Shown: positions 1-64,000, counted from the first letter of the stretch. The stretch: 64,000 nt of DNA from a bacterium (GCA_004298675.1 SCRI01000064.1:6539-70538), one strand, 5' to 3'. The notes: generated by a model from the letters alone, not told the origin. Translations and numbers: made by a program.

Positions 1-169
1 ACCCCAGCGACTGCGCCCGGCGTATCGCGCGCATGATCTCGACCGCGCGTTCGTCAAACACGCGATAGCCGGAGGCGGTCCGCTGCGAGCATAGAAGACC
101 GCGGCGCTCGTAGTAGCGCACCGCTTTGGGCGTCACGCCCGCGCGCCGGGCGAGCTCTCCGATATACAT
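1..169 (-). CDS. MerR-family transcriptional regulator, N-terminal part (runs off the window)
   Basis: The first 56 residues are a MerR winged-helix DNA-binding domain: MYIGELARRAGV, then TPKAVRYYERRGLL and the wing segment SGYRVFDERAVE. The effector domain lies beyond base 1, so the inducer is unknown. The ATG at 167-169 follows a promoter with the long spacer typical of MerR targets and has no room for a Shine-Dalgarno site. It sits downstream of, and in the same direction as, an acyl-CoA ligase/enoyl-CoA hydratase pair. MerR regulators of the LiuR type often control such acyl-CoA genes; that role is inferred here. Confidence 0.85.
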   Translation of the reverse strand, partial: MYIGELARRAGVTPKAVRYYERRGLLCSQRTASGYRVFDERAVEIMRAIRRAQSLG

Positions 170-178
170 TGCACGTTC

Positions 179-210
179 AGTGTACACCTTGACCTTAGGA
201 GATGGTCAAG
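179..210 (-). promoter_or_regulatory. MerR-type promoter and operator
   Basis: Reading the minus strand, TTGACC (complement of 204-209) and TACACT (complement of 179-184) are separated by 19 bp. This over-long spacer is the hallmark of promoters activated by DNA distortion by MerR proteins. A perfect 7-bp inverted repeat, CTTGACC/GGTCAAG (188-194 and 204-210), fills the spacer and overlaps the -35. The -10 ends 9 nt before the regulator's ATG, so the regulator is probably autoregulated and the transcript nearly leaderless. Confidence 0.65.
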
Positions 211-224
211 CGCAGCAGCCCACG

Positions 225-1841
225 CTACGAGTAGCCGCCTTCGCGAATGAGTTGGCGGATACGCTTCTTGTCGATCTTGCCGACCGCCGTCTGCGGCAGC
301 GTCGCGGAGAAAGCCCAGAACGACGGGATCCAGAAATGCGCGACCTTGCCTTCGAGCCAGGCCGCCAGCTCCTCCGGGGCTACCTGCTGCCCTTCCTTGA
401 GCACGACAATGGCGCCGGGGCGTTCCTGCCAACGCGGATCGGGAATGGCCACCACCGCGGCATCCTGCACGGCGGGGTGTTTGCGGATGGCCTCCTCGAG
501 TGCGAGCGAGGGAATCCACTCGCCACCCGACTTGATGGCATCCTTGGAGCGATCGACGAGATTAAGATAGCCGTCCGGATCCAAGGTGCCGAGGTCCCCG
601 GTGCGCAGCCAGCCGTCGTGCAGCACGTTACGACCTTCCGTACCCAGATACGATGCCGTGACCCACGGACCACGGATCTCGATCTCTCCTACCGTCGCGC
701 CGTCGCTGGGCAAGATCTCGTCACGATCGCGCGCGGCCACGCGCACTTCGAGACCGCAGACCACGCGACCCTGGCTGAGAAAATACGGCGCCTGCTCCTC
801 GAGCGTCTCCGCCCACGGCGGGAGACCCGCCACCGTCGAAACCGCCGATGTCTCGGTCATGCCCCAGGCTTGAATCATCTCGACGCCGAGCTCGCGATAG
901 GCCTCGTACAGCACGCGTGGAACCTGCGAGCCGCCGCAATAGATCGCGCGCAGCGACCCGAGCTCGCGCCGGCCACGGGCGCGCGCGAGCTGCAGCACGT
1001 CCGACCAGATCGTCGGCACGCCAGCGGCGATAGTAGGGCGCTCGTCGTCGACGAGCGCAAGCAGCGTATCGGCATGCATGGAGTGGCCGGGGAAAACGAG
1101 CTGGGCACCGGCCATCAAGGCGGCGAACGGCAGGCCCCACCCGTTGACGTGGTAGAGCGGGACTCCTTGCAGCAGCCTGCTCGTCGCGCCGACACCGAGC
1201 GCGTTGACCGTACACATGCTCATCGCCTGCAGCCAGACCGAACGGTGACTGTACGCCACGCCTTTCGGAGGCCCCGTCGTGCCGCTGGTATAGCACAGAA
1301 TCGCGGCGTCGCGTTCGTCGACGTCGGGCCACTCGACGATCGGGTCGCCCTCGCGCAAGAGCTCCTCGTAGGCCACAACGGCGTAGCCGGCGCCGGGCTG
1401 ACTCTGCGTGGCCGCCTCACCCACGACGACCAGCAACCGTAAATCGGGCAAACGCGCGGCCACGGCTCTGAAACGTTCGAGATAGGGTGCGTCGACGATG
1501 AACACCGCATCCTTGGCGTCGCGCGCGATGTACTCGAGCTGATCGTCGTGCAGCCGCGCGTTGACGGTATGCAGCACGCGCCCACTGGCGGGGACGCCCA
1601 GGTAGGCCTCGAGATGCTCCTGCGTGGCGCCGCCGACGGTGCCGATGATGGCATCGCGGCCGTAGCCGCGTTTGGCAAGCGCGCTGCCCAGGCGTCCCGC
1701 GCGCTCAACCGCTTGAGCGAACGTGACCGTGGTACGCCCGCGCTCGCGCTGTGTGACGATCTTCGACTTGCCGTTGACTCGATGGGCATGACGCAGCAGC
1801 AAGGGAAGCCCCAACTGACCGCCCTGCATAGTGCTGCGCAT
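225..1841 (-). CDS. AMP-dependent acyl-CoA synthetase (fatty-acyl-CoA ligase family)
   Basis: This 538-residue ANL-superfamily enzyme activates a carboxylic acid with ATP and CoA. Core motifs are present in order: the P-loop YTSGTTGPPKG, the acyl-site segment QAWGMTETSAV, the hinge DGWLRTGDLG and VDRSKDAIKSGGEW, and the C-terminal lysine motif TAVGKIDKKRI. The last provides the adenylation lysine. Length and motif order match medium/long-chain acyl-CoA ligases; the exact acid cannot be read from the sequence. It starts 2 nt after the stop of the upstream enoyl-CoA hydratase, so the two are co-transcribed. Confidence 0.9.
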   Translation of the reverse strand: MRSTMQGGQLGLPLLLRHAHRVNGKSKIVTQRERGRTTVTFAQAVERAGRLGSALAKRGYGRDAIIGTVGGATQEHLEAYLGVPASGRVLHTVNARLHDDQLEYIARDAKDAVFIVDAPYLERFRAVAARLPDLRLLVVVGEAATQSQPGAGYAVVAYEELLREGDPIVEWPDVDERDAAILCYTSGTTGPPKGVAYSHRSVWLQAMSMCTVNALGVGATSRLLQGVPLYHVNGWGLPFAALMAGAQLVFPGHSMHADTLLALVDDERPTIAAGVPTIWSDVLQLARARGRRELGSLRAIYCGGSQVPRVLYEAYRELGVEMIQAWGMTETSAVSTVAGLPPWAETLEEQAPYFLSQGRVVCGLEVRVAARDRDEILPSDGATVGEIEIRGPWVTASYLGTEGRNVLHDGWLRTGDLGTLDPDGYLNLVDRSKDAIKSGGEWIPSLALEEAIRKHPAVQDAAVVAIPDPRWQERPGAIVVLKEGQQVAPEELAAWLEGKVAHFWIPSFWAFSATLPQTAVGKIDKKRIRQLIREGGYS

Positions 1842-1843
1842 GG

Positions 1844-2671
1844 CTACTTCGACTCGCTCTCGAGCTTGCCGTAACGCGAGTCACGCCAGTTCAAGGCTTC
1901 GCGCAGACCCTGCTTACTCACCCGCTCACCAAACTCGGCCTTCTCGGGTGAGTAGGCGGCATTGAGCGTGGCGGCGATGTCGAGGTTGGAGTGCACCGCG
2001 CCACGCAGTCCCATGGCCTCGTACGCTCGCACTAAGGCCATCTTGGTCAGGCGCAGCGTGACGGCCGGCGTCACGCCGATGCGCTTGGCCAGCGCCTGCA
2101 CGGCGGACACGAGCTCGCCGGCGGGAACCACTCGATTGATGAGGCCGATGCGCTCGGCCTCCGCGGCCGAGATCACGTCGCCGGTGAGCAGCAGCTCGTT
2201 GGTCTTCTTCTGACCGATCACGAACGGCATCAGCAGCGTCACGGGGCCGGAGCCGAAGCGGATCTCCGGCTCGCCGAAGCGCGCGCGCTCGGTAGCCACG
2301 ATTAAGTCGCAGGCCATCGCCAGCTCGCAGGCGCCGGCCAGGCACCAGCCGTCGACAGCGGCGATGGTGGGCTTATTCGAGGCCCACACCGCCATCGACA
2401 GATCGACATTGCGAGTAAGCTGCACGTGCCAATCCTCGGCGCGACTGAGGCCGGCCTCCACCTCTTCAGCGATGTCGTACCCGACCGAGAAGTTCTGCCC
2501 GGCCCCGGTGAGCGCGATGACGCGTACGCGCTCGTCGGCGTCGAGCTCGCGCAGCGTTGTGCGCAACGTGCTCACGACCGCGGACGAAAGCGCGTTGAGC
2601 TTCGCCGGCCGGTTGATGGTCACCCAGGCCACGCCTTCACGAACTTCGGTCAATACGATCGAGTCATCCAA
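1844..2671 (-). CDS. Enoyl-CoA hydratase/isomerase family protein
   Basis: A 275-residue crotonase-fold protein. The oxyanion-hole segment GAGQNFSVGYDI and the second segment AVDGWCLAGACELAMACDL are clear. The acid/base region reads RFGEPEIRFGSGP, so a glutamate of the EPE type is kept. A strong GGAGGAG lies just upstream of the ATG at 2669-2671. It is first in a two-gene unit with the acyl-CoA ligase, suggesting beta-oxidation-like degradation of an acyl acid. Substrate and hydratase-versus-isomerase activity are not determined. Confidence 0.88.
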   Translation of the reverse strand: MDDSIVLTEVREGVAWVTINRPAKLNALSSAVVSTLRTTLRELDADERVRVIALTGAGQNFSVGYDIAEEVEAGLSRAEDWHVQLTRNVDLSMAVWASNKPTIAAVDGWCLAGACELAMACDLIVATERARFGEPEIRFGSGPVTLLMPFVIGQKKTNELLLTGDVISAAEAERIGLINRVVPAGELVSAVQALAKRIGVTPAVTLRLTKMALVRAYEAMGLRGAVHSNLDIAATLNAAYSPEKAEFGERVSKQGLREALNWRDSRYGKLESESK

Positions 2672-2822
2672 GACCTCTCTCCTCCCATCGCGCCCTCGCT
2701 GATTTCAGCGCAACGTGGCTTTTCCGCGCCTGGAAGCGTGTCCTGGTGCGCGCGGGAGCGTCCCGCGCGCCTTCCGAAGATTTCCGCAGACCGAAGCACA
2801 AACGTACGCAAGGGAGGGTGCT

Positions 2823-3359
2823 ATGGGAGTGCTCGCAAGGCTAGCGACCGTGCTGCGAGTGCTGCGCGGCGCAGAACGTCCGCTGCAGGCATTACATCTC
2901 TTGCGCAGGCGACCGGCCCTGCTCGTCGCCGTCAATGCTTTCGAAATCGCGCACCTCATGAGCGGGCGGATGCCGATGCACCTCAAAGCGCTGGCGCAGA
3001 TCAAGACCTCCGCGCTGGTCGGCTGCCCGTTCTGACTGGATATCGGCTCGGCCGTGGGCAGAGCATTTGGTGTACGCGAGGAGCAACTGTTGGAGCTGCC
3101 GCGCTATACCCGTAGTCCGGCGTTCGACGCCGACGAGCGTCTCGTGCTCGATCTCGCCGTGGCGCTGGCGCAGACGCCGGCCGACGTCTCCGCCGCGCTG
3201 CGGGAGCGGCTGCGCGCGCGTTTCGCAGAGGCGCAACTGGTGGAACTGGCCGCCGTGATCGCGTGGGAAAACTATCGCGCACGCTTCAACCGCGCCTTCG
3301 GGGTCCAGCCCTCCGGCTTCTCCCACGGCGCCTTCTGCGCATTGCCGGAGCAGACGTGA
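2823..3359 (+). CDS. AhpD/carboxymuconolactone decarboxylase-like protein, probable selenoprotein (in-frame TGA at 3033-3035)
   Basis: Translated through the TGA at 3033-3035, this is a 178-residue AhpD-fold protein. The stop falls exactly where the family has the second Cys of its CxxC redox motif: GCPF-U-LDIGSA, where relatives read GCPFCxDIGSA. The frame continues without disruption to the next stop, with normal family sequence (VGRAFGV, DERLVLDLA, NYRARFNRAFG). The ATG at 2823 has AAGGGAGGG just upstream. AhpD-like selenoproteins of the CxxU type are known, so selenocysteine at residue 71 is the best reading. A point mutation from TGC to TGA, or a sequencing error, is the alternative. The likely role is a thiol peroxidase or reductase. 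Confidence 0.75.
3033..3072 (+). other. Candidate bacterial SECIS element next to the Sec codon
   Basis: Immediately after the TGA, two weak alternative hairpins can form. GCTC (3047-3050) can pair with GGGC (3057-3060) around a GGCCGT loop, or with GAGC (3062-3065) around an 11-nt loop. Both loops begin with GG, as expected for bacterial SECIS apical loops. The loop starts about 14 nt after the UGA, slightly closer than usual. The stems are short, so this is a candidate only; the case for Sec rests mainly on the protein motif. Confidence 0.35.
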
Positions 3360-3360
3360 C

Positions 3361-3391
3361 GCGGCCGGCTGGCCCTTAAGCAGCCGGCCGC
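3361..3391 (+). terminator. Perfect 11-bp hairpin after the AhpD-like gene
   Basis: GCGGCCGGCTG (3361-3371) and CAGCCGGCCGC (3381-3391) form a perfect 11-bp stem with a 9-nt loop, starting one base after the stop codon. No T-run follows, so it may act as a rho-independent-like terminator or an mRNA 3' stabiliser. Confidence 0.6.
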
Positions 3392-3406
3392 TCACTCATG
3401 GGGCGA

Positions 3407-3428
3407 GAAACCACGGCGGCGGCGGCGC
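3407..3428 (+). repeat. Intergenic 22-bp repeat, copy 1
   Basis: The 22 bp from 3407, GAAACCACGG followed by CGG units, recur identically at 27102-27123. Both copies lie in short gaps just before a plus-strand gene. The CGG-rich half is low complexity, but the shared GAAACCA flank makes chance less likely. Confidence 0.5.
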
Positions 3429-3486
3429 TAGGCGCAGGGATGCGCGTTTCTGGCAGCGTGAATCCCATGGCGGGAGGAGTCACGTC

Positions 3487-4758
3487 ATGCGCGATCAAGC
3501 CCTTACTCGCAAGCAATTCGTGACTGGCGCCACGCTTGCAGCCGCCACCGTCACGGCCGCTTTCCCCGCCATCATCCATAGTCCAAGCGCAGCGGCGGAG
3601 ACGCTCAAGATCGGCGAGACCGACGAATTGACCGGAACCTACGCCGCCCTGGGCAGGAGCCAGCAGCGCGGCGAGCAGCTCGCCATGGAGCGGTGGAACG
3701 CCAAAGGCGGCGTGCTCGGCCGTAAAGTGGAGCTGGTAGCCGAAGATAATCAGGCCGATCCAGGCGTCGCCGTCCAGAAGGCTCGCAAACTCGTCAACGA
3801 CGACAAGTGCGTTGCCCTCATCGGCACGGTCTCAAGCGCCGTCGCGCTCGCCACCAGCAATGCCGCCGCCACGCTCAACACGGTCTTCATGGACGCCGGC
3901 GGCCATGCCGACGACATCACCGGCAAGAACTGTCACTGGACGACGTTCCAGGTCTGTCACACGACGTGGGCATTGACGCACGCCAACGGCTTCGCGATCG
4001 CGGAAAAGTACGGCAAGAAGTGGTATCTGATCACGCCGGACTATGCCTTCGGTCACGCGCTGGCGCGCGGCTACAACGACGTCATCCAGAAAGTCGGCGG
4101 GCAGATCGTGGAGAACGATCTAGCGCCGCTGGGAACGACGGACTTCAGCACGTATCTCACCAAGGTCACCGCGAAGAAACCCGACGTGCTAGTGGTGCTC
4201 AACAACGGCAACGACTTCATCAACACGATGAAGCAGGCCAGCTCGTTCGGCATCCTGGCGAAGATACCGGTAGCGGGACCGTACGCCGAACTCGAGGCCC
4301 TGTGGGCGCTGCCCACCGTCGCGCGCGTGGGCTTCTGGGGGACGGAGTGGTATTACAAAGATAGCATCGTCTTCGGGAGCCATAACGCGGAGGCGCTGAC
4401 TTTCGTCAACGAGTACCGCAAGCGCTTCGGCGAGCCCCCAACCGCACGCAGCTGCTTCGGCTACGCGGGCATGGACCGCTTGTTGTGGGCATTCAACGAA
4501 GCCAAGTCCACGGACCCGGTCAAAGTCTCGAAAGCTCTAGCCGGTGCCGAATTTACGTCGGTGTGGGCGGGCGCATCCAGTTTCCGCACGCAGGACCACG
4601 AGATGATGTGGCCGATGTGGAACGGCACGATTCGCCCACAGGGGACCCCACAGGACAAGTACGACGTCATCGACGTCACCAGCGTGCAACCGGCGGAGAA
4701 GATCTTCATCACCGCCGCGGAGGCCGCGAAGGAGTGCAGCCTCGGCTATCCCGGCTAA
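3487..4758 (+). CDS. ABC transporter substrate-binding protein, branched-chain amino acid (Leu/Ile/Val-binding) type
   Basis: A 423-residue periplasmic binding protein of the type I fold used by the LivJ/amide family. An export signal (TRKQFVTGATLAAATVTAA, ending near AAAE) precedes LKIGETDELTGTYAALGR, the usual opening strand of the group. GGGAGGAG sits upstream of the ATG. The signal has an arginine-lysine pair rather than two arginines. No permease or ATPase genes are adjacent, so its transporter must be encoded elsewhere. The ligand is unknown; members bind amino acids, amides, urea or aromatic acids. Confidence 0.88.
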   Translation: MRDQALTRKQFVTGATLAAATVTAAFPAIIHSPSAAAETLKIGETDELTGTYAALGRSQQRGEQLAMERWNAKGGVLGRKVELVAEDNQADPGVAVQKARKLVNDDKCVALIGTVSSAVALATSNAAATLNTVFMDAGGHADDITGKNCHWTTFQVCHTTWALTHANGFAIAEKYGKKWYLITPDYAFGHALARGYNDVIQKVGGQIVENDLAPLGTTDFSTYLTKVTAKKPDVLVVLNNGNDFINTMKQASSFGILAKIPVAGPYAELEALWALPTVARVGFWGTEWYYKDSIVFGSHNAEALTFVNEYRKRFGEPPTARSCFGYAGMDRLLWAFNEAKSTDPVKVSKALAGAEFTSVWAGASSFRTQDHEMMWPMWNGTIRPQGTPQDKYDVIDVTSVQPAEKIFITAAEAAKECSLGYPG

Positions 4759-4780
4759 CCGGGTCCGCGCCCAGGCTTGG

Positions 4781-5146
4781 CTACGGCTGGACCCGGATGC
4801 GAGTGCAGGCGGCTATGTGCGCGGCGTTGTCGCTCACGACCGCCTGCGCCAGCTCGAGCAGCTTGCGGATGCGGCGGTCGGTCAGGCGGTAGATGACGTT
4901 GCGCCCTTGACGCAGCGTATCCACGTAGCCGCACCACTTCAGGCAGGCGAGGTGGTTGCTCACGCGGCTCTGAGATAGGCCCAGATGTGCCACGATCTCG
5001 CCGGCCGGACGCGGTCCGTCGAGCAGGAAGCGCACGATACGGAGCCGCGTGGGATCCGCAAGGCCGCTCATGAACTTGGCATAGAGCAGGTCGGCCGCAT
5101 CACCAAGCGCGCCGGCCGGCTCCGGCCGCGGTTTCACTTTCGCCAT
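4781..5146 (-). CDS. ArsR/SmtB-family metal sensor, CmtR-like
   Basis: A 121-residue winged-helix repressor: GLADPTRLRIVRFLL, then the recognition helix GLSQSRVSNHLACLKWCGYV and the wing RQGRNVIYRL. Two cysteines four residues apart in the recognition helix (ACLKWCG) plus one near the C terminus (AACTRI) match the Cd(II)/Pb(II) site of mycobacterial CmtR (Cys57, Cys61, Cys102). Length is also close to CmtR (118). Cadmium/lead sensing is therefore inferred. No metal efflux gene is adjacent, and the convergent gene upstream (3487-4758) is a solute-binding protein. Confidence 0.8.
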   Translation of the reverse strand: MAKVKPRPEPAGALGDAADLLYAKFMSGLADPTRLRIVRFLLDGPRPAGEIVAHLGLSQSRVSNHLACLKWCGYVDTLRQGRNVIYRLTDRRIRKLLELAQAVVSDNAAHIAACTRIRVQP

Positions 5147-5155
5147 CGCATCTAC

Positions 5156-5183
5156 GATATATTATGAACTCGTGATACGTCAA
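5156..5183 (-). promoter_or_regulatory. Promoter of the CmtR-like regulator, leaderless geometry
   Basis: On the minus strand TTGACG (complement of 5178-5183) and TATATC (complement of 5156-5161) are 16 bp apart. The -10 ends 9 nt before the ATG at 5144-5146, leaving no ribosome-binding site. The AT-rich ACGA...TCGT element spanning the spacer may be the repressor operator, by analogy with ArsR proteins that bind over their own promoter. Confidence 0.5.
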
Positions 5184-5198
5184 GGAGCCAGCGCCACT

Positions 5199-5708
5199 TC
5201 AATCGGCTTGGACGGGCGGCAGCGGCGGATGCGGCTGGATGCGGTAGGCGCGCTTGTAGACCATGAACGTACGCTTGAACGAGATCACGAGCGTGCCGTC
5301 CTGGTTGAAACCCTCCGTCTTCACCTCAACGATGCCGGCATGCGGGCGGGATTTCGATTCGCGCTTGCCTAGGACGTGCGAGCGCGAGTAGATGGTGTCG
5401 CCGGCGAACACGGGATGCGGCAAGTTGATGTCGCTCCAAGCGAGGTTGGCGATAGCATTTTCGCTGATGTCGCTGACACTCTGCCCCGTAACCAGCGCCA
5501 GCGTAAAGGTGCTGTCCACCAGCGGCTTGCCGAACTCGGTCTGCGCGGCGAGGTGGCTATCGAAGTGGATCGGGTTCGTGTTCAGCGTCAGCAGCGTGAA
5601 CCAGATGTTGTCCACTTCGGTGACGGTGCGGCCGAGGCGATGGACGTAGACGTCTCCCACCTCGAAATCCTCGTAGCAGCGCCCTTGCCAACCGGGTTTT
5701 TCGCTCAC
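5199..5708 (-). CDS. MaoC-family acyl-CoA hydratase
   Basis: A 169-residue hot-dog-fold protein. The start is taken as the GTG at 5706-5708 because AGGGAGGG lies just before it; a longer open frame upstream has no site. The hydratase segment reads LNTNPIHFDSHLAA, where NPxHFD keeps the catalytic histidine while the first Asp of the usual GDxNPxH is replaced. The sequence AQTEFGKPLVDSTFTLALVTG resembles mesaconyl-CoA hydratase-like MaoC proteins. It is monocistronic here. The substrate is unknown. Confidence 0.82.
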   Translation of the reverse strand: MSEKPGWQGRCYEDFEVGDVYVHRLGRTVTEVDNIWFTLLTLNTNPIHFDSHLAAQTEFGKPLVDSTFTLALVTGQSVSDISENAIANLAWSDINLPHPVFAGDTIYSRSHVLGKRESKSRPHAGIVEVKTEGFNQDGTLVISFKRTFMVYKRAYRIQPHPPLPPVQAD

Positions 5709-5916
5709 GTCGCCCTCCCTGAAGTTGCGGCCGCAGGCGGAAGCACACCGACACGGCACCGGATTACACGGAAGAGATATTGTGCTGCCCCACCGGCTCA
5801 CCCTCGTTTCCAAGCCAATGCGAGCGGGTATAGAGTAGAACGAACACGGTACGGCTTCATGCACACTGAGGCCATCTGTCCGTGTGTCGCTTCGCTTACG
5901 GGGGGTGGTGCATCCG

Positions 5917-6705
5917 ATGGGCGAGCTATCACGTAACGCTTTTCTCAAGCTAGCAGGGGTGGCCGGTACTGCGGGCGCGGTCAACAATGCGTTAGGGCAA
6001 CCCGCGCCGGCTGAGGCCGCAGCGAAGCCACCCGCACGCGAGCTGCAGGCCTTCACGTTTCTCACGCCACCGGAACAGCGGTTCGTGGAAGCGGCCATCG
6101 AGCGCCTCATTCCGGCTGATTCGTCCGGCCCCGGCGCTAGGGAGGCGGGAGTCGCCTACTACATCGACCAGCAACTCCGGGGCGCTTGGGGCACGGGTGC
6201 GCGACAATACCGGCAAGGGCCGTGGATGGCCGGAACGCCTGAGCAAGGCTATCAGCTCAACCTCATCCCGCAGCAAGTGTACCGCATCGGTATCGCCGCG
6301 ACCAACGCGCACTGCCGCCAGGCTTACGGCAAGACGTTCGATGCGCTCTCGGGGGCACATCAAGATGACGTGTTGCACGGTCTAGAGAGCGGCAAGATCG
6401 CGCTGGCGGAGATCCCCTCCAAAACGTTCTTCTCCATCCTGCTCGGGAATACGATCGAAGGCTATTTCGCCGACCCACTCTATGGCGGCAACCGGAACAT
6501 GGCGGGATGGAGGGCCGTCGGCTTCCCCGGCGTGGCGGCGGCATACGCCGGCGTCATCGAGAAGTACAATGTCCCGTACAAGGTCAAGCCGGTCAGCATC
6601 GCCGACGTCGAGCAGGGCCTCGATCCGGATCCGGGCCACGCCGCAGACGAAGCCCATCGGCAGCGCATTGCGCTGATGCACGCGCGCCAGCAGACGGAGG
6701 CCTAG
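5917..6705 (+). CDS. Gluconate 2-dehydrogenase subunit 3 family protein
   Basis: About 262 residues with an N-terminal export-type signal (SRNAFLKLAGVAGTAGA) and the Gluconate_2-dh3 domain: FTFLTPPEQRFVEAAIERLIPADSSGPGAREAGVAYYIDQQL. In this family the small subunit carries the Tat signal that exports its FAD partner. Here only one arginine of the Tat pair is present (RN). The ATG at 5917 follows GGGGGGTGG; a GTG at 5884 is possible but would bury the signal. The FAD subunit begins 3 nt after the stop, so the two form a complex. No cytochrome subunit is adjacent. Confidence 0.85.
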   Translation: MGELSRNAFLKLAGVAGTAGAVNNALGQPAPAEAAAKPPARELQAFTFLTPPEQRFVEAAIERLIPADSSGPGAREAGVAYYIDQQLRGAWGTGARQYRQGPWMAGTPEQGYQLNLIPQQVYRIGIAATNAHCRQAYGKTFDALSGAHQDDVLHGLESGKIALAEIPSKTFFSILLGNTIEGYFADPLYGGNRNMAGWRAVGFPGVAAAYAGVIEKYNVPYKVKPVSIADVEQGLDPDPGHAADEAHRQRIALMHARQQTEA

Positions 6706-6708
6706 AGT

Positions 6709-8466
6709 ATGGCGACCAAACTCAAAGCGGTCGACGCTGTCACCATCGGCGTCGGGTGGACCGGCGGCATCATCGCGGCGGAGCTGACCAAGGCGGGATA
6801 CCACGTGGTGGGCCTGGAGCGCGGGGAATATCGCAACACCGACCCCGACTTCGAGGTACCGCAGATCCACGACGAGCTCGCCTACGCCGTGCGCCACAAG
6901 TTCATGCAGGACCCAGCGCAGGATACCTACACGTTTCGCAACGACGCACGCGAAACCGCTCTCCCCATCCGCTACTTATCCGGCTTCTTACCCGGAACGG
7001 GCCTAGGCGGCGCCGGCGTACACTGGAACGGACAGACTTGGCGCTTTCTGCCTTGGGATTTCGAGACGCGCAGCGCGACCATCAAGCGCTACGGCGAGGC
7101 TAAGCTCAACGGAGCGACGAGTCAAGACTGGGGCATTACCTACGCTGAGCTGGAGCCGTACTTCGACAAGTTCGAATATATGGCCGGCATCGCCGGTAAA
7201 GCAGGCAACATCAAAGGCTCAATCCATCCCGGCGGCAACCCCTTCGAGGGCCCACGCTCGCGCGAGTATCCCAACCCGCCCATGAAGACGAGCTACGCCG
7301 GCATGCTGACCAAAGAGGCCGCGAAGAAACTCGGATACCACCCTTTTCCACAGCCCTCTGCCAACGTCACGCGCCCGTACACCAACCCCGACGGCGCCAA
7401 GTTCGGTGCTTGTGTCTACTGCGGGTATTGCGAGCGCTTCGCCTGCGAGATGTTCGCCAAGTCCAGTCCACAGCTTGCGGTCCTGCCGGTGGCCATGAAG
7501 ACGGGACGCTACGAGCTACGCACCTTCTGCAACGTGACCAGGATCAACCTCGACAGTACCGGCAAGCGCGCGGTCAGCGTTACCTACGTGGACGCGCAGG
7601 GACGCGAGTTCGAGCAACCGGCGGAGATGATCTTCCTGACCTCGTTCATCCTCAACAACGTGCGCACGCTGCTGGTGTCCAACATCGGGACGCGGTACGA
7701 TCCACAGACCGGCGAGGGCGTCGTCGGCCGCAACTACACCTACCAGATGAACACCGGCGGCACGTATTTCTTCAACAAGAAAGTCTTCAATACGTTCATG
7801 GGCTCCGGCGCGATGGGCGTGGCCATCGACGAGTTCAACGGCGACAATTTCGATCACACGAATCACGACTTCATCGGCGGCGCGTACATCCTCGTCTCCA
7901 CGACCGGTGCGCGGCCGATCCAATACCATCCGGTGCCGCCGGGAACGCCGCATTGGGGTGCGCAGTGGAAGAAGCAGGTGGTACGGTACTACAACCGCGC
8001 CATCGGCATCAACGCCAGCGGCGGCGTCCAAGCCTATCGCCACAACTATCTCGATCTCGACCCCACCTATCGCGATGCGTACGGCTTACCGCTCCTGCGG
8101 ATCACCTTCGATTGGGGCCCGCACGAGCTCAACCAATCGCAGTTTATGGCCACCATCCTCAGGAAGATCGGACATGCCATGAACGCGGACATCGTGGCCG
8201 TAAGCCCACGCACCGGCCACTACAACAGCACGATCTATCAGAGCACCCATAATATCGGCGGCGCCATCATGGGAACCGATCCCAAGACGAGCGCCGTCAA
8301 CAAGTACCTCCAGAGCTGGGACGTGCACAACCTGTTCGTGCTGGGCGCATCGGCGTTCCCACAGAACTCAGGGTACAACCCCACCGGGACGTTGTGCGCG
8401 TTAGCCTACTGGAACACTGAGCACGTGATCAAACGGTACATCAAGAATCCCGGGCCGATGGCTTGA
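6709..8466 (+). CDS. GMC-family FAD oxidoreductase (gluconate 2-dehydrogenase large subunit type)
   Basis: A 585-residue flavoprotein. The N-terminal dinucleotide motif is TIGVGWTGGIIAAEL with the acid GLERGEYRN. A cysteine cluster GACVYCGYCERFAC follows at about residues 230-245. The C-terminal GMC signature HNIGGAIMGTDP...GASAFPQNSGYNPTGT contains the active-site histidine and the FAD-binding loop. It probably oxidises a sugar, polyol or other alcohol outside the membrane with its small subunit. It lacks its own signal, consistent with export as a folded pair. Its last 26 bp overlap the convergent lyase gene. Confidence 0.87.
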   Translation: MATKLKAVDAVTIGVGWTGGIIAAELTKAGYHVVGLERGEYRNTDPDFEVPQIHDELAYAVRHKFMQDPAQDTYTFRNDARETALPIRYLSGFLPGTGLGGAGVHWNGQTWRFLPWDFETRSATIKRYGEAKLNGATSQDWGITYAELEPYFDKFEYMAGIAGKAGNIKGSIHPGGNPFEGPRSREYPNPPMKTSYAGMLTKEAAKKLGYHPFPQPSANVTRPYTNPDGAKFGACVYCGYCERFACEMFAKSSPQLAVLPVAMKTGRYELRTFCNVTRINLDSTGKRAVSVTYVDAQGREFEQPAEMIFLTSFILNNVRTLLVSNIGTRYDPQTGEGVVGRNYTYQMNTGGTYFFNKKVFNTFMGSGAMGVAIDEFNGDNFDHTNHDFIGGAYILVSTTGARPIQYHPVPPGTPHWGAQWKKQVVRYYNRAIGINASGGVQAYRHNYLDLDPTYRDAYGLPLLRITFDWGPHELNQSQFMATILRKIGHAMNADIVAVSPRTGHYNSTIYQSTHNIGGAIMGTDPKTSAVNKYLQSWDVHNLFVLGASAFPQNSGYNPTGTLCALAYWNTEHVIKRYIKNPGPMA

Positions 8467-9349
8467 GCACCGGCGGCGGGAACCCTTCGGTGCGCTCGAC
8501 CAGCGCTCGTTCAAAGGCCTGCGCCTCCGCGAGGCGTACCAGCTCCTGACGCTCCGGCCAGGAGAGCATGCTCTGGAGCATCGCCTCGGACGTGCCGTCG
8601 GCTCTCAGTTGCTGCAAACCCGCGCGCACGGCATAGGCACCGACGCGCAGCGCGAAGTTCGCGTAGAGCACGATCCGATAGCCGAGCCGCTCCAACTCCG
8701 CCGCCGGCACGAGGGGTGTTTTGCCGCCTTCGACCATGTTCGCAACCAGCGGAACATCCGGAAGCTCTTCACGGATGCGGCGGAGCTCGCCGATGCTCTG
8801 TGGCGCCTCGACGAAGAGCGCGTCCACGCCGGTGCGCGCGTATGCGCGTGCCCTTGCGATGGCCGCATCCAGGCCCTCGACCGCCCGCGCATCGGTGCGC
8901 GCGACGATTACGAAGCTTGGATCGCGGCGTGCCGCCAGGGCCGCCTCCAAGCGCAGCAGCATCTCCCGGACGTCGACCACGCTCTTCCCTTCGAAGTGGC
9001 CGCATTTCTTCGGGAACGTCTGATCCTCGATGTGCAGCCCCGCCGCGCCGGCACGCTCGTACTCGCGCACCGTCCGCGCGACATTGGCGACACCGCCGAA
9101 CCCGGTGTCGGCATCCGCCAGCACCGGCACGTTCACCACGCCGGCGATGCGCGCAACTTGCGTCGCCATCTCCGGCAGCGTGATCAAGCCGATGTCGGGC
9201 CGCCCAAGCTGGCTATTGCTGATGCCCGCGCCCGTTGCATAGACGAGCGGAAAGCCGGCCTCTTCGATCAGACGCGCCGTCCAGGCATCGTATGCGCCCG
9301 GTGCGAGCGCGATCCGATCGCCGCGTAAGAGCTCTCTCAGTCCAGTCAT
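8441..9349 (-). CDS. Isocitrate lyase/PEP mutase-family carbon-carbon lyase
   Basis: 302 residues, starting at the ATG 9347-9349 with a GGGAGAAGG-type site. It has the superfamily phosphate/carboxylate loop (LADADTGFGG), the IHIEDQ-like segment LHIEDQTFPKKCGH and KKCGHFEGK, which carries the catalytic cysteine. Relatives include 2-methylisocitrate lyase, oxaloacetate decarboxylase and phosphonopyruvate-related mutases, so the exact reaction is open. A paralogue at 12912-13796 sits on the far side of the ABC transporter. The two genes bracket that transporter and probably act on related C4-C6 acids. Confidence 0.85.
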   Translation of the reverse strand: MTGLRELLRGDRIALAPGAYDAWTARLIEEAGFPLVYATGAGISNSQLGRPDIGLITLPEMATQVARIAGVVNVPVLADADTGFGGVANVARTVREYERAGAAGLHIEDQTFPKKCGHFEGKSVVDVREMLLRLEAALAARRDPSFVIVARTDARAVEGLDAAIARARAYARTGVDALFVEAPQSIGELRRIREELPDVPLVANMVEGGKTPLVPAAELERLGYRIVLYANFALRVGAYAVRAGLQQLRADGTSEAMLQSMLSWPERQELVRLAEAQAFERALVERTEGFPPPVLKPSARDS

Positions 9350-9525
9350 CCTGGCCTTCTCCCACTGCCTCGTGCCAGTCGTTTTGACCCATTCGCTTGG
9401 GTTCCCCGCTCGCTGCCGTTGCGCCATGCGCAAGTTAGGACAACGGACTACCGTCGCCACTCAGCGAAGTGACGGGGCCGAGGCTTTTGAGTCCCACCGT
9501 CCTTATTTGATTTGAAGTGGTGGCG

Positions 9526-10305
9526 ATGCAACTGACACTGAAGAGCGTCTCCAAAGTCTTCCCAGGCGGAGCCGGCGGCGCGCCGGTTACGGCCCTGGAA
9601 GACATCGCGTTCACCGTCGCCTCGGGCGAGTTTGTGGCGGTGCTCGGGCCGTCCGGATGCGGAAAGAGCACGCTCTTGGAGATCATCGCCGGCCTCTCCA
9701 GCCCCAGCGCCGGTGAGATTCTGCTGGGTGACGAGCTGGTCAGCAGCCCCTCCTCTCACGTCAGCGTCGTCTTCCAGGAAGACTCGACATTCCCATGGCG
9801 CACGGTGGCGGACAATGTCGGCTTTGGATTGCAGATGCGAGGCGTGCGTAAGGCGGAGCGCGAGCACGCCGTCGCTCGAGCCATCGAGCTGGTTGGCCTT
9901 AGCGGCTTCGAGGGACGCTATCCCCATCAACTCTCCGGCGGCATGCGCCAACGTGTCGCAATCGCCAGAACGCTCGTGCTGAATCCCGCCGTGATGCTGA
10001 TGGACGAGCCATTCGGTGCGCTCGACGAACAGACGCGCTTCGTGATCGGCGAGGAGCTCCTGCGCATCTGGGATGCCACCGGCTGCACGATCTTCTTCGT
10101 CACGCATAGCCTCCACGAAGCCGTGCAGCTCGCGGACCGCATCGTGGTCCTCAGCGCGCGCCCCGGCCGCGTCAAGCGTATCTTCGAAAACCACCTGCCC
10201 CGCCCGCGGGTGGAGACCGAGGATCCGCGCGCCTATGCCGAGTTGATGGCGGGCCTGCGCGACGCGATCGGGCTGACCCAAGCGGCAACGCGGGTCAAGG
10301 CATAG
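9526..10305 (+). CDS. ABC transporter ATP-binding protein, nitrate/sulfonate/taurine (SsuB/TauB) type
   Basis: About 259 residues with Walker A GPSGCGKST, Q-loop VFQEDSTFPW, signature LSGGMRQRVAIAR, Walker B VMLMDEPFGALD and switch histidine FFVTHSLHEA. The ATG at 9526 is preferred; an in-frame GTG at 9517 is possible. It is followed 3 nt later by the first permease, opening an operon of ATPase, two permeases, binding protein, lyase. It belongs to the TauT family of importers for sulfonates, nitrate, pyrimidines and aromatic acids. Confidence 0.9.
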   Translation: MQLTLKSVSKVFPGGAGGAPVTALEDIAFTVASGEFVAVLGPSGCGKSTLLEIIAGLSSPSAGEILLGDELVSSPSSHVSVVFQEDSTFPWRTVADNVGFGLQMRGVRKAEREHAVARAIELVGLSGFEGRYPHQLSGGMRQRVAIARTLVLNPAVMLMDEPFGALDEQTRFVIGEELLRIWDATGCTIFFVTHSLHEAVQLADRIVVLSARPGRVKRIFENHLPRPRVETEDPRAYAELMAGLRDAIGLTQAATRVKA

Positions 10306-10308
10306 GCC

Positions 10309-11073
10309 ATGGGCAGAAGCGGACTGCGCTGGCTGATCTTCCTGCTGGGAGTGTTGGCGCTCGAGGTGATCGCACGCTCGCGTGTCATGGGCCCGACGCT
10401 CTCGGTGCCACCGAGCCACATGATCGTCAACCTCGTCGAGCAGTTGAGCGCGGGCGCACTGACCGCCGACCTCGTGCGAACCGCGGTGGAGATCCTCACG
10501 GGCTTCGCCATCGGCGCCGCCATCGGGTTACCGCTAGGCGCGATCCTCTGGCGCGTGCCGTTGCTGGCGGCCGTCATCGAACCGTACCTACTCGCATACT
10601 ACGCCGTACCCGTCTTCTCGCTCTATCCGCTCTTCATCAAAATCTTCGGCGCGGGGGCCGCACCGATCATCGCCATCGCCGCACTCTCGGCGGTCGGCTC
10701 GATCGCCTCCAACACCCTCATCGGCCTGCGCGCCATTCCACGCGTCCAACTCGCCGTCGCACGCTCGCTGCGCCTGACCACGGCCCAGACGGCCGCGCAC
10801 GTGATCCTGCCTTCAGCGGCGCCGCAGATCTTCATCGGCTTGAAGCTTGGCTTCATCTACGCCCTGATCGGTGCCTTAGCCTCGGAGTTCATCCTCGCCA
10901 CGGTGGGTCTGGGGTACGAGATCTCCTACCACTACAATAACTTCGAGCCAACCAAGATGTTCGCCGTCATGGTGCTGGCCATCACGATCAGCGTCGGCTG
11001 TAATTGGATCCTCACGCTGGGCGAGCAGCGCCTCACGCGCTACCGGAGGCTGGCGAGTGCAGAACGCAAGTAG
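10309..11073 (+). CDS. ABC transporter permease (SsuC/TauC type), first subunit
   Basis: A 254-residue membrane protein with an N-terminal helix (LRWLIFLLGVLALEVIA) and the binding-protein-dependent permease domain. The EAA loop region reads IPRVQLAVARSLRLTTAQTAAHVILPSAAPQIFIGLKLG. It overlaps the next permease by 17 bp, so the two are translationally coupled. Two different permeases imply a heterodimeric channel, whereas classical Ssu systems use one homodimeric permease. Confidence 0.88.
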   Translation: MGRSGLRWLIFLLGVLALEVIARSRVMGPTLSVPPSHMIVNLVEQLSAGALTADLVRTAVEILTGFAIGAAIGLPLGAILWRVPLLAAVIEPYLLAYYAVPVFSLYPLFIKIFGAGAAPIIAIAALSAVGSIASNTLIGLRAIPRVQLAVARSLRLTTAQTAAHVILPSAAPQIFIGLKLGFIYALIGALASEFILATVGLGYEISYHYNNFEPTKMFAVMVLAITISVGCNWILTLGEQRLTRYRRLASAERK

Positions 11074-11842
11074 GCCGGTGGCGGTGGCCGCGATACGGGG
11101 ACTGTTCGTGGTGCTCTTGCTGGCGCTTTGGAGCGTGGGCTCCGCCGTCTACGGCGACACGGTTCTGCCGCCGCCGCTCTCCATCGCCGCGACGGTGATA
11201 CACGGCTGGCGTGAAGGCTGGCTCATGCACGCTACCGCCGTCACGATCTCGGAGGTCGTGCCCGCGTTTCTCATCGCCGCCATCGTGGGCACCGGCTTCG
11301 GTCTGCTGCTCGGGTTGCGCGACGTTTGGGGCGACGTGCTCGAGCCGATGATTCTCGGCGTCTACTCGATTCCGAAGATCACGCTCTACCCGGTCTTCCT
11401 CGTGCTCTTCAAACTGGGCATGGCCTCCAAAGTTGCCTTCGGATTCTTCCACGGCGTCTTCCCCGTGGAGATCATGACGCAGCGCGCGACCTCGACGGTC
11501 TCACCGGTCTATCTCAAAGTCGCGCGGACGATGCGTTTGACGCCTTGGCAAACCACGGTTCACGTGCTCCTGCCGGCAATCTTGCCCGCGCTGACCGTGG
11601 GCCTGCGCTTGGCTTTCAGCCTGACCTTCATCGGTGTGACGCTCGCCGAGATGTCGGCCTCGCGCGCGGGCTTGGGCTTCCTGCTCAACGCAGCCGACTC
11701 CACCTTCGACTCGCAGCGTACCCTTGCGGTCATCGTCATCCTTGCCGCCATCGGCATCGGCACCAATGCCTTGTTCTACGCCGTCGAGCGCCGCGTCAGC
11801 CCAGCTCGCGCGGAGGTCCGGCAGGCCACGCTCAAGATGTAA
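11057..11842 (+). CDS. ABC transporter permease (SsuC/TauC type), second subunit
   Basis: 261 residues, also a six-helix-type permease. It opens with VAAIRGLFVVLLLALWSVGSAV and has the EAA-type loop YLKVARTMRLTPWQTTVHVLLPAILPALTVGLRLAF. It starts inside the end of the first permease gene. It is homologous to the neighbour but divergent, consistent with an old duplication giving a heterodimer. Confidence 0.87.
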   Translation: MQNASRPVAVAAIRGLFVVLLLALWSVGSAVYGDTVLPPPLSIAATVIHGWREGWLMHATAVTISEVVPAFLIAAIVGTGFGLLLGLRDVWGDVLEPMILGVYSIPKITLYPVFLVLFKLGMASKVAFGFFHGVFPVEIMTQRATSTVSPVYLKVARTMRLTPWQTTVHVLLPAILPALTVGLRLAFSLTFIGVTLAEMSASRAGLGFLLNAADSTFDSQRTLAVIVILAAIGIGTNALFYAVERRVSPARAEVRQATLKM

Positions 11843-11873
11843 CACTTCAGCATAAATTAGGAGGTATCTCGAC

Positions 11874-12893
11874 GTGACGCATCCTCGTCTCAATCGCAGC
11901 GCCTTCATGGGCGGCTCCGCCGCCACACTCGCACTCCTGGGCGCACCGCGTCTTACTTCGGCGGCCGCACCCGAAGCCTACAACATCACGATCACGCACT
12001 ATCCCGCGCAAGACTACGCCTTGCCGGTCGTGGTGGCTCAAGAGCTGGGCTACATGGCGCAAGGCGGCATCGACGTCAAGTCGATCATCGGCTCTAGCGG
12101 TGGCGGAACCACCGTGAGAAACATCTCGCAAGGCGGCCTTCATCTGGGGGAGGCGGCAACCTCGGCGGTCATCAAGGCCATCCTCGCCGGCATGGAACTC
12201 AAGATCATCGCTGCCGGCGTGCAAACGCCGGGCACGATCTGTTGGGTGGTCAAGAAGGACTCGCCGATCAAGGGCATCCACGACCTCGCCGGCAAGCGCA
12301 TCGGGTTCACGCAGCCGGGCTCGGTCAGCGAATCGCTGCTGCACATGTGCCTGAGCGCGGCCGGCGTCGACACCTCGCACGTCACGTTTCAGGCCGCCGG
12401 CGGCATCGGTGAGAACTTGACGCTGCTCGATACCAACGGTCTGGACTGCGCCTTCACGGTCGACCCTGCGCTGACGCGCAATCAAAGCAAACTGCACGTC
12501 GTCTTCTATGCGCGCGAGTATCTCCCACGCTATCTCCAAACGGTCTGGGTAGCCGGTCCCGCAATCCTGCAACACGACAAGGAGCGGGTGGCGGCCTTCA
12601 TCGGCGCGCGCGCACGCGGCGTGGACGCCGCCATCAAAGATCCACGCAAGGCCGCGGATATCTTCGGGAAAGTCACCAACAACGATCCCGCCATCAGCTA
12701 CACAACGCTCGAGCACGAGCGTCCGGCAGACTACTTCAGCCGCGGTCAGCTGGACCCGAAAGCGCTCCAATTGGTGGTCGACGGCATGCGCATCGGCAAG
12801 ATCCTGGGCGCCGACAAGGTTCCGATCGGCGGCATGGTCGACGACACGCTGCTGGCCGCCGCCGAGCGCACCACCATACCGGCGCAGATGTAG
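11874..12893 (+). CDS. ABC transporter substrate-binding protein, NMT1/SsuA type
   Basis: 339 residues, starting at a GTG with a perfect AGGAGGT at 11859-11865. The export signal (LNRSAFMGGSAATLALLG) is followed by AYNITITHYPAQDYALPVVVAQELGYMAQGGIDV, the usual first lobe of NMT1/SsuA proteins. The segment LHLGEAATSAVIKAILAGMELKIIAAG is typical of the ligand cleft. It is fourth in the operon, ahead of a lyase gene, so its ligand is probably the lyase's substrate or a precursor. Confidence 0.88.
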   Translation: MTHPRLNRSAFMGGSAATLALLGAPRLTSAAAPEAYNITITHYPAQDYALPVVVAQELGYMAQGGIDVKSIIGSSGGGTTVRNISQGGLHLGEAATSAVIKAILAGMELKIIAAGVQTPGTICWVVKKDSPIKGIHDLAGKRIGFTQPGSVSESLLHMCLSAAGVDTSHVTFQAAGGIGENLTLLDTNGLDCAFTVDPALTRNQSKLHVVFYAREYLPRYLQTVWVAGPAILQHDKERVAAFIGARARGVDAAIKDPRKAADIFGKVTNNDPAISYTTLEHERPADYFSRGQLDPKALQLVVDGMRIGKILGADKVPIGGMVDDTLLAAAERTTIPAQM

Positions 12894-12911
12894 CGCGAGG
12901 GGGTTAGCACC

Positions 12912-13796
12912 ATGCTCAAGGACGCTCCAGGCCGCCTGCGCCAACTCCTGGCGGAGCGGCGGCTGCTCTGGGGGCCGGGGGTCTACGACGGCATCTCGGC
13001 GCGCATCGCGGTCTCCGTGGGCTTCCCGATCCTCTACATGACCGGAGCCGGAACGGCGGCCAGCCGGATCGGGATGCCCGATCTCGGTCTCACGACGCTC
13101 GGCGAGATGGTCGAAAACGCGCGTACCATCGCCCGCGTCTCCGACGTTCCCGTGATCGCCGACGCCGATACCGGCTTCGGCGACACCCTCAACGTCGTCC
13201 GCACCGTCTATGAGTACGAACGCGCCGGAGTGGCGGGGATCCACATCGAGGACCAGGTCTTCCCCAAGCGCTGCGGGCACTTGGAGGGCAAAGCCGTGGT
13301 GCCGGCGCGCGATTATCTGCGGCGCATTCGCGCCGCGGCACGCGAGCGCACAAATCCCGACTTCGTCATCATCGCGCGCACCGATGCACGCCAGCCGCAC
13401 GGCTTCGACGCAGCGATGGATCGTATCAAAGGTGCCTTCGAAGCGGGCGCCGACGTCGGCTTCCTCGAGGGTCCAGAGTCGTTGGCCGAGATCGAGCGCA
13501 CGGTTGCGGAGGCACCCGGACCGATGCTGCTCAACCTCGCGGCACACGGGAAGACGCCGAACCTGCGCGTGGCGGAGGTGGAGCGGCTGGGCTTCAAACT
13601 CGCCATCTATCCGGCGGCGTGCATGATCCCGGCCGCGCTCGCCATCGGGCGCGCCTTGCAGGCACTCAAACGCGACGGCACCGACGCGGAGGTCACCGAG
13701 AGCAGATCGCCGCGCGACTTCTTCGCACTGGTGGGTTTGGAAGAGCAATTGGAGCTCGACGCAGCGTTTGGTGGCAGCACGTTGACGAGCGTCTAG
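12912..13796 (+). CDS. Isocitrate lyase/PEP mutase-family carbon-carbon lyase (second paralogue)
   Basis: 294 residues with the same motifs as the paralogue at 8441-9349: IADADTGFGDTLNV, IHIEDQVFPKRCGH and RCGHLEGK, keeping the catalytic cysteine. A weak GAGGGGG precedes the ATG. It directly follows the transporter operon with an 18-nt gap and is probably part of it. Possible activities are 2,3-dimethylmalate lyase, methylisocitrate lyase or oxaloacetate decarboxylase. Nothing in the sequence separates these. Confidence 0.86.
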   Translation: MLKDAPGRLRQLLAERRLLWGPGVYDGISARIAVSVGFPILYMTGAGTAASRIGMPDLGLTTLGEMVENARTIARVSDVPVIADADTGFGDTLNVVRTVYEYERAGVAGIHIEDQVFPKRCGHLEGKAVVPARDYLRRIRAAARERTNPDFVIIARTDARQPHGFDAAMDRIKGAFEAGADVGFLEGPESLAEIERTVAEAPGPMLLNLAAHGKTPNLRVAEVERLGFKLAIYPAACMIPAALAIGRALQALKRDGTDAEVTESRSPRDFFALVGLEEQLELDAAFGGSTLTSV

Positions 13797-13814
13797 CGAG
13801 CGCTTGCTGCGCTC

Positions 13815-13843
13815 TTGACCGCAGGACGGCTTCCTGCTACCTT
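13815..13843 (+). promoter_or_regulatory. Near-consensus promoter placed for a leaderless transcript
   Basis: TTGACC (13815-13820) and TACCTT (13838-13843) are exactly 17 bp apart. The -10 ends 7 nt before the ATG at 13851, so transcription should begin at or within a base or two of the start codon. No Shine-Dalgarno sequence fits. Confidence 0.6.
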
Positions 13844-13850
13844 CGGTGGC

Positions 13851-14882
13851 ATGACAAGCCGTTCTACCGCTGGCGCGAGCAGAGGCGACTTCAGACACTT
13901 CTCGGAACTGCAATTCGCCTTCGCCACCACGCGCGTCGTCTCGTCCGCGCTCCAGTTGCAGGTCTTCTCGAAGCTCGCCGCCGGCGCGACGACCGCGGGC
14001 GCCGCGGCGCAGGCGTACGGCGCCCCAGAGCGCGGCGTGCGGATGCTGCTCGATGCGTTGGTGGGGCTGCAGTTGCTGTCGAAACAGAACGGGCGCTACG
14101 CTCTGACCGAATTCTCCGAGCGCTATCTCGTCAGCGAGCGCGCGGACTATGCCGGGCAGGTGCTGGAGCGCGATGCCTTGCCTGAAGTATGGGGTCGCCT
14201 CACCGACGTCATTCGCACGGGTACCCCGGTGCACGCAGTCGACCAGCAGACCGAGGCGGAACACTTCTTTCCCCTGCTGGTGCAGTCGCTCCACATCCAG
14301 CATCGCGAGGCGGCGCGACGCCTGGCCGAGGCGCTCCACGAAGAGCGAGGCGACGGCATCGCGCGTGGTCTCGACGTGGCCTGCGGATCGGCAGTCTGGA
14401 GCATCGCCTACGCGGAACGCCACAGCGGGACGAAGATCACCGCCCAAGACTTTCCCGGCATGATCGACACGGCGCGCACGTTTGTCGAGCGCCATGGCGT
14501 TGCGGCGCAATTCGAGTTTCTGCCCGGCGATCTCAACACCGTCGACTTTGGCCGCGAGTCGTACGATATCGCCTGGCTCGGGAATATCGTCCATTCCGAA
14601 GGCGAGGAGGCCTCACGCCGCCTCTTCAGCCGCCTCTATCCAGCGCTGCGTCCCGGCGGACAATTGGCCATCATCGACTTCCTACCCGACGACGAGCGTA
14701 CCGGCCCGCTCTTTCCGCTGCTCTTCGCCTTGAACATGCTGGTCAACACGAGCCACGGCGATACGTTCACGCTGGCTCAGTACCGGCAATGGCTCGGCGC
14801 AGCCGGATTCGAAGACGTGCATACGTTGAACGTAGACGACGCACCCGTGGGAACGCGCGTCGTTCTCGCGCGACGGCCCTAA
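13851..14882 (+). CDS. SAM-dependent methyltransferase, O-methyltransferase (AcnM/HIOMT) type
   Basis: About 343 residues. An N-terminal winged-helix dimerisation domain (FAFATTRVVSSALQLQVFSKLA...GVRMLLDALVGLQLL) precedes a Rossmann methyltransferase domain. Its SAM motif is degenerate (LDVACGSAVWSIAYAE), but the acidic loop ITAQDFP and post-motif GLFxRLxxALRPGGQL-like segment are present. It resembles bacterial acetylserotonin-type O-methyltransferases from secondary metabolism. It has its own promoter and no clear pathway partners. The substrate is unknown. Confidence 0.8.
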   Translation: MTSRSTAGASRGDFRHFSELQFAFATTRVVSSALQLQVFSKLAAGATTAGAAAQAYGAPERGVRMLLDALVGLQLLSKQNGRYALTEFSERYLVSERADYAGQVLERDALPEVWGRLTDVIRTGTPVHAVDQQTEAEHFFPLLVQSLHIQHREAARRLAEALHEERGDGIARGLDVACGSAVWSIAYAERHSGTKITAQDFPGMIDTARTFVERHGVAAQFEFLPGDLNTVDFGRESYDIAWLGNIVHSEGEEASRRLFSRLYPALRPGGQLAIIDFLPDDERTGPLFPLLFALNMLVNTSHGDTFTLAQYRQWLGAAGFEDVHTLNVDDAPVGTRVVLARRP

Positions 14883-14894
14883 GGGCATTCAGCG

Positions 14895-17054
14895 CTACAG
14901 AGCGGCTGCGTCCTTAGCCAGCAGCTCGGCCATGGTGTTGACGCTGTCGACCTGCAGGTCGGTCTCCGCCGCCAGCGTGGAGAGATCCGCTTGCGGGTCG
15001 TGCCCGGCATCCTCCATCAGCCGGTGCTGCGTCGCGCGCAACGGTGGCAGCGGCGCGGGCGCGCGCCGCTCACGCAGCGCGTCGACCACCAGCGTCAGCG
15101 CACGGTCGAGCTGCGTTGCAAAATCGCTTAGGCTTGGCCGCGCAACGTCCGCCGCGTCGAGCGCATGGGCTTGCAATGTCAGCGAGGCAAAGCCGAAGCG
15201 CTTGGAGGCGGCCAAGAGCCCGAGCGCGAGGCCCGGCTCGATCTCGTTCGTGCGCGACGGTTCGCTCATCATGCTGTCGAACGAGGCCTCGGCATTAGAG
15301 CGCAAGCCCCAGGCCGTCAACTGCGTCTGGCGGATTGCCGCCGCATCGTGCTGCCGCGAGTCGATGTACACCTGAAGCACGAGGGCGGCATAGCGGCGCT
15401 GGGCGTCCAACAGGTCGGCCAGCTGCCCGCGCACGCGCCGCGACTCCCAACTGGGCCAGACGGCGTACGCCACCAGCGCGAGCACGCCGCCTAAGAGCGT
15501 CGCCTCGACCCGGTCGAGCACGCCCATCTTCTCCGGCAAGCCCATCAGCGCAAGCAGAAAGACGACGTACGCGGTGACCGTGACCGTGTACACGGCGTAG
15601 TTGGCGCGAATCACGATGTAGCCGAGCCACGCGAAAACGACACACAGGGCGACCAGCAGCTCCGGGCCGGGGCGCAGCAAGGCCGCGATCAGCGTCGCCA
15701 GCACCGCCCCCGCCACCGTTCCGGTAAGGCGGCTGACACCGCGCACGTAGGTAGTGGCGAAGTCCGGGCGCAGCACCAGCGCCGCGGTCATCGGCACCCA
15801 GTACCCGCGCTGCAGCGGAAGCACGCGATCGGCCAGCATGGCGACGCCCAGCGCGATAGCCAAGCGCACGGCGTGCCGAAAGTAGACCGACTTCGGCTGA
15901 AAATTCGCCAGCAACGTTTCGATGCCGTCGCTGACTTGCGGCAGCACGAGCAGACGCGCTCCGAAATGACGCAGCGACGGCGAGCGCGCCGCCGCAGCGG
16001 GTATCTGTGCGATGCGAACCGCCGAACGCAGCCGCCCGAGCAACGCGCGCGCATCCGTCACGGTCTGTTCGATCGCCGCGGCCGCGCCGGCGACTTCGGC
16101 AACCGGCGCCGCTGGCGTGTCGAATCCAGCCAAAGCCCGGTCGAGCACGCGCCGGTACTCGTCCGGCTCCACGGGCGCGCGTGCCTCCTCGAGCGCAGAG
16201 CCCAACTCCTCGAGGATAAGAGAGGCCGCGTTGATCAAGGCGAGGGCATGCTGCCCGGCGACGTTCAAGCCGAGTGCGCACAGACGCTGACGGTCGCGCA
16301 CCAATACCGCCAAGCCGGTGCGAATTCGCTCGGCCTCGTCCAACAAGCTCTGAAACGCGGTGATCTCGCCACGGCGCGCAAACGGCTGAGGGTCCAAGAG
16401 CGTCTGGCGCACCGTGCGCAGATGCTGCGGATCGGGTGCGGCCCACGTCTCGACGGAGACGTCGTGCGCGTATGCGGCCAGCGAGCGAAATGCCCGTGCC
16501 AACGCATAGCGCTCCGCGGAGAGGCGGCGCAGAGGCCAGACGAGCACCAGCAACAACGTCTGAAACGCACCGCCTGCGAACACCAGACCCGCCTGTGCCA
16601 GCGCCGCCCCCGGATCGAGGTTGAACTCGCTGTAGATAACCAGCGCGACCACCGAGTTGAGACCGGCCGTGGTGGCCATCGGACCGAGCGAAGCCAGCAT
16701 GCCGTAGGCAAAGCCCCAGAGCACGGTGACGGCCACCATGGCGAGGGCCGTGTGCCCGGCCAGGCCCGCGACGAGCGCCGAGAAGGCCATGCCGCCGCTG
16801 GTGATCAGCATCGCGGCGGCGCGCGTCCGGTAAACGCCCTGCATGGAGGCGAAGCCCGCGCTAAGTGCCCCCACGGCAGCGGAGACGCCGTACGCGGCGT
16901 TGCCGGCCAGCAATCCCAGCACGAGGGGGATGGCCACGCCGGCCGCCGAGCGCGTGCCGAAGCCGATCTCAATGGTCGAGCGGTCGAAGCGGAGTATCGT
17001 CTGAACGATCCGCCTCAGCGTGCCGGACCCAGACTCCGCCGCAGCCTCGGTCAT
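14895..17054 (-). CDS. FUSC-family inner-membrane protein (aromatic acid exporter/AaeB-like)
   Basis: About 719 residues. Two blocks of predicted membrane helices (roughly residues 25-175 and 390-530) are separated by a cytoplasmic helical region, the layout of FUSC/AaeB efflux proteins. The second block includes QRGYWVPMTAALVLRPDFATTYVRGVSRLTGTVAGAVL, the FUSC-domain hallmark. The start is the ATG at 17052-17054, preceded by AAGTGGTGG; a GTG at 17063 is an alternative. No membrane-fusion or outer-membrane partner is adjacent. The substrate is unknown. Confidence 0.83.
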   Translation of the reverse strand: MTEAAAESGSGTLRRIVQTILRFDRSTIEIGFGTRSAAGVAIPLVLGLLAGNAAYGVSAAVGALSAGFASMQGVYRTRAAAMLITSGGMAFSALVAGLAGHTALAMVAVTVLWGFAYGMLASLGPMATTAGLNSVVALVIYSEFNLDPGAALAQAGLVFAGGAFQTLLLVLVWPLRRLSAERYALARAFRSLAAYAHDVSVETWAAPDPQHLRTVRQTLLDPQPFARRGEITAFQSLLDEAERIRTGLAVLVRDRQRLCALGLNVAGQHALALINAASLILEELGSALEEARAPVEPDEYRRVLDRALAGFDTPAAPVAEVAGAAAAIEQTVTDARALLGRLRSAVRIAQIPAAAARSPSLRHFGARLLVLPQVSDGIETLLANFQPKSVYFRHAVRLAIALGVAMLADRVLPLQRGYWVPMTAALVLRPDFATTYVRGVSRLTGTVAGAVLATLIAALLRPGPELLVALCVVFAWLGYIVIRANYAVYTVTVTAYVVFLLALMGLPEKMGVLDRVEATLLGGVLALVAYAVWPSWESRRVRGQLADLLDAQRRYAALVLQVYIDSRQHDAAAIRQTQLTAWGLRSNAEASFDSMMSEPSRTNEIEPGLALGLLAASKRFGFASLTLQAHALDAADVARPSLSDFATQLDRALTLVVDALRERRAPAPLPPLRATQHRLMEDAGHDPQADLSTLAAETDLQVDSVNTMAELLAKDAAAL

Positions 17055-17070
17055 CGCCACCACTTCCGCT

Positions 17071-17124
17071 CATGGGGCACGTACCCATGCAACCTCCCGT
17101 TTGCATGGGCGGGGTCCGCGTGCC
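17071..17124 (-). promoter_or_regulatory. Nested, mutually exclusive hairpins between lplA and the FUSC gene
   Basis: CCCATGCA (17084-17091) pairs with TGCATGGG (17102-17109), extended outward by GGCACG (17076-17081) and CGTGCC (17119-17124). The same CCCATG can instead pair with CATGGG at 17071-17076. The first structure can terminate the lipoate ligase transcript. The second lies just upstream of the FUSC start. The two cannot form together, so this could be an attenuator-like switch. No T-run was seen. Confidence 0.45.
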
Positions 17125-17136
17125 GGGCTTCGCCGC

Positions 17137-18144
17137 CTACCGGTGCAGGAGCTCTCGCAACGAAGCGGCGGAGAGCCCGGGGAAACTGGTTTGCCAGTCT
17201 AGACCTGCCAGAGCCTTCTGCGTGACCTCCGGATCGTACACCTTACCGCGCAGCGCATGCTCGACGCGCTGCGCTCCGGCCGCCACCATAAAGTCGCCCG
17301 TGAGATGGATATCCTGGATGTGTTCCCGCTCCACTTCGATGCGCGCGTCGATCTCGCCGAACGTGAAGCGTTGGACGCGCTGGACATTGAAGCGCGGCTT
17401 CGAGCCGAAGTTCCAATCGGCGCGCCCGTAGCGCTGCGCAACGATCTCCTCCACGCCCTGCCAGTCTTGCGTGCTCAGCCGGTAGCGGCGGACGCCGGTG
17501 CCTTCGAAGATGCCCTCGAGAATCCGCTTGCGCAGCAAGGGGACGCTCATCTCACGCTCGGCGTACTCCGCGATGTTCGCCACGCGCTGGCGCACGCTTT
17601 GGATACCTTTGGCCTGAATCTTACTCTTCTTCACGTTGAGCGCATTGACGACTTCGCCGAGATCGCTATTGAAGAGCAGCGTGCCATGGCTGAACATGCG
17701 CCCAGCGCTTGCGAACTGGGCGTTGCCCGAGATCTTGCGGCCGCTGACCACGAGATCGTTGCGCCCCTGCAGCTCGGCGGCCACGCCCAGCGAACGCAGC
17801 ACGCGCACCACCGGTTCGGTGAAGAAACGGAAATTGTTCAAACGATCCGGACGGTAGTCGGTGACGAAGCTGAAGTTGAGGTTGCCGGCGTCGTGATAGA
17901 CCGCGCCGCCGCCTGAGAGGCGACGCACGACGTGGATGCCGCGCGCTTGCACGTAGGGCAGATTGATCTCGTCGACGGTGTTCTGATTGCGGCCGATGAT
18001 CAGCGAGGGCTCGTTCACGTAGAACAGCACGTAGGTGTAGCGCCGATCGAAGTAGCGCAGCACGTATTCTTCGAGCGCGAGATTGACCCGCGGATCGGAG
18101 ACGTCTTCGTTGTCGACGTAGACGAGCTCAGGCGTGGCGTGCAT
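17137..18144 (-). CDS. lplA: Lipoate-protein ligase A
   Basis: A 335-residue ligase that attaches lipoate, through lipoyl-AMP, to E2 subunits and GcvH. The catalytic domain shows RRLSGGGAVYHDAGNLNFSF, the lipoate/ATP-binding motif, and NDLVVSGRKISGNAQFASAGR with the expected lysine. GIQSVRQRVANI closes the domain. The C-terminal accessory domain is present, so it is the full two-domain LplA type. It is monocistronic, with a hairpin just beyond its stop. Confidence 0.9.
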   Translation of the reverse strand: MHATPELVYVDNEDVSDPRVNLALEEYVLRYFDRRYTYVLFYVNEPSLIIGRNQNTVDEINLPYVQARGIHVVRRLSGGGAVYHDAGNLNFSFVTDYRPDRLNNFRFFTEPVVRVLRSLGVAAELQGRNDLVVSGRKISGNAQFASAGRMFSHGTLLFNSDLGEVVNALNVKKSKIQAKGIQSVRQRVANIAEYAEREMSVPLLRKRILEGIFEGTGVRRYRLSTQDWQGVEEIVAQRYGRADWNFGSKPRFNVQRVQRFTFGEIDARIEVEREHIQDIHLTGDFMVAAGAQRVEHALRGKVYDPEVTQKALAGLDWQTSFPGLSAASLRELLHR

Positions 18145-18381
18145 GTGATGCCCTAGAGTCCTTGGTGCAGCAATTCGGACTGCGTAACAAGTGTATTAGC
18201 CTTGCCTTACATACACCTGGATGCCTCTCCTGCTCCGGTTCCGCACGGCGTTTTGTGCTGCGGAATTTTCGCGCCGCCGCAGCGCGCGACGCATGGGATT
18301 GCCGAAACTGCCACGAACTCGCCAATAGGCAAGCAACAGGGTAGTCGATCCTATCGTCGCCGGCGTGGCGGGTGAGGCGAC

Positions 18382-19578
18382 ATGACTGTTCACCGCGGGC
18401 GGCATTTCTTGCAAATCCCCGGGCCGACCAACGTCCCGGACCGCGTCCTGCGTGCCATCGACTTGCCGACGATCGATCATCGCGGCCCCGAGTTTGCCCA
18501 ACTGACGTTCGAGGTGCTCGAGGGGCTGCGCTTCATCTTTCAGTGCAGCGGTCCCGTCATCGTCTATCCCTCGTCCGGCACCGGCGCCTGGGAGGCTGCG
18601 CTGGTCAACACGCTCTCACCGGGCGATCGCGTGTTGGCCTTCGAGACGGGACACTTCGCCACGCTCTGGCGCACGATGGCCGAAGGCCTCGGACTCCACG
18701 TCACCTTCGTTCCCAGCGACTGGCGCCATAGCATCGATCCCACCGCCGTGGAACAGATGCTGCGCGACGACGCCGGCCATACCTTCGCCGCCGTCATGGC
18801 GGTGCACAACGAGACCTCGACCGGCGTCACCAGCAACGTGGCGGCGATCCGCAGCGCAATCGACCGCGCGCACCATCCCGCGCTGCTGCTGATCGACACG
18901 ATCTCCTCGCTGGCATCGATCGAGTACCGCCACGACGAGTGGGGCGTCGACGTCACCGTGGGCGGCTCGCAGAAGGGCTTGATGCTGCCGCCAGGCCTCG
19001 GGTTCAACGCCCTCTCGACCAAGGCACTCGAAGCCTCCAAGCATGCGCGCCTCACGAAATCGTACTGGGCCTGGGCACCGATCCTCACCGCCAACCAGCA
19101 AGGCTTCTACCCCTACACACCCGCCACGAACATGTTGAACGGCCTGCGCGAAGCGCTGGCGATGCTGCGCGAGGAGGGTCTCGACGCAGTCTTCGCGCGC
19201 CACGGGCGTCTGGCCGAGGCGACACGGCGCGCCACCGGGGGCTGGGGCCTGGAGATCGTCTGCCGCGAGCCCGACGCCTACTCGAACTCGCTGACCGCGC
19301 TCTTCTTGCCCGCCGGATATGACGCCGACGCGTTGCGCGCGCTCATCCTGGAGCGCTTTGACATGTCGCTGGGCAAAGGCCTCGGGCGTCTAGGCGAGCG
19401 CGCCTTCCGCATCGGCCACCTGGGCTACTTCAACGACCTGATGCTCTGCGGGACGCTCTGCGGCGTGGAGCTTGGGCTTACGGCGCTCGGCATTCCGCAC
19501 GGTGACGGCCTCGCTCCCGCCCTTGCCTATCTCGCCGTCACGGCCTCCGACGCCGTGGCGAGCGCTTCCGTATCGTGA
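18382..19578 (+). CDS. Class V aminotransferase, alanine/serine-glyoxylate type
   Basis: 398 residues, PLP-dependent. The opening GPTNVPDRVLRAIDLPTIDHRGPEF is diagnostic of alanine-glyoxylate/serine-glyoxylate aminotransferases. The PLP lysine lies in VGGSQKGLMLPPG, after DTISSLASIEYR. GGGTGAGG precedes the ATG. It starts a run of plus-strand genes that continues into a Fe3+-type importer and a CoA-transferase. 2-Aminoethylphosphonate aminotransferases belong to the same fold, but the N-terminal motif favours glyoxylate as acceptor. Confidence 0.85.
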   Translation: MTVHRGRHFLQIPGPTNVPDRVLRAIDLPTIDHRGPEFAQLTFEVLEGLRFIFQCSGPVIVYPSSGTGAWEAALVNTLSPGDRVLAFETGHFATLWRTMAEGLGLHVTFVPSDWRHSIDPTAVEQMLRDDAGHTFAAVMAVHNETSTGVTSNVAAIRSAIDRAHHPALLLIDTISSLASIEYRHDEWGVDVTVGGSQKGLMLPPGLGFNALSTKALEASKHARLTKSYWAWAPILTANQQGFYPYTPATNMLNGLREALAMLREEGLDAVFARHGRLAEATRRATGGWGLEIVCREPDAYSNSLTALFLPAGYDADALRALILERFDMSLGKGLGRLGERAFRIGHLGYFNDLMLCGTLCGVELGLTALGIPHGDGLAPALAYLAVTASDAVASASVS

Positions 19579-19592
19579 CTCGGAGGTTTATG

Positions 19593-20642
19593 ATGACCGC
19601 TCAACCAACTCGCCGCAGTTTCATCCAGCTCGCCGGGGCCGCGACCGCGGCCGCCAGCGTCGGCATGCCCTGGGCCGTCCAGGCCAAAGATGCCGACACC
19701 ACTGCGCTCTATGCCGCCGCCAAGAAGGAGGGGAGCGTCACGTGGTGGACGGCACACTACGCTCAAGACGCGGCCGAGGCCGTGCGCGACGCCTTCGTCA
19801 AGAAGTATCCGGGCATCCAAGTTAGTTTCATCCGTCAAACGGCGCAAGTCGTCTATCAACGCACGCTCCAAGACCTCAAAGCCGGGGTCAAAGAGCTGGA
19901 CGTCTTCGCATCCACGGACGAGGCGCACTATGCAATCCTCAAAGGCCAAGGGGCACTCGCAAGCTATCGCCCCCCAGACGCCGGCGCGCTGCCAAAGGCG
20001 TTTCAACGCATCGACCCCGACAACGACTACCAGCTCGGCGCAATCGGCTTCGTCATCATCAACTACAACTCGGACAAGGTGAAGGCTCCGCCCAAGAAGT
20101 GGACCGACTTACTGGACCCGCGCTGGAAGGATCAGATAACTCTGGGACATCCCGGCTTCAGCGGCTACGTCGGCAACTGGGTGCTGGCGATGAATGACAA
20201 GTACGGCTGGGACTTCTTCACCAAACTCGCCGCGAACAATCCCAAGATCGGCCGCTCGGTCAACGACACCGTCACGGACATCGTCGCCGGGGAACGCTCG
20301 GTCGGCGCCGGGCCGGACAACTACTCGTACGACAAGAAGGCGCAGGGAAACCCCATCGACGTGCAGTTCCCCGAGGACGACGCCATCATCATCGTGAGCC
20401 CGGTTGGCATCATGAAAGATGCGCCTCATCCCAACGCCGCGCGGCTGTTCGAGAACTTCTTCTACAGCAAAGAGTACTCGCAGACCATGGTCAAAGTCTT
20501 CAACTTCCCGCTGCGCAGCGACGTTCCAGCCTTCAACGGAATGCATCTCGGCAAGATCAAGTTCTATCGTAACAAGGTCAACCGCCTGGCGACCGGCGTG
20601 CCGCAGATGATCGCACAATGGCGGCAGACGTTCGGCGTCTAG
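19593..20642 (+). CDS. ABC transporter substrate-binding protein, family 1 (Fe3+/AEP type), Tat-exported
   Basis: About 349 residues. A true Tat signal, PTRRSFIQLAGAATAAASVG, is followed by the family 1 fold: EGSVTWWTAHYAQDAAEAVRDAFVKKYPGIQV, then DVFASTDEAHY. The ATG at 19593 is chosen because GGAGG at 19582-19586 sits 6 nt upstream; the adjacent ATG at 19590 is too close. Relatives bind ferric iron, phosphonates, polyamines or sugar phosphates. The aminotransferase in front suggests an amino-compound ligand, by inference. Confidence 0.85.
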   Translation: MTAQPTRRSFIQLAGAATAAASVGMPWAVQAKDADTTALYAAAKKEGSVTWWTAHYAQDAAEAVRDAFVKKYPGIQVSFIRQTAQVVYQRTLQDLKAGVKELDVFASTDEAHYAILKGQGALASYRPPDAGALPKAFQRIDPDNDYQLGAIGFVIINYNSDKVKAPPKKWTDLLDPRWKDQITLGHPGFSGYVGNWVLAMNDKYGWDFFTKLAANNPKIGRSVNDTVTDIVAGERSVGAGPDNYSYDKKAQGNPIDVQFPEDDAIIIVSPVGIMKDAPHPNAARLFENFFYSKEYSQTMVKVFNFPLRSDVPAFNGMHLGKIKFYRNKVNRLATGVPQMIAQWRQTFGV

Positions 20643-22342
20643 TGCCGCGCGCTCGCGCCGTCACGTTCGACGCGAGCCTGCTGCTATGGATCGCGGCCGC
20701 CGCGGTCCTGATCTTCATGGTCGTCGTGCCGCTGCTCTGGCTGGTGTACACCAGCATCCAGCCGGAGAGCGGACGCGGCCTCACGTTCGCCAATTATCTC
20801 ACCGTCTTCACGCAGCGGTTCTACCTGGAGCCCATCCGTAACTCGATGATCCTGGCGCTCTCGGTGGCGTTGATCGCCGCCGCCGTGGGGACGCCGCTGG
20901 CGTGGCTGGTGACACGCAGCGACATGCCCGCGCGCGGCTTGGTCCGCGCGTTGACCTTCGCCGCCTTCGCCACACCACCGTTCTTAGGGGCGCAGGCTTG
21001 GATTTTTCTGGCAGCGGATCGCAGCGGCTGGCTTAACCGGTTCTGGGAGAACCTCTTCCATACGCAGTCCGGGCCGTTCAACATCTATACGCTTGGCGGC
21101 GCGATCTTCGTCATGGGGCTCTACAGCATCCCCTATACCTTCACGTTCGTCTCCGGCGCGCTGGAGATGATGTCGTCGGAGATGGAGGACGCCGCAGCCG
21201 TGCTAGGAGCCGGGCCTTGGCGCACGGCGCTGCAGATCACGTTGCCGCTGGCGGCGCCGGCGATCGTCTCGGGCTTCATCATGTCGTTCCTGGAGGGACT
21301 CGCGCTCTTCGGTGTCCCAGCGTTCCTGCTGATCCCGGCGCGCCAGCAGGTGATCACGACGCAGCTCTACGAGTTCTTCCAGTTCCCGGTGCACGTGCAA
21401 TGGGCAGCGGCTTACGCGATGCCGCTGTTGACGGTGACGATCTTGCTGCTCGTGCTGCAACGGCGCGTCCTGGGGCGCCGGCAGTACACCACCGTGACCG
21501 GCAAAGGCGGGCGGCGGCGCCCCTGCCGGCTCGGCCGCGGACGCTGGCCGGTCCTGGGCCTCGCGCTCATCCCGTCGATGTTGGCGATCCTGCTGCCCTA
21601 CGCCGCGCTCTTTGCGGTTTCGATCTCACGCGCTTGGGGCCGGGGCCCCGTGCCCGGAAACCTCACCCTGCACTGGTATCGCTGGGCGCTGATCGACAAC
21701 CTGGAGACCAAATCGGCGATCTTCCACAGCCTGGGCTACGGCGCGGCGGCGGCGACGATCTCGGTCGTCATCGCGGTCTTGATCGCCTATGCCGTGCTGC
21801 GCAAGCTGATCGCCGGTGCGCAGCTGCTGGGTTTCCTCTGCATGGCGCCGTTCGTGGTGCCGGGAATCGTGCTGGCGATCGGCTTCTTCTCCGCGTACGC
21901 GCATCCGCCGATCCTGCTGTACGGGACAGCCGGAATGCTCATCGCGGCCTTCGCAACGCGCTTCTTACCGATCGCCTATTCGAACAGCACCTCCATCTTG
22001 CGCGGCATCAACCCGGAGCTGGAGAACGCCGCGCGCACGCTAGGAGCCGGGCGTCTGCGCACGCTATCGTTCGTGACGGCACCGCTCCTGCGCCGCGGTC
22101 TCCTCTCCGGCTGGCTCTTGGTCTTCATCCCAGCCATCCGCGAGTTGAGCTGCGCGGTTTTCCTTTTCACGCCGCACACCGCGGTCATGACCACACTCAT
22201 GTTCGATTTTTCGGATGCGGGTAACTACGAGGCCCTTTCAACACTCGGCATCGTGCTGATGACGATCACGTTCGCGATCACCATCATCGCGTACCGCTTC
22301 TTGGGGCGCGATTTCATGCAGTCGAGAGAGGCCGCGGGGTAA
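20642..22342 (+). CDS. ABC transporter permease, fused double-domain Fe3+ type
   Basis: About 566 residues containing two complete permease domains in one chain, as in FbpB/AfuB proteins. EAA loops are seen at MEDAAAVLGAGPWRTALQITLPLAAPAI and LENAARTLGAGRLRTLSFVTAPLLRRG. The GTG start shares its G with the stop of the binding-protein gene (TAGTG); an ATG at 20618 is also possible. It also overlaps the ATPase gene by one base (TAATG), so all three are coupled. Confidence 0.87.
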   Translation: MPRARAVTFDASLLLWIAAAAVLIFMVVVPLLWLVYTSIQPESGRGLTFANYLTVFTQRFYLEPIRNSMILALSVALIAAAVGTPLAWLVTRSDMPARGLVRALTFAAFATPPFLGAQAWIFLAADRSGWLNRFWENLFHTQSGPFNIYTLGGAIFVMGLYSIPYTFTFVSGALEMMSSEMEDAAAVLGAGPWRTALQITLPLAAPAIVSGFIMSFLEGLALFGVPAFLLIPARQQVITTQLYEFFQFPVHVQWAAAYAMPLLTVTILLLVLQRRVLGRRQYTTVTGKGGRRRPCRLGRGRWPVLGLALIPSMLAILLPYAALFAVSISRAWGRGPVPGNLTLHWYRWALIDNLETKSAIFHSLGYGAAAATISVVIAVLIAYAVLRKLIAGAQLLGFLCMAPFVVPGIVLAIGFFSAYAHPPILLYGTAGMLIAAFATRFLPIAYSNSTSILRGINPELENAARTLGAGRLRTLSFVTAPLLRRGLLSGWLLVFIPAIRELSCAVFLFTPHTAVMTTLMFDFSDAGNYEALSTLGIVLMTITFAITIIAYRFLGRDFMQSREAAG

Positions 22343-23421
22343 TGGCCGAGATTCGCATCAATGGTTTGCGCAAACGCTACGGGCTACCGGCACAAGGTTG
22401 CGCCGTCGACGGCATCGACCTCACGATCCGGGACGGTGAGGTCATGGCTCTGCTCGGCCCCTCGGGATGCGGCAAGACCACGACGCTCAACCTGCTGGCT
22501 GGCTTTCTCGAGCCCACCGAAGGAGAGATCTGGGCGGGCACGCATCTGCTCTCGAGCCCGAGCGGCGTGGTTCCGCCGGAGCGGCGCAACATGTCGCTGA
22601 TCTTCCAGAGTTACGCGGTCTGGCCGCACAAGACCGTGCGGGAGAACGTCGCCTTCGGTCTAGCGATCCGTAGGATCGGGCGTGACGAGACCACGCGCAG
22701 GGTCGATGCGGTGCTGAAGATCGTGGGCATGCGGCAGTTGGCCGACCGTTATCCCGCCGAGCTGTCCGGAGGCCAGCAGCAGCGCGTCGCGCTGGCACGC
22801 GCGATGGTCGTGGAGCCGGAGATCCTGCTAGCCGACGAGCCGCTCTCGAACCTCGACGCGAACCTGCGCGAGGAGATGCGCTTCGAGATTCGCCGCCTCC
22901 ACGACCAGACCGGCATCACGATGGTCTACGTGACGCACGACCAGGCCGAGGCGATGGTGACGGCGGATCGTATCGCGCTCTTACATCACGGCCGCGTCGA
23001 GCAAATCGGCACGCCCGAGGAGATCTACAAGCGCCCTCGCACGATGTTCGCAGCGACCTTCATCGGCCGCAGCAACACGCTGGAAGGCACACTCCTGGAG
23101 CCAGGCGTGGTCGAGTGCAACGGCGCCCGGCTGGAGGCTCGCGCCGACGACGAGTTTCCGGCCGGGGCGCGGATCGCTCTATGCATTCGCCCCCATGACG
23201 TGATCGTCAACGGTGGCCCGGGCTCAGGCAATGGCAGCGCCAACCATCTAAGCGGCCGCGTGCTGCGGCAGATCTATCTGGGCGAGACGCGCGACTACCT
23301 GATCGAGCTCGACGGCGGTGCGCAAGTACGCGTGTTGACCTCACCGGCCATCGATCACGGCGTGGGGGAACACGTCGAGCTGAGCCTGCCCATAGAAGCC
23401 TGCCGCGTGGTGCAGCGATGA
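22342..23421 (+). CDS. ABC transporter ATP-binding protein, Fe3+/polyamine (FbpC/PotA) type
   Basis: 359 residues: Walker A GPSGCGKTT, Q-loop IFQSYAVWPHKTV, signature LSGGQQQRVALARA, Walker B ILLADEPLSNLDA and YVTHDQAEA. The C-terminal third is a TOBE-type domain (ARIALCIRPHDVIV). The residues after the Q-loop are typical of polyamine and iron importers. It completes a three-gene transporter with the two upstream genes. Confidence 0.9.
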   Translation: MAEIRINGLRKRYGLPAQGCAVDGIDLTIRDGEVMALLGPSGCGKTTTLNLLAGFLEPTEGEIWAGTHLLSSPSGVVPPERRNMSLIFQSYAVWPHKTVRENVAFGLAIRRIGRDETTRRVDAVLKIVGMRQLADRYPAELSGGQQQRVALARAMVVEPEILLADEPLSNLDANLREEMRFEIRRLHDQTGITMVYVTHDQAEAMVTADRIALLHHGRVEQIGTPEEIYKRPRTMFAATFIGRSNTLEGTLLEPGVVECNGARLEARADDEFPAGARIALCIRPHDVIVNGGPGSGNGSANHLSGRVLRQIYLGETRDYLIELDGGAQVRVLTSPAIDHGVGEHVELSLPIEACRVVQR

Positions 23422-23464
23422 TCGTTGAGGAGATCGCCGTCACCACAACATCATTGGAGACGTT

Positions 23465-24679
23465 ATGGCAAGACCTCCGCTAACCGGTATCAAGGTCTAC
23501 GAGATCGGCAATTTCATGGCCGCGCCCTATTGCACGATGCAGCTCGCCGATCTCGGGGCCGACGTCGTGAAGATCGAGAACCCCAAAGGTGGAGACATGA
23601 CGCGCCAGACGGCGCCGTTCCTGGACGGGGAGAGCTCGAATTTCATCCGTTTGAACCGCAACAAACGCAGCCTCGCGCTCGATCTCAAGAGTGCCGAGGG
23701 CAAAGAGATCTTCCGGAGCCTGGCGCGCGGGGCCGACATCATCGTGGAGAATCTGCGCCCAGGGACGATGGCGGACCTCGAGCTCGATTACGCGCGTCTA
23801 GCAGCCGCCAATCCGCGCTTGATCTACGTTGCCGCCTCCGGCTGGGGGCAGGACGGGCCGTACGCCGAGTATCCCGGGCTGGACATCATCGCGCAGGGCA
23901 TGAGCGGCCTAATGAGCATTACCGGCCATGCGGGGGACGATCCCGTGAAGGTGGGCGTGCCGATCACTGACTTGGTCTGCGCCCTCTATGGCGCGCTGGC
24001 CGCCGTCTCGGCGCTGCATGCGCGCGAGCAGAGCGGACGCGGACAGCTGATCGACGTCTGCCTCTTCGAGGCCGGCGTGTCGCTAGCCATCTGGGAAGCC
24101 GGCAAATACTTCGCCACCGGCGAGATCCCCAAGCCTCTGGGCTCGGCCCATCAGACCTCGGCGCCTTATCAAGCGCTGCGCTCGGCCGACGGCTACTTCA
24201 CGGCGGGCGCATCGACGGCGCGTAACTGGAGCAACTTCTGCACGACGCTGGGACTTGGCCAGCTCGAGCACGATCCACGCTTCGCTGAGAACCACCTACG
24301 CCGTGAGCATCTGGCCGCGCTCACTCCCCTCATCGAAGCCGTCACGACCACGCATCCCAGTGACTATTGGGTCGAGCGCCTGCAAGCCGCCGGCGTTCCC
24401 GCGGGTAAGCTGCAGAACTACGAGCAGGTCTTCCACGATCCGCACCTGGCGGCGCGCGGCTACCTCACCGATGCTCCGCACGCGACCCTGGGAGCGATAC
24501 GCCAACTAGGCTCGCCGATGCGCTTCAGCGAGACGAAGGTGCGCATCGAACGCGCGGGGCCACTGCTGGGGGAGCACTCGCGGGAAATCCTCGAAGCGCT
24601 CGGCTATACCGGCGCGCAGATCGATCAACTGATCGCGCGCGGCATCATCGCCAAACCGGAGGTTCCAACGGTTCGATGA
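23465..24679 (+). CDS. Class III (CaiB/BaiF) CoA-transferase
   Basis: A 404-residue family III CoA-transferase. The N-terminal sequence IKVYEIGNFMAAPYCTMQLADLGADVVKIENP and SNFIRLNRNKRSLALDLKSAEG is characteristic. The catalytic aspartate lies in YPGLDIIAQGMSGLMSITG. A GGAGA precedes the ATG. It is the first step of a two-gene acyl-CoA module with the overlapping enoyl-CoA hydratase. A carboxylic acid imported by the upstream transporter could be activated here; the acid itself is unknown. Confidence 0.9.
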   Translation: MARPPLTGIKVYEIGNFMAAPYCTMQLADLGADVVKIENPKGGDMTRQTAPFLDGESSNFIRLNRNKRSLALDLKSAEGKEIFRSLARGADIIVENLRPGTMADLELDYARLAAANPRLIYVAASGWGQDGPYAEYPGLDIIAQGMSGLMSITGHAGDDPVKVGVPITDLVCALYGALAAVSALHAREQSGRGQLIDVCLFEAGVSLAIWEAGKYFATGEIPKPLGSAHQTSAPYQALRSADGYFTAGASTARNWSNFCTTLGLGQLEHDPRFAENHLRREHLAALTPLIEAVTTTHPSDYWVERLQAAGVPAGKLQNYEQVFHDPHLAARGYLTDAPHATLGAIRQLGSPMRFSETKVRIERAGPLLGEHSREILEALGYTGAQIDQLIARGIIAKPEVPTVR

Positions 24680-25467
24680 GCACAACCGCGACCGGCGAGC
24701 TGCTCACCGAGCGGCGCGAAAACGTCCTGTGGATCACCTTCAATCGCCCGCAGGCCCGCAATGCGATGACGTTCGGCATGTACGAGCGCCTGGAACAGAT
24801 CGCTTGCGAGTGCAACGAGGACGCCACGCTACGAGCCGTCGTCTTCACGGGCGCCGGCGGCAAGGCGTTCGTGGCGGGGACGGACATCTCGCAGTTCCGC
24901 TCGTTCACCTCGCCCGAGCATGCCCTGGCCTACGAGGAGCGGATGGATCGCATCCTGGGCCGGATCGAAGCGATTCGCGTGCCCACGATCGCCGCGATCG
25001 CGGGGGCGTGTACGGGCGGCGGGGCGGCGCTTGCGGCCAGCTGCGATCTACGCATCGGCTCCCCCAGCGCTAGATTCGGCTTTCCGATCGCCAGGACGCT
25101 AGGCAACTGTCTCTCCATGGGTAACTACGCCCGCTTGGTCGCGCTATTGGGCATCGCGCGCACGAAGGAGCTCATCTTCACCGCCCGCTTGATGGGGGCA
25201 CAGGAGGCCCTGGCGGTGGGCCTGCTGAGCGAGTTCACGCCGGATGAGGAGTCGCTCCCGGCGCGCGCCGCGGAGCTGGCGGCGCTACTGTCCGGCCACG
25301 CTCCCTTGACGCTGCGGGCAACCAAGGAGGCGCTGCTGCGCATTCAGCAACGCCTGGTACCCGAGAAAAACTCCGACCTCGTGCTGATGTGCTACATGAG
25401 CCGTGACTTCAAGGAAGGCATCGAGGCTTTCTTCGACAAGCGCAAGGCCGATTGGAAAGGTGAGTAG
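24676..25467 (+). CDS. Enoyl-CoA hydratase/isomerase family protein
   Basis: 263 residues, crotonase fold. The oxyanion hole segments are GAGGKAFVAGTDISQF and AIAGACTGGGAALAASCDLRI. In the acid/base region RFGFPIARTLGNC the usual glutamates are missing, so chemistry other than simple hydration is likely. It overlaps the CoA-transferase by 4 bp (ATGA), indicating translational coupling. Confidence 0.87.
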   Translation: MSTTATGELLTERRENVLWITFNRPQARNAMTFGMYERLEQIACECNEDATLRAVVFTGAGGKAFVAGTDISQFRSFTSPEHALAYEERMDRILGRIEAIRVPTIAAIAGACTGGGAALAASCDLRIGSPSARFGFPIARTLGNCLSMGNYARLVALLGIARTKELIFTARLMGAQEALAVGLLSEFTPDEESLPARAAELAALLSGHAPLTLRATKEALLRIQQRLVPEKNSDLVLMCYMSRDFKEGIEAFFDKRKADWKGE

Positions 25468-25556
25468 CGGCGTATGCCGTCGTCCTAGAGGCCACACGGC
25501 GCCGATTGCGGGTACATACGGTTGGAGCAACGCCGGATACTCGGGAGGCTACCACC

Positions 25557-26041
<485 letters not shown>

Positions 26042-26045
<4 letters not shown>

Positions 26046-27019
26046 ATATCGAGCACAACGTTGCCGATTATCTGACCACGCTCGACGATCTCGTGGGCGT
26101 CGGCAACGGCGGCAAGTGGCAAGCGCCGCGCGATCGTATGGACGAGGCGCTGCGATTCGATCAGCTCCGAGAGCTCCGCGACACCGGCAGTTCTGTCGTG
26201 CTCCGAGATATCGTAGATCAGAAAGAAGCGCAGCGCGATCGAGTTCTGCATGAGCCAGAGGCTGGGGATCGTCGCCTCACTTGCGGCCATGCCGTAGACG
26301 ACGACCGTTGCGTGCGGGCGAAGCAGCGCCGGGTATAGGTGCGCATTGCCGCTGAAGTCGACCTCGATCACGGCATCGACGCCGTCTCCACCGGTCAGCG
26401 CCCGTACGCGCTGACCAACGTCCTCCGTGCGGTAGTTCACGATCTCGTCGGCACCCGCACGCTTGGCATGTTCGGCCTTCACGTCGCTACTGATCGTCGC
26501 GATCACGCGGGCGCCGCGCAGCTTTGCCAGTTGAATCGCGTAGTTTCCGACCGATCCGGCACCTCCGGCGACGAGCACCCGCGACCCAGAGTGTAACTCC
26601 GCCAGACGCACGGCCTGCAATGCCGTGAACGCTGGGATGCCTAGGCAGGCGCCCTCGGCATAGCCCACGTGCTCCGGCAGACGCACCGCCTGCTCACTGG
26701 GTAACACGACGTACTCCGCGGCCGTACCAAACGCACGCCGCCACTGCGCGTTCCACACCCAGACGCGCTCGCCGACGCGACCGGCAAGGTCTGGGCCGGC
26801 GGCATCGATATCCCCAGCACCATCGCTATGTGGAATGATGAGCGGCGCGATCATCGCACGGCCGAAGCCGCCGCGCCGTGACTTCCAATCGGATGGATTG
26901 ACGCCGGACGTACGCAGCTTCACGCGCACCTCCCCGGGCCCGGGTTCGGGCTTGGGCTGCTCCCCGATCTGAAGGACATCGCGCGCCGGCCCCTGCTGCG
27001 TATAGAATGCTGCCCGCAT
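26042..27019 (-). CDS. Zinc-free NADPH:quinone reductase-like (MDR superfamily)
   Basis: 325 residues starting at the ATG 27017-27019 with GGGGAG upstream; the frame is open further but without a site. The N-terminal GroES-like domain (PGPGEVRVKLRTSGVNPSDWKSRRGG) lacks the zinc-ligand cysteines of alcohol dehydrogenases. The nucleotide motif is VLVAGGAGSVGNYAIQLAKLRGARVIAT. This fits the QOR/zeta-crystallin group. It lies divergent to an epimerase gene across a 129-bp gap. Confidence 0.87.
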
Positions 27020-27101
27020 GGTCTCCCCTCTCGTTTCGAGGATCGCATCTTTAGCGACGCGAGCCCGCGCGAACCTTCCGCACGGGCCAGCCCCCCAACC
27101 T

Positions 27102-27123
27102 GAAACCACGGCGGCGGCGGCGC
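27102..27123 (+). repeat. Intergenic 22-bp repeat, copy 2
   Basis: Identical over 22 bp to 3407-3428. It lies 25 bp before the start of the epimerase gene, between two divergent genes. The function is unknown. Confidence 0.5.
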
Positions 27124-27148
27124 GGTCTTGGCCTGCGGAGGTATGCGC

Positions 27149-28036
27149 ATGAACGTCTTGGTCATTGGAGCGACGGGCTACATCGGCGCAGCGGTCTGCG
27201 AGGCGTTGCGATCCGCGGGACATACGGTTACCGGTACGGCGCGCTCGCCGGAGGCGGCCCAGAGACTGCGCGCCGCCGAGGTCGAGCCGGTCACGGCCGA
27301 CATCACCGATCCGGCCTCGCTGAAAGCCCCCGCGCAGCACGCCGACGCCGTCATCTATGCGGTGCAGTACAACGGCGCGGACGGCGCAGCCGTGGAGGAC
27401 GCCGCACTGCACGCGCTGGTGGATGCCCTCGCGCGCTCGAACAAACCGTTGATCTTCACGAGCGGCGTTTGGATCTACGGCAGCACCGGCGATCGCATTG
27501 CCGACGAACGCAGCGCGAATTGTCCCACTCCGCTCGTGGCCCACCGGCCGGCACTCGAGCGCATCGTGCTCGACGGAGTGGCACGGGGCGTGCATACGGT
27601 AATCATTCGGCCCGGCGACGTCTACGGGCACGGGCGCGGCATCCCGGCACTGTGGATCCAGTCGGCGAAGCAGAACGGCGTGGTGCGCTACGTGGGTGAC
27701 GGAAGCAGTCACTGGCCCGTCGTCCACGTGGAAGATCTAGCGCAACTCTACCTGCTCGCACTCACCAAAGCCGAGGCCGGATCCGTCTACAACGCGGGTG
27801 ACGGCACGGCGTTCACGGTGCGTGAGATGGCCGAGGCCGCGAGCGAGGGTGCCGGCACCAGCGGTAAGACCGAAGCATGGCCGCTGGAAGAGGCGCGCAA
27901 GGCATTGGGCGCGTTTGCGGACGCGCTGGTCCTGGACATGCGCATTACCTCACGTAGAGCCCAGCAAGAGCTAGGGTGGAAGACGCGTCCGTCCACGATC
28001 CTCGACGATCTACGCACGGGCTCGTATCGTCACTAA
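27149..28036 (+). CDS. NAD-dependent epimerase/dehydratase family protein
   Basis: 295 residues, extended SDR fold. The nucleotide motif is VLVIGATGYIGAAVCEAL. The active-site region carries FTSGVWIYGSTGD, with no canonical YxxxK, so activity may differ from sugar epimerases. GDVYGHGRGIPALWIQSA and VGDGSSHWPVVHVEDLAQLYLLAL are typical of the atypical/extended NmrA-like group. GGAGG at 27137-27141 selects the ATG at 27149. It ends in a strong hairpin. Confidence 0.83.
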   Translation: MNVLVIGATGYIGAAVCEALRSAGHTVTGTARSPEAAQRLRAAEVEPVTADITDPASLKAPAQHADAVIYAVQYNGADGAAVEDAALHALVDALARSNKPLIFTSGVWIYGSTGDRIADERSANCPTPLVAHRPALERIVLDGVARGVHTVIIRPGDVYGHGRGIPALWIQSAKQNGVVRYVGDGSSHWPVVHVEDLAQLYLLALTKAEAGSVYNAGDGTAFTVREMAEAASEGAGTSGKTEAWPLEEARKALGAFADALVLDMRITSRRAQQELGWKTRPSTILDDLRTGSYRH

Positions 28037-28064
28037 CGCGCGCACCTACGTTCGCGCCCGCTCG

Positions 28065-28093
28065 GGAGCCATCGCAACTACTGCGATGGCTCT
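28065..28093 (+). terminator. Strong hairpin after the epimerase gene
   Basis: GAGCCATCGCA (28066-28076) and TGCGATGGCTC (28082-28092) form a perfect 11-bp stem around ACTAC. A short mixed TG sequence follows rather than a T-run. It insulates the small exported-protein gene from upstream transcription. Confidence 0.65.
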
Positions 28094-28152
28094 CGTGTTG
28101 TAAAGCCTGAGCGCGCGCGCCAAGCATTTGGAAGAAAGTTGAACACCTGAGA

Positions 28153-28476
28153 ATGAGATCACACCTTGGACTGGTGGCGGTAGCGCTGCTTGGTGCCGCG
28201 CTCGTGGCGCCGACCATAGCGAGCGCCACAACGGCGCCTCACAGTAACGCGCAAACCACACCGGTAGAGACGCTGATCGCGCAGCTGCGCGATCCCATCA
28301 CCAACGAGACCGCGCTGGCTTCAAGCGGTGGCACCGCCGCGGCGCTGCCGCCTGAGACCGCAGCGCAACTCGCGCAACTGAAGTTCGGTTTCCCGTACTC
28401 GGCCTATGCGACGATGCATCTAAAAGTCACGCCCACGGCTCCGATGCAGCGCGACCTCTGGATCGCTGGTCCGTAG
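28153..28476 (+). CDS. Small exported protein of unknown function
   Basis: 107 residues. A clear Sec signal (MRSHLGLVAVALLGAALVAPTIASA) is followed by a mature part of about 82 residues, rich in Ala, Thr and Pro: TPVETLIAQLRDPITNETALAS, then PPETAAQLAQLKFGFPYSAYATMHLKV. There are no cysteines, so it is not a lipoprotein or a disulfide protein. It is not recognised as a member of a known family. It is monocistronic, with a perfect hairpin on each side. It may be abundant, judging by the isolated unit, but this is inference. Confidence 0.7.
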   Translation: MRSHLGLVAVALLGAALVAPTIASATTAPHSNAQTTPVETLIAQLRDPITNETALASSGGTAAALPPETAAQLAQLKFGFPYSAYATMHLKVTPTAPMQRDLWIAGP

Positions 28477-28503
28477 CCCCACGGAATACCGGTAACTGCA
28501 TAA

Positions 28504-28533
28504 CGGCGCGGAGGCCTTCAAACCTCCGCGCCG
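28504..28533 (+). terminator. Perfect 11-bp hairpin after the small exported-protein gene
   Basis: CGGCGCGGAGG (28504-28514) and CCTCCGCGCCG (28523-28533) pair perfectly with an 8-nt loop. It lies between the small gene and the convergent SDR gene and can act for both directions. Confidence 0.65.
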
Positions 28534-28564
28534 CTATGTATACGCTCGCGATCGGCGGGTTAGG

Positions 28565-29353
28565 TCAGAGGCACTTGACCCATCCGCCGTCTACCGTGAG
28601 AATCTCGCCAACGACGTAGCTCGAGAGGTCTGATGCCAAATACAGGACCGCGTTTGCGATCTCGGCCGCCGTACCCGCTCGGCCGATCGGCACATCGCTC
28701 AGAATCGTCTCCAACGCGCGCTCACGCGAAACCCCGGTCTGCTGTGCTTGGCGCTCCACCAACTTTTCGAACAACGGCGTGTCAACGCGCCCCGGGCTGA
28801 TGGCATTTACCAAGACTCCGTGCCGAACGGCATCTTGTGCCAAGCCCTTGGTAAAATTGAAGAGGCCCGCGTTCACGACACCCATGGGCAACGAAAACGG
28901 GCTAGGCTTCGTACCGAAGACGCCGCCGATATTGATGATGCGGCCAGCCTTCGCCTCAATCATGTGCGGCAGGACCTCACGCGTCACACGCACCGCCGCC
29001 ATCAATTTGAGATTGATCGTCTCCAGCCAGTCCTGATCGGTCAACTGCAGAAACGGTCCAGCCTTAGCGCGACCGACGCAGTTCACCAGGATATCGATAT
29101 GCCCTAGGCCCGACGAGATCGTGGAGACCATGCCCTTGACGTCGCCCGGATCCGTGCAGTCGGCAGCCGCGACGACGACCTTCGGGCTCCCCGCCTTTTT
29201 CGCATCCGCCGCCGCGCTCTCCAAGTTTTCCTTGCCACGGGCGCACAAGCCAAGGCTCACGCCCTGCGCAGCAAGCGCGAGTGCGATGGCCTTTCCAATA
29301 CCCTGGCTGCTTCCCGTTACGAGCGCGGTCTTACCCCGCAAGTCATCAATCAT
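28565..29353 (-). CDS. Short-chain dehydrogenase/reductase-fold protein with replaced catalytic triad
   Basis: 262 residues. The classical SDR cofactor motif TGSSQGIGKAIALAL is intact. The catalytic positions are not: IINIGGVFGTKPSPFSLPMGVVNAGLFNFTK puts Gly at the Ser, Met at the Tyr and Asn at the Lys position. The NNAG motif is also changed (VNCVG). The C-terminal ISPGRVDTP and SYVVGEILTVDGGW are normal. It may bind NAD(P) without standard dehydrogenase chemistry. It is downstream of a short-chain fatty acid transporter gene on the same strand. Confidence 0.85.
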   Translation of the reverse strand: MIDDLRGKTALVTGSSQGIGKAIALALAAQGVSLGLCARGKENLESAAADAKKAGSPKVVVAAADCTDPGDVKGMVSTISSGLGHIDILVNCVGRAKAGPFLQLTDQDWLETINLKLMAAVRVTREVLPHMIEAKAGRIINIGGVFGTKPSPFSLPMGVVNAGLFNFTKGLAQDAVRHGVLVNAISPGRVDTPLFEKLVERQAQQTGVSRERALETILSDVPIGRAGTAAEIANAVLYLASDLSSYVVGEILTVDGGWVKCL

Positions 29354-29413
29354 GTCAGTACCTCCACGTGCTCCTCGTCGTCAAGATTCTCGAATACTTC
29401 ATTCGCTTCGCGT

Positions 29414-30841
29414 TCACTGGAGCGGCACGACGACTCCTGCCGGCGACAACGTGAGATTGAACACGACCGACATGATCAGCACCAGCGGGATCAGAAAGAT
29501 AGCGAGCAGGTACGTGTACCCCATGATGTCCCGCGATCGGAGTTGCAGAATCCCAAGTGCCGGAAGCATCCAGAAGGGTTGCAACAGGTTCGCCATGGCC
29601 TCTCCGAGGTTATAGATTGAGACGACCCACCCAAGATGCAGATGCAAGTGCTGAGCGGCCTGAATGATGTACGGTGCCTCGATGATCCACTTCGACCCAC
29701 CCGAGGGAACCGCGATACCGAGTACCATTGAATACAGACCGATCAGCAAAGGATACGTGGTGTGATTGGCTAGGTGCACGAAGACGCCGGCGATCGCCGC
29801 GGATAGCTTCGTCGAGACAATCAAGCCGAAGATGCCGGCATAGAACGGGAACTGCAGGACCACACCCCAGATCGCCGGCGTGGAATCCTTGATTGCTTGT
29901 ACGAAGTAGGCCGGGCGCCAGTGCAGCAGCATCGCCGCGATAAGGAAGATGAAGTTCACCATGTTGAGGTCGAGCGCGTCGATCCCGACACCCGGTGCCG
30001 TGAACCGGGCGACGATGTACGCCAGGCTGATGATCGCAACCAAGACCGTCAGGATCGGAGAGAACTCGAAGAAATCGCCGGGCCGCTGACGTTCGAGCTT
30101 TGGAACCTCACCCGTCCCGAGCTCGACGCCGAGTTGGGCGGCAGTCACCGCGCGTGACTCAGGGGGCGTGAACAAGTACGCGATGATCGTCACCACGATA
30201 ATCTCAATGATCACGCTCGCAATGCTCTGCCATAGGAAGATCGTCTTGGTGAGCGGGATCAATCCCCCGATGATCTGCACGAGCGCGGGCGGCATCGAAC
30301 CGTTCGTCGCCACGAACAATGAGGCCGAACTCGAAAGTCCCTGCGCCCAAACCGTCCCCAGCGCGAGGAAGCTGCAAGCACCCAGCGCACGGTAATCGAC
30401 CCGTGGAATGCGGCGGGCGAACTCCTTGGCCAAGATGGCGGAAAAGATCAGGCTAAAAGCCCAATTGAACCAGCCGGTAAGCATGGCGAACAACGCGACG
30501 GTCGCAATGGCAGAACGCGGCGTGGTTGCTTTGCTGGCAATCCCGCGAATCGCCTTCAGAGCCAGAGGCGTCGTCGCGAGAGCCGCCCCGCTGATAATGG
30601 TCAACGAGGCTTGCATCGAGAACGCCAGCAGCGCCCAGAATCCATGCCCCCAAGCAGTTGCCAACTGAATGGGATGAGACCGGACCCCCGCATCTACTAA
30701 GAGCACGAGGATCACGACGACAAACGTGGCAAGCAGAGCGAAAATGAACGAATCCGGCATGTACCGCTCGGTCCATGCCGTCATCCGGAGTGCGAAACGC
30801 GCGATTGGATTACTCTGCTGCTCGACACCTGTAGCGGCCAT
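29414..30841 (-). CDS. Short-chain fatty acid transporter, AtoE family
   Basis: A 475-residue inner-membrane protein with about 12 hydrophobic segments. The N-terminal signature RMTAWTERYMPDSFIFALLATFVVVILVLL and the central MLTGWFNWAFSLIFSAILAKEFARR match AtoE proteins. The C-terminal SGGSKWIIEAPYIIQAAQHLHLHLGW is also typical. CAAGGAG precedes the ATG. It probably imports short-chain fatty acids such as acetoacetate or butyrate. It is followed by the SDR gene in the same direction. Confidence 0.87.
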   Translation of the reverse strand: MAATGVEQQSNPIARFALRMTAWTERYMPDSFIFALLATFVVVILVLLVDAGVRSHPIQLATAWGHGFWALLAFSMQASLTIISGAALATTPLALKAIRGIASKATTPRSAIATVALFAMLTGWFNWAFSLIFSAILAKEFARRIPRVDYRALGACSFLALGTVWAQGLSSSASLFVATNGSMPPALVQIIGGLIPLTKTIFLWQSIASVIIEIIVVTIIAYLFTPPESRAVTAAQLGVELGTGEVPKLERQRPGDFFEFSPILTVLVAIISLAYIVARFTAPGVGIDALDLNMVNFIFLIAAMLLHWRPAYFVQAIKDSTPAIWGVVLQFPFYAGIFGLIVSTKLSAAIAGVFVHLANHTTYPLLIGLYSMVLGIAVPSGGSKWIIEAPYIIQAAQHLHLHLGWVVSIYNLGEAMANLLQPFWMLPALGILQLRSRDIMGYTYLLAIFLIPLVLIMSVVFNLTLSPAGVVVPLQ

Positions 30842-31105
30842 GCGTCAACTCCTTGCGCCACGATCTGTGATGGCGGAGACAGAGGAACACATTGGTACAA
30901 GCCAGCTCGTACGCCGACTAAAGCGCGGAATAGGCGTTGTCGGGTGAGTCCATCACGGACCCATCATTGCACTGAGACAATACGCACCGACACCCCGCGG
31001 CACCAGTAGTTACCTATAGATACGCAAAGTGATATTCAATGGCGGTATTGCTTTGGCACATGATAAGTCGATAGCGCAGGCCATGTCAAGGGCACGCTTG
31101 CTATC
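30842..31105. other. 264-bp gap without a recognisable gene
   Basis: This gap holds the leader of the AtoE gene and the tail of the NDH-2 gene, which share a strand. It is AT-richer than its surroundings near 31010-31080. A weak promoter-like TTGAAT/TATAGG pair with a 15-bp spacer can be seen on the minus strand, with too short a spacer to be convincing. No RNA gene was recognised. Confidence 0.4.
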
Positions 31106-32407
31106 TTACGGCTTGCCGCGCTCTGCGGCTTGCCGCTCTCCCCAACCGCGCAGACGCGCGGTATCGCGCGAGAAGATCTTCTCCAGCGCCCAGTCGAGGC
31201 CGACACGAACCTTGCGATCGGCACCCGGCAACTGCATGAGATAGTAGGTGCGCCAGAGGAGCCACGCTGGAAAGCCTCTGAGCATGTGACCGCCGCCAAT
31301 GTCCGCAAGTCCCTGCCGGCAACCCAGCGACGCCATCATGCCGCGCGAGCGATAGTGGAAGGGTGACGTCGCCCGTCCCGCTAGCGCCGCGACGACGTTG
31401 CGCGCGAGTTGCGCGCCCTCATGCAGCGCAAACTGCGCCGTGGGCGGGCTCGGCTTCCCCTCTGCGCCGGGAACCTGGGCGCAGTCTCCCAGCGCCCACA
31501 CACCCGGAAAGTTCGGCACGGAGAAGTCGGCATTGACGGCGATCGTGCGGCCGCGGCCATGCTCCAACGGTAGATCCGACACCACCTCGGGCGGGCGAAC
31601 GCCCGCACTCCACACGATGATCTCGCAGTCGATGCGTTCGCCCGATTTCAGGGTGAGGCCGCGCGCATCGGCGCCCTGCACGAGCGCGCCGAGCCGGACG
31701 TCGATGCCGCAGCGGCGCAGCTGTTCGTGTGCCATGCGGCCGAAGCGGTCCGGGAGCTCGCCCAGCAGATGATCCATGCCCTCGACGAGCACCAAGCGGA
31801 CCTCATCCGCGGAGAATCTCGGATAGTAGTGCAAGACCTCGGCGATGAAGTCGCGCAGCTCGCCCATCGCCTCCACACCGGTGAACCCGCCGCCCACCAC
31901 GACGAACGTCAGCAGCCGCCGCCGCTCCGCCACGCTTTCGGCCGTGTCGGCTCCTTCGAGTGCATTGATGATGGCGTTACGCAATCGCATGGCGTCATCG
32001 AGCGTCTTCAACGGCCAGATCCGTTCTTCGAGGCCCGGAATGCCGAAGGTGGTAGTCGCGGCGCCCAGCGCGATGACCAGTTGATCGCCTTGCAGCGTCT
32101 CCACGCCGCCCAAGACAGGGTGACGGATCGTCGCGGCTCGTTGCACGAGATCGATGCCGGTGATCTCACCCATGACGAAGTCCGTGCGCTTAAAGGCCGA
32201 CCGGATCGGCTGCACGACATGGCGAGCCTCGACCCGCCCCGACATCACCTCCGGCAACAACGGAGTAAAGAGCATGAAGTTGTCGTGGCTGACCAGCGAC
32301 AGCCGCGCATCGACGCCGCTGCGCTCGAGCGCGTGCGCCACTGCCATCCCGGCGAAGCCTGCTCCCAGGATCAGAACCGACGGCTTGTGCGCATCAGGAG
32401 TTGCCAT
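31106..32407 (-). CDS. ndh: Type II NADH:quinone oxidoreductase (NDH-2)
   Basis: 433 residues, non-proton-pumping membrane-associated flavoprotein. FAD motif: LILGAGFAGMAVAHALE. NADH motif: TFVVVGGGFTGVEAMGEL. The segment GVWALGDCAQVPG and PPTAQFALHEGAQLARNV are the usual second FAD site and quinone-side sequence. The C-terminal amphipathic region VGLDWALEKIFSRDTARL anchors it to the membrane. GGAGG precedes the ATG. It feeds electrons from NADH to the quinone pool. Confidence 0.9.
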   Translation of the reverse strand: MATPDAHKPSVLILGAGFAGMAVAHALERSGVDARLSLVSHDNFMLFTPLLPEVMSGRVEARHVVQPIRSAFKRTDFVMGEITGIDLVQRAATIRHPVLGGVETLQGDQLVIALGAATTTFGIPGLEERIWPLKTLDDAMRLRNAIINALEGADTAESVAERRRLLTFVVVGGGFTGVEAMGELRDFIAEVLHYYPRFSADEVRLVLVEGMDHLLGELPDRFGRMAHEQLRRCGIDVRLGALVQGADARGLTLKSGERIDCEIIVWSAGVRPPEVVSDLPLEHGRGRTIAVNADFSVPNFPGVWALGDCAQVPGAEGKPSPPTAQFALHEGAQLARNVVAALAGRATSPFHYRSRGMMASLGCRQGLADIGGGHMLRGFPAWLLWRTYYLMQLPGADRKVRVGLDWALEKIFSRDTARLRGWGERQAAERGKP

Positions 32408-32559
32408 GGAGCGGCCTCCGCCGGCGCGATCCTTCGCACCTGCTGCGAGCGCTAGAGTCGAACGGCGCTATCTACACTGACGATATGTATAGCAAGCGCC
32501 TGCTTCGAAGGGTTGCGCCGGCGAAGGTTGCCAACTAAGCAAGCGGAGGTGCTTTCGAG

Positions 32560-34215
32560 ATGCCAACCTACGATCAAGCGGCGTTTCGCACGCAGTTCGA
32601 ACGCGGCTTCACCTACCTGGGTGGATTCCTGCGCAACGTCCACCGGTATCGAACGCACACAGCACTAACGGACCCGCTGCAGGGACGCAGCTGGACCTAC
32701 GAAGAGCTGAACGGCGAGTGCAATCGTCTTGCCAACGCCCTAGCTGCCGACGGCGTGCACGCCGGCGACGTCGTGATGTACCAGCTCATGAACCGGCCGG
32801 AGTTCGCGTTTCTCTATCTCGCGACGCAGAAGCTCGGCGCGATCTCCTGCCCCATCAACTTTCGGCTCGCCGGCGGCGAGACCGCCTACGCCATCGACGA
32901 AAGCCAACCCGTCGTCTTCTTCTACGACACGGCGTTCGCCGAGACGGCTGCCGGCGCACTGGCAGCGGCGAAACATCAGCCCAAGCGCGTGCTAGAGGTG
33001 GGGGGCGGCGCGCAGGCGCCCGCGCTGCCAGGGGCGGCAAGCTTCGCCGATTACGTGGCGCGGTACCCGTGCACGGATCCCGGCATCGCCGCGCCCTCTA
33101 CGTTCTGGGACGAGACGACGCGCCTGTACACCTCCGGAACGACCGGCCTGCCCAAGGGCGTGCCCATCAACAACGCCGTGGAGATCTTCACCGCCCACGA
33201 CGTCATCATGCACTTCCCGCTCTCACCGCGCGATCGCACGCTCAACATGACGCCGTGGTTTCACCGCGGCGGTCTCTACTCCGGTGGCCCCAACCCCGTC
33301 TTCTACGTGGGTGCCGAAGCGGTCATTCTGGAGCGCTTCGACGCCGATCTCGTGCTCGACTACGTGGAGCGCTACCGCCTCACGTTCCTCATCGGCGCGC
33401 CGCCGAGCCTGAAGGCGCTCCACGACGCGCAGCTCAAACGGCAGCGGGACGTCTCCTCGCTCAAGGGCATCGTGACGATGGGCGCGCCGCTCGAGCGCGA
33501 AGCCTGCATCCGCTACCAGAGCATCCTCACGCCCAACATCTTCAACGGCTACGGCACCTCGGAGGCGTTCTGGAACACCTTCCTGCGCCCGTACGATCTC
33601 CCCGGGAAGGCGGGCAGCGCCGGCCGCTCCTGCACCGACGACGACGTCGCGGTGGTGAAGGTGTATCCGGACCGTTTGGCCGAGCCCCAAGATCACGTCG
33701 CCAAAGACGGCAAAGAGGTCGGCGAGGTCATCGTGCGCGCCCCCTCCAAGTGCAGCTACTCGTACATCAACGATGCCGAGCGCGCCGCCCGCACCTTTCA
33801 CAAAGGCTGGATCTACATCGGTGACCTCGGCACGTGGGACGACGACGAGTATGTGACCATCGTCGGGCGCAAGGACGACATGATCATCTCCGGCGGAGAG
33901 AACGTGCATCCCGTGCAGGTAGAGGAGGTGCTCAACGAACATCCGCACGTGCTCGACTCGGTGGTGGTGGGCGTGCCGGACGAGCAATGGGGCGAAGTGG
34001 TGACGGCGTACGTGCTGCCGCGCGACGACGCACCGACGCCGGCGGAGTTGGAGCGCTACTGCAGCACGCATCCCATGCTCGCGCGCTACAAGCGGCCGCG
34101 CCTCTACCGGATCGTGGAGAGTCTCCCTTACACAGCGACCGGGAAGAAGCTACACTACAAGATCAAAGAGCAGGCGACGCGGGATCGCGCGGCAGGGCTG
34201 CTCCAGGAGCCGTAG
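32560..34215 (+). CDS. AMP-dependent acyl-CoA synthetase (ANL superfamily)
   Basis: 551 residues. P-loop LYTSGTTGLPKGVPI, then NMTPWFHRGGLY, IFNGYGTSEAFWNTF, KGWIYIGDLGTWDDDEYVTIVGRKDDMIISGGENVHP and the adenylation lysine in YTATGKKLHYKI are all present. GGAGGTG lies upstream of the ATG. The family covers long-chain and aromatic acid-CoA ligases. The gene runs 53 bp past the stop of thiD, which is convergent. Confidence 0.89.
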   Translation: MPTYDQAAFRTQFERGFTYLGGFLRNVHRYRTHTALTDPLQGRSWTYEELNGECNRLANALAADGVHAGDVVMYQLMNRPEFAFLYLATQKLGAISCPINFRLAGGETAYAIDESQPVVFFYDTAFAETAAGALAAAKHQPKRVLEVGGGAQAPALPGAASFADYVARYPCTDPGIAAPSTFWDETTRLYTSGTTGLPKGVPINNAVEIFTAHDVIMHFPLSPRDRTLNMTPWFHRGGLYSGGPNPVFYVGAEAVILERFDADLVLDYVERYRLTFLIGAPPSLKALHDAQLKRQRDVSSLKGIVTMGAPLEREACIRYQSILTPNIFNGYGTSEAFWNTFLRPYDLPGKAGSAGRSCTDDDVAVVKVYPDRLAEPQDHVAKDGKEVGEVIVRAPSKCSYSYINDAERAARTFHKGWIYIGDLGTWDDDEYVTIVGRKDDMIISGGENVHPVQVEEVLNEHPHVLDSVVVGVPDEQWGEVVTAYVLPRDDAPTPAELERYCSTHPMLARYKRPRLYRIVESLPYTATGKKLHYKIKEQATRDRAAGLLQEP

Positions 34216-35083
34216 ACTCGGCGCGCACGATGTCCACCTGATGGTCGACCGGCCCGTGCGCCCCGGCGGAGTCCAGGCTGATGCGCCAAGCGGCGGCGGA
34301 GGCAATGGCGCGTGCGAGATAGTTGAGCGCCTCGCCGACGGCGCGCTGCAGCGTGGCGTCGTCGACGACTGCCCCCGGTTGCGCGTGCCTGGCCACCGCG
34401 ATCTCCGCCGTGATGGCCGCCGATAACGTGCAGCCCGTTCCGTGTGTGTTGGGCGTGTGAACGCGCGGATGGTGGAACAGTTCGCGCAAACCCGTGGCCG
34501 TGACGAGCACGTCGGTTACCGCGCCGGAAGCGGCGTGGCCGCCCTTGAGCAGCACCGCGCGGGCCCCGCGGCGCACCAGCTCCAACGCTTGCTCCTGCAT
34601 GGCCGGCACGGTCTGCGCCTCCGCCACATCGTCACCCAACAGCAGCGCGGCTTCGGGCAGGTTGGGCGTGATCAGGTCCGCCACGGGCAGCAGATCGCGC
34701 CGTACCGATTCGACGGCGTCGACGTCGAGGAGCCGATGGCCCGAGGTCGCGACCATTACGGGATCCACGGTGTAGAAGCCGAAATCGGAAATCCGGCGTT
34801 GCGCGACCACGAGCTCCACCAGCTCGCGTGAGCCGAGCATGCCAGACTTCGTCGCATCGATGGGCAGATCGCCCAGCACGCTGGAAAACTGATCCAGAAC
34901 GAAGTCCGCGGGGACCGGGTAGACGCGGGAGACGCCGTGCGTGTTCTGGGCCACCAGCGCCGTGATGACGGTGGTGCCCAGCGTTCCACGGGCGGTGAAG
35001 GTCTTGAGATCGGCATGGATGCCGGCCCCGCCGCTGGGGTCGGTACCGGCAATGGACAGGGTGATGGGTGGCGTCTTTGACAC
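34163..35083 (-). CDS. thiD: Hydroxymethylpyrimidine/phosphomethylpyrimidine kinase
   Basis: 306 residues; phosphorylates HMP and HMP-P for thiamine synthesis. SIAGTDPSGGAGIHADLKTF, ALVAQNTHGV and KSGMLGS are canonical, and HTPNTHGTGCTLSAAI holds the anion hole and catalytic cysteine. A GTG start has GGAG upstream. At 306 residues it is longer than the usual 260-270, with a C-terminal tail of about 40 residues that lies in the overlap with the convergent ligase. No other thi gene is nearby. Confidence 0.9.
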   Translation of the reverse strand: MSKTPPITLSIAGTDPSGGAGIHADLKTFTARGTLGTTVITALVAQNTHGVSRVYPVPADFVLDQFSSVLGDLPIDATKSGMLGSRELVELVVAQRRISDFGFYTVDPVMVATSGHRLLDVDAVESVRRDLLPVADLITPNLPEAALLLGDDVAEAQTVPAMQEQALELVRRGARAVLLKGGHAASGAVTDVLVTATGLRELFHHPRVHTPNTHGTGCTLSAAITAEIAVARHAQPGAVVDDATLQRAVGEALNYLARAIASAAAWRISLDSAGAHGPVDHQVDIVRAESTAPGAALPRDPASPAL

Positions 35084-35150
35084 AATCTACTCCGGCTAGC
35101 GCGCTCGAATTTTCGTCCGCCGGGCGCCCGGCGCCTTTCACCGCGATACG

Positions 35151-35180
35151 TTCAAGGAATGTCGAATCGGCAACCATAAT
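35151..35180 (+). promoter_or_regulatory. Promoter of the EgtB/SenA-type gene, leaderless geometry
   Basis: TTCAAG (35151-35156) and CATAAT (35175-35180) are 18 bp apart. The -10 ends 9 nt before the ATG at 35190, so the transcript should begin within a few bases of the start codon. No Shine-Dalgarno sequence is present. Confidence 0.5.
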
Positions 35181-35189
35181 GGCGCATCG

Positions 35190-36515
35190 ATGACGGTGCA
35201 CGACGGAGAGCTTCAGCCGGCTCGATTGGCCGGCACCATACGGGACGCACACGAGCGAACGCTGGCGATGGTTGCGGACTTGGCCGACGAGCAGCTCTCG
35301 GTTCCGCTCATCGACGACGTCAACCCCTTCCTCTGGGAACTGGGCCATGTCGCATTCTTCTACGACGTTTTCGTGCTGCGGCTGCTGGGCTCCAAAGCGT
35401 TCCTGCTGGCAGGCGCCGACGATCTGTACGACTCCTTTACCGTCGATCACGACGACCGTTGGAGCCTACCCTTACCGTCGCGGGAGCAGACGCTCTCGTA
35501 CAAGAGCCGGGTCTTCGAGCACGTCCTCGCAGACCTGGAGGCGGCGGCGAAGAACGGCGCGGATCTCTATCTCTACCGCTTGGCGCTGCTGCACGAGGAC
35601 ATGCACGGCGAGGCGTTCGCCTACATGCGGCAGACACTCGGTTACCCGCATCCGGCGCCGGCGCCGGGCGCGCGCGCTGCCACGAATAACGCACGCGGCG
35701 GCGGCTCGCTGGCAGGCGATGCCAGCATTCCCGGCGGCACGTTTATGCTCGGCGCAGCACCCGACGGTTCCTTCGTCTTCGACAACGAGAAGTGGGCCCA
35801 CCCGGTGGAGGTACCGCCCTTCCAGATCGCTCGCGCTGCGGTGACCAACGCGGAGTTCGCGGCGTTCGTGGAAGACCGCGGCTACCTGCGACGTGAGTTG
35901 TGGAGCCGCCAGGGCTGGCAATGGCGCGCGCGGTACGGTGCGGCCCAGCCCGTGTATTGGGAGAAGACGCTGGACGGCTGGCTGCGCCGGGACTTCGACG
36001 CGCTGGTGCCGCTGGAGCCGAACGCTCCCATCATCCACGTGAATTGGTACGAGGCGCAGGCCTTCTGCAACTGGGCGGGGCGGCGGCTCCCCACCGAGGC
36101 CGAGTGGGAGCTGGCCGCCAGCGCCGAGCCAACCCCGGACGGTGCGAGATTGACGGGACGCAAGCGCCGCTATCCGTGGGGAGACGAGCCGCCGACGCCG
36201 GCGCAGGCCAATTTGGATGCCAACCTGCCCGGCTGCGCCGACGTTGGAGCATTCCCCGCAGGCGAGAGCGCATTCGGCTGCCGCCAGATGCTCGGCAACG
36301 CGTGGGAGTGGACCGCATCGGCGTTCTTCCCGTATCCGGGCTACGTGGTGGATACGCCGTACCGGGAGTATTCGGCACCGTGGTTTGGCTATCGCAAGGT
36401 GCTCAAAGGCGGCGCATGGACGACGCGTGCGCGACTCGTGAGCAACACGTACCGCAACTTCTTCCTGCCCGAGCGCCGCGACGTCTGTTCCGGCTTTCGC
36501 ACCTGCGCGCGCTAA
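35190..36515 (+). CDS. EgtB/SenA-type non-heme iron enzyme (DinB_2 plus FGE-sulfatase domains)
   Basis: 441 residues. The N-terminal DinB-like domain holds ELGHVAFFYD and LLHEDMHGEAFAY, the HxxxHxE iron site. The C-terminal formylglycine-generating-enzyme domain holds FNAxxxGWxx-type segments: NAPIIHVNWYEAQAFCNWAGRRLPTEAEWELA and QMLGNAWEWTAS. This is the EgtB sulfoxide synthase architecture of ergothioneine synthesis. SenA (selenoneine synthase) and OvoA share it, and sequence alone does not separate them here. No egtD, senB or senC is adjacent, so the role rests on the fold. Confidence 0.8.
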   Translation: MTVHDGELQPARLAGTIRDAHERTLAMVADLADEQLSVPLIDDVNPFLWELGHVAFFYDVFVLRLLGSKAFLLAGADDLYDSFTVDHDDRWSLPLPSREQTLSYKSRVFEHVLADLEAAAKNGADLYLYRLALLHEDMHGEAFAYMRQTLGYPHPAPAPGARAATNNARGGGSLAGDASIPGGTFMLGAAPDGSFVFDNEKWAHPVEVPPFQIARAAVTNAEFAAFVEDRGYLRRELWSRQGWQWRARYGAAQPVYWEKTLDGWLRRDFDALVPLEPNAPIIHVNWYEAQAFCNWAGRRLPTEAEWELAASAEPTPDGARLTGRKRRYPWGDEPPTPAQANLDANLPGCADVGAFPAGESAFGCRQMLGNAWEWTASAFFPYPGYVVDTPYREYSAPWFGYRKVLKGGAWTTRARLVSNTYRNFFLPERRDVCSGFRTCAR

Positions 36516-36525
36516 CGGCGCAGCT

Positions 36526-36790
36526 TCAGGGGCGCAGCACCGCCTTGATCGCGCGCCGCTCGTCCATCGCGGCATAGCCCTCCGCGACGGCGTCGAGCGG
36601 CAGCACCAAATCGAGCACGGGCGCGGGCTCAACGCGACCCTCCGCGAGGGCCTCGCGACCACGGCATCACCGCGGCGGAGCGCCCGCACTTGATCCCCTA
36701 GCTCCACGACGTTGCCGGCGAATTCGTACCCGGGATGTATCCCAGCCTTGCGCTGCGTGATGCCGCGACAGTACCAGAGATTCGTTGAGC
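36526..36790 (-). pseudogene. Zinc alcohol dehydrogenase pseudogene, middle and C-terminal pieces
   Basis: Minus-strand reading gives NLWYCRGITQRKAG and HPGYEFAGNVVELGDQV, the post-zinc part of a Zn-dependent alcohol dehydrogenase, up to RRGDAVVA. At about 36655 the frame changes and the NAD-binding domain is missing. The C-terminal tail then follows: APVLDLVLPLDAVAEGYAAMD and the end at 36526. It is therefore internally deleted as well as cut at 36785-36790 by the TnpB element. The N-terminal part lies at 38228-38356. Confidence 0.75.
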
Positions 36791-36796
36791 ACGCCC

Positions 36797-36819
36797 TCAC
36801 GCAACGACCTGTTGCGTGA
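36797..36819 (-). other. Right-end hairpin of the TnpB element, overlapping the tnpB stop
   Basis: TCACGCAAC and GTTGCGTGA form a perfect 9-bp stem with a 5-nt loop. The stop codon of tnpB is the end of the second arm. In TnpB elements the guide RNA (omega-RNA) is cut from this region, with the guide taken from the flanking DNA just outside. Here the flank is alcohol dehydrogenase sequence. Confidence 0.6.
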
Positions 36820-38041
36820 GCCGAGTTCTCCCCGGCGCTAGCGCACTGCGCGGGTCATCGGAGTCGGCCACCGCCAGGCCCCTCGCCGCAGGCCGCAACT
36901 CGGCCCGTTTCAAGATCACCTTCGCCGCGTTGACGTCGGCGTTCTCAGCATGCTCGCAGACCACGCACAGGAACGCCGGTTGGCTGCGGCGATTCTCGCT
37001 CGCGACGTGTCCGCAACACGAGCACTCCTGCGAGCTATACTTGGGATCTACGAACACAACCGTTCTCGCAGCCTCTTCCGCTTTCGAGACGAGCATGTTC
37101 GCGAACTGGCTCCAGCCGGCATCGGCGATGGAGCGGTTGAGCCCGGACTTCGCCGCGACGTTGCGGCCAGGCTGCTCGACGGTGCCCCGTGCCGAGCGCA
37201 GCAGGTTCTTGACCGCCAGCCGCTCCAGCGCGATGCCGTCGTAGGCATTGACGAACGCACGCGAGAGTTGGTGGTGCCAGTCCCGGCGGCTCCAGCGCTG
37301 GCGGTCCTTGGCCCGCGCCAGATCCCGATACCGCCGACGCTGACGGACAGAGCGTCTCTTGCACCGTGCAATGGCCCGCTGCTTGCGGCGGACCGCGCTC
37401 GCCTGTCGACGCTCGATGCGCGCGTGGTCGTAGAGCGCCCCGTCGCTGCTCGCCACGAAAGCGGCGATCCCGCGATCTAGGCCAACCACCTTACCGGTAG
37501 GCGGCAGCGGTTGGGCTTCGCGCTCACATTCGAAGAGCGCATACCAGCGCCCGGCGCCACGCACGACCATCGCCCGGCCGTAGGGCAGAACCCGCCGGCC
37601 CTTGCGCAGCCGCACGCTCCCAACGCCGGGGACACGCACCTCGCACTGCTCTGCGTCGAAGACCAAGGCGCGGTCCCCGTGCGGGAACTCCAGGGTATCC
37701 CAACGTCGCCGGCTCTTGTAGCGCGGGTAGCCCGGTACCTCGCCGTGCTTCACCCGCCGAAAGAAGGCCTGAAAGGCCAACTCCAACCGGTGGAGCACGG
37801 CGTCCTCACACTCACGATACACCGCGGCGAGCCGGCCATCGAGACGATGGATCGGGCTCCGCAGTGCCGTGATCTCGGCGTACTGCTGCTTGGCACTGAT
37901 CCGGACGCCGCGCCGCCGGTATGCTTCACGACGCTCTTCGAGTAGCGCGTTATAGAGTTCGCAACAGACGTCGAGCATCCGCTCCAGCGCCTCGACTTGG
38001 CGACGCGTGGGGTAGAGTCTGACCCGCTCCATGCGCTTCAC
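36797..38041 (-). CDS. tnpB: TnpB, RNA-guided endonuclease of IS200/IS605 type
   Basis: About 414 residues from a GTG at 38039-38041 (ATG at 38032 also possible; a longer frame reaches 38095). All RuvC pieces are intact: VVGLDRGIAAFVASS (first Asp), DGIALERLAVKNLL (Glu) and HAENADVNAAKVI (last Asp). The zinc finger CSCCGHVASENRRSQPAFLCVVC has four cysteines. It is predicted to be an active omega-RNA-guided DNA nuclease. Its C terminus runs into the right-end hairpin, where the guide RNA is expected. Confidence 0.9.
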   Translation of the reverse strand: MKRMERVRLYPTRRQVEALERMLDVCCELYNALLEERREAYRRRGVRISAKQQYAEITALRSPIHRLDGRLAAVYRECEDAVLHRLELAFQAFFRRVKHGEVPGYPRYKSRRRWDTLEFPHGDRALVFDAEQCEVRVPGVGSVRLRKGRRVLPYGRAMVVRGAGRWYALFECEREAQPLPPTGKVVGLDRGIAAFVASSDGALYDHARIERRQASAVRRKQRAIARCKRRSVRQRRRYRDLARAKDRQRWSRRDWHHQLSRAFVNAYDGIALERLAVKNLLRSARGTVEQPGRNVAAKSGLNRSIADAGWSQFANMLVSKAEEAARTVVFVDPKYSSQECSCCGHVASENRRSQPAFLCVVCEHAENADVNAAKVILKRAELRPAARGLAVADSDDPRSALAPGRTRLTQQVVA

Positions 38042-38130
38042 GGGCCCAGCATAGCCGGCCAGTGTGCCAGCGTGTCGGCACACTGCCGGAGACAACCGGC
38101 GTGCTCGTCGTGGGTTTGGCCGCCGTGTGT

Positions 38131-38157
38131 CGCAACGGGCTGCGCTCCAGCGTTGCG
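38131..38157 (-). other. Left-end subterminal hairpin of the TnpB element
   Basis: CGCAACG (38131-38137) and CGTTGCG (38151-38157) form a 7-bp stem with a 13-nt loop. It shares its core with the right-end hairpin, as expected for ends recognised by one Y1 transposase. Confidence 0.5.
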
Positions 38158-38227
38158 CCCTGCCACCAACCGCCGCCGATCGGAATCAGCCTCGGCGGCT
38201 CTGCGAGGGGGTCATTTCGCATCACGC

Positions 38228-38356
38228 TCATTCCTCGGAGCCGCAGATCGCGGCACGCGTGACGCGCACGATCGCGTCGCGCTGATCGACGATGGTGGGA
38301 TCCGGCACACTCTCCGGACGCACGTCACGGGGAGCATAGTAGACCGTTGCCTTCAT
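38228..38356 (-). pseudogene. Zinc alcohol dehydrogenase pseudogene, N-terminal piece
   Basis: The reading MKATVYYAPRDVRPES...AAICGS is the start of a Zn-dependent alcohol dehydrogenase, with AAGGAGAT upstream of the ATG at 38354-38356. Sequence identity ends at GS, where element sequence begins and gives a stop at 38228. The remainder continues at 36785. Confidence 0.75.
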
Positions 38357-38432
38357 ATCTCCTTGAGTCGTTCGCTGCGAGCCGCGCCCCACCCCGCCCG
38401 CGTGCCTAACTACCCTTGGACTCACGGACGTC

Positions 38433-38462
38433 TTGCGCAGTTAGAGACCGGTCTATTAGACT
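38433..38462 (+). promoter_or_regulatory. Promoter and operator of the Phd-type antitoxin fragment
   Basis: TTGCGC (38433-38438) and TAGACT (38457-38462) are 18 bp apart, and the -10 ends 6 nt before the ATG at 38469. A perfect palindrome AGACCGGTCT (38445-38454) lies in the spacer, where antitoxins bind to repress their own genes. TAGAG (38442-38446) and CTCTA (38465-38469) add an outer inverted pair. Confidence 0.55.
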
Positions 38463-38468
38463 AGCTCT

Positions 38469-38867
38469 ATGCGAACCGTCGGCGCCTGCGAGGCGAGAAC
38501 CCACTTTGGCCAACTACTCGCGTCGGTGGCCAAGGGCGAGGTCGTCCAGATCACTCGCCACGGCGAGCCCATCGCAGAGTTGCGGCCGTTAACGAAGCCG
38601 GAGCGCGGCTCGATCGCCATGAGATGGCTTCTCGCTAGTACCGTGAGACTCGGTGGCTTGAACCTTCGAGACCTCGTTCGAGAGGGGCGCCGCTCCATCA
38701 AAGGCACTTACGTTGCTCCGCGTCCATGGCACTTGCAGCGATACGTAGAGGAACAAGTGTTCCGGTTCAACCCGCGCGAGGACAAAGTCGGTCCGCGTTT
38801 CGCTATTGTCACGAAGCGAGCCGATGGCAAGCTGCCGACATATAAGGCACTGATAAACAAAACGTGA
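38469..38867 (+). CDS. Chimeric ORF: Phd/YefM antitoxin fused to the C-terminal end of an IS1595 (ISXO2-like) transposase
   Basis: 132 residues. Residues 1-74 are a Phd/YefM antitoxin: TVGACEARTHFGQLLASVAKGE and ITRHGEPIAELRPL, ending LRDLVREGRR. From about residue 75 the sequence becomes IKGTYVAPRPWHLQRYVEEQVFRFNPRE and ADGKLPTYKALI, the tail of an ISXO2-like DDE transposase. The catalytic transposase residues are absent. The usual downstream toxin gene is also missing. An insertion followed by deletion probably joined them. The product may still bind its operator. Confidence 0.75.
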   Translation: MRTVGACEARTHFGQLLASVAKGEVVQITRHGEPIAELRPLTKPERGSIAMRWLLASTVRLGGLNLRDLVREGRRSIKGTYVAPRPWHLQRYVEEQVFRFNPREDKVGPRFAIVTKRADGKLPTYKALINKT

Positions 38868-39625
38868 AAGCAACCAAAAGCGCACGGCTAAAGGTCAAAC
38901 GGGCCAATAGCCACATTGATACGCTTATCCGCGAGTCCGCGCCCTTGTCCAAAGACTTGTACGAGATCGTTAATGGGCCAGGGCGCTCTCTTGTCGTACT
39001 CGCCAATCCTGATTGTTTTCGCCTGACCTACAGGCCCAAACAGCCAATCAGCGAGTATTTTCAACCGATCATCGGTGACGCGGTTAACAACGTGCGTGAA
39101 GCGATGGACCTCTGGCTCAACGGTGCGCTGAATGCGCTCGGTAAGGGGCGCAAGTTGCTCCATTTTCCTTTCGCGGCTGAATGGAAAGACTTGAGAACCT
39201 CCTCCAACTATCCGCCTGTAGAGAAAGCCTTCCCCGACCTTGCACGGTTTATTTTGACAGATATAAAACCGTGCAGGGATACGAACCTCCACTTGTGGGC
39301 CGCGACCAGCCTGTGCAACTTAAATAAGCACAACGATTTCATCCCGACCGTTAACGTTGTAAGCATCAACAACATCAACGTCAGCACCACCGGAGTAACG
39401 ATGCAAGACTGCGCTGTTGGAGGGGACGCGAACCGCCCAATAGGTATCATCCAGTCCGCCAACCCAATCACCATAGAGAACAATTTCAGCGTCTCCGTCG
39501 AGATAACGTTTCCCAAAGACGCCGTTTTCGAGTATCAGCCGGTTATTCCAACGCTGCAGAATATGTCTCAGGTCGTCTTGAAAACATTGGACGCGCTGGA
39601 CGCGTTCATCACCCCATATTTCTAG
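38864..39625 (+). CDS. Unrecognised protein next to the IS1595 remnant
   Basis: 253 residues starting at a GTG that overlaps the stop of the upstream chimera (GTGA), so it is coupled to it. No catalytic motif is recognised. The segment PIIGDAVNNVREAMDLWLNGAL resembles the GDAxxNxRxALD pattern of a common uncharacterised soil-bacterial family. The region is lower in GC than its neighbours, which suggests import, and such genes often travel as passengers on IS1595 elements. It has no signal peptide or membrane segment. Confidence 0.65.
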   Translation: MKATKSARLKVKRANSHIDTLIRESAPLSKDLYEIVNGPGRSLVVLANPDCFRLTYRPKQPISEYFQPIIGDAVNNVREAMDLWLNGALNALGKGRKLLHFPFAAEWKDLRTSSNYPPVEKAFPDLARFILTDIKPCRDTNLHLWAATSLCNLNKHNDFIPTVNVVSINNINVSTTGVTMQDCAVGGDANRPIGIIQSANPITIENNFSVSVEITFPKDAVFEYQPVIPTLQNMSQVVLKTLDALDAFITPYF

Positions 39626-39759
39626 CGATCCGTTTTCGGATCGCCATTTGGCTTCCCGATCTTCTCTTTCGGAACGCGAACGGCAATCAATCCCGCGACC
39701 ACCTGCTTGAGCTGATCGAGCCGGATAAGCGGTTCGGGCGGCTTCTCTGGCTTTGCCAT
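39622..39759 (-). CDS. Small 45-residue ORF, convergent to the unrecognised gene
   Basis: The minus-strand frame encodes PEKPPEPLIRLDQLKQVV followed by a basic, lysine-rich tail. The ATG is at 39757-39759 and the stop at 39622-39624 overlaps the convergent stop. The upstream GGGCGG is a weak ribosome site. Size and charge are like small partner proteins, but no family is recognised. It may be real because its stop forms part of a shared hairpin. Confidence 0.4.
   Translation of the reverse strand: MAKPEKPPEPLIRLDQLKQVVAGLIAVRVPKEKIGKPNGDPKTDR
39625..39644. terminator. Bidirectional hairpin at the convergent gene ends
   Basis: GCGATCCG and CGGATCGC form a perfect 8-bp stem around TTTT. It covers the end of the plus gene (stop 39623-39625) and the last codons of the minus 45-residue ORF. 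Confidence 0.5.
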
Positions 39760-39799
39760 CGCCGCCCAGCATAGCACGCCGGCTCTGTCACGGCGTACT

Positions 39800-39898
39800 C
39801 TAGATGAATCCGAGCGGCTTGATCTGTTGCGCGTAGCTATGATGCTTGTTGTATACCGCGAAGCCAGGCCGTAACAGGATGTAGACCGTTGCTTTCAT
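39800..39898 (-). pseudogene. Second copy of the alcohol dehydrogenase start, truncated
   Basis: The 22 bp around the ATG at 39896-39898 differ by one base from the start of the dehydrogenase at 38354-38356. Both encode MKATVY. Here the sequence then diverges and stops after 32 residues, ending AQQIKPLGFI. It looks like a duplicated gene start left by recombination, joined to an unrelated tail. Confidence 0.45.
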
Positions 39899-39912
39899 AT
39901 CTACGTCCGATC

Positions 39913-41355
39913 TTACTGATAGTCGACTTCCGTTCGCAGGCCGTCCATCATGTGAATGTCGTTATGGCAGTGGAGCAGCCACCGCCCCGGCGGTGAGTCT
40001 GCGCGGAAGCGCCAGGTCATCGTCCCGCCGTTGGGATCGACGAGCGCGGTATCCTTCGGCAGCGGGTAGCGCAGCGCGCGCCCGTTCGTCTCGACAACGT
40101 CGAAGACGTGACCGTGCAGGTGCATCGGGTGGTGCATATCCGTCTTGTTGGTGAAGCGAACCTCGACGCGATCGCCGCGCCGCACGACGATCTTCTCCGT
40201 GTGCGGCCACACCTTCCCATTCATCGTCCAACGGTCCGAGCCCCATGCGCCTCCGCCCAGCACGTACGCTTGCCGTACGCCGGCAGGCTGCGCGCGCGGC
40301 TGCGTGCCAACGGCCTGCGCCGCACCGGCCAGCTCGTAGGTGAAGTAGCGCACGCCCACCAGCGTCTGCGCCACCCCTAGCGGCGTCGCGTTCTCCATGC
40401 CCGGGGTGTGCAGGACGAGCGCCTGCTGGAACGCTGTCGGCGCCTCCGAAAGGCCCTGCAGCAGCCACGCGCCGGGCTTGCTCACTTCGAACCAGGCGTC
40501 GTAGCGCTCCGCCACGCCGACGCGCAGCGCCTCCACCTCGACCGGCTGCGGCAGCGGATTGCCGTCGCTATGCGTCACGCGCAGCGTGTGCCCCGCCAAA
40601 CGCACGTAGCGCGTCTGCGTGGCGTTGGCGTTGAGGATGCGCAGACGGATCCTCTGCCCAACCCGCACCTCGATCGGCTGTGTCTTAGGGTAGCAGGCGC
40701 CGTTGATACAGTGTGCCTGGTAAGCCACTTCGTCACCCATTTTGCCGTCGGGGGCCATCGCCGCCAACTCGGGCGAGCCGAACGGATCGACCATCGGCGC
40801 CGTGCTAGTGCCCTTCATCGCGGAGTCGATCGACGCCGGCACGGGGACGTCGTGGAAGACGAGCGCGATATCCTGATCGGCCGGCTCGTCGTGCGGATCT
40901 TCGACGACGATCATCCCGAAGAGCCCTGCCAGCGCCTGAGGAAAGACGTGGCTGTGATACCAGCGCGTCCCCGCTGGAGCGGGCGTGAATTCGTAGAGGA
41001 ACTCCGCGCCGTCCGGCACGGGGGCTTGCGTGACGTCGGCTACGCCGTCCATGGCGTTGGGCAGAATCATGCCGTGCCAGTGCACCGTGCTGGGGCCACC
41101 GGAACGATTCACGTAACGCACGCGCAGCCGCTGGCCTTGGCGCACACGCAAGACCGGTCCGGGGATCGTCCCGTTGAAGGCAAGGCCGCGATACGACACA
41201 CCGGGGAACGGCGCGAAGAGCAGTGGCGCGGAGGTCAGCGTCACGTCCAGCGTTTCAGCGCCGGCGGCGCGCGCGGTCAGCGGGCGCAGCGCCGCCGCGC
41301 TCAACGCCGTCGTGGTCAATGCGCCACCGGCTGCAAGAAACGCGGCGCGGCGCAC
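39913..41355 (-). CDS. Multicopper oxidase (laccase/CopA-like), exported
   Basis: 480 residues. The GTG start follows AAGGAGG. The signal MRRAAFLAAGGALTTTALSAAA has a twin-arginine and AxA-type cleavage. All four copper motifs are present: STVHWHGMI, GTRWYHSHVFPQ, HPMHLHGHVF and WLLHCHNDIHMMDGL, giving T1 and T2/T3 sites. It oxidises an electron donor and reduces oxygen to water in the periplasm or outside. It is last in an operon with a cytochrome c and a cytochrome-porin, so it could be the terminal oxidase of that chain. Confidence 0.88.
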   Translation of the reverse strand: MRRAAFLAAGGALTTTALSAAALRPLTARAAGAETLDVTLTSAPLLFAPFPGVSYRGLAFNGTIPGPVLRVRQGQRLRVRYVNRSGGPSTVHWHGMILPNAMDGVADVTQAPVPDGAEFLYEFTPAPAGTRWYHSHVFPQALAGLFGMIVVEDPHDEPADQDIALVFHDVPVPASIDSAMKGTSTAPMVDPFGSPELAAMAPDGKMGDEVAYQAHCINGACYPKTQPIEVRVGQRIRLRILNANATQTRYVRLAGHTLRVTHSDGNPLPQPVEVEALRVGVAERYDAWFEVSKPGAWLLQGLSEAPTAFQQALVLHTPGMENATPLGVAQTLVGVRYFTYELAGAAQAVGTQPRAQPAGVRQAYVLGGGAWGSDRWTMNGKVWPHTEKIVVRRGDRVEVRFTNKTDMHHPMHLHGHVFDVVETNGRALRYPLPKDTALVDPNGGTMTWRFRADSPPGRWLLHCHNDIHMMDGLRTEVDYQ

Positions 41356-41356
41356 G

Positions 41357-41971
41357 CTAGCCTCCTTGCGCCATGACCGGAACGTCGATCTCTTGGCCGC
41401 CGGAGTAGCGTACTTTCACGATCCACGGACCGCCCATGGAGAAGTGTACCTTCGCCGCGAGCACGCGGGGGTCGTCCGTCTTCTTCAGCGGAACCCAGGC
41501 GCTACCGTGGCCACTCGTGCCCATCTCCATGTAGGCCTGCACCGCAACGTCCGCGGGCGGCGTGCCGGAGAAGGTCGCGAGCACCGTCGCCTCGTCGCTG
41601 GGCTCGGGCGGCACGATCTTGACCACCGGCTTGCCCGTGCCGCCATCGAGCCCCGAAAGGAAGGCGACGAGATCGGCCACTTGCGCTCTGCTGAAACCGA
41701 AGTCGGGCATCGGCGGCTTGGGATGCTCGATCGCGGCGCCGATCTGATCGGGAGTCAGGCGTTTCTCGATGCCGACCAGCTTGGGCCCGATTCCGCCGCT
41801 GAAGCCGGCGCCGTGGCAGCCTTCGCAGCCCGACGACTGCGCGATCTTGGCTCCGGCCGAGGCATCACCATTGGCGTACGGGTCGGCGGCGGCGTGGGCG
41901 TGCGCAACGGCAAGCGCGAGAACGGCTAAGACCGCGAACACGCCCAAGAGCCAGCGAAATCCTCGTTGCAC
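41357..41971 (-). CDS. Monoheme cytochrome c with C-terminal beta domain
   Basis: About 204 residues from the GTG at 41969-41971; an ATG at 42001 would overlap the upstream gene. A signal helix (LLGVFAVLAVLALAVAHAHA) precedes a small cytochrome c: heme motif CEGCH in SSGCEGCHGAGFSGG, and distal Met in PKPPMPDFGFS. A C-terminal beta-rich domain follows (VLATFSGTPPADVAVQAYMEM...GGPWIVKVRYSGG), resembling FixH/YtkA-type folds. It is 1 nt from the multicopper oxidase gene and is a likely electron shuttle to it. Confidence 0.82.
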   Translation of the reverse strand: MQRGFRWLLGVFAVLAVLALAVAHAHAAADPYANGDASAGAKIAQSSGCEGCHGAGFSGGIGPKLVGIEKRLTPDQIGAAIEHPKPPMPDFGFSRAQVADLVAFLSGLDGGTGKPVVKIVPPEPSDEATVLATFSGTPPADVAVQAYMEMGTSGHGSAWVPLKKTDDPRVLAAKVHFSMGGPWIVKVRYSGGQEIDVPVMAQGG

Positions 41972-41975
41972 GATC

Positions 41976-43205
41976 CTACGATCCTTTCGACGTGGTGGCA
42001 TTGGGTGAAGCTACCCGGATGCCGTGTGGCCCATCATAGAGATAGCGCCGGCCCCGCAGCCACGGCCCAGCGTAACCGAGCAGCACACGGTATTGCGGCT
42101 GCATCCCGGGGCCGGCGAGCACTTCGCCCACGAGCTTGATATTCGGCGCCAGACTATGGTCGACGTCGAGGACGTACTGCCGGTTGAGCGTATCGCTCGA
42201 CGCCACGTCGTAGCGCACGAGCACGTGGTTGCGCCAGCCGAAGTCCCGCTGCAGCTCGATCATGAATCCGTTGAGCGAGACGCCGAACTCGTCGAGATCG
42301 GGACGGGCGTCATAGCCGTGATAGTACATCGTTTGAAGGTGCCACTTAGGGACCTGGTAGGCGTAGTAGACGCCTTCACGCGTAAACGCATCGCTGCCGG
42401 CAAACGTCCCCACCGGGCCCGCGCTGGCCGGTGCGACCGGCCGCGCCGAATAGAGTGGCGCAAAGCCGCGGATGCCGACCACTCCAAGCGTCCAGGGGAC
42501 CTCCATGCCGCCGTAGGAGACGTTGAGATCCAGCGCGCGCTGAGCGTCGGCGGGGTTGTAGTCGAGCGCGCTTTGCAGCGGCCCGCTGCCGGTGAGATAT
42601 GAGGCGTTGTACATAAACTCGTTCGACATCCCGTTGAAGGCAACGCCCCAGCGGGCGTCATTCGGGTTGAACGTATTCTGCCCCGTGGTCTGCGTGGCCA
42701 GCAGGTAGCTTCCTAGCGACCATGCATGGGCGGGCATGAACGGGAAGGGCGTGTGAAACTTCCCCACCTGCAGCGAATTGACGCCGTGCAGCAGCCCGTT
42801 CCACGACAGCCACAACTGATCCGTGTCGCCGATCTGGCCACCGTCGATCACGTGCTGCTCGTTGTAAAAGGTCAAATTCTTCCCAGCGAATCCGCCCGTG
42901 AGCAGCGAGAGATCGGAGACTTGCGTCTGCCCCGGCGTGCTCTGGTTGGCCAAATACGACTGCACGAGCACGCGCACCGACGTCGGCAAAGCTTGACGCT
43001 GCAAGTGCCAGTTGAGAACCTGGAAATTCGACATCATGACCATCATGCCGTAGCGGGTCATGGCCGGGTAGACGGTGTGGCAGGTCTCGCACGAGATACC
43101 CTGTCCGTTGGCAAAAACCGGAATCGCCTGGGCCATGCGCGGCAGGCCGAGCAGGGCGGCCACAAAGGCCGTCGTGCGCAGCGCACGCGCAAGCTGGATT
43201 GGCAT
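41976..43205 (-). CDS. Cyc2-like monoheme cytochrome-porin fusion
   Basis: 409 residues from the ATG at 43203-43205, with GGGGAG upstream. A signal peptide (ending MAQA) is followed at once by IPVFANGQGISCETCHTVYPAMTRYGM. This is one CxxCH in the N-terminal pattern of Cyc2-type iron oxidases. The remaining roughly 350 residues are alternating beta sequence with many Tyr/Trp/Gly, as in outer-membrane barrels. Cyc2 proteins are heme-plus-porin proteins that oxidise Fe(II) at the cell surface. Membership is inferred from architecture; related barrels of unknown function share the heme pattern. Confidence 0.7.
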   Translation of the reverse strand: MPIQLARALRTTAFVAALLGLPRMAQAIPVFANGQGISCETCHTVYPAMTRYGMMVMMSNFQVLNWHLQRQALPTSVRVLVQSYLANQSTPGQTQVSDLSLLTGGFAGKNLTFYNEQHVIDGGQIGDTDQLWLSWNGLLHGVNSLQVGKFHTPFPFMPAHAWSLGSYLLATQTTGQNTFNPNDARWGVAFNGMSNEFMYNASYLTGSGPLQSALDYNPADAQRALDLNVSYGGMEVPWTLGVVGIRGFAPLYSARPVAPASAGPVGTFAGSDAFTREGVYYAYQVPKWHLQTMYYHGYDARPDLDEFGVSLNGFMIELQRDFGWRNHVLVRYDVASSDTLNRQYVLDVDHSLAPNIKLVGEVLAGPGMQPQYRVLLGYAGPWLRGRRYLYDGPHGIRVASPNATTSKGS

Positions 43206-43245
43206 GGAGCATACTCCCCGGGAGCGGCGTAGGTGTGTTGCTGAA

Positions 43246-43797
43246 CTACGCTGCCATTGGAGGAGGACGCTTGAAGCGGCGCACACCGGCACATTCGGTC
43301 AGTAGACGCGCGCGCGTGACCGCGGAGCGCGGAACCGGCACGCATGCGGCGCCCGCGCACCGCGCGAGATAACGCGCACCGAGAGCCTCCGCGCAGCGCT
43401 CCACGAGACCAAAGAGGAGCGTGAGGGCGGTCGCCAGCAGGAGCGCGACGAGCGCTTGAACCACGCAGCCCACGTAATCGGCGCGATTGTGCTCGAACGC
43501 TTCGAGCAAGATGAAGCCGCCGACTTGCAGCGCCCCGAGCTTGTACCACACGCGCCAGAGCGCCTGGGCCGGCCACGCCAGCGGCAGTTCCCTGCCCCGG
43601 CCGAGCATCACGCAGGCGACGTACAACACGGCGCCGCCGATCAAGAGTGCGAGCACCGCATCCAGAGCCGGGACGAAGTACGCGTGCCGCCCATCGGTCA
43701 GCGCACGATGCTCGACGACATACGAAACCGCATGCCCGAGCAGCGTACCGCTCGCCGCTACGACCACAAACCAAGCGAGCCGGAGGATCGCCGTCAT
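43246..43797 (-). CDS. Integral membrane protein, first gene of the cytochrome operon
   Basis: 183 residues with four hydrophobic helices: LAWFVVVAASGTLLGHAVSYV, DAVLALLIGGAVLYVACVML, LWRVWYKLGALQVGGFILLEAF and VVQALVALLLATALTLLFGLVERC. Several cysteines follow in a basic C-terminal tail. No domain is recognised. It is 40 bp upstream of the cytochrome-porin and on the same strand. Possible roles are assembly or quinone contact; neither is shown. Confidence 0.65.
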   Translation of the reverse strand: MTAILRLAWFVVVAASGTLLGHAVSYVVEHRALTDGRHAYFVPALDAVLALLIGGAVLYVACVMLGRGRELPLAWPAQALWRVWYKLGALQVGGFILLEAFEHNRADYVGCVVQALVALLLATALTLLFGLVERCAEALGARYLARCAGAACVPVPRSAVTRARLLTECAGVRRFKRPPPMAA

Positions 43798-43886
43798 TGC
43801 CAAGGTGTTTCGCGAACGCGGCGGCGCCCCCTACGCAAGAGGGGTATTCTTTTGGCTCTTCTAATGGAGATGCTAGGCATACCTGA

Positions 43887-43930
43887 CTAACGAGGGAGGC
43901 GCGTTTGGCAGGCTGCGCTCCGTTCGTTAG
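43887..43930 (+). promoter_or_regulatory. Inverted repeat upstream of hemQ
   Basis: CTAACGA (43887-43893) and TCGTTAG (43924-43930) are exact complements, with GGAG/CTCC extending them imperfectly. It lies just before hemQ and could be an operator or a leader hairpin. Confidence 0.35.
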
Positions 43931-43944
43931 AGGAATGACGACCC

Positions 43945-44814
43945 ATGCATAATCCCAATGTCCCCGAGACGCTGCACGGCTGGAGCATCCTGCACCGCTT
44001 GTATACCTTCGACCGGCGAGGCTGGGCGGCGCTCGCGCCAGAGCGGCAGAGCGCGATTCAGAGCGAGACGTTGCGCGCCCTCGGGCAGTTGGAGGGCGGC
44101 GAGCGGCACGATCTCGCGCTGTGTCAGGTGCTCGGCGGCAAGGGCGATCTGATGTTCATCCACTACGCACGGGACTTCGAAGCCCTGGCGGAGGCGGAGA
44201 TGATCTTCAGCGGGCTGGAGCTCAACGACTACCTGCAGCCGCGCGATTCGTACGTTTCCGTGCTGGAAGTTGGCCGCCATCGCGCCACCGCGCGCATCCA
44301 CGAGGAGTTGCACGACCGCGGGCTGGAGGCAAACTCGGCCGAATGGATCGGCGCCTTCGATCAGGCGCTGGCCGAGGAAGAGGCCACGGTTTCAGCACGG
44401 CTGTGGGCGCAGATCCCACGCCGGCGCTTCTGGTGCTTCTACCCGATGAGCAAGAAGCGTGACGACACGTGGAATTGGTACGCGCTACCGTTCGAAGAGC
44501 GTTGCCGGCTGATGGCGGCGCACGGCGCCGGCGCGAAGGCCTATCACGGCCTGGCCACCCAGGTGATCTCCAGCTCCACCGGCTTCGACGACTGGGAGTG
44601 GGGCGTCGACCTCTTCTCCGACGATCCGATCGTGCTCAAGAAGCTCATCTACGAGCTGCGCTTCGACGAAGTGAGCTCGCACTACGCGGAGTTCGGATCG
44701 TTCATGACCGGCCTGCGCTTCTCGCCGGCGCAGTTGCCGGAGTTTCTATCCGGGCGCGCGGTGCCGCGTCTGCTCGAGGTCAAGGAGCCCGAACTGGCGG
44801 CAGCGGCGCGCTAG
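43945..44814 (+). CDS. hemQ: Coproheme decarboxylase HemQ (chlorite dismutase family)
   Basis: 289 residues. The conserved HemQ core is present: RRFWCFYPMSKKRDDTWNWYALPFEERCRLMAAHG. It supplies the catalytic Tyr (YPMSK) and the proximal His (LMAAHG). It continues ISSSTGFDDWEWGVDLFSDDP and YELRFDEVSSHYAEFGSF. The enzyme decarboxylates coproheme to protoheme in the coproporphyrin-dependent pathway. GAGGA precedes the ATG. It opens the mevalonate operon and shares a G with the next start (TAGTG). Confidence 0.88.
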   Translation: MHNPNVPETLHGWSILHRLYTFDRRGWAALAPERQSAIQSETLRALGQLEGGERHDLALCQVLGGKGDLMFIHYARDFEALAEAEMIFSGLELNDYLQPRDSYVSVLEVGRHRATARIHEELHDRGLEANSAEWIGAFDQALAEEEATVSARLWAQIPRRRFWCFYPMSKKRDDTWNWYALPFEERCRLMAAHGAGAKAYHGLATQVISSSTGFDDWEWGVDLFSDDPIVLKKLIYELRFDEVSSHYAEFGSFMTGLRFSPAQLPEFLSGRAVPRLLEVKEPELAAAAR

Positions 44815-45797
44815 TGGACGCCGCCGCTGCGGCGCAGCCCAACATCGCACTGATCAAGTACTGGGGCAAGCGCGACGACGCGCTGAACTTGCCAGCGGCA
44901 GGCTCGCTCTCGATCACGCTGGATGCATTGCACACGCGCACGGCGGTGCGGTTCGATGCGGCGCTCGCGGATGACGACGTCGTGCTGAACGGCAAACGCG
45001 ATCCGGAGCAGACACGCAGGATCGGCGCCTTTCTTGATCTCTTCCGGGCACGCGCCGGTGTGACGACGCGCGCGCATGTGGAGACCGCCAACGATTTCCC
45101 AACGGGCGCGGGGCTGGCGTCCTCGGCCTCCGGCTTCGCGGCGCTGGCGGTAGCGGCTGACGGCGCGCTCGGCCTTGGCCTCACTGCGCGCGAGCTGTCC
45201 AGGCTGGCACGGCGCGGATCCGGGTCTGCCGCACGCTCCATCTTCGGCGGCTACGTGGAGATGGCGGCGGGCACGCGCGCCGACGGCACGGATGCGTTCG
45301 CGTCGCCTCTGCTCGACGCCGCCGAGTGGCCGTTGGGCGTCGTGATCGCGATCACTATGCGCGGGACCAAGGCCATCAGCTCGCGCGCCGGTATGCGCGC
45401 CTCGCAGCTCACCTCACGGTACTACCGCGAGTGGATCGCCTCGGTGCCGAACGATCTGGTCACGGCGCGCGCGGCGATCGCGGCCCGCGACTTCCAGCAA
45501 CTGGCCGACGTCAGCGAGGCCAACTGCCTGGCGATGCACGCAATGATGCTCGCTGCGCGTCCGGCGCTCATCTATTGGAACGGAGCCACGCTCGACTGCA
45601 TCCAGCGCATCCGCGCCCTGCAAGCCGACGGGATCGAGGTCTTCTTCACCATCGACGCCGGCCCACAGGTGAAGGCGGTCTGTCTGCCGGGCGCCACCGC
45701 AACGGTTGCCGGCGCGCTGCGCGCGATCGGCGGAGTGCAAGACGTGCTGATCAGCGGACTGGGCGGCGGCGCGCGCCTGGTCGAGCGCCGGGGCTGA
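44814..45797 (+). CDS. mvaD: Diphosphomevalonate decarboxylase
   Basis: 327 residues. The GTG start overlaps the hemQ stop as TAGTG, so hemQ and mvaD are translationally coupled. The substrate segment PNIALIKYWGKRDDALNLPAAGSLSITL, the GHMP motif NDFPTGAGLASSASGFAALA, RGSGSAARSIFGGY and DAGPQVKAVC (catalytic Asp) are all present. The enzyme converts diphosphomevalonate to isopentenyl diphosphate with ATP. A longer frame from 44469 is a shadow inside hemQ. Confidence 0.9.
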   Translation: MDAAAAAQPNIALIKYWGKRDDALNLPAAGSLSITLDALHTRTAVRFDAALADDDVVLNGKRDPEQTRRIGAFLDLFRARAGVTTRAHVETANDFPTGAGLASSASGFAALAVAADGALGLGLTARELSRLARRGSGSAARSIFGGYVEMAAGTRADGTDAFASPLLDAAEWPLGVVIAITMRGTKAISSRAGMRASQLTSRYYREWIASVPNDLVTARAAIAARDFQQLADVSEANCLAMHAMMLAARPALIYWNGATLDCIQRIRALQADGIEVFFTIDAGPQVKAVCLPGATATVAGALRAIGGVQDVLISGLGGGARLVERRG

Positions 45798-46825
45798 TGC
45801 GCGTCAGCGCGAGCGCGCCCGGCAAGCTCGTGCTGACCGGCGAGTACGCCGTGCTGAAAGGCGCGCCGGCGCTGGTGCTGGCAGTCGACCGCCGCGTCAG
45901 CGTCGTGCTCGAAACCGGCCCCGGCGATACCCTGGAAGTGGTCTCGCCTACGCTCGGGCTTGCCGCGCAGGTTCAGATTCGTCACGGCCGGGTGGCGTGG
46001 AGCGACACGCACCCGCCTGAGTTGGCATGGGTGGCGACACTGCTCGAACGGCAAGCGCATACGGGCTACCTAGCCGCGGGCCGTATCGAGCTAGAGAGCG
46101 ACCGGCTCTACCACGCTGAGGGCGAATCGTACGTGAAACTTGGGCTGGGCTCGTCGGCCGCGCTCGCCGTGGCGTTGCTCGGCGCGCTGCGTGCGGCGGC
46201 GGGCTCGCCGGCCCCCACGCTCGCGGAGTGCGTCCGGGAGTACCGCGCCGCGCGGGGCGGACACGGCAGCGGCGTCGACGTTGCCGCCTCCCTGGCGGGC
46301 GGCCTCGCGCGCTTCCGGCTGGAGCGCGAGCAACCCCTAAGCAGCGCGGCGCAACTCCCCGCGGGATTGCACTGGCGTTGCCTCTATAGCGGCCGGCCCA
46401 CTTCCACCAGCGCCATGCTGGCCACGGTCGCCGCTTGGAGAGAACGCGAGCCGCGCACATTCGCGCAACGCATGCACGAGCTCACCGTCATTGCTACACG
46501 CTGCGCGCAGGCCGTCAGCGACGGCGACGCCGCTGCGTTCCTCTCCAGCCTCGCCAACTACGCGCAGGCCTTGGCCCGCTTCGGTGAGGCCGCGGGCGCG
46601 GACATCGCCAGCCGCGAGCACCGCGCGCTCGCGGCGATCGCAGCTAGCCACGGCTGCGTCTATAAGAGCTGCGGCGCCGGCGGCGGCGACGTGGGCATCG
46701 CGTTCTCCGCGGATCCGGCGCATTTGCAAGACTTTACCGCACAGGCGACCAAAGCCGGGTTCAACACGATCGGCCTGGACGCGGATCCGCAGGGCCTGGC
46801 CGTACGCATGACTGATCCAGAGTAG
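45797..46825 (+). CDS. Phosphomevalonate kinase
   Basis: 342 residues, starting at an ATG that overlaps the mvaD stop (TGATG). GHMP motifs: SAPGKLVLTGEYAVLKGAPAL, the nucleotide loop YVKLGLGSSAALAVALL and the C-terminal loop KSCGAGGGDVGIAF. It matches bacterial phosphomevalonate kinases in length and order and sits between mvaD and the reductase gene. Together these enzymes make diphosphomevalonate from mevalonate 5-phosphate. Confidence 0.87.
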   Translation: MRVSASAPGKLVLTGEYAVLKGAPALVLAVDRRVSVVLETGPGDTLEVVSPTLGLAAQVQIRHGRVAWSDTHPPELAWVATLLERQAHTGYLAAGRIELESDRLYHAEGESYVKLGLGSSAALAVALLGALRAAAGSPAPTLAECVREYRAARGGHGSGVDVAASLAGGLARFRLEREQPLSSAAQLPAGLHWRCLYSGRPTSTSAMLATVAAWREREPRTFAQRMHELTVIATRCAQAVSDGDAAAFLSSLANYAQALARFGEAAGADIASREHRALAAIAASHGCVYKSCGAGGGDVGIAFSADPAHLQDFTAQATKAGFNTIGLDADPQGLAVRMTDPE

Positions 46826-46839
46826 CAGAAAACGAGAAG

Positions 46840-49107
46840 ATGAACCTGTCGAGATTGCCGGGTTTCTATAAGCTGCCGGTACCCGAGCGCCTCAACCTCA
46901 TGCGCGAACGCGGTATTCTTTCACACGAGGAGTTCGAGACGCTGTCGTGCGGCGCACACGTGCTGACGGTCGCGCGCGCGGACAAAATCATCGAGAACGT
47001 GATCGGCGTGATGGCGCTGCCGCTCGGTCTCGGCCTCAATTTCCTGGTCAACGGTAAGGATTACGTGGTGCCGCTGGTGGTCGAGGAACCCTCGATCGTG
47101 GCCGCGCTGTCCTCGGCCGCCAAACTCATTCGCGCCGCCGACGGCTTCACCACCCGCTCGACCGAATCGATCTTGATCGGCCAGGTTCAGATCGTCGACG
47201 TCGACAACGCCACCGCCGCACGCGACGCCCTGCTCCAGCGCAAGCGCGAGCTACTCGACCTTGCCAACAGCCTGCATCCCCGCATGGTGGCCCGGGGCGG
47301 CGGCGCCAGAGACGTAGAGGTGCACCTCTACCCCGCGGCCGACGGCCGCCCCACGATGGTGGTGCTGCATCTGCTGGTCGACACGTGCGACGCCATGGGC
47401 GCCAACATGGTCAATACGATGTGCGAAGGCGTCGCGCCGCTGGTGGAGAGGATCACCGGCGGCAAAGTGCTGCTGCGCATTCTCTCCAACCTCACCGACC
47501 GTGCCCTGGTCTGGGCCAACGTCGTGATCCCGGCCAAATTGCTGGCGGGTAAACGCAAGGATGGCGAACAGGTGCGCGACGGCATCATCCTCGCCAACGC
47601 CCTGGCCGAGGTCGATCCGTACCGCGCCGCCACGCACAACAAGGGCATCATGAACGGCGTGGACGCCGTGGCGCTGGCGACCGGTAACGACTGGCGCGCC
47701 TTGGAGGCCGCGGCACACGCGTACGCCGCGCGCGGCGAGCACTACACCTCGCTGACGCGCTGGTACAAGAACGATCAGGGCAGCCTGGTCGGCGAGATCG
47801 AGATACCGATAAAGGTCGGCACGGTGGGCGGCAACCTACAATCCAACGCCACCGTCGCCATGAACCATCACCTGCTGAAGGTATCCTCGGCACGCGAGCT
47901 GGCCGAGATCATGGGCGCGGTGGGCCTGGCGCAGAACTTCGCGGCACTGCATGCGCTGGCCACCGACGGCATCCAGCAAGGCCACATGACGCTGCACGCG
48001 CGTGGCGTCGCGGTCAGCGCGGGCGCGACACCGGAGATCTTCGAAACGGTGGTGGAGCGCCTGCTCGACTGCGGCGAGATCAAGGTTTGGAAGGCCAAGG
48101 AGATCATCGCCGAGCTCAAGGGCCACGCCACCTCCAAAGTCAAGCGGCTCCAGACCGACGCGTACGGCCACGCGGCGGTCGAGACGGACGGCTACTCGAT
48201 CGGTTACGGTAAGGTGATCCTACTCGGCGAGCATGCGGTGGTGTACGGCCGCCACGCGATCGCGGCGCCGGTCGCGATGGCCGTGCGCGCCCGCGCCGAG
48301 GACTCGAAGGACGGCACGCAACTGATAATCCCGAGCTGGGGTGTGGAGCAGCGCCTGAGGTCGGGCACGCGACACCCCGGCTCCCTGCTGCAGTCGCTCG
48401 AATTGATTTTGCAGAGACTCGACCTCGCCGGGCGTCCGCTGCGCGTGCAAGTCCATCCCAGCGTTCCGCGCGCCAACGGGCTGGGTTGCTCAGCCGCGCT
48501 CGCCGTGGCCGTCATTCGCGCCTTGAACCAGCATTGCGCCTTGAACCTCACCGATCAACAGGTCTGCGCGCTGGCGTACGAGTGCGAGCGCGTGGCGCAC
48601 GGCACGCCTTCCGGCATCGACAACACGGTGGCAACGTACGGCCGGCCGCTGCTGTACCGGCGCGGAGAGCCGCCGCTGATCGAACCGCTGCACCTTGCCG
48701 GGCCGCTGCCGCTGGTGATCGGCTTGTCCGGCATCGAGAGCTTGACGGCACGGACCGTGGGGCGCGTGCGCGAGGCGTGGCAGCAGCATACACGACGCTA
48801 CGAGCGCATCTTCGACGACATCGACGCGCTCGCGCTGCAGGGAGTCAAAGCCCTGGAAGCGTGGGACCTGCATAAGTTGGGCCAGTCGATGAATACCTGC
48901 CAACGCCGCTTACGGGCTCTGGGAGTCTCGAGCTGCGAGCTGGAGGTGATGATCGAGGTTGCCTGCGCCAACGGCGCGTTGGGCGCCAAGCTCACCGGCG
49001 GCGGCGGCGGCGGTGCGATGATCGCACTCTGCCCGGACGATCCCGGTAAGGTGGTGCGGGCACTGCAGGAGGCCGGATTCCAAGCGCTGGAGGCAAGCGT
49101 TGGCTGA
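46840..49107 (+). CDS. Fused class II HMG-CoA reductase and mevalonate kinase
   Basis: 755 residues in one frame. Residues 1 to about 430 are class II HMG-CoA reductase with the catalytic residues intact: Glu in ENVIGVMALPLGLG, Lys in THNKGIMNG, Asp in GNDWRALEA and His in QQGHMTLHARG. From about residue 450 a mevalonate kinase follows: YGKVILLGEHAVVYG, ANGLGCSAALAVAVI (Cys in place of the usual Ser), GTPSGIDNTVATYG and KLTGGGGGGAMIAL. The two activities would run in succession from HMG-CoA to phosphomevalonate. HMG-CoA synthase is not in this window. Confidence 0.88.
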   Translation: MNLSRLPGFYKLPVPERLNLMRERGILSHEEFETLSCGAHVLTVARADKIIENVIGVMALPLGLGLNFLVNGKDYVVPLVVEEPSIVAALSSAAKLIRAADGFTTRSTESILIGQVQIVDVDNATAARDALLQRKRELLDLANSLHPRMVARGGGARDVEVHLYPAADGRPTMVVLHLLVDTCDAMGANMVNTMCEGVAPLVERITGGKVLLRILSNLTDRALVWANVVIPAKLLAGKRKDGEQVRDGIILANALAEVDPYRAATHNKGIMNGVDAVALATGNDWRALEAAAHAYAARGEHYTSLTRWYKNDQGSLVGEIEIPIKVGTVGGNLQSNATVAMNHHLLKVSSARELAEIMGAVGLAQNFAALHALATDGIQQGHMTLHARGVAVSAGATPEIFETVVERLLDCGEIKVWKAKEIIAELKGHATSKVKRLQTDAYGHAAVETDGYSIGYGKVILLGEHAVVYGRHAIAAPVAMAVRARAEDSKDGTQLIIPSWGVEQRLRSGTRHPGSLLQSLELILQRLDLAGRPLRVQVHPSVPRANGLGCSAALAVAVIRALNQHCALNLTDQQVCALAYECERVAHGTPSGIDNTVATYGRPLLYRRGEPPLIEPLHLAGPLPLVIGLSGIESLTARTVGRVREAWQQHTRRYERIFDDIDALALQGVKALEAWDLHKLGQSMNTCQRRLRALGVSSCELEVMIEVACANGALGAKLTGGGGGGAMIALCPDDPGKVVRALQEAGFQALEASVG

Positions 49108-49651
49108 CCGCAACAACGACCGCGTGGTATCCTTTGACGCAGAGCCGCTGATCTTAGTTGACGCACAGGACCGTGAGGTCGGCCACGCGAGCAAGGCCGA
49201 CGCGCACGCCGGCAACGGCATTCTGCATCGCGCGTTCTCTGTGTTTATCTACAACTCGGCGGGTGAGCTGCTGCTGCAGCAACGCGCGGCATCGAAGCCG
49301 CTGTGGCCGGGGTACTGGTCCAACAGTTGCTGCAGCCATCCACGCCAGGGCGAGGAGATGGAGAGTGCCATTGCGCGGCGGCTCCAGGAGGAACTTGGGC
49401 TTACCTGCGCGCTCGAGTACAAGTTCAAGTTTCAATACCACGCCGAGTTCGGTGAAGCCGGCTCCGAGTCCGAGGTGTGCTGGGTCTACGTAGGCGTCTC
49501 CGACGCGCCAATCCGCGTCAACTCCACCGAGATCGCAGCATGGCGCTTCGTCGCGCCCGAGGTGCTGGATCGCGAGATAGCCACGACCCCCGACCGGTTC
49601 ACGCCCTGGCTGAGAATGGAGTGGCAGCGCCTACGCCAGCAGCACGAATAG
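49100..49651 (+). CDS. idi: Isopentenyl-diphosphate delta-isomerase, type I
   Basis: 183 residues, starting at a TTG (49100) that overlaps the fusion gene stop; GGAGG at 49089-49093 supports this start. Nudix-like type I isomerase: HRAFSVFIYNSAGELLLQQRA, WSNSCCSHPRQGE (catalytic Cys), ARRLQEELGL and EVCWVYVG with the acid. It interconverts IPP and DMAPP. It is the last gene of the operon. Confidence 0.9.
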   Translation: MADRNNDRVVSFDAEPLILVDAQDREVGHASKADAHAGNGILHRAFSVFIYNSAGELLLQQRAASKPLWPGYWSNSCCSHPRQGEEMESAIARRLQEELGLTCALEYKFKFQYHAEFGEAGSESEVCWVYVGVSDAPIRVNSTEIAAWRFVAPEVLDREIATTPDRFTPWLRMEWQRLRQQHE

Positions 49652-49667
49652 GTCGACGCTCGCAACA

Positions 49668-51428
49668 CTACAGGTCCAGTACCACGTCGTCCATCGGTTG
49701 GGAGCAGCAGATCAACACATCGCCGGCGGCCGGCGCATCCAACGGCTGCGGCTGGTACTTCACGGTTCCCGAAAACATGCCGCATTCACACGTATGACAG
49801 ACGCCCGTGCGGCAGGACCAGCGTACCGGCACATCACAGGCTTCCGCCAACTCCAGCAGACTATTGAAGGCGGAGTCCCAGCGTACCGCGAGACCGCTGC
49901 GCGCGAACGAAACGCGCGGACCCGTGCCCGCGCTACGTGATGGCGCGTGCACCGGCACGCGCGCCACGCCGGCAATCCCAGGCGTCAGCGAGGGACCCGG
50001 GCCGAAGATCTCTGTATGGATGCGATTCGCCGCGACTCCCCAGGCGGCGAAGCCGGTGCTGAAGTTGCCCATGAATTCGGCGGGGCCGCAGAGATAGAAG
50101 TCCGCCTCACGCGGCACGTCCAGCTGCTCGAGCACGGCGATCGAGAGATGCCCGCTCACGTCGTAGTCGATGCCCAAGCGATCGACGGCGGTCGGCTTGC
50201 TATAGGCAATGAATGCGCGGCCGTGCGGCAGCGACTGCAGCGCCGCGCGCGACTCCGCGGCAAAGGGATGCTCCGCGCCGCTGCGCGCGCCGTAGAGCCA
50301 CCATACTGGTCGGGAATCGCCTGTGGCCGCTAGGGCGTGCAGCATGGCGAGCAACGGCGTCGCGCCGACGCCGGCGCCGAGCAAGACGATCGGCCCGGCC
50401 TGCGCTTGCAGCGTGAAGGCGCCACGCGGCGCGCTTACCTGCAGCGTGTCGCCGCCGCGGACGCGGTCGCAAAGGTAAGTGCTTGCGACTCCGCCCGGCT
50501 CGCGCTTGACGCTGATCCGATAGTCATCGCTTTCCGGCGCGCCGGAGAGCGAGAAGCTTCGAACGACCGGCGGCGCTTGCGGTTGCGGCTGCAGACGTAG
50601 CGTCACAAACTGGCCTGGGAGTCCGGCGGCTAACGGTCCGCCATCCGGCGGCGCGAGGTAGAGAGAGACCACGCTGTTGCTTTCGCGCACGCTGCGGCGC
50701 ACGACCAGCGCCCTGAAGCCGGGCCATGCCGGCGGCGGACCCACGTCCGGAGCAAGCCCGCGGTTGCCCGCAGCCGTGCCGCTCCGCTCCTGCTCCAGCA
50801 ACGCGCGGAACGAGCCTTGCCAGCCCGGGCTGAACGCCGGGATGCGTAGCGCGCGCTCTAACTCGCGGACGGGATGGCCCGGCAGATAGAGCAGCGCGCT
50901 AGCCTGGGCCACCGTCATGTGCTCGGGGCCGTCCGCGACTTTGACGATCTCGTCGCCGCTCTCGATCTCGCCCTCTTCGAGCACGCGGAAGTAGAAGCCG
51001 GGACGGTGGTGCTCGTAAAGCAGCGCCGGCATGCGCGGCTCGGCCAGCCTGATCCCAACGCGATAGCAGGTGACGCGGGGCTGCGTGACTTCGAACAGCG
51101 CGCCTCCGATGCCATAGCGATCCCCGATGCAGACCTCGTCGTCCGGCATCCCGGCGATCGTGAAATTCTCGCCGAATTGACCGAGCGTGAAATCGCTGCG
51201 CGCGAGCTCGCGCTCCCAGTAGCGGTATGCCTCGATCTGATAGACGAAGACGGCTCGCTGCTCGCCGCCGTGACCGGCGAGATCGCCCTGTCCATCGCCA
51301 TCAATGTTCAGCCGGCGTGCCATACGCTTGCCCCGCACTGAACTCTTCCACACCGCCGTATGCACGGTTCGCCCGCGCCACGCGACGTCGCGCGGGAGGC
51401 CGACGTTGAGAGAAAGGAGTCGAGGCAT
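49668..51428 (-). CDS. MOSC domain fused to a flavin/2Fe-2S oxidoreductase
   Basis: 586 residues from the ATG at 51428. The first third is a MOSC domain (HGGEQRAVFVYQIEAYRYWE, FGENFTIAGM, PRVTCYRVGIRL), with the Cys of the Moco-sulfurase-type loop. A ferredoxin-reductase FAD/NAD region follows (VRSFSLSGAPESDDYRISVKR, LLGAGVGATPLLAMLHAL, FYLCGPAEFM). It ends in a plant-type 2Fe-2S domain with CRTGVCHTCECG and a last Cys in LICCSQP. Such MOSC-reductase fusions are a known architecture; the substrate is unknown. Confidence 0.85.
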   Translation of the reverse strand: MPRLLSLNVGLPRDVAWRGRTVHTAVWKSSVRGKRMARRLNIDGDGQGDLAGHGGEQRAVFVYQIEAYRYWERELARSDFTLGQFGENFTIAGMPDDEVCIGDRYGIGGALFEVTQPRVTCYRVGIRLAEPRMPALLYEHHRPGFYFRVLEEGEIESGDEIVKVADGPEHMTVAQASALLYLPGHPVRELERALRIPAFSPGWQGSFRALLEQERSGTAAGNRGLAPDVGPPPAWPGFRALVVRRSVRESNSVVSLYLAPPDGGPLAAGLPGQFVTLRLQPQPQAPPVVRSFSLSGAPESDDYRISVKREPGGVASTYLCDRVRGGDTLQVSAPRGAFTLQAQAGPIVLLGAGVGATPLLAMLHALAATGDSRPVWWLYGARSGAEHPFAAESRAALQSLPHGRAFIAYSKPTAVDRLGIDYDVSGHLSIAVLEQLDVPREADFYLCGPAEFMGNFSTGFAAWGVAANRIHTEIFGPGPSLTPGIAGVARVPVHAPSRSAGTGPRVSFARSGLAVRWDSAFNSLLELAEACDVPVRWSCRTGVCHTCECGMFSGTVKYQPQPLDAPAAGDVLICCSQPMDDVVLDL

Positions 51429-51437
51429 CCTATGGCT

Positions 51438-51467
51438 ACCATAATCCAAGAGCGCGCGTAAACGCAA
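51438..51467 (-). promoter_or_regulatory. Promoter of the MOSC fusion gene, leaderless geometry
   Basis: On the minus strand TTGCGT (complement of 51462-51467) and TATGGT (complement of 51438-51443) are 18 bp apart. The -10 ends 9 nt before the ATG at 51428. No ribosome-binding site is visible. Confidence 0.45.
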
Positions 51468-51494
51468 CTCGGCAATCTTCAGGAGGATGGGCTC

Positions 51495-52001
51495 ATGGAT
51501 CAGTACTATCTCGGCGGCGAGGGCGACTCCGCGTCAACTGGACCCGCACCGGAACTGACCGTGACCCAATGGTTCAACACCGACACGCCGCTGACGTTGG
51601 AGGCGCTGCGCGGACGCGTCGTCGTGATCGAGGCGTTCCAGATGCTCTGTCCGGGTTGCGTCGCCCACGGCTTACCCCAGGCGGTACGGATCCGTCAGAC
51701 CTTCGGCGCCGCCGATGTTGCCGTCATCGGTCTCCATACCGTGTTCGAGCACCACGAGGCGATGACGCCGACGGCGCTCGAAGCGTTTCTCTACGAATAC
51801 CACATCCAATTCCCGGTGGCGGTGGATGCGCCATGCGAGGGCCATCCGATTCCGCGCACGATGGCGGCGTACGCCATGCAGGGCACACCGACGCTGATCC
51901 TCATCGATCGCCGGGGGCGACGCAGGGCGCAGTACTTCGGCGAGGTTTCCGACCTCAGACTGGGCGCGGAGATCATGGCGCTTGCAACCGAAGCGAAGTA
52001 G
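51495..52001 (+). CDS. Thioredoxin-fold redoxin (AhpC/TSA-Redoxin type)
   Basis: 168 residues. AGGAGG precedes the ATG. The fold is clear: ELTVTQWFNTDTPLTLEALRGRVVVIEAFQMLCPGCVAHGLPQ, with a CPGC redox pair, and later the cis-Pro segment QGTPTLILIDRRG. There is no signal peptide, so it acts in the cytoplasm. It lies divergent to the MOSC fusion gene, 67 bp away. Confidence 0.82.
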   Translation: MDQYYLGGEGDSASTGPAPELTVTQWFNTDTPLTLEALRGRVVVIEAFQMLCPGCVAHGLPQAVRIRQTFGAADVAVIGLHTVFEHHEAMTPTALEAFLYEYHIQFPVAVDAPCEGHPIPRTMAAYAMQGTPTLILIDRRGRRRAQYFGEVSDLRLGAEIMALATEAK

Positions 52002-52022
52002 CCGGGCGGCATCGACGAATCG

Positions 52023-52355
52023 CTAGAGATCGAGGATCTCTGCGATGATCTCCCGCACGCATGCGACCACCGCCTCAGGGGCGCGCTCGCGGAAGCGAGC
52101 ACGGCGAGCTAGCCAGTCGAGAGATTTAACGTGTTGAGTGAGCACGACACCTCTGACGCTAAGCCCCGCCGGAAGCGCTACCTCAAACGCATGCCCCTTG
52201 GGCTTCGTGCTGACGGGGCAGACGATCGCCAGACCGAAGGCTGCGTTGAACTCGGCCGGTGAGAGCACCAGCGCCGGTCTGCATTTCGCCTGTTCATGGC
52301 CCGCCCCTGGATCGAAGTCGAGCGAGATCAGATCACCACGGTCGGGCGCCTTCAC
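52023..52355 (-). CDS. MazF/PemK-type mRNA interferase toxin
   Basis: 110 residues. The fold opens with APDRGDLISLDFDPGAGHEQAKCRPALVLSPAEFN, where RGD and RPALVLS are family hallmarks. It continues VCPVSTKPKGHAFEV and VVLTQHVKSLDW. It overlaps the antitoxin gene by 4 bp (ATGA), the usual type II arrangement with antitoxin first. It is an endoribonuclease; its cleavage site is unknown. Confidence 0.88.
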   Translation of the reverse strand: MKAPDRGDLISLDFDPGAGHEQAKCRPALVLSPAEFNAAFGLAIVCPVSTKPKGHAFEVALPAGLSVRGVVLTQHVKSLDWLARRARFRERAPEAVVACVREIIAEILDL

Positions 52356-52603
52356 TCCAAGACCTCGACACCGCGTGCCGGGCCAAGTACGATCTCGGTC
52401 TCGGGCTCTCGCACCGTCGCAAGGCGCGCGGCGAGCCGCGAGCCGCGTGCCGGCTCAATCACGAGCCGGCCATCGACCTGACGCACCTCGACCTTTTGGC
52501 CTTCGTGCAGATCGAGGTTACGGGCGATCGGCGCGGGCACTCGAACGGTGAGACTATTGCCGTACCGAGCGATCTTCGATTCCAAGGCGAGTATGGTTTT
52601 CAT
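52352..52603 (-). CDS. MazE/AbrB-type antitoxin
   Basis: 83 residues. The SpoVT/AbrB DNA-binding domain reads SKIARYGNSLTVRVPAPIARNLDLHEGQKVEVRQVDGRLVI. The acidic tail that neutralises MazF is shorter. The ATG is at 52601-52603. It should repress the pair together with MazF. A long antisense frame over this area is a shadow. Confidence 0.87.
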   Translation of the reverse strand: MKTILALESKIARYGNSLTVRVPAPIARNLDLHEGQKVEVRQVDGRLVIEPARGSRLAARLATVREPETEIVLGPARGVEVLE

Positions 52604-52605
52604 GT

Positions 52606-52623
52606 GTATACATAAGTATATAC
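52606..52623 (-). promoter_or_regulatory. Likely MazE operator
   Basis: Two palindromes, GTATAC (52606-52611) and GTATATAC (52616-52623), lie 4 bp apart directly upstream of the antitoxin ATG and inside the AT-rich promoter. Their position fits autoregulation. Confidence 0.5.
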
Positions 52624-52731
52624 GACGAGCTGGGACCTTGTCGAGCAGCAGCGCGCACGGCGAGCTAGACGCCGGGCGGCCCAGCGGACGGCTGGAAGGC
52701 GCGATACGAGCGCCGATTGAACGTTTTGCGC

Positions 52732-53043
52732 ATGGCTACTGCTAGTCTCACGATCTCCGCCGACACCGGCGACGGCATACGAGAATACGTCGCCATCGCG
52801 CTCGACGTCCTCGACGAATTGGGCATCCACTACGAGCTGACGTCGATGGCCACGAACATGGAGGGCGACGTCGCGACGCTCTGCCACGCGCTCACGCTGA
52901 TTCACGAGCGCTGCCATGCCCACGGGGCGGTACGGGTGGGCAGCCTGCTGAAGATCGACGACCGCATCGACACCGCGCAGACGCTCGCATCGAAAATCCA
53001 GCACGTCCAAGCGTATCGTGCGCGCGCCTCCGCAAAAGGCTGA
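52732..53043 (+). CDS. MTH1187/YkoF-family thiamine-binding-type protein
   Basis: 103 residues, starting at the ATG 52732. The MTH1187 family core is visible: ATASLTISADTGDGIREYVAIALDVLDELGIHYELTSMATNMEG and LCHALTLIHERCHAHGAVRVGSLLKIDDR. Members of this small family bind thiamine or its fragments, or act as metal-loading subunits; the role is not proven. It is 4 nt from the molybdopterin gene, so the two are probably co-transcribed. Confidence 0.78.
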   Translation: MATASLTISADTGDGIREYVAIALDVLDELGIHYELTSMATNMEGDVATLCHALTLIHERCHAHGAVRVGSLLKIDDRIDTAQTLASKIQHVQAYRARASAKG

Positions 53044-53047
53044 CGAC

Positions 53048-53548
53048 ATGACGTTGCACGAGAAACTGCCGGTCCATCCGTACCATGGGCCCGCGGACCA
53101 GAGCGATGAGCCGCACCTGCGCATCGACGGCCTCGTGCGACGGGCGCTGGAGCTGCGCGCAGCGGATCTTGCCGCGCTGCAGCGGGTGGAGCGCGCCGAG
53201 CCGTTCGCCTGCGAGGAGGGTTGGACGGTTCCCGAAGTGCGCTGGCGCGGCATGCTGCTTGCCGACGTCATCGCGCTGGCGGAGCCGGCGCCTTCGGCGC
53301 GCTACGTACGGGTGCACTCCGGTGAATTCGTCGTGCCCGTGGCGCTGGAGGCGGCATCCGGTGCCATGATCTGCGACGAGATGGACGATCAGCCGCTCTC
53401 CCGGGTACACGGGGCACCCTGGCGGTTGTTCGTTCCAGGCGACGCCTGCTTCACCAGCGTGAAGTGGGTCGAGCGCCTGGAGGTGACGGCCGAACCCGGG
53501 GACAACGCCGGCGAGCGCATCGCGCGGGCTAGGCTACGCGAGCCCTAG
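53048..53548 (+). CDS. Small molybdopterin-dependent oxidoreductase-domain protein (sulfite oxidase fold)
   Basis: 166 residues, beginning at the ATG 53048 with AAAGG upstream. The Oxidored_molyb domain shows LRIDGLVRRALELRAADLAAL, the Cys segment PFACEEGWTVPEVRWRGMLLADVIA and GAPWRLFVPGDACFTSVKWVERLEV. The Cys in CEEGW would bind molybdenum. It lacks a signal peptide and the dimerisation domain of sulfite oxidase. The substrate is unknown. Its stop overlaps the convergent DapA-like gene by 4 bp. Confidence 0.78.
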   Translation: MTLHEKLPVHPYHGPADQSDEPHLRIDGLVRRALELRAADLAALQRVERAEPFACEEGWTVPEVRWRGMLLADVIALAEPAPSARYVRVHSGEFVVPVALEAASGAMICDEMDDQPLSRVHGAPWRLFVPGDACFTSVKWVERLEVTAEPGDNAGERIARARLREP

Positions 53549-54486
53549 ACCGCTACCTGTTCCGCGTAGCCGGCGTCTTGCCGCACGAGTGCTCGTGCCG
53601 CCGTCTCGATGGCCCGGCGCTGTGCGGGGCTTTCGATATTAGAGAGCATCGGCGAGAGACGGCCCATGTCGGCAATGCCCGCTAACGTCACCCCCTCGTG
53701 CAGCACACGAATGGGCGAGATGGCGTCACGCAAGCCCTCGAACGGCAGAAACAACTCGCGAATCCGCTCGGCTTCGTGGTAGTCCCGCCCTTTCAAAGCG
53801 GCGAGCAGCGCGCTCGAGAGCCGAGGCGCCAGACACACCGTGCCCGACGTGAATCCCGCCAAGCCGAAGTCACGGAGATGCACCACCGCGGGGCGCTCTC
53901 CAATCCCGCTGATGACGATCTCGGTATCAACGAGATGGAGCAAGCGATCCAGATAAGGATCGATCAGCGGGTCCGCGCGCACGATCGCGTATTTGATGCC
54001 GCACAGAACCCCTTGGCGCGCCAACGTTTGAACGTCCTCTGGCGCGAGGTAACCGTCCTTTTTGAGATAGAGCACCACGGGCTTCCCCAGGCGTTCGGCG
54101 ATCATGGCAACCCCGCGCACCACGCCAGCGGGCGAAGCAGGAGCAACAAGCGGCAGCACCATGCACGTTGGGAACGGTAACGTCCGCAATACGGCCGCCT
54201 GATCCATCGCCTTTCCGAAATCCGGCCCGATGGAAGGGATCACCCAGGTCTGTTCGCCTACGAGTTCCGCGATCGCTTCGATCGTTTCGGCGTAGCCGGA
54301 CACGCCCAGCGAGTAGAAGTTCGCGTTCCCGCCGTACATCAGCGTGCTAACGCCGCCGCCTTCCAGGTGACGAATCAACGTTCGATTGGCCTCCAGATCG
54401 AGCGTCAGATCCTCTCGCCGAGCCAACGGCGGGACAGCCAACACGGACCGCTCGAGATCGGCCTTCGTTACCGGCGTCGTCTTCAT
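53545..54486 (-). CDS. DapA-family (dihydrodipicolinate synthase/NAL) aldolase
   Basis: 313 residues, TIM barrel. The Schiff-base lysine lies in GVLCGIKYAIVRADP, preceded by VVLYLKKDG for the family tyrosine. The GTTGE-like motif is replaced by GGNANFYSLG, so true DHDPS activity is unlikely. Relatives cleave or form 2-oxo acids with pyruvate. It is last in the GntR operon. The substrate is probably a 2-oxo acid from the pathway but is unproven. Confidence 0.85.
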   Translation of the reverse strand: MKTTPVTKADLERSVLAVPPLARREDLTLDLEANRTLIRHLEGGGVSTLMYGGNANFYSLGVSGYAETIEAIAELVGEQTWVIPSIGPDFGKAMDQAAVLRTLPFPTCMVLPLVAPASPAGVVRGVAMIAERLGKPVVLYLKKDGYLAPEDVQTLARQGVLCGIKYAIVRADPLIDPYLDRLLHLVDTEIVISGIGERPAVVHLRDFGLAGFTSGTVCLAPRLSSALLAALKGRDYHEAERIRELFLPFEGLRDAISPIRVLHEGVTLAGIADMGRLSPMLSNIESPAQRRAIETAARALVRQDAGYAEQVAV

Positions 54487-54505
54487 TGCATTGCCCTCAC
54501 AACTG

Positions 54506-54943
54506 CTAGTCCACGAATTTGCGGATATTCACCGCCACCGCCACCACCTGGCCATGCTGGTTCGTGCAGGTCAGCTCGCTATAGACCCGCCGCCGCTGCT
54601 CGTCGTACTCACGAACCGTGTAGACCGTCTCGATCGTGTCGCCGAAAAACACCGGCGCGGTGAAGCGCACGCGGTCATACCCGAGCGAGACCGTGCGCCC
54701 CAACGGAAGCCGAGCCGACGCCGCCGACATGAAGCCCAGCAGCAGCGTTCCATGCGCGATGCGGCGGCCATAGCGACCGCCTCGCATGTACTCCTCGTCG
54801 AGGTGATTAGGCGAGAAATCCCCGGTCACGCCCGCGTACAGGTAGACGTCGGCTTCGCTGACGGTCTTTCTGAAAACGGCGCGCGCTCCGATGGGTACGC
54901 CAGCCTCGTCTGAACCAGAGACAGGCTTCACGATACGAGCCAT
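54506..54943 (-). CDS. MaoC-family acyl-CoA hydratase
   Basis: 145 residues, hot-dog fold: FRKTVSEADVYLYAGVTGDFSPNHLDEEYMRG. The GDxxPxH motif (GDFSPNHLD) is intact and supplies the catalytic Asp and His. The tail includes RRIAHGTLLLGFMSAASARLPLGRTVSLGYDRVRFTAPVFFGDTI. It is probably an (R)-specific enoyl- or mesaconyl-type hydratase. It overlaps the CoA-transferase by 16 bp. Confidence 0.87.
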   Translation of the reverse strand: MARIVKPVSGSDEAGVPIGARAVFRKTVSEADVYLYAGVTGDFSPNHLDEEYMRGGRYGRRIAHGTLLLGFMSAASARLPLGRTVSLGYDRVRFTAPVFFGDTIETVYTVREYDEQRRRVYSELTCTNQHGQVVAVAVNIRKFVD

Positions 54944-56082
54944 TCGCGCATGATCGCCTCTGCATGTTCGCCCAGCTCCGGCGGTGCAGTCCAGCCCTCG
55001 GCCACGTCGAAGGCGGAATACTTCACCGCCGGTCCAACCACCGGCAGCTCGCCTCCATCTTTAAGCGCGATCTTCTGCAGCATGCCCCGATGCAGCGCTT
55101 GACGGTTCTTGAACACGTCGGCGATGTCGTTGACCGGAGCGCAGGGGACCGCGGCGTCGTCGAGCCTGGCGCGTAGCTCCTCCGTCGTGAACCCCGCGAC
55201 CGCGCGGTCGAGCATCTCGTACAACGCCTCACGATGCTCCACACGTGCCTGTCCGTTGGCGAAGCGCGGATCGTCTTTCAAATCTGGCCGGCCCAAGGCC
55301 GCGACGAACGCTTCGAACAGGTTCTGGATGCCGGCTCCGATGACGAGCCACCCGTCCCGCGTCTTGAAGGCCTTATACGGAACTAAAGCCGCGTGCTCGG
55401 AGCCCCATTTGCCACGCACCCGGCCGGCCAGCAAGTATTCCATTGCCGCATCGACCAGAAACGCGATCTCGGCTTCGAAGAGGCTGGTCTCCAGCCGTTG
55501 CCCTCTGCCGCTGCGCTCGCGTTCGAAGAGAGCCGTCACGATCGCGCCCATCGCGTATTGGCCGCAGACCAAATCGAAGACCGACGTTCCGAGCTTTACC
55601 GGTGCGCCGTTGCGCTCGCCCGTGATGCTCATGAAGCCCCCGAGCGCCTGAATCGTCAGGTCGAAGGCTCCGGCCTTGGAATCGGGCCCATCCGCACCCA
55701 TACCGGAAATCGAGGCATAGACGAGTCGAGGATTATCTACGGCGATATCGGCGTAGCCAAGGCCCAAGCGGTCTATGACTCCCGGCCGGAAGTTCTCGAC
55801 CACGACGTCGGCTTTGAGGGCGAGCTCTCGGGCGTTACGCCGATCCGTCTCGGTCTTCAGATCGAGCATGATGGAGCGTTTATTCCGGTTCGCCGCGAGG
55901 AAGCTCATGCTCAAGCCGCGATGGAACGGCGGCCCCTGCGCGCGCAATGGATCCCCGCCGGGAGGCTCGACCTTCACGACGTCCGCCCCAAGATCGCCCA
56001 GCAGCATCGTACAGAACGGCCCGGCATAGAGGCGCGTGAAATCGAGTATACGTATTCCATGAAGCGGCTTGTGCATCGTCAT
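54928..56082 (-). CDS. Class III (CaiB/BaiF) CoA-transferase
   Basis: 384 residues: GIRILDFTRLYAGPFCTMLLGDLGADVVKVEPP, then SFLAANRNKRSIMLDLKTET, with the catalytic Asp in KAGAFDLTIQALGGFMSITG. It activates an acid by CoA transfer. It overlaps the flavoprotein gene by 4 bp (ATGA) and is followed by the MaoC gene. The pair resembles dicarboxylate-CoA routes such as mesaconate or itaconate, by analogy only. Confidence 0.9.
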   Translation of the reverse strand: MTMHKPLHGIRILDFTRLYAGPFCTMLLGDLGADVVKVEPPGGDPLRAQGPPFHRGLSMSFLAANRNKRSIMLDLKTETDRRNARELALKADVVVENFRPGVIDRLGLGYADIAVDNPRLVYASISGMGADGPDSKAGAFDLTIQALGGFMSITGERNGAPVKLGTSVFDLVCGQYAMGAIVTALFERERSGRGQRLETSLFEAEIAFLVDAAMEYLLAGRVRGKWGSEHAALVPYKAFKTRDGWLVIGAGIQNLFEAFVAALGRPDLKDDPRFANGQARVEHREALYEMLDRAVAGFTTEELRARLDDAAVPCAPVNDIADVFKNRQALHRGMLQKIALKDGGELPVVGPAVKYSAFDVAEGWTAPPELGEHAEAIMREWLVS

Positions 56083-57680
56083 GCTTTCCGTCGCACGAGG
56101 CCGGCGCGCTCGTGAGTAAACTCCAGCGCATCGCCACCGGGCGCGAGCGTGGTCACGATGTTACCGAGCCATTCGACGTCGTCACGGGCGGGATAATCGG
56201 TACGAAAGTGATCCCCTCGACTCTCCGTGCGAAGGAGCGCGCTGTGCGCGATCGTCAGCGCGAGCTGCGCGCAACGGCCGGCGTGCGTGCGCAACTGACG
56301 CGCCGAGCGCAATTCATCGACGACGCGGTCGAGCGTCTCGACCGCCGCGTGCAGCTGCTCGCCAGCGCGTACGATCCCACAGCCGGTATCGAGGGCCAGG
56401 CGAATACGCGCGAGCAACGCCTGCTGCGCGGGGTCGCGTCTGAGCGGCAGCAGATCGGGTTCCGGCGCGCTTGCGCGAGCGCGATGCCCGTTGCCGGCGC
56501 GCCCGTGCTCGGCCGCGGATTCGCCCGCGATCGCACCCATGGCCACGGCTTCGGTACCACCGTTGGCGGCCAGGCGGTGAGCGCCGTGGGCACCGCCGGC
56601 AACTTCGCCCACGGCAAAGAGCCCACGCACTGCGGATGCGCCGGATTCGTCGACGCGTACACCGCCCATCAGGTAGTGTTGCGCCGGCATAACTTCGATC
56701 AGCGCGTCCGGCGAGCTGGTTCCGAGCGCCGCGAGCACCTGCGAGATCTGCACGTACCGTCCCACGATCTGCGGGTCCATGTCGCGAATATCGTAGAACA
56801 CCGCCCCCGCTGGGGTGCCGCGACCCTCTTGGACCTCGCGCACCATGGCGCGACAGATGACGTCTTTACTCGGTGCGCGTTCGGTGTCGATGAACTCTTC
56901 GCCGCGGCCGTTGCGCAGGCGCGCGCCCTCGCGCAACACGGTCGTGGGCAGGTCCCGCCCCCGTATCTTCGCGGGGGCCGCTGCAATGAACGGCTCGAAG
57001 GAGACGAACTCCATGTCGACGAGCGCGGCGCCGGCCTCCAGTGCCGCCAGGTAGCCCACGCCCAGACTCCCGGGAGGGTTCGTCGTCGCCCCAAATACCT
57101 GCCCAGCACCGCCCGTCGCCAAGACCACACTGGGTGCGGCGATCTCCACCCAGCGCTCATCCGCCGGCAGATAGGCCAGTCCCCCCGCGATCCCGTCGTC
57201 GCCAAGCAGCAGCTCGACGAGTACCCCATGATCCAGAAACGTCACCGGCGGGCCGGTGGCACGCAACTGCGTTCGCAAAGCCCGCGCGATATCTACCCCG
57301 ATCATCCCGAGCGAAAAGACGGCCCGCGTCCAACTGCTCCCGGCGGCTTGCCGGCGCGCGAAGCGGACACCGTCGTGGTGAAACGGGACTCCCAACCCGC
57401 GCAAGAAGTGAATCTCGTCCGCGATGCGCCGGGTCATCTGCGCAACGATGCGCGGATCGTTCACAAATCCTCCGGCGCACAATGTATCGTCGAACAAGGC
57501 CGCAGGCTCATCCTGCGGCGACTCATCCAACGCCGCGTTGAGGCTACTGATCCGGTTCGACGCGCCCGGCGAGCCGCCCAGGACGACGACGCGAGCACCA
57601 GCCATTCGAGCGCGCACCGCGGCCATCAGTCCCGCGACCCCGCCGCCCGCGACGAGAACGCCGGCTTCGATCCTTTCCAT
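56079..57680 (-). CDS. FAD-binding fumarate reductase/succinate dehydrogenase-like flavoprotein
   Basis: 533 residues. FAD motif GVLVAGGGVAGLMAAVRARMAGARVV. Capping and substrate parts: VDMEFVSFEPFIAAAP, and HYLMGGVRVDESGASAVRGLFAVGEVAGGAHGAHRLAANGGTEAVAMG. The C-terminal helical domain (LRTHAGRCAQLALTIAHSALLRTESRGDHFRTDYPARDD) is typical of soluble FrdA/L-aspartate oxidase types. No iron-sulfur or membrane subunit is adjacent. It shares TGATG with the regulator stop. Confidence 0.86.
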   Translation of the reverse strand: MERIEAGVLVAGGGVAGLMAAVRARMAGARVVVLGGSPGASNRISSLNAALDESPQDEPAALFDDTLCAGGFVNDPRIVAQMTRRIADEIHFLRGLGVPFHHDGVRFARRQAAGSSWTRAVFSLGMIGVDIARALRTQLRATGPPVTFLDHGVLVELLLGDDGIAGGLAYLPADERWVEIAAPSVVLATGGAGQVFGATTNPPGSLGVGYLAALEAGAALVDMEFVSFEPFIAAAPAKIRGRDLPTTVLREGARLRNGRGEEFIDTERAPSKDVICRAMVREVQEGRGTPAGAVFYDIRDMDPQIVGRYVQISQVLAALGTSSPDALIEVMPAQHYLMGGVRVDESGASAVRGLFAVGEVAGGAHGAHRLAANGGTEAVAMGAIAGESAAEHGRAGNGHRARASAPEPDLLPLRRDPAQQALLARIRLALDTGCGIVRAGEQLHAAVETLDRVVDELRSARQLRTHAGRCAQLALTIAHSALLRTESRGDHFRTDYPARDDVEWLGNIVTTLAPGGDALEFTHERAGLVRRKA

Positions 57681-58378
57681 CAGTGCGGGCTACTCGCGCT
57701 ACCGCTCGCGCCGACGAAGAACTGCTTGAGGCCCAGGCGGAACGTCCGGATGTGGTCGCGCATCAAACGGCCGGCACGGCGGCGATCGCGGGCCAGCGCT
57801 GCCTGCAGGATCTCAACGTGTTGCGCGTGCTCCACGAGCATGGATGGGCGCTGGCGCCAACTTAGGACGGAGATGATGCGCACGCGGTCCTGAAGGCGCG
57901 ACAGCGCCTCCTCTAGCGGCTGGTTCTGACTGCAGCGGCAGAACAGGCTGTGAAACGCACGGTTGCACTCCGCCGCCTGCGCGAGCTCTTGCTGCTCGAT
58001 GGCGCCACGCGCCCGCTCGAGCAGCGCACGCGCGTCCGCGAAATCGGCGTCCGTGAGGACCGGCGTCGCCAGACGCACGGCCATCTCTTCCAACACTTCC
58101 CGGAGCTGGAAGATCTGGACGGCAAGCTTTTCGTCGATCTCGATCACGGTCACGCCGCGATGCGGCGATTGACTGACGAGGCCTTCTCCCGCCAAGCGCT
58201 GCAGCGCATCGCGCACGGGGCTCTTACTGACGCCGAAGCGCTGCGCCAGCTCGCGCTCGACCAGCGGCGTGCCCGGCTCGAGCTCGAGCGAAAGAATCGC
58301 ACGACGAACGGCATCGAAGACGCGGTCCGCCAGGACGGCGCGATCTTCCAGTGGTGCCAGTGAAGTCGATTCCGCCAT
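57680..58378 (-). CDS. GntR-family regulator, FadR/FCD type
   Basis: 232 residues. The N-terminal winged helix is RRAILSLELEPGTPLVERELAQRFGVSKSPVRDALQRLAGEGLV. A C-terminal all-helical FCD domain follows with LLERARGAIEQQELAQAAECNRAFHSLFCRCSQNQP. It probably senses a carboxylic acid through a metal site. It is first in the operon and divergent to the ABC transporter, so it likely controls both. Confidence 0.88.
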   Translation of the reverse strand: MAESTSLAPLEDRAVLADRVFDAVRRAILSLELEPGTPLVERELAQRFGVSKSPVRDALQRLAGEGLVSQSPHRGVTVIEIDEKLAVQIFQLREVLEEMAVRLATPVLTDADFADARALLERARGAIEQQELAQAAECNRAFHSLFCRCSQNQPLEEALSRLQDRVRIISVLSWRQRPSMLVEHAQHVEILQAALARDRRRAGRLMRDHIRTFRLGLKQFFVGASGSASSPH

Positions 58379-58389
58379 GCTCCCCTTGC

Positions 58390-58443
58390 TTTACAACGCC
58401 GCCTGTTGGTGTATAATATCTCATATCTCAGATAGGGTTGCAA
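58390..58443. promoter_or_regulatory. Overlapping divergent promoters with a likely GntR operator
   Basis: Plus strand: TTTACA (58390-58395) and TATAAT (58412-58417), 16 bp apart. Minus strand: TTGCAA (58438-58443) and GATATT (complement of 58415-58420), 17 bp apart. The -10 elements overlap. A tandem TATCTCA repeat (58417-58430) and TATC-TCA-GATA (58424-58434) between them are candidate regulator sites. Confidence 0.55.
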
Positions 58444-58514
58444 GTCTCTTGGTTTTTGAAGCCTCGTAGCGCACGATCGTCGATGAACAGTCTTCGAGAG
58501 ACGGGGAGACGCGG

Positions 58515-59609
58515 ATGGCCAAGCAAACGCAGCCGGGCTCGGTGAGCCGGCGCAAGATCCTTACTGACGCGGCACTGATTAGCGTTGCCGCAGGCTGTAG
58601 CGGTGTGTTTCCGTGGGCCGCACCGGCCCGCGCCGCCGACGCCGCGAGCGCGAGCACCGCCGCCGACCTCGACGCGGCAAAAAAGGAAGGCCCACTGGTC
58701 GTCCTGCACGGGGACCAGGAGAGCGACGTGGTCGCCTTTCTCAAGGCGTTTACCGCGAAGACCGGCATCGACGCACAAGAAGTGCGCATGCTCCCGGGCG
58801 TGGCCTTGCCCAAGCTGTCGGCCGAGTTCCGCACCGGCTCCACGGACTTCGACGTCTACCAAACCTCCGACGCCGGTCTCATGGACGACCTGCGGCTGCA
58901 GGGGCACGTTCAACGTTACCTCTCGCGCGAGCTGAAAGGCTACGAGAGCCGGTACAAGAGCACGCCGGAAGGCTTCTGGACAGCTTACTTCATCAACGTC
59001 GGCACCGTCATGTACGACCCGCGCTACGTCAAGCATGACGAAGCGCCCAAGTCGTTCGAGGATCTGCTGAAGCCGGAGTGGGCCCGCCAGATCGGCTTTC
59101 AGGACGCCAGCGCGGGCTCTCAGTATGCCTGGTGGTACGTGCTGCAAGACGTCTTGCCGGCGGATTATTGGCAGCGGCTCGCACAGCAGAAGCCGAGGGC
59201 CTACGCCTCCTCCACGCAGATGATGCAAGATCTGCACTCCGGCGATCTCAAGATCGGCGGAAAGGTGAGCATCTTCCAGTATCCCAAGTCGGTCCGCCAA
59301 CACCAGCCGGTAGAGGTTGTCTTCCCCACACCCGGCACCCCCGCGCAGTCGCAAGTCGTGGGCATCCTCAGCGGCACCCGCAGACCCAACGCGGCCAAAG
59401 CCTACATCGACTATCTGCTGTCGAAAGAGGGCCAGCAGCGCTGGAACGAGATCCAAGGCTCGTACTCCCCGCGCCACGACGTCGCGATCTCGGGGCTGCC
59501 CTCACTCGCGCACACGAAGCTGCTGCTGCCGAAGGATTTCAACCGTTACCGCTCCGTCGACGAGCATCAGAAGTTCGTCAAACTCTGGAACGAGATCGTC
59601 GGCTTCTAA
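58515..59609 (+). CDS. ABC transporter substrate-binding protein, family 1 (Fe3+-type), Tat-exported
   Basis: 364 residues. The Tat signal SVSRRKILTDAALISVAAG is followed by ADLDAAKKEGPLVVLHGDQESDVVAFLKAFTAKTGIDAQEV, typical of family 1 iron-type binding proteins, and DFDVYQTSDAGLMDDL. GGGGAG precedes the ATG. It is the first gene of the divergent transporter. The substrate may be the acid handled by the neighbouring GntR operon, by inference. Confidence 0.87.
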   Translation: MAKQTQPGSVSRRKILTDAALISVAAGCSGVFPWAAPARAADAASASTAADLDAAKKEGPLVVLHGDQESDVVAFLKAFTAKTGIDAQEVRMLPGVALPKLSAEFRTGSTDFDVYQTSDAGLMDDLRLQGHVQRYLSRELKGYESRYKSTPEGFWTAYFINVGTVMYDPRYVKHDEAPKSFEDLLKPEWARQIGFQDASAGSQYAWWYVLQDVLPADYWQRLAQQKPRAYASSTQMMQDLHSGDLKIGGKVSIFQYPKSVRQHQPVEVVFPTPGTPAQSQVVGILSGTRRPNAAKAYIDYLLSKEGQQRWNEIQGSYSPRHDVAISGLPSLAHTKLLLPKDFNRYRSVDEHQKFVKLWNEIVGF

Positions 59610-59623
59610 GAGCACCCCACGAC

Positions 59624-61324
59624 GTGCTGTTTCGCTCTCTAGCGCGGCCCACGAGGCGCGAACCGATCTCGCTGCCGAGCCTGGTGCTGCTCGGCGTCCT
59701 GCTCCTGGTCATCGGCTATCCGCTGCTCTTGCTGGCAGGCATGGCATTCAATGTCGGCGATGCCCAGGCGCTCGTCCCGACGCAGCTCGGTTTCGCCAAC
59801 TTCGTCAGGCTGCTGCGGCATTTGGAATGGGTGCGCAATACGCTGCTCGTTTCCGCCGCCGGATCGGTCATCGGCACCGCGCTGGCCGTGGTCTTGGCCT
59901 GGATCCTCTACCGCACGAGCGTGCCCGGCCGCGCACTGCTCGAGCTTCTCGTCACGATTCCATACCCGATTGGGCCGCTGGTCGGGGCGCTGGCGTGGAG
60001 CGAACTCGCCTCACCGCGTGGCGGCTTGATCAACTCGCTCTTCCATGCGCTGACCGGATCGCACGCCTCGCTCGTCAACGTCTACTCCGTACCCGGCATC
60101 GTCTTCGTGATGGCGCTCTTCGAGACGCCGGTGGCCTTCCTCATGATCGGCGCCGCAATGCGCCGGATGGATCCCACGCTCGAGGAGTGTTCCGCCGTGA
60201 TGGGCGCCGGCCGTTTGGCGACCGCGCTGCGCGTAACCGTGCCGTTGATGGCGCCGGCGATCCTCAGCGCGTGGCTCTTCCTCTTCATCTCGATGATGGG
60301 AGCCTTCGCGATACCCACGATCCTCGGCGCGAACTCGCGCTTTTACGTGGCGACGACCGCGATCTACATGCTCTTCGAGGGCTATCCGCCGCAGTATCCG
60401 CTGGCGGCGGCGGTCGGCCTCGTGCTGATCGTCTTCGCAGCGGCCGCGGTCTGGTTCTATACGCGGGCGCTGCGAGGCAAGTCCTATGCCGTCGTCGGCG
60501 GGCGCACCTACAAACCGCGCCTCATCGACATGGGGCGTTGGACGCCGGTGCTCCTGGCAGTCGTGTACGCGTACATCCTGGTCGCGCTCGTGCTGCCGCT
60601 GGGCACCCTCGTCATCGCCTCGCTGCAGCGCAACTCCAATCTCACGTTCTCCGCCGCGAGTTGGACGCTCCACAACTACCGGTACGTTCTGTTCGAGTTC
60701 CCCACCACGCGCCAAGCCGTCGTGAACAGCCTGCTCCTGGGCGTCGGCACCGGCACGGCCGGTACCGCGCTGGCGTTCATCCTGGCATGGGTCATCCATC
60801 GCTCGCGCGGCTCCGGACGCTTTGCCCTGGAGCAACTCGCCATGCTGCCGCAGTCGCTTCCGCGACTGATCTTCGCCGCTGCCCTGCTGTGGATGATCCT
60901 GGCTCTCCCACTCAAACTGTACGGCACCTTGTTCGCCGTCCTCATTGCGTACATCATCGTCTTCCTTCCGCTGGCCTACCGCAGCATCACGGGAGTCGTG
61001 GTGCAACTCGACCGCTCGCTCGAAGAGGCGGGACGGGTTCTTGGCGGGAGCTGGCTCGCGGTGATGCGCACCATTACCCTGCCGCTGCTCAGCCCCGGCT
61101 TGCTGGCCGCGTGGGTGCTCCTCTTCATGATCTCCGTGCGGGAGGTCAGCGCGTCGATCTTTCTCGCGGGTCCGGGAGCGCAAGTGTTGGGCCCCGCCAT
61201 CTTCAACTTCTGGGATTCGGGCGGGCTGCCACAGGTGAGCGCACTCGTCGTCGTTCAGACGATCATTATTTTCGCCGCCCTGATCGTGATTCGCGCGGTC
61301 AGCAAGAAAGGAGTCGCGCTGTAA
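59624..61324 (+). CDS. ABC transporter permease, fused double-domain Fe3+ type
   Basis: 566 residues from a GTG at 59624; the frame is open further upstream, inside the binding-protein gene. Two permease domains with EAA loops: LEECSAVMGAGRLATALRVTVPLMAPAI and LEEAGRVLGGSWLAVMRTITLPLLSPGL. This is the same architecture as 20642-22342. Its stop overlaps the enoyl-CoA hydratase ATG (TAATG), an unusual position for a catabolic gene inside a transporter operon. Confidence 0.86.
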   Translation: MLFRSLARPTRREPISLPSLVLLGVLLLVIGYPLLLLAGMAFNVGDAQALVPTQLGFANFVRLLRHLEWVRNTLLVSAAGSVIGTALAVVLAWILYRTSVPGRALLELLVTIPYPIGPLVGALAWSELASPRGGLINSLFHALTGSHASLVNVYSVPGIVFVMALFETPVAFLMIGAAMRRMDPTLEECSAVMGAGRLATALRVTVPLMAPAILSAWLFLFISMMGAFAIPTILGANSRFYVATTAIYMLFEGYPPQYPLAAAVGLVLIVFAAAAVWFYTRALRGKSYAVVGGRTYKPRLIDMGRWTPVLLAVVYAYILVALVLPLGTLVIASLQRNSNLTFSAASWTLHNYRYVLFEFPTTRQAVVNSLLLGVGTGTAGTALAFILAWVIHRSRGSGRFALEQLAMLPQSLPRLIFAAALLWMILALPLKLYGTLFAVLIAYIIVFLPLAYRSITGVVVQLDRSLEEAGRVLGGSWLAVMRTITLPLLSPGLLAAWVLLFMISVREVSASIFLAGPGAQVLGPAIFNFWDSGGLPQVSALVVVQTIIIFAALIVIRAVSKKGVAL

Positions 61325-62103
61325 TGCCGGAGGCTGGCCTGGTCACCTTGGTAAGGCGCGGACACGTCGCGCTGGTCACGCTCGATCGCCCGCGCGTGAA
61401 CGCCATCAACGCGGCCATGCGCGACGATCTCGAACGTGCTTTCCTGGAGCTGGAGCTGGATACCGCGATCTACGTCATCGTGCTCACGGGCGGGCCGCGC
61501 CTCTTCTCCGCGGGCGTGGACATCCATGAGTTGATCGCGGCGCCGGCCTCCGACGCCGTGCCGCGCAACCGCCGCTACCAAGCCGTCTACGACTTGGTGG
61601 ACGGCGCACGCGCGCCGGTCATCGCCGCCGTCAACGGATACGCCTTGGGCGGCGGTTGCGAATTGGCGCTGGCCTGCGACATCCGCATCGCTGCCGCCGA
61701 TGCGTCCTTCGGCCTTCCGGAGATCAACCTGGGCGGCGTTCCCGGAATCGGCGGGCCTCAGCGGCTGGCCCGCCTGGCGGGGGAGAGCAAGGCCAAGCAA
61801 TTGGTACTGACGGGCGCACGCATCGACGCGTCTGAGGCTCACCGCATGGGCCTTGCGGACGAGCTGGCGCCGGAAGGCGAGGCGATCGGCGTCGCGATGC
61901 GGATGGCGGAGACGATCGCCGCCAAGCCGCCGCTCTCCGTGCAGTCGGCAAAACGTGCCATCAGGCTCGGGCGTGACTTACCGCTCGAGCGCGCGCAACG
62001 CGTCGGCCTGGTAGCGGTCGGGGAAGTGGCGGGGACAGCCGATCGAGCCGAGAGCTTACGCGCATTCGTCGAGAAGCGCGCCCCGCGGCTCGAGGGGCGC
62101 TGA
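61324..62103 (+). CDS. Enoyl-CoA hydratase/isomerase family protein
   Basis: 259 residues. Oxyanion hole: GGPRLFSAGVDIHEL and AVNGYALGGGCELALACDIRI; the acid segment SFGLPEINLGGVPGIGG keeps the Glu. The ATG overlaps the permease stop. It is embedded between the permease and ATPase genes of the importer, which ties transport directly to acyl-CoA degradation. Confidence 0.88.
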   Translation: MPEAGLVTLVRRGHVALVTLDRPRVNAINAAMRDDLERAFLELELDTAIYVIVLTGGPRLFSAGVDIHELIAAPASDAVPRNRRYQAVYDLVDGARAPVIAAVNGYALGGGCELALACDIRIAAADASFGLPEINLGGVPGIGGPQRLARLAGESKAKQLVLTGARIDASEAHRMGLADELAPEGEAIGVAMRMAETIAAKPPLSVQSAKRAIRLGRDLPLERAQRVGLVAVGEVAGTADRAESLRAFVEKRAPRLEGR

Positions 62104-62129
62104 GGGCGAAGATATGCGGGAGGGCTCCA

Positions 62130-63281
62130 ATGCTGATGCATGAGGCAGGCGCGGACACCAAGGAAGACTCGATGCCCGAGCGGCGGGTCTTCATCCGCGT
62201 CACCAATCTCGAGGCGAGCTACCATGGGAAGCCCGCCGTGCGCGGCATCTCGTTCGACGTGGGCGAAGGGGAGCAGCTCTCGCTGCTAGGCCCCTCCGGA
62301 TGTGGGAAGACGACCACCCTGCGCTGCATCGCCGGACTCGAAAAGCCAACGGCTGGTGAGATCGCCATCGACGGCCGCATCGTCTACTCCGCGGAGCACA
62401 ACATCGACGTACCGTCCGAGCGACGCATGCTCTCGATGGTCTTCCAGTCCTACGCCATCTGGCCGCACATGACGGTCTTCGAAAACGTGGCGTACGGCCT
62501 GCGCGTTCGCCGGACGCACGCGGAGGCGGTACGCGCGCGCGTCACCGAGGTGCTGCGCATGGTCGGCATGGAGAGCTATATCGACCAGCCGGCAACCAAC
62601 CTCAGCGGAGGGCAGCAGCAACGTGTGGCTCTCGCTCGCAGCTATGCCTCGCTGCCCAAGGCACTCTTGCTGGACGAACCGCTATCGAATCTCGACGCGC
62701 GTCTGCGCGTGCACATGCGCCAAGAGCTGAAGCGGCTGCAGCGCGAGTCTCGTATCACCAATCTGTACGTGACGCACGACCAAGAAGAGGCGATGGCGCT
62801 CTCCGATCGCATCATCGTCATGCGCGACGGCCTCATCGAGCAAGTGGGGCGGCCGCTGGAGATCTACGACACACCGCGCAGCCGCTTCGTCGCGGATTTC
62901 ATCGGCGCCGCCAACATCTTAGCCGGGCATGCGCTGGAACACCGTCCCAGCGGTGCCACCTTGAGCGTGGGCGGCGCCAGGCTAGCCTGCGCGCCGCGTG
63001 AGGACATGCCAATACCGGACGCCGATGGGAACTACCTGGCCGCGGTTCGCACGGTCTATCCCGAACTCAGGCGAGAGCGTGGAGACGGCGCGGACAACTG
63101 GTGGCCGGGCACGGTCCGCGAACGCATCCTGCTGGGCGACATCGTGAACTACGTGCTGGAGTGGCCGGGAGGTACGCTCCGCGTCCACGGCTTCCCGCAC
63201 ACGCTCTTCTGCGAAGGCGAGAGCGTGTGGGTACACATCCCCGCCGGCCGCGCCATCCTGATCGACGCGGACGGCGACTAG
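62130..63281 (+). CDS. ABC transporter ATP-binding protein, Fe3+/polyamine type
   Basis: 383 residues from the ATG at 62130, which has GGGAGGG upstream. Walker A GPSGCGKTT, VFQSYAIWPHMTV, LSGGQQQRVALARS, LLLDEPLSNLDA and YVTHDQEEA are intact. A C-terminal TOBE-like domain follows. It completes the importer with 58515-59609 and 59624-61324. A start at 62172 (MPERRVF) is also possible. Confidence 0.9.
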   Translation: MLMHEAGADTKEDSMPERRVFIRVTNLEASYHGKPAVRGISFDVGEGEQLSLLGPSGCGKTTTLRCIAGLEKPTAGEIAIDGRIVYSAEHNIDVPSERRMLSMVFQSYAIWPHMTVFENVAYGLRVRRTHAEAVRARVTEVLRMVGMESYIDQPATNLSGGQQQRVALARSYASLPKALLLDEPLSNLDARLRVHMRQELKRLQRESRITNLYVTHDQEEAMALSDRIIVMRDGLIEQVGRPLEIYDTPRSRFVADFIGAANILAGHALEHRPSGATLSVGGARLACAPREDMPIPDADGNYLAAVRTVYPELRRERGDGADNWWPGTVRERILLGDIVNYVLEWPGGTLRVHGFPHTLFCEGESVWVHIPAGRAILIDADGD

Positions 63282-63293
63282 GGGAGAACCCGC

Positions 63294-63641
63294 CTACGAA
63301 GCAGCGTGATCTTTGATGGCGCCGACCTGCGCGATGGTCGGCGCGGGCCCAGGGTTGTAGAGACCGTGCTCCACGCCGGCGGGAATCTCGGCGAAGCCGT
63401 GCGGGGCGATGCGAAACGTGCGGCCCTCGATGGTGGCCTCGAGCACGCCTTCGAGCACGTAGGCGTACTCGGTACGATCAGGGTGCCGATGCAACGGGAA
63501 GCGCGCGCCGGGCTGAATGCGGATGAGCTTATACGTCCCGCCGTCGCGCTTCACCAGCCACTTCTGCTCGTAGCCGGCGACGCTGGTCGGCTCCCATGCA
63601 AGATCCGCCACGTTCTCCACGGTCGTCTCGGTCGCACTCAC
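63294..63641 (-). CDS. Cupin-domain protein
   Basis: 115 residues from a GTG start with AAGGGGGA upstream. The cupin motif 1, PGARFPLHRHPDRTEYAYVLEG, gives metal ligands His-His-Glu, and motif 2 is IPAGVEHGLYNPG with the last His. It is a small single-cupin protein such as those in acid or sugar metabolism. The function is unknown. Confidence 0.82.
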   Translation of the reverse strand: MSATETTVENVADLAWEPTSVAGYEQKWLVKRDGGTYKLIRIQPGARFPLHRHPDRTEYAYVLEGVLEATIEGRTFRIAPHGFAEIPAGVEHGLYNPGPAPTIAQVGAIKDHAAS

Positions 63642-63686
63642 GTTCGTTCCCCCTTGCTTCTAGTTCAAGGGTTAACTTAGGCGCCG

Positions 63687-64000
63687 CTACACCAGAGCCT
63701 GCGCGCGCGCCTCCTCGGCCCACACCAGGTAGCTCGGGTCCAACTCCTGCGGCGTGCGGCATCCCAGCAGACGCAACGTCCGCTCGACGTCGTCACGCAA
63801 GATCGTGAGCGCGCGCGCGACCCCTGCCTTGCCTCCGGCAACCAGACCGTACGCATACGCGCGGCCGATCAACACGGCCTGCGCACCCAAGCAGAGCGCC
63901 TTGACGACGTCGGTGCCGCGGCGTACTCCGCCATCGAGCACGATCTCCGTCTGCCCCTTCACGGCGTCCACGATCTCCGGCAGCACGTCGATCGTCGCCG
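63687..64000 (-). CDS. FMN-dependent alpha-hydroxy acid dehydrogenase, C-terminal part (runs off the window)
   Basis: The C-terminal 104 residues of an LldD/glycolate oxidase-type TIM barrel. The FMN phosphate-binding segment EIVLDGGVRRGTDVVKALCLGAQAVLIGRAYAYGL is present, then RTLRLLGCRTPQEL. The N terminus is beyond base 64000. It oxidises a 2-hydroxy acid such as lactate, glycolate or mandelate; the substrate-specific residues lie outside. Confidence 0.85.
   Translation of the reverse strand, partial: ATIDVLPEIVDAVKGQTEIVLDGGVRRGTDVVKALCLGAQAVLIGRAYAYGLVAGGKAGVARALTILRDDVERTLRLLGCRTPQELDPSYLVWAEEARAQALV

Follow-up and report, generated by a model that had tools for sequence, protein, structure and literature searches.

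A four-gene operon from an Eremiobacterota genome encodes a small membrane protein, an outer-membrane barrel with a monoheme plug related to the plug of Cyc2, an exported cytochrome c and a multicopper oxidase (MCO), a gene set conserved among uncultured soil and mine bacteria of this phylum. Read from its sequences, the operon would oxidise soluble Cu(I) or Fe(II) at the outer membrane and pass the electrons to the cytochrome c and then to the O2-reducing MCO, probably for the purpose of metal handling, an interpretation to which we give about an even chance. The features are listed below, with positions counted along the window, that is the whole 64,000 nucleotide stretch analysed.

43246 to 43797, minus strand: gene 1, small integral membrane protein, 183 aa from ATG 43797 (translation, 16-ortholog alignment)
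41976 to 43205, minus strand: gene 2, signal peptide, monoheme plug and 16-strand outer-membrane barrel, 409 aa (translation, AlphaFold, Foldseek)
43077 to 43091, minus strand: plug heme site CXXCH, reading CETCH, residues 39-43, preceded by AIPVFANGQGIS (sequence; invariant in alignment)
43032 to 43052, minus strand: YGMMVMM methionine cluster behind the heme, where Cyc2 has [FY]GRxFK (alignment)
42066 to 42983, minus strand: 16 predicted barrel strands, residues 75-380 (AlphaFold model)
41357 to 42001, minus strand: gene 3, exported class-I cytochrome c with C-terminal YtkA-like domain, 214 aa (Pfam/NCBIfam)
41813 to 41827, minus strand: cytochrome c heme site CXXCH, reading CEGCH (sequence)
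41411 to 41605, minus strand: YtkA-like domain, conserved MxMG and FxMGGPW (Pfam E 0.0023, below gathering score)
39913 to 41355, minus strand: gene 4, three-domain MCO with an N-terminal RR-containing signal, 480 aa (Pfam, alignment)
39946 to 39972, minus strand: type-1 copper motif HCHNDIHMM (alignment)

The four ORFs occupy 39913-43797 on the minus strand exactly as the first-pass annotation had placed them. Genes 1 and 2 are 38-40 bp apart, the barrel gene overlaps that of the cytochrome by 26 bp and the MCO starts at a GTG 1 bp past the cytochrome stop, and so a single transcript of genes 1-4 is likely; a scan of the operon for sigma-70-like promoters returned no site and was uninformative. 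Pfam recognises three Cu-oxidase domains in the MCO, the cytochrome c and, weakly, YtkA, and neither the barrel nor the membrane protein has a family match in Pfam or NCBIfam. A HemQ/chlorite-dismutase family gene (window 43945-44814, plus strand) is divergent from the operon.

The barrel gene probably begins at the ATG at 43205, which yields a signal peptide, judged by eye, and has GGGGAG upstream. The plug adjoins this signal peptide in the window protein, and the plug of every complete relative contains exactly one CXXCH. In AlphaFold the window barrel and a relative with the fused form (L006) are both modelled as 16 long strands preceded by a signal helix and a plug of poor resolution, and the L006 model has in addition three helices of the cytochrome and a sandwich of seven strands; confidence is low (mean pLDDT around 61, and below 50 in the plug) and the placement of heme and methionines in the models is not reliable. 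Searched with Foldseek and VIA-align, they match outer-membrane porins throughout, including OprO and OprP (VIA Z 22.4 for L006 against 4rjw and 2o4v, OprO and OprP), which are the templates used for the Cyc2 barrel (PMC8406198). With 16 strands and porin matches for both models, the prediction is thus of a barrel and not of the soluble fold that the first-pass annotation had raised as an alternative outcome. By sequence the window barrel matches no solved structure, and another solved-structure sequence search gave matches confined to the cytochrome part.

How far the protein is a Cyc2 depends on which of its parts is compared. Keffer et al. 2021 (PMC8406198) define Cyc2 by two motifs that flank the CXXCH, AXPXFAR[Q/K][T/Y] ahead of it and PXL behind. 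As in Cyc2/Cyt572 of Acidithiobacillus, Zetaproteobacteria and Leptospirillum, there is a signal peptide followed by a homologous plug with a single N-terminal CXXCH, a 16-strand OprO/OprP-like barrel (in models of low pLDDT), a length of about 400 aa (409 aa, where Cyc2 proteins have at least 365) and an adjoining c-type cytochrome gene, and so the Cyc2-type architecture proposed at first pass, an N-terminal monoheme plug on a 16-strand outer-membrane barrel, is upheld by the models. Membership of the Cyc2 family, in contrast, is not: the window reads AIPVFANGQ in place of AXPXFAR[QK][TY] and PAM in place of PXL (PXM in general, relatives having mostly PGM, with PGL in L023 and L025), the R at the motif position is absent in all 23 complete relatives, YGMMxMM replaces FGRxFK, the barrel sequence is dissimilar and in a clade of its own, relatives carry a C-terminal cytochrome c-YtkA fusion, and the neighbour is an MCO rather than coxBACD/rusticyanin. 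Profile comparison with Proteobacterial Cyc2 gave E 8e-10 across the first ~84 residues, and E 0.11 for the barrel alone, no detectable similarity, so that on sequence the plug is homologous to that of Cyc2 while the barrels would be related at most by fold. The comparators were Proteobacterial homologs from plasmids (L057-L062), reached via L051 and then a Caballeronia protein; several carry the motif (for example ALPAFARQTGLACVACHVSFPELTPFGRFFK in Caballeronia), and the A. ferrooxidans and Polymorphobacter plasmid proteins read FAAQT instead of the strict form. A tree sampling six Proteobacterial Cyc2 homologs, rather than published Cyc2 clusters 1-3 as such, splits them from all Eremiobacterota barrels by a very long branch and resolves the window barrel family as a clade with 99/99 support. 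The gene order cyc2-cyc1-cup-coxBACD-rus is likewise absent, no cox, cup or rus genes occurring within the operon or, among the relatives examined, next to it, and the first-pass contrast with the rus operon therefore holds.

The methionine cluster behind the heme is almost invariant. Over the nine residues from YG, 21 of the 24 members of the window family have four Met, two have five and one has three, and a second family of the same class (L031-L033) has a YGMMxMM-type cluster with four Met in all three, against 0-1 Met in the same stretch of Cyc2 and paralogs. Barrels that have no MCO neighbour read YGRY, FGRA or FGAA at this position. The cluster tracks the MCO, being confined to MCO-linked barrel families. 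Methionine clusters commonly bind Cu(I), and one or more of the plug methionines may be the axial ligand of the heme.

These comparisons bear on whether the operon supports Fe(II) oxidation for energy, with a divergent Cyc2 feeding cytochrome c and then heme-copper oxidases and the MCO acting as an accessory overflow oxidase. Homology of the plug to Cyc2 would suit such a scheme, as would the c-type cytochrome gene that the Proteobacterial plasmid Cyc2 homologs also precede and the seven COX1-family genes in the window's genome; acid mine drainage harbours Eremiobacterota, and a 2021 study reported, on the basis of BLAST and a tree, a Cyc2-like gene in one MAG of the group (PMC8357290). However, the defining Cyc2 motif is absent, with the strict form in just 2 of 148 phylum genomes and there in other genes, Met stands where FGRxFK has its R and K, the window's genome yielded no RuBisCO, and the invariant neighbour is the MCO and not coxBACD. 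We regard an iron-based energy metabolism as unlikely. The same genome holds four further heme barrels, two of which are preceded by small cupredoxins, one CuA-like (L047:5529-5933) and one plastocyanin-like (L050:5389-5859), a pairing reminiscent of Cyc2 with rusticyanin. A separate barrel family (L043-L046) has a FANGQG-type plug and, close to its C terminus, another CXXCH, which in L043 and L044 belongs to a cytochrome c domain; it has no MCO nearby.

Most relatives join barrel and cytochrome: in 21 of the 23 whose barrel is complete, as well as in L027, where it is truncated, the barrel and the cytochrome-YtkA form one polypeptide, the fused ORFs having about 570-640 aa and two CXXCH each; separate genes occur in the window, L022 and L024. 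A sequencing frameshift as the origin of the split in the window is ruled out, because L022 and L024, from close relatives, have a stop, an AAGGAGG Shine-Dalgarno, an ATG and a signal peptide between barrel and cytochrome, which mark the split as genuine, and the window cytochrome bears a signal peptide of a kind that the fused forms lack before their cytochrome. A Met-rich linker of MPGM type leads from barrel to cytochrome in five relatives (L014, L016, L017, L018 and L027). The YtkA-like domain of the window scores 19.0 bits against PF13115, under the gathering score of 25.9; of the 21 fused relatives 14 match the family, with E values of up to 1 and 6e-4 as the best, and in L006 it is modelled as the seven-strand sandwich. 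Bacillus YtkA-domain proteins support copper delivery to oxidases (PMC13344008). The domain is shared with the CtaK/YtkA and YcnJ copper proteins of Bacillus subtilis; unlike there, it is fused here to a cytochrome c and mostly also to a barrel. No description of a one-chain heme-barrel-cytochrome-YtkA architecture was found in the literature searched.

Conservation of the gene set argues against its being a chance neighbourhood. Searches for relatives covered mainly Eremiobacterota genomes, together with 72,556 plasmids in which tblastn with the window barrel found no match. The scan of the genome collection gave 24 relatives, those named being Eremiobacterota/Vulcanimicrobiota MAGs; the cytochrome comes after the barrel in 24 of 24 loci, and next is the MCO in every locus whose contig is long enough (that of L017 stops short of it), so that the order barrel-(cytochrome)-MCO first noticed in the window is kept throughout as far as the contigs extend. 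As identity to the window is 52-68% for the barrel and 54-78% for the MCO, an order kept over this distance is not expected by chance. Across the phylum 125 of 149 genomes hold some relative of the barrel-cytochrome profile, and about 29 of the 149 have a full barrel of the window family, 26 in one frame with the cytochrome and three as separate genes. In the second family (L031-L033) the barrel carries two cytochrome c domains in the same chain and its gene precedes that of a two-domain MCO, and L031 and L032 have a membrane protein ending in NRPPP upstream of the barrel. That different MCO types adjoin the same kind of barrel is the best evidence that barrel and MCO would function together.

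The association has been modular. A pair of cytochrome-YtkA and MCO is found without a barrel in L034-L040 and L042, at least eight genomes, and so the MCO would also have a role independent of the barrel. Quick trees put the cytochrome and MCO of the window's genus among these barrel-less pairs (SH-aLRT 99 and 97) and its barrel among the barrels of fused proteins. In L039, of the same genus, the upstream gene is 75-77% identical and is followed directly by cytochrome and MCO; between the same flanks there is no trace of the membrane protein or barrel, a natural empty site. On the trees and this empty site, the membrane protein and barrel act as a cassette that was either added to a core of cytochrome and MCO or lost from it. 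A history in which the separate genes arose only by fission of the fused gene is not favoured, given that the cytochrome and MCO of the genus group with the barrel-less pairs. Fusion, kept order, the second family and the L039 empty site together bear out the link of barrel to cytochrome c and MCO drawn at first pass.

Since cytochrome-MCO pairs occur without the barrel and heme barrels are in principle reversible, electrons might instead leave through the barrel to an extracellular acceptor such as Fe(III), with an independent copper or laccase role for the MCO. A plug with a single heme is suited to soluble donors, however, electrons are more likely to flow inward where an O2-using MCO is strictly adjacent, and the operon has no inner-membrane quinol-cytochrome gene, so an outward path seems very improbable to us beside the inward route to the MCO. 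The operon also differs from MtrCAB/MtoAB, in which a multiheme cytochrome sits within a 26-strand barrel, in having one heme per domain and 16 strands.

The MCO itself has complete copper ligands (HxH, HxH, HxxHxH and HCHxxxH), the eleven checked positions being invariant in 23 sequences, and its N-terminal signal contains RRxxF. At axial position 473 the window has Leu, as does L039 of the same genus, and the 22 aligned relatives have Met. In fungal laccases an axial Leu goes with a higher potential. Among solved structures the nearest to it are laccases and other MCOs. The closest NCBIfam model is copper_res_A, at 192.9 bits and so far under the curated cut-off of 478.95 for CopA/PcoA (TIGR01480). 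This closest model, the CopC and CopD near the cytochrome-MCO pair of L038 and the Met-rich linkers would accord with a copper resistance system like PcoAB/CopAB, in which the MCO would oxidise Cu(I), the YtkA-cytochrome assist and the barrel export or shield copper, the heme being regulatory or vestigial. There is a precedent in that He et al. 2017 proposed, on sequence grounds, that porin-MCO pairs (PcoAB) oxidise metals (PMC5566968), and an outer-membrane barrel encoded with a periplasmic CopA-like MCO is indeed common to both systems; the present operon would be analogous, except that the barrel carries a heme and a cytochrome stands between barrel and MCO. The low CopA score tells against resistance of this kind, as does a 16-strand barrel with an invariant heme site where PcoB has 10-12 strands and no heme, and invariant CXXCH in both domains, together with the added cytochrome c, argues for electron transfer. 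We therefore assign copper resistance as such a low probability. MofABC/OmpB, from bacteria oxidising Mn(II) and Fe, likewise partner an MCO with cytochrome c (PMC5566968), although the OmpB/MofA MCOs are extracellular or in the outer membrane and no heme barrel is fused to a cytochrome there. The operon is distinct from both Cyc2/rus and PcoAB, and combines known parts.

Gene 1 has 3-4 hydrophobic segments and, among 16 orthologs, invariant motifs (GH in the first TM, D-x-x-H, E..E and a C-terminal R(F)xRPPP), with no convincing Pfam family. It is upstream of the barrel in most loci and missing in the L014/L016/L017/L018 group. A TonB-dependent receptor on the same strand joins the operon in eight relatives, lying between membrane protein and barrel in L008 and L011 and downstream of the MCO, often behind a second membrane-protein gene, in L013, L015, L020, L026, L028 and L029. 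Members of the membrane-protein family pair with TonB receptors too (L028:5095-5673, L008:2-547 and L011:71-676), and as RPPP is kept in these copies the family may serve outer-membrane partners in general. Other metal genes nearby, besides those of L038, are ArsP_1 permeases in L026 and L031 (best NCBIfam models Cu/Zn efflux or SaoE, both below cut-off) and VIT1 in L031. Such copper and iron neighbours vary between loci, and the flanks of the window's own operon have no copper or iron neighbour genes. The context is at least as suggestive of copper or general metal handling as of iron lithotrophy.

In the mechanism favoured here, for which we infer the substrate, electron direction, O2 as acceptor and the roles of the YtkA-like domain and membrane protein, soluble Cu(I) or Fe(II) would enter the lumen of the 16-strand barrel and be oxidised at the single plug heme, held there by YGMMxMM. 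The electron would pass to the class-I cytochrome c, tethered at the periplasmic end of the barrel in most relatives and a separate exported protein in the window, and from it to the type-1 copper of the MCO, which would reduce O2 to water. The YtkA-like domain would bind copper and help to load or regulate the MCO, and the small membrane protein would support the outer-membrane partner. Oxidising and handling metal at the cell surface is likely to be the purpose rather than energy metabolism, because electrons ending on a periplasmic MCO, which is not proton-pumping, would bypass the proton-pumping oxidases and because of the copper-type domain and the TonB receptors; the latter, joined to the operon in eight relatives, suggest detoxification or acquisition. 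A more specific version, which we put forward tentatively and think rather doubtful as a whole, is that a Cyc2-related plug was adapted by the Met cluster to Cu(I) (or Fe(II)) within one chain spanning the outer membrane with its own periplasmic cytochrome c and copper-binding YtkA, electrons going directly to the MCO and TonB receptors helping to handle or import the metal.

Cyc2-like barrels serve as marker genes for iron oxidation, and here is a family of heme-plug barrels without the Cyc2 motif that is tied to an MCO and a copper-type domain, so Cyc2-like matches in Eremiobacterota need not mean iron lithotrophy. The one-chain form is compact enough for expression and would offer a direct route to the metal-selecting residues. 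Elsewhere in the window, 46840-49107 (plus strand) encodes a 755-aa fusion of HMG-CoA reductase and a mevalonate-kinase-like GHMP kinase beside a diphosphomevalonate-decarboxylase-like gene, 36797-38095 (minus strand) an IS605 OrfB/TnpB-type transposase with a Cas12f1-like TNB domain, and 38469-38867 (plus strand) an ORF whose N terminus is that of a Phd/YefM antitoxin and whose tail weakly matches an IS1595 transposase.
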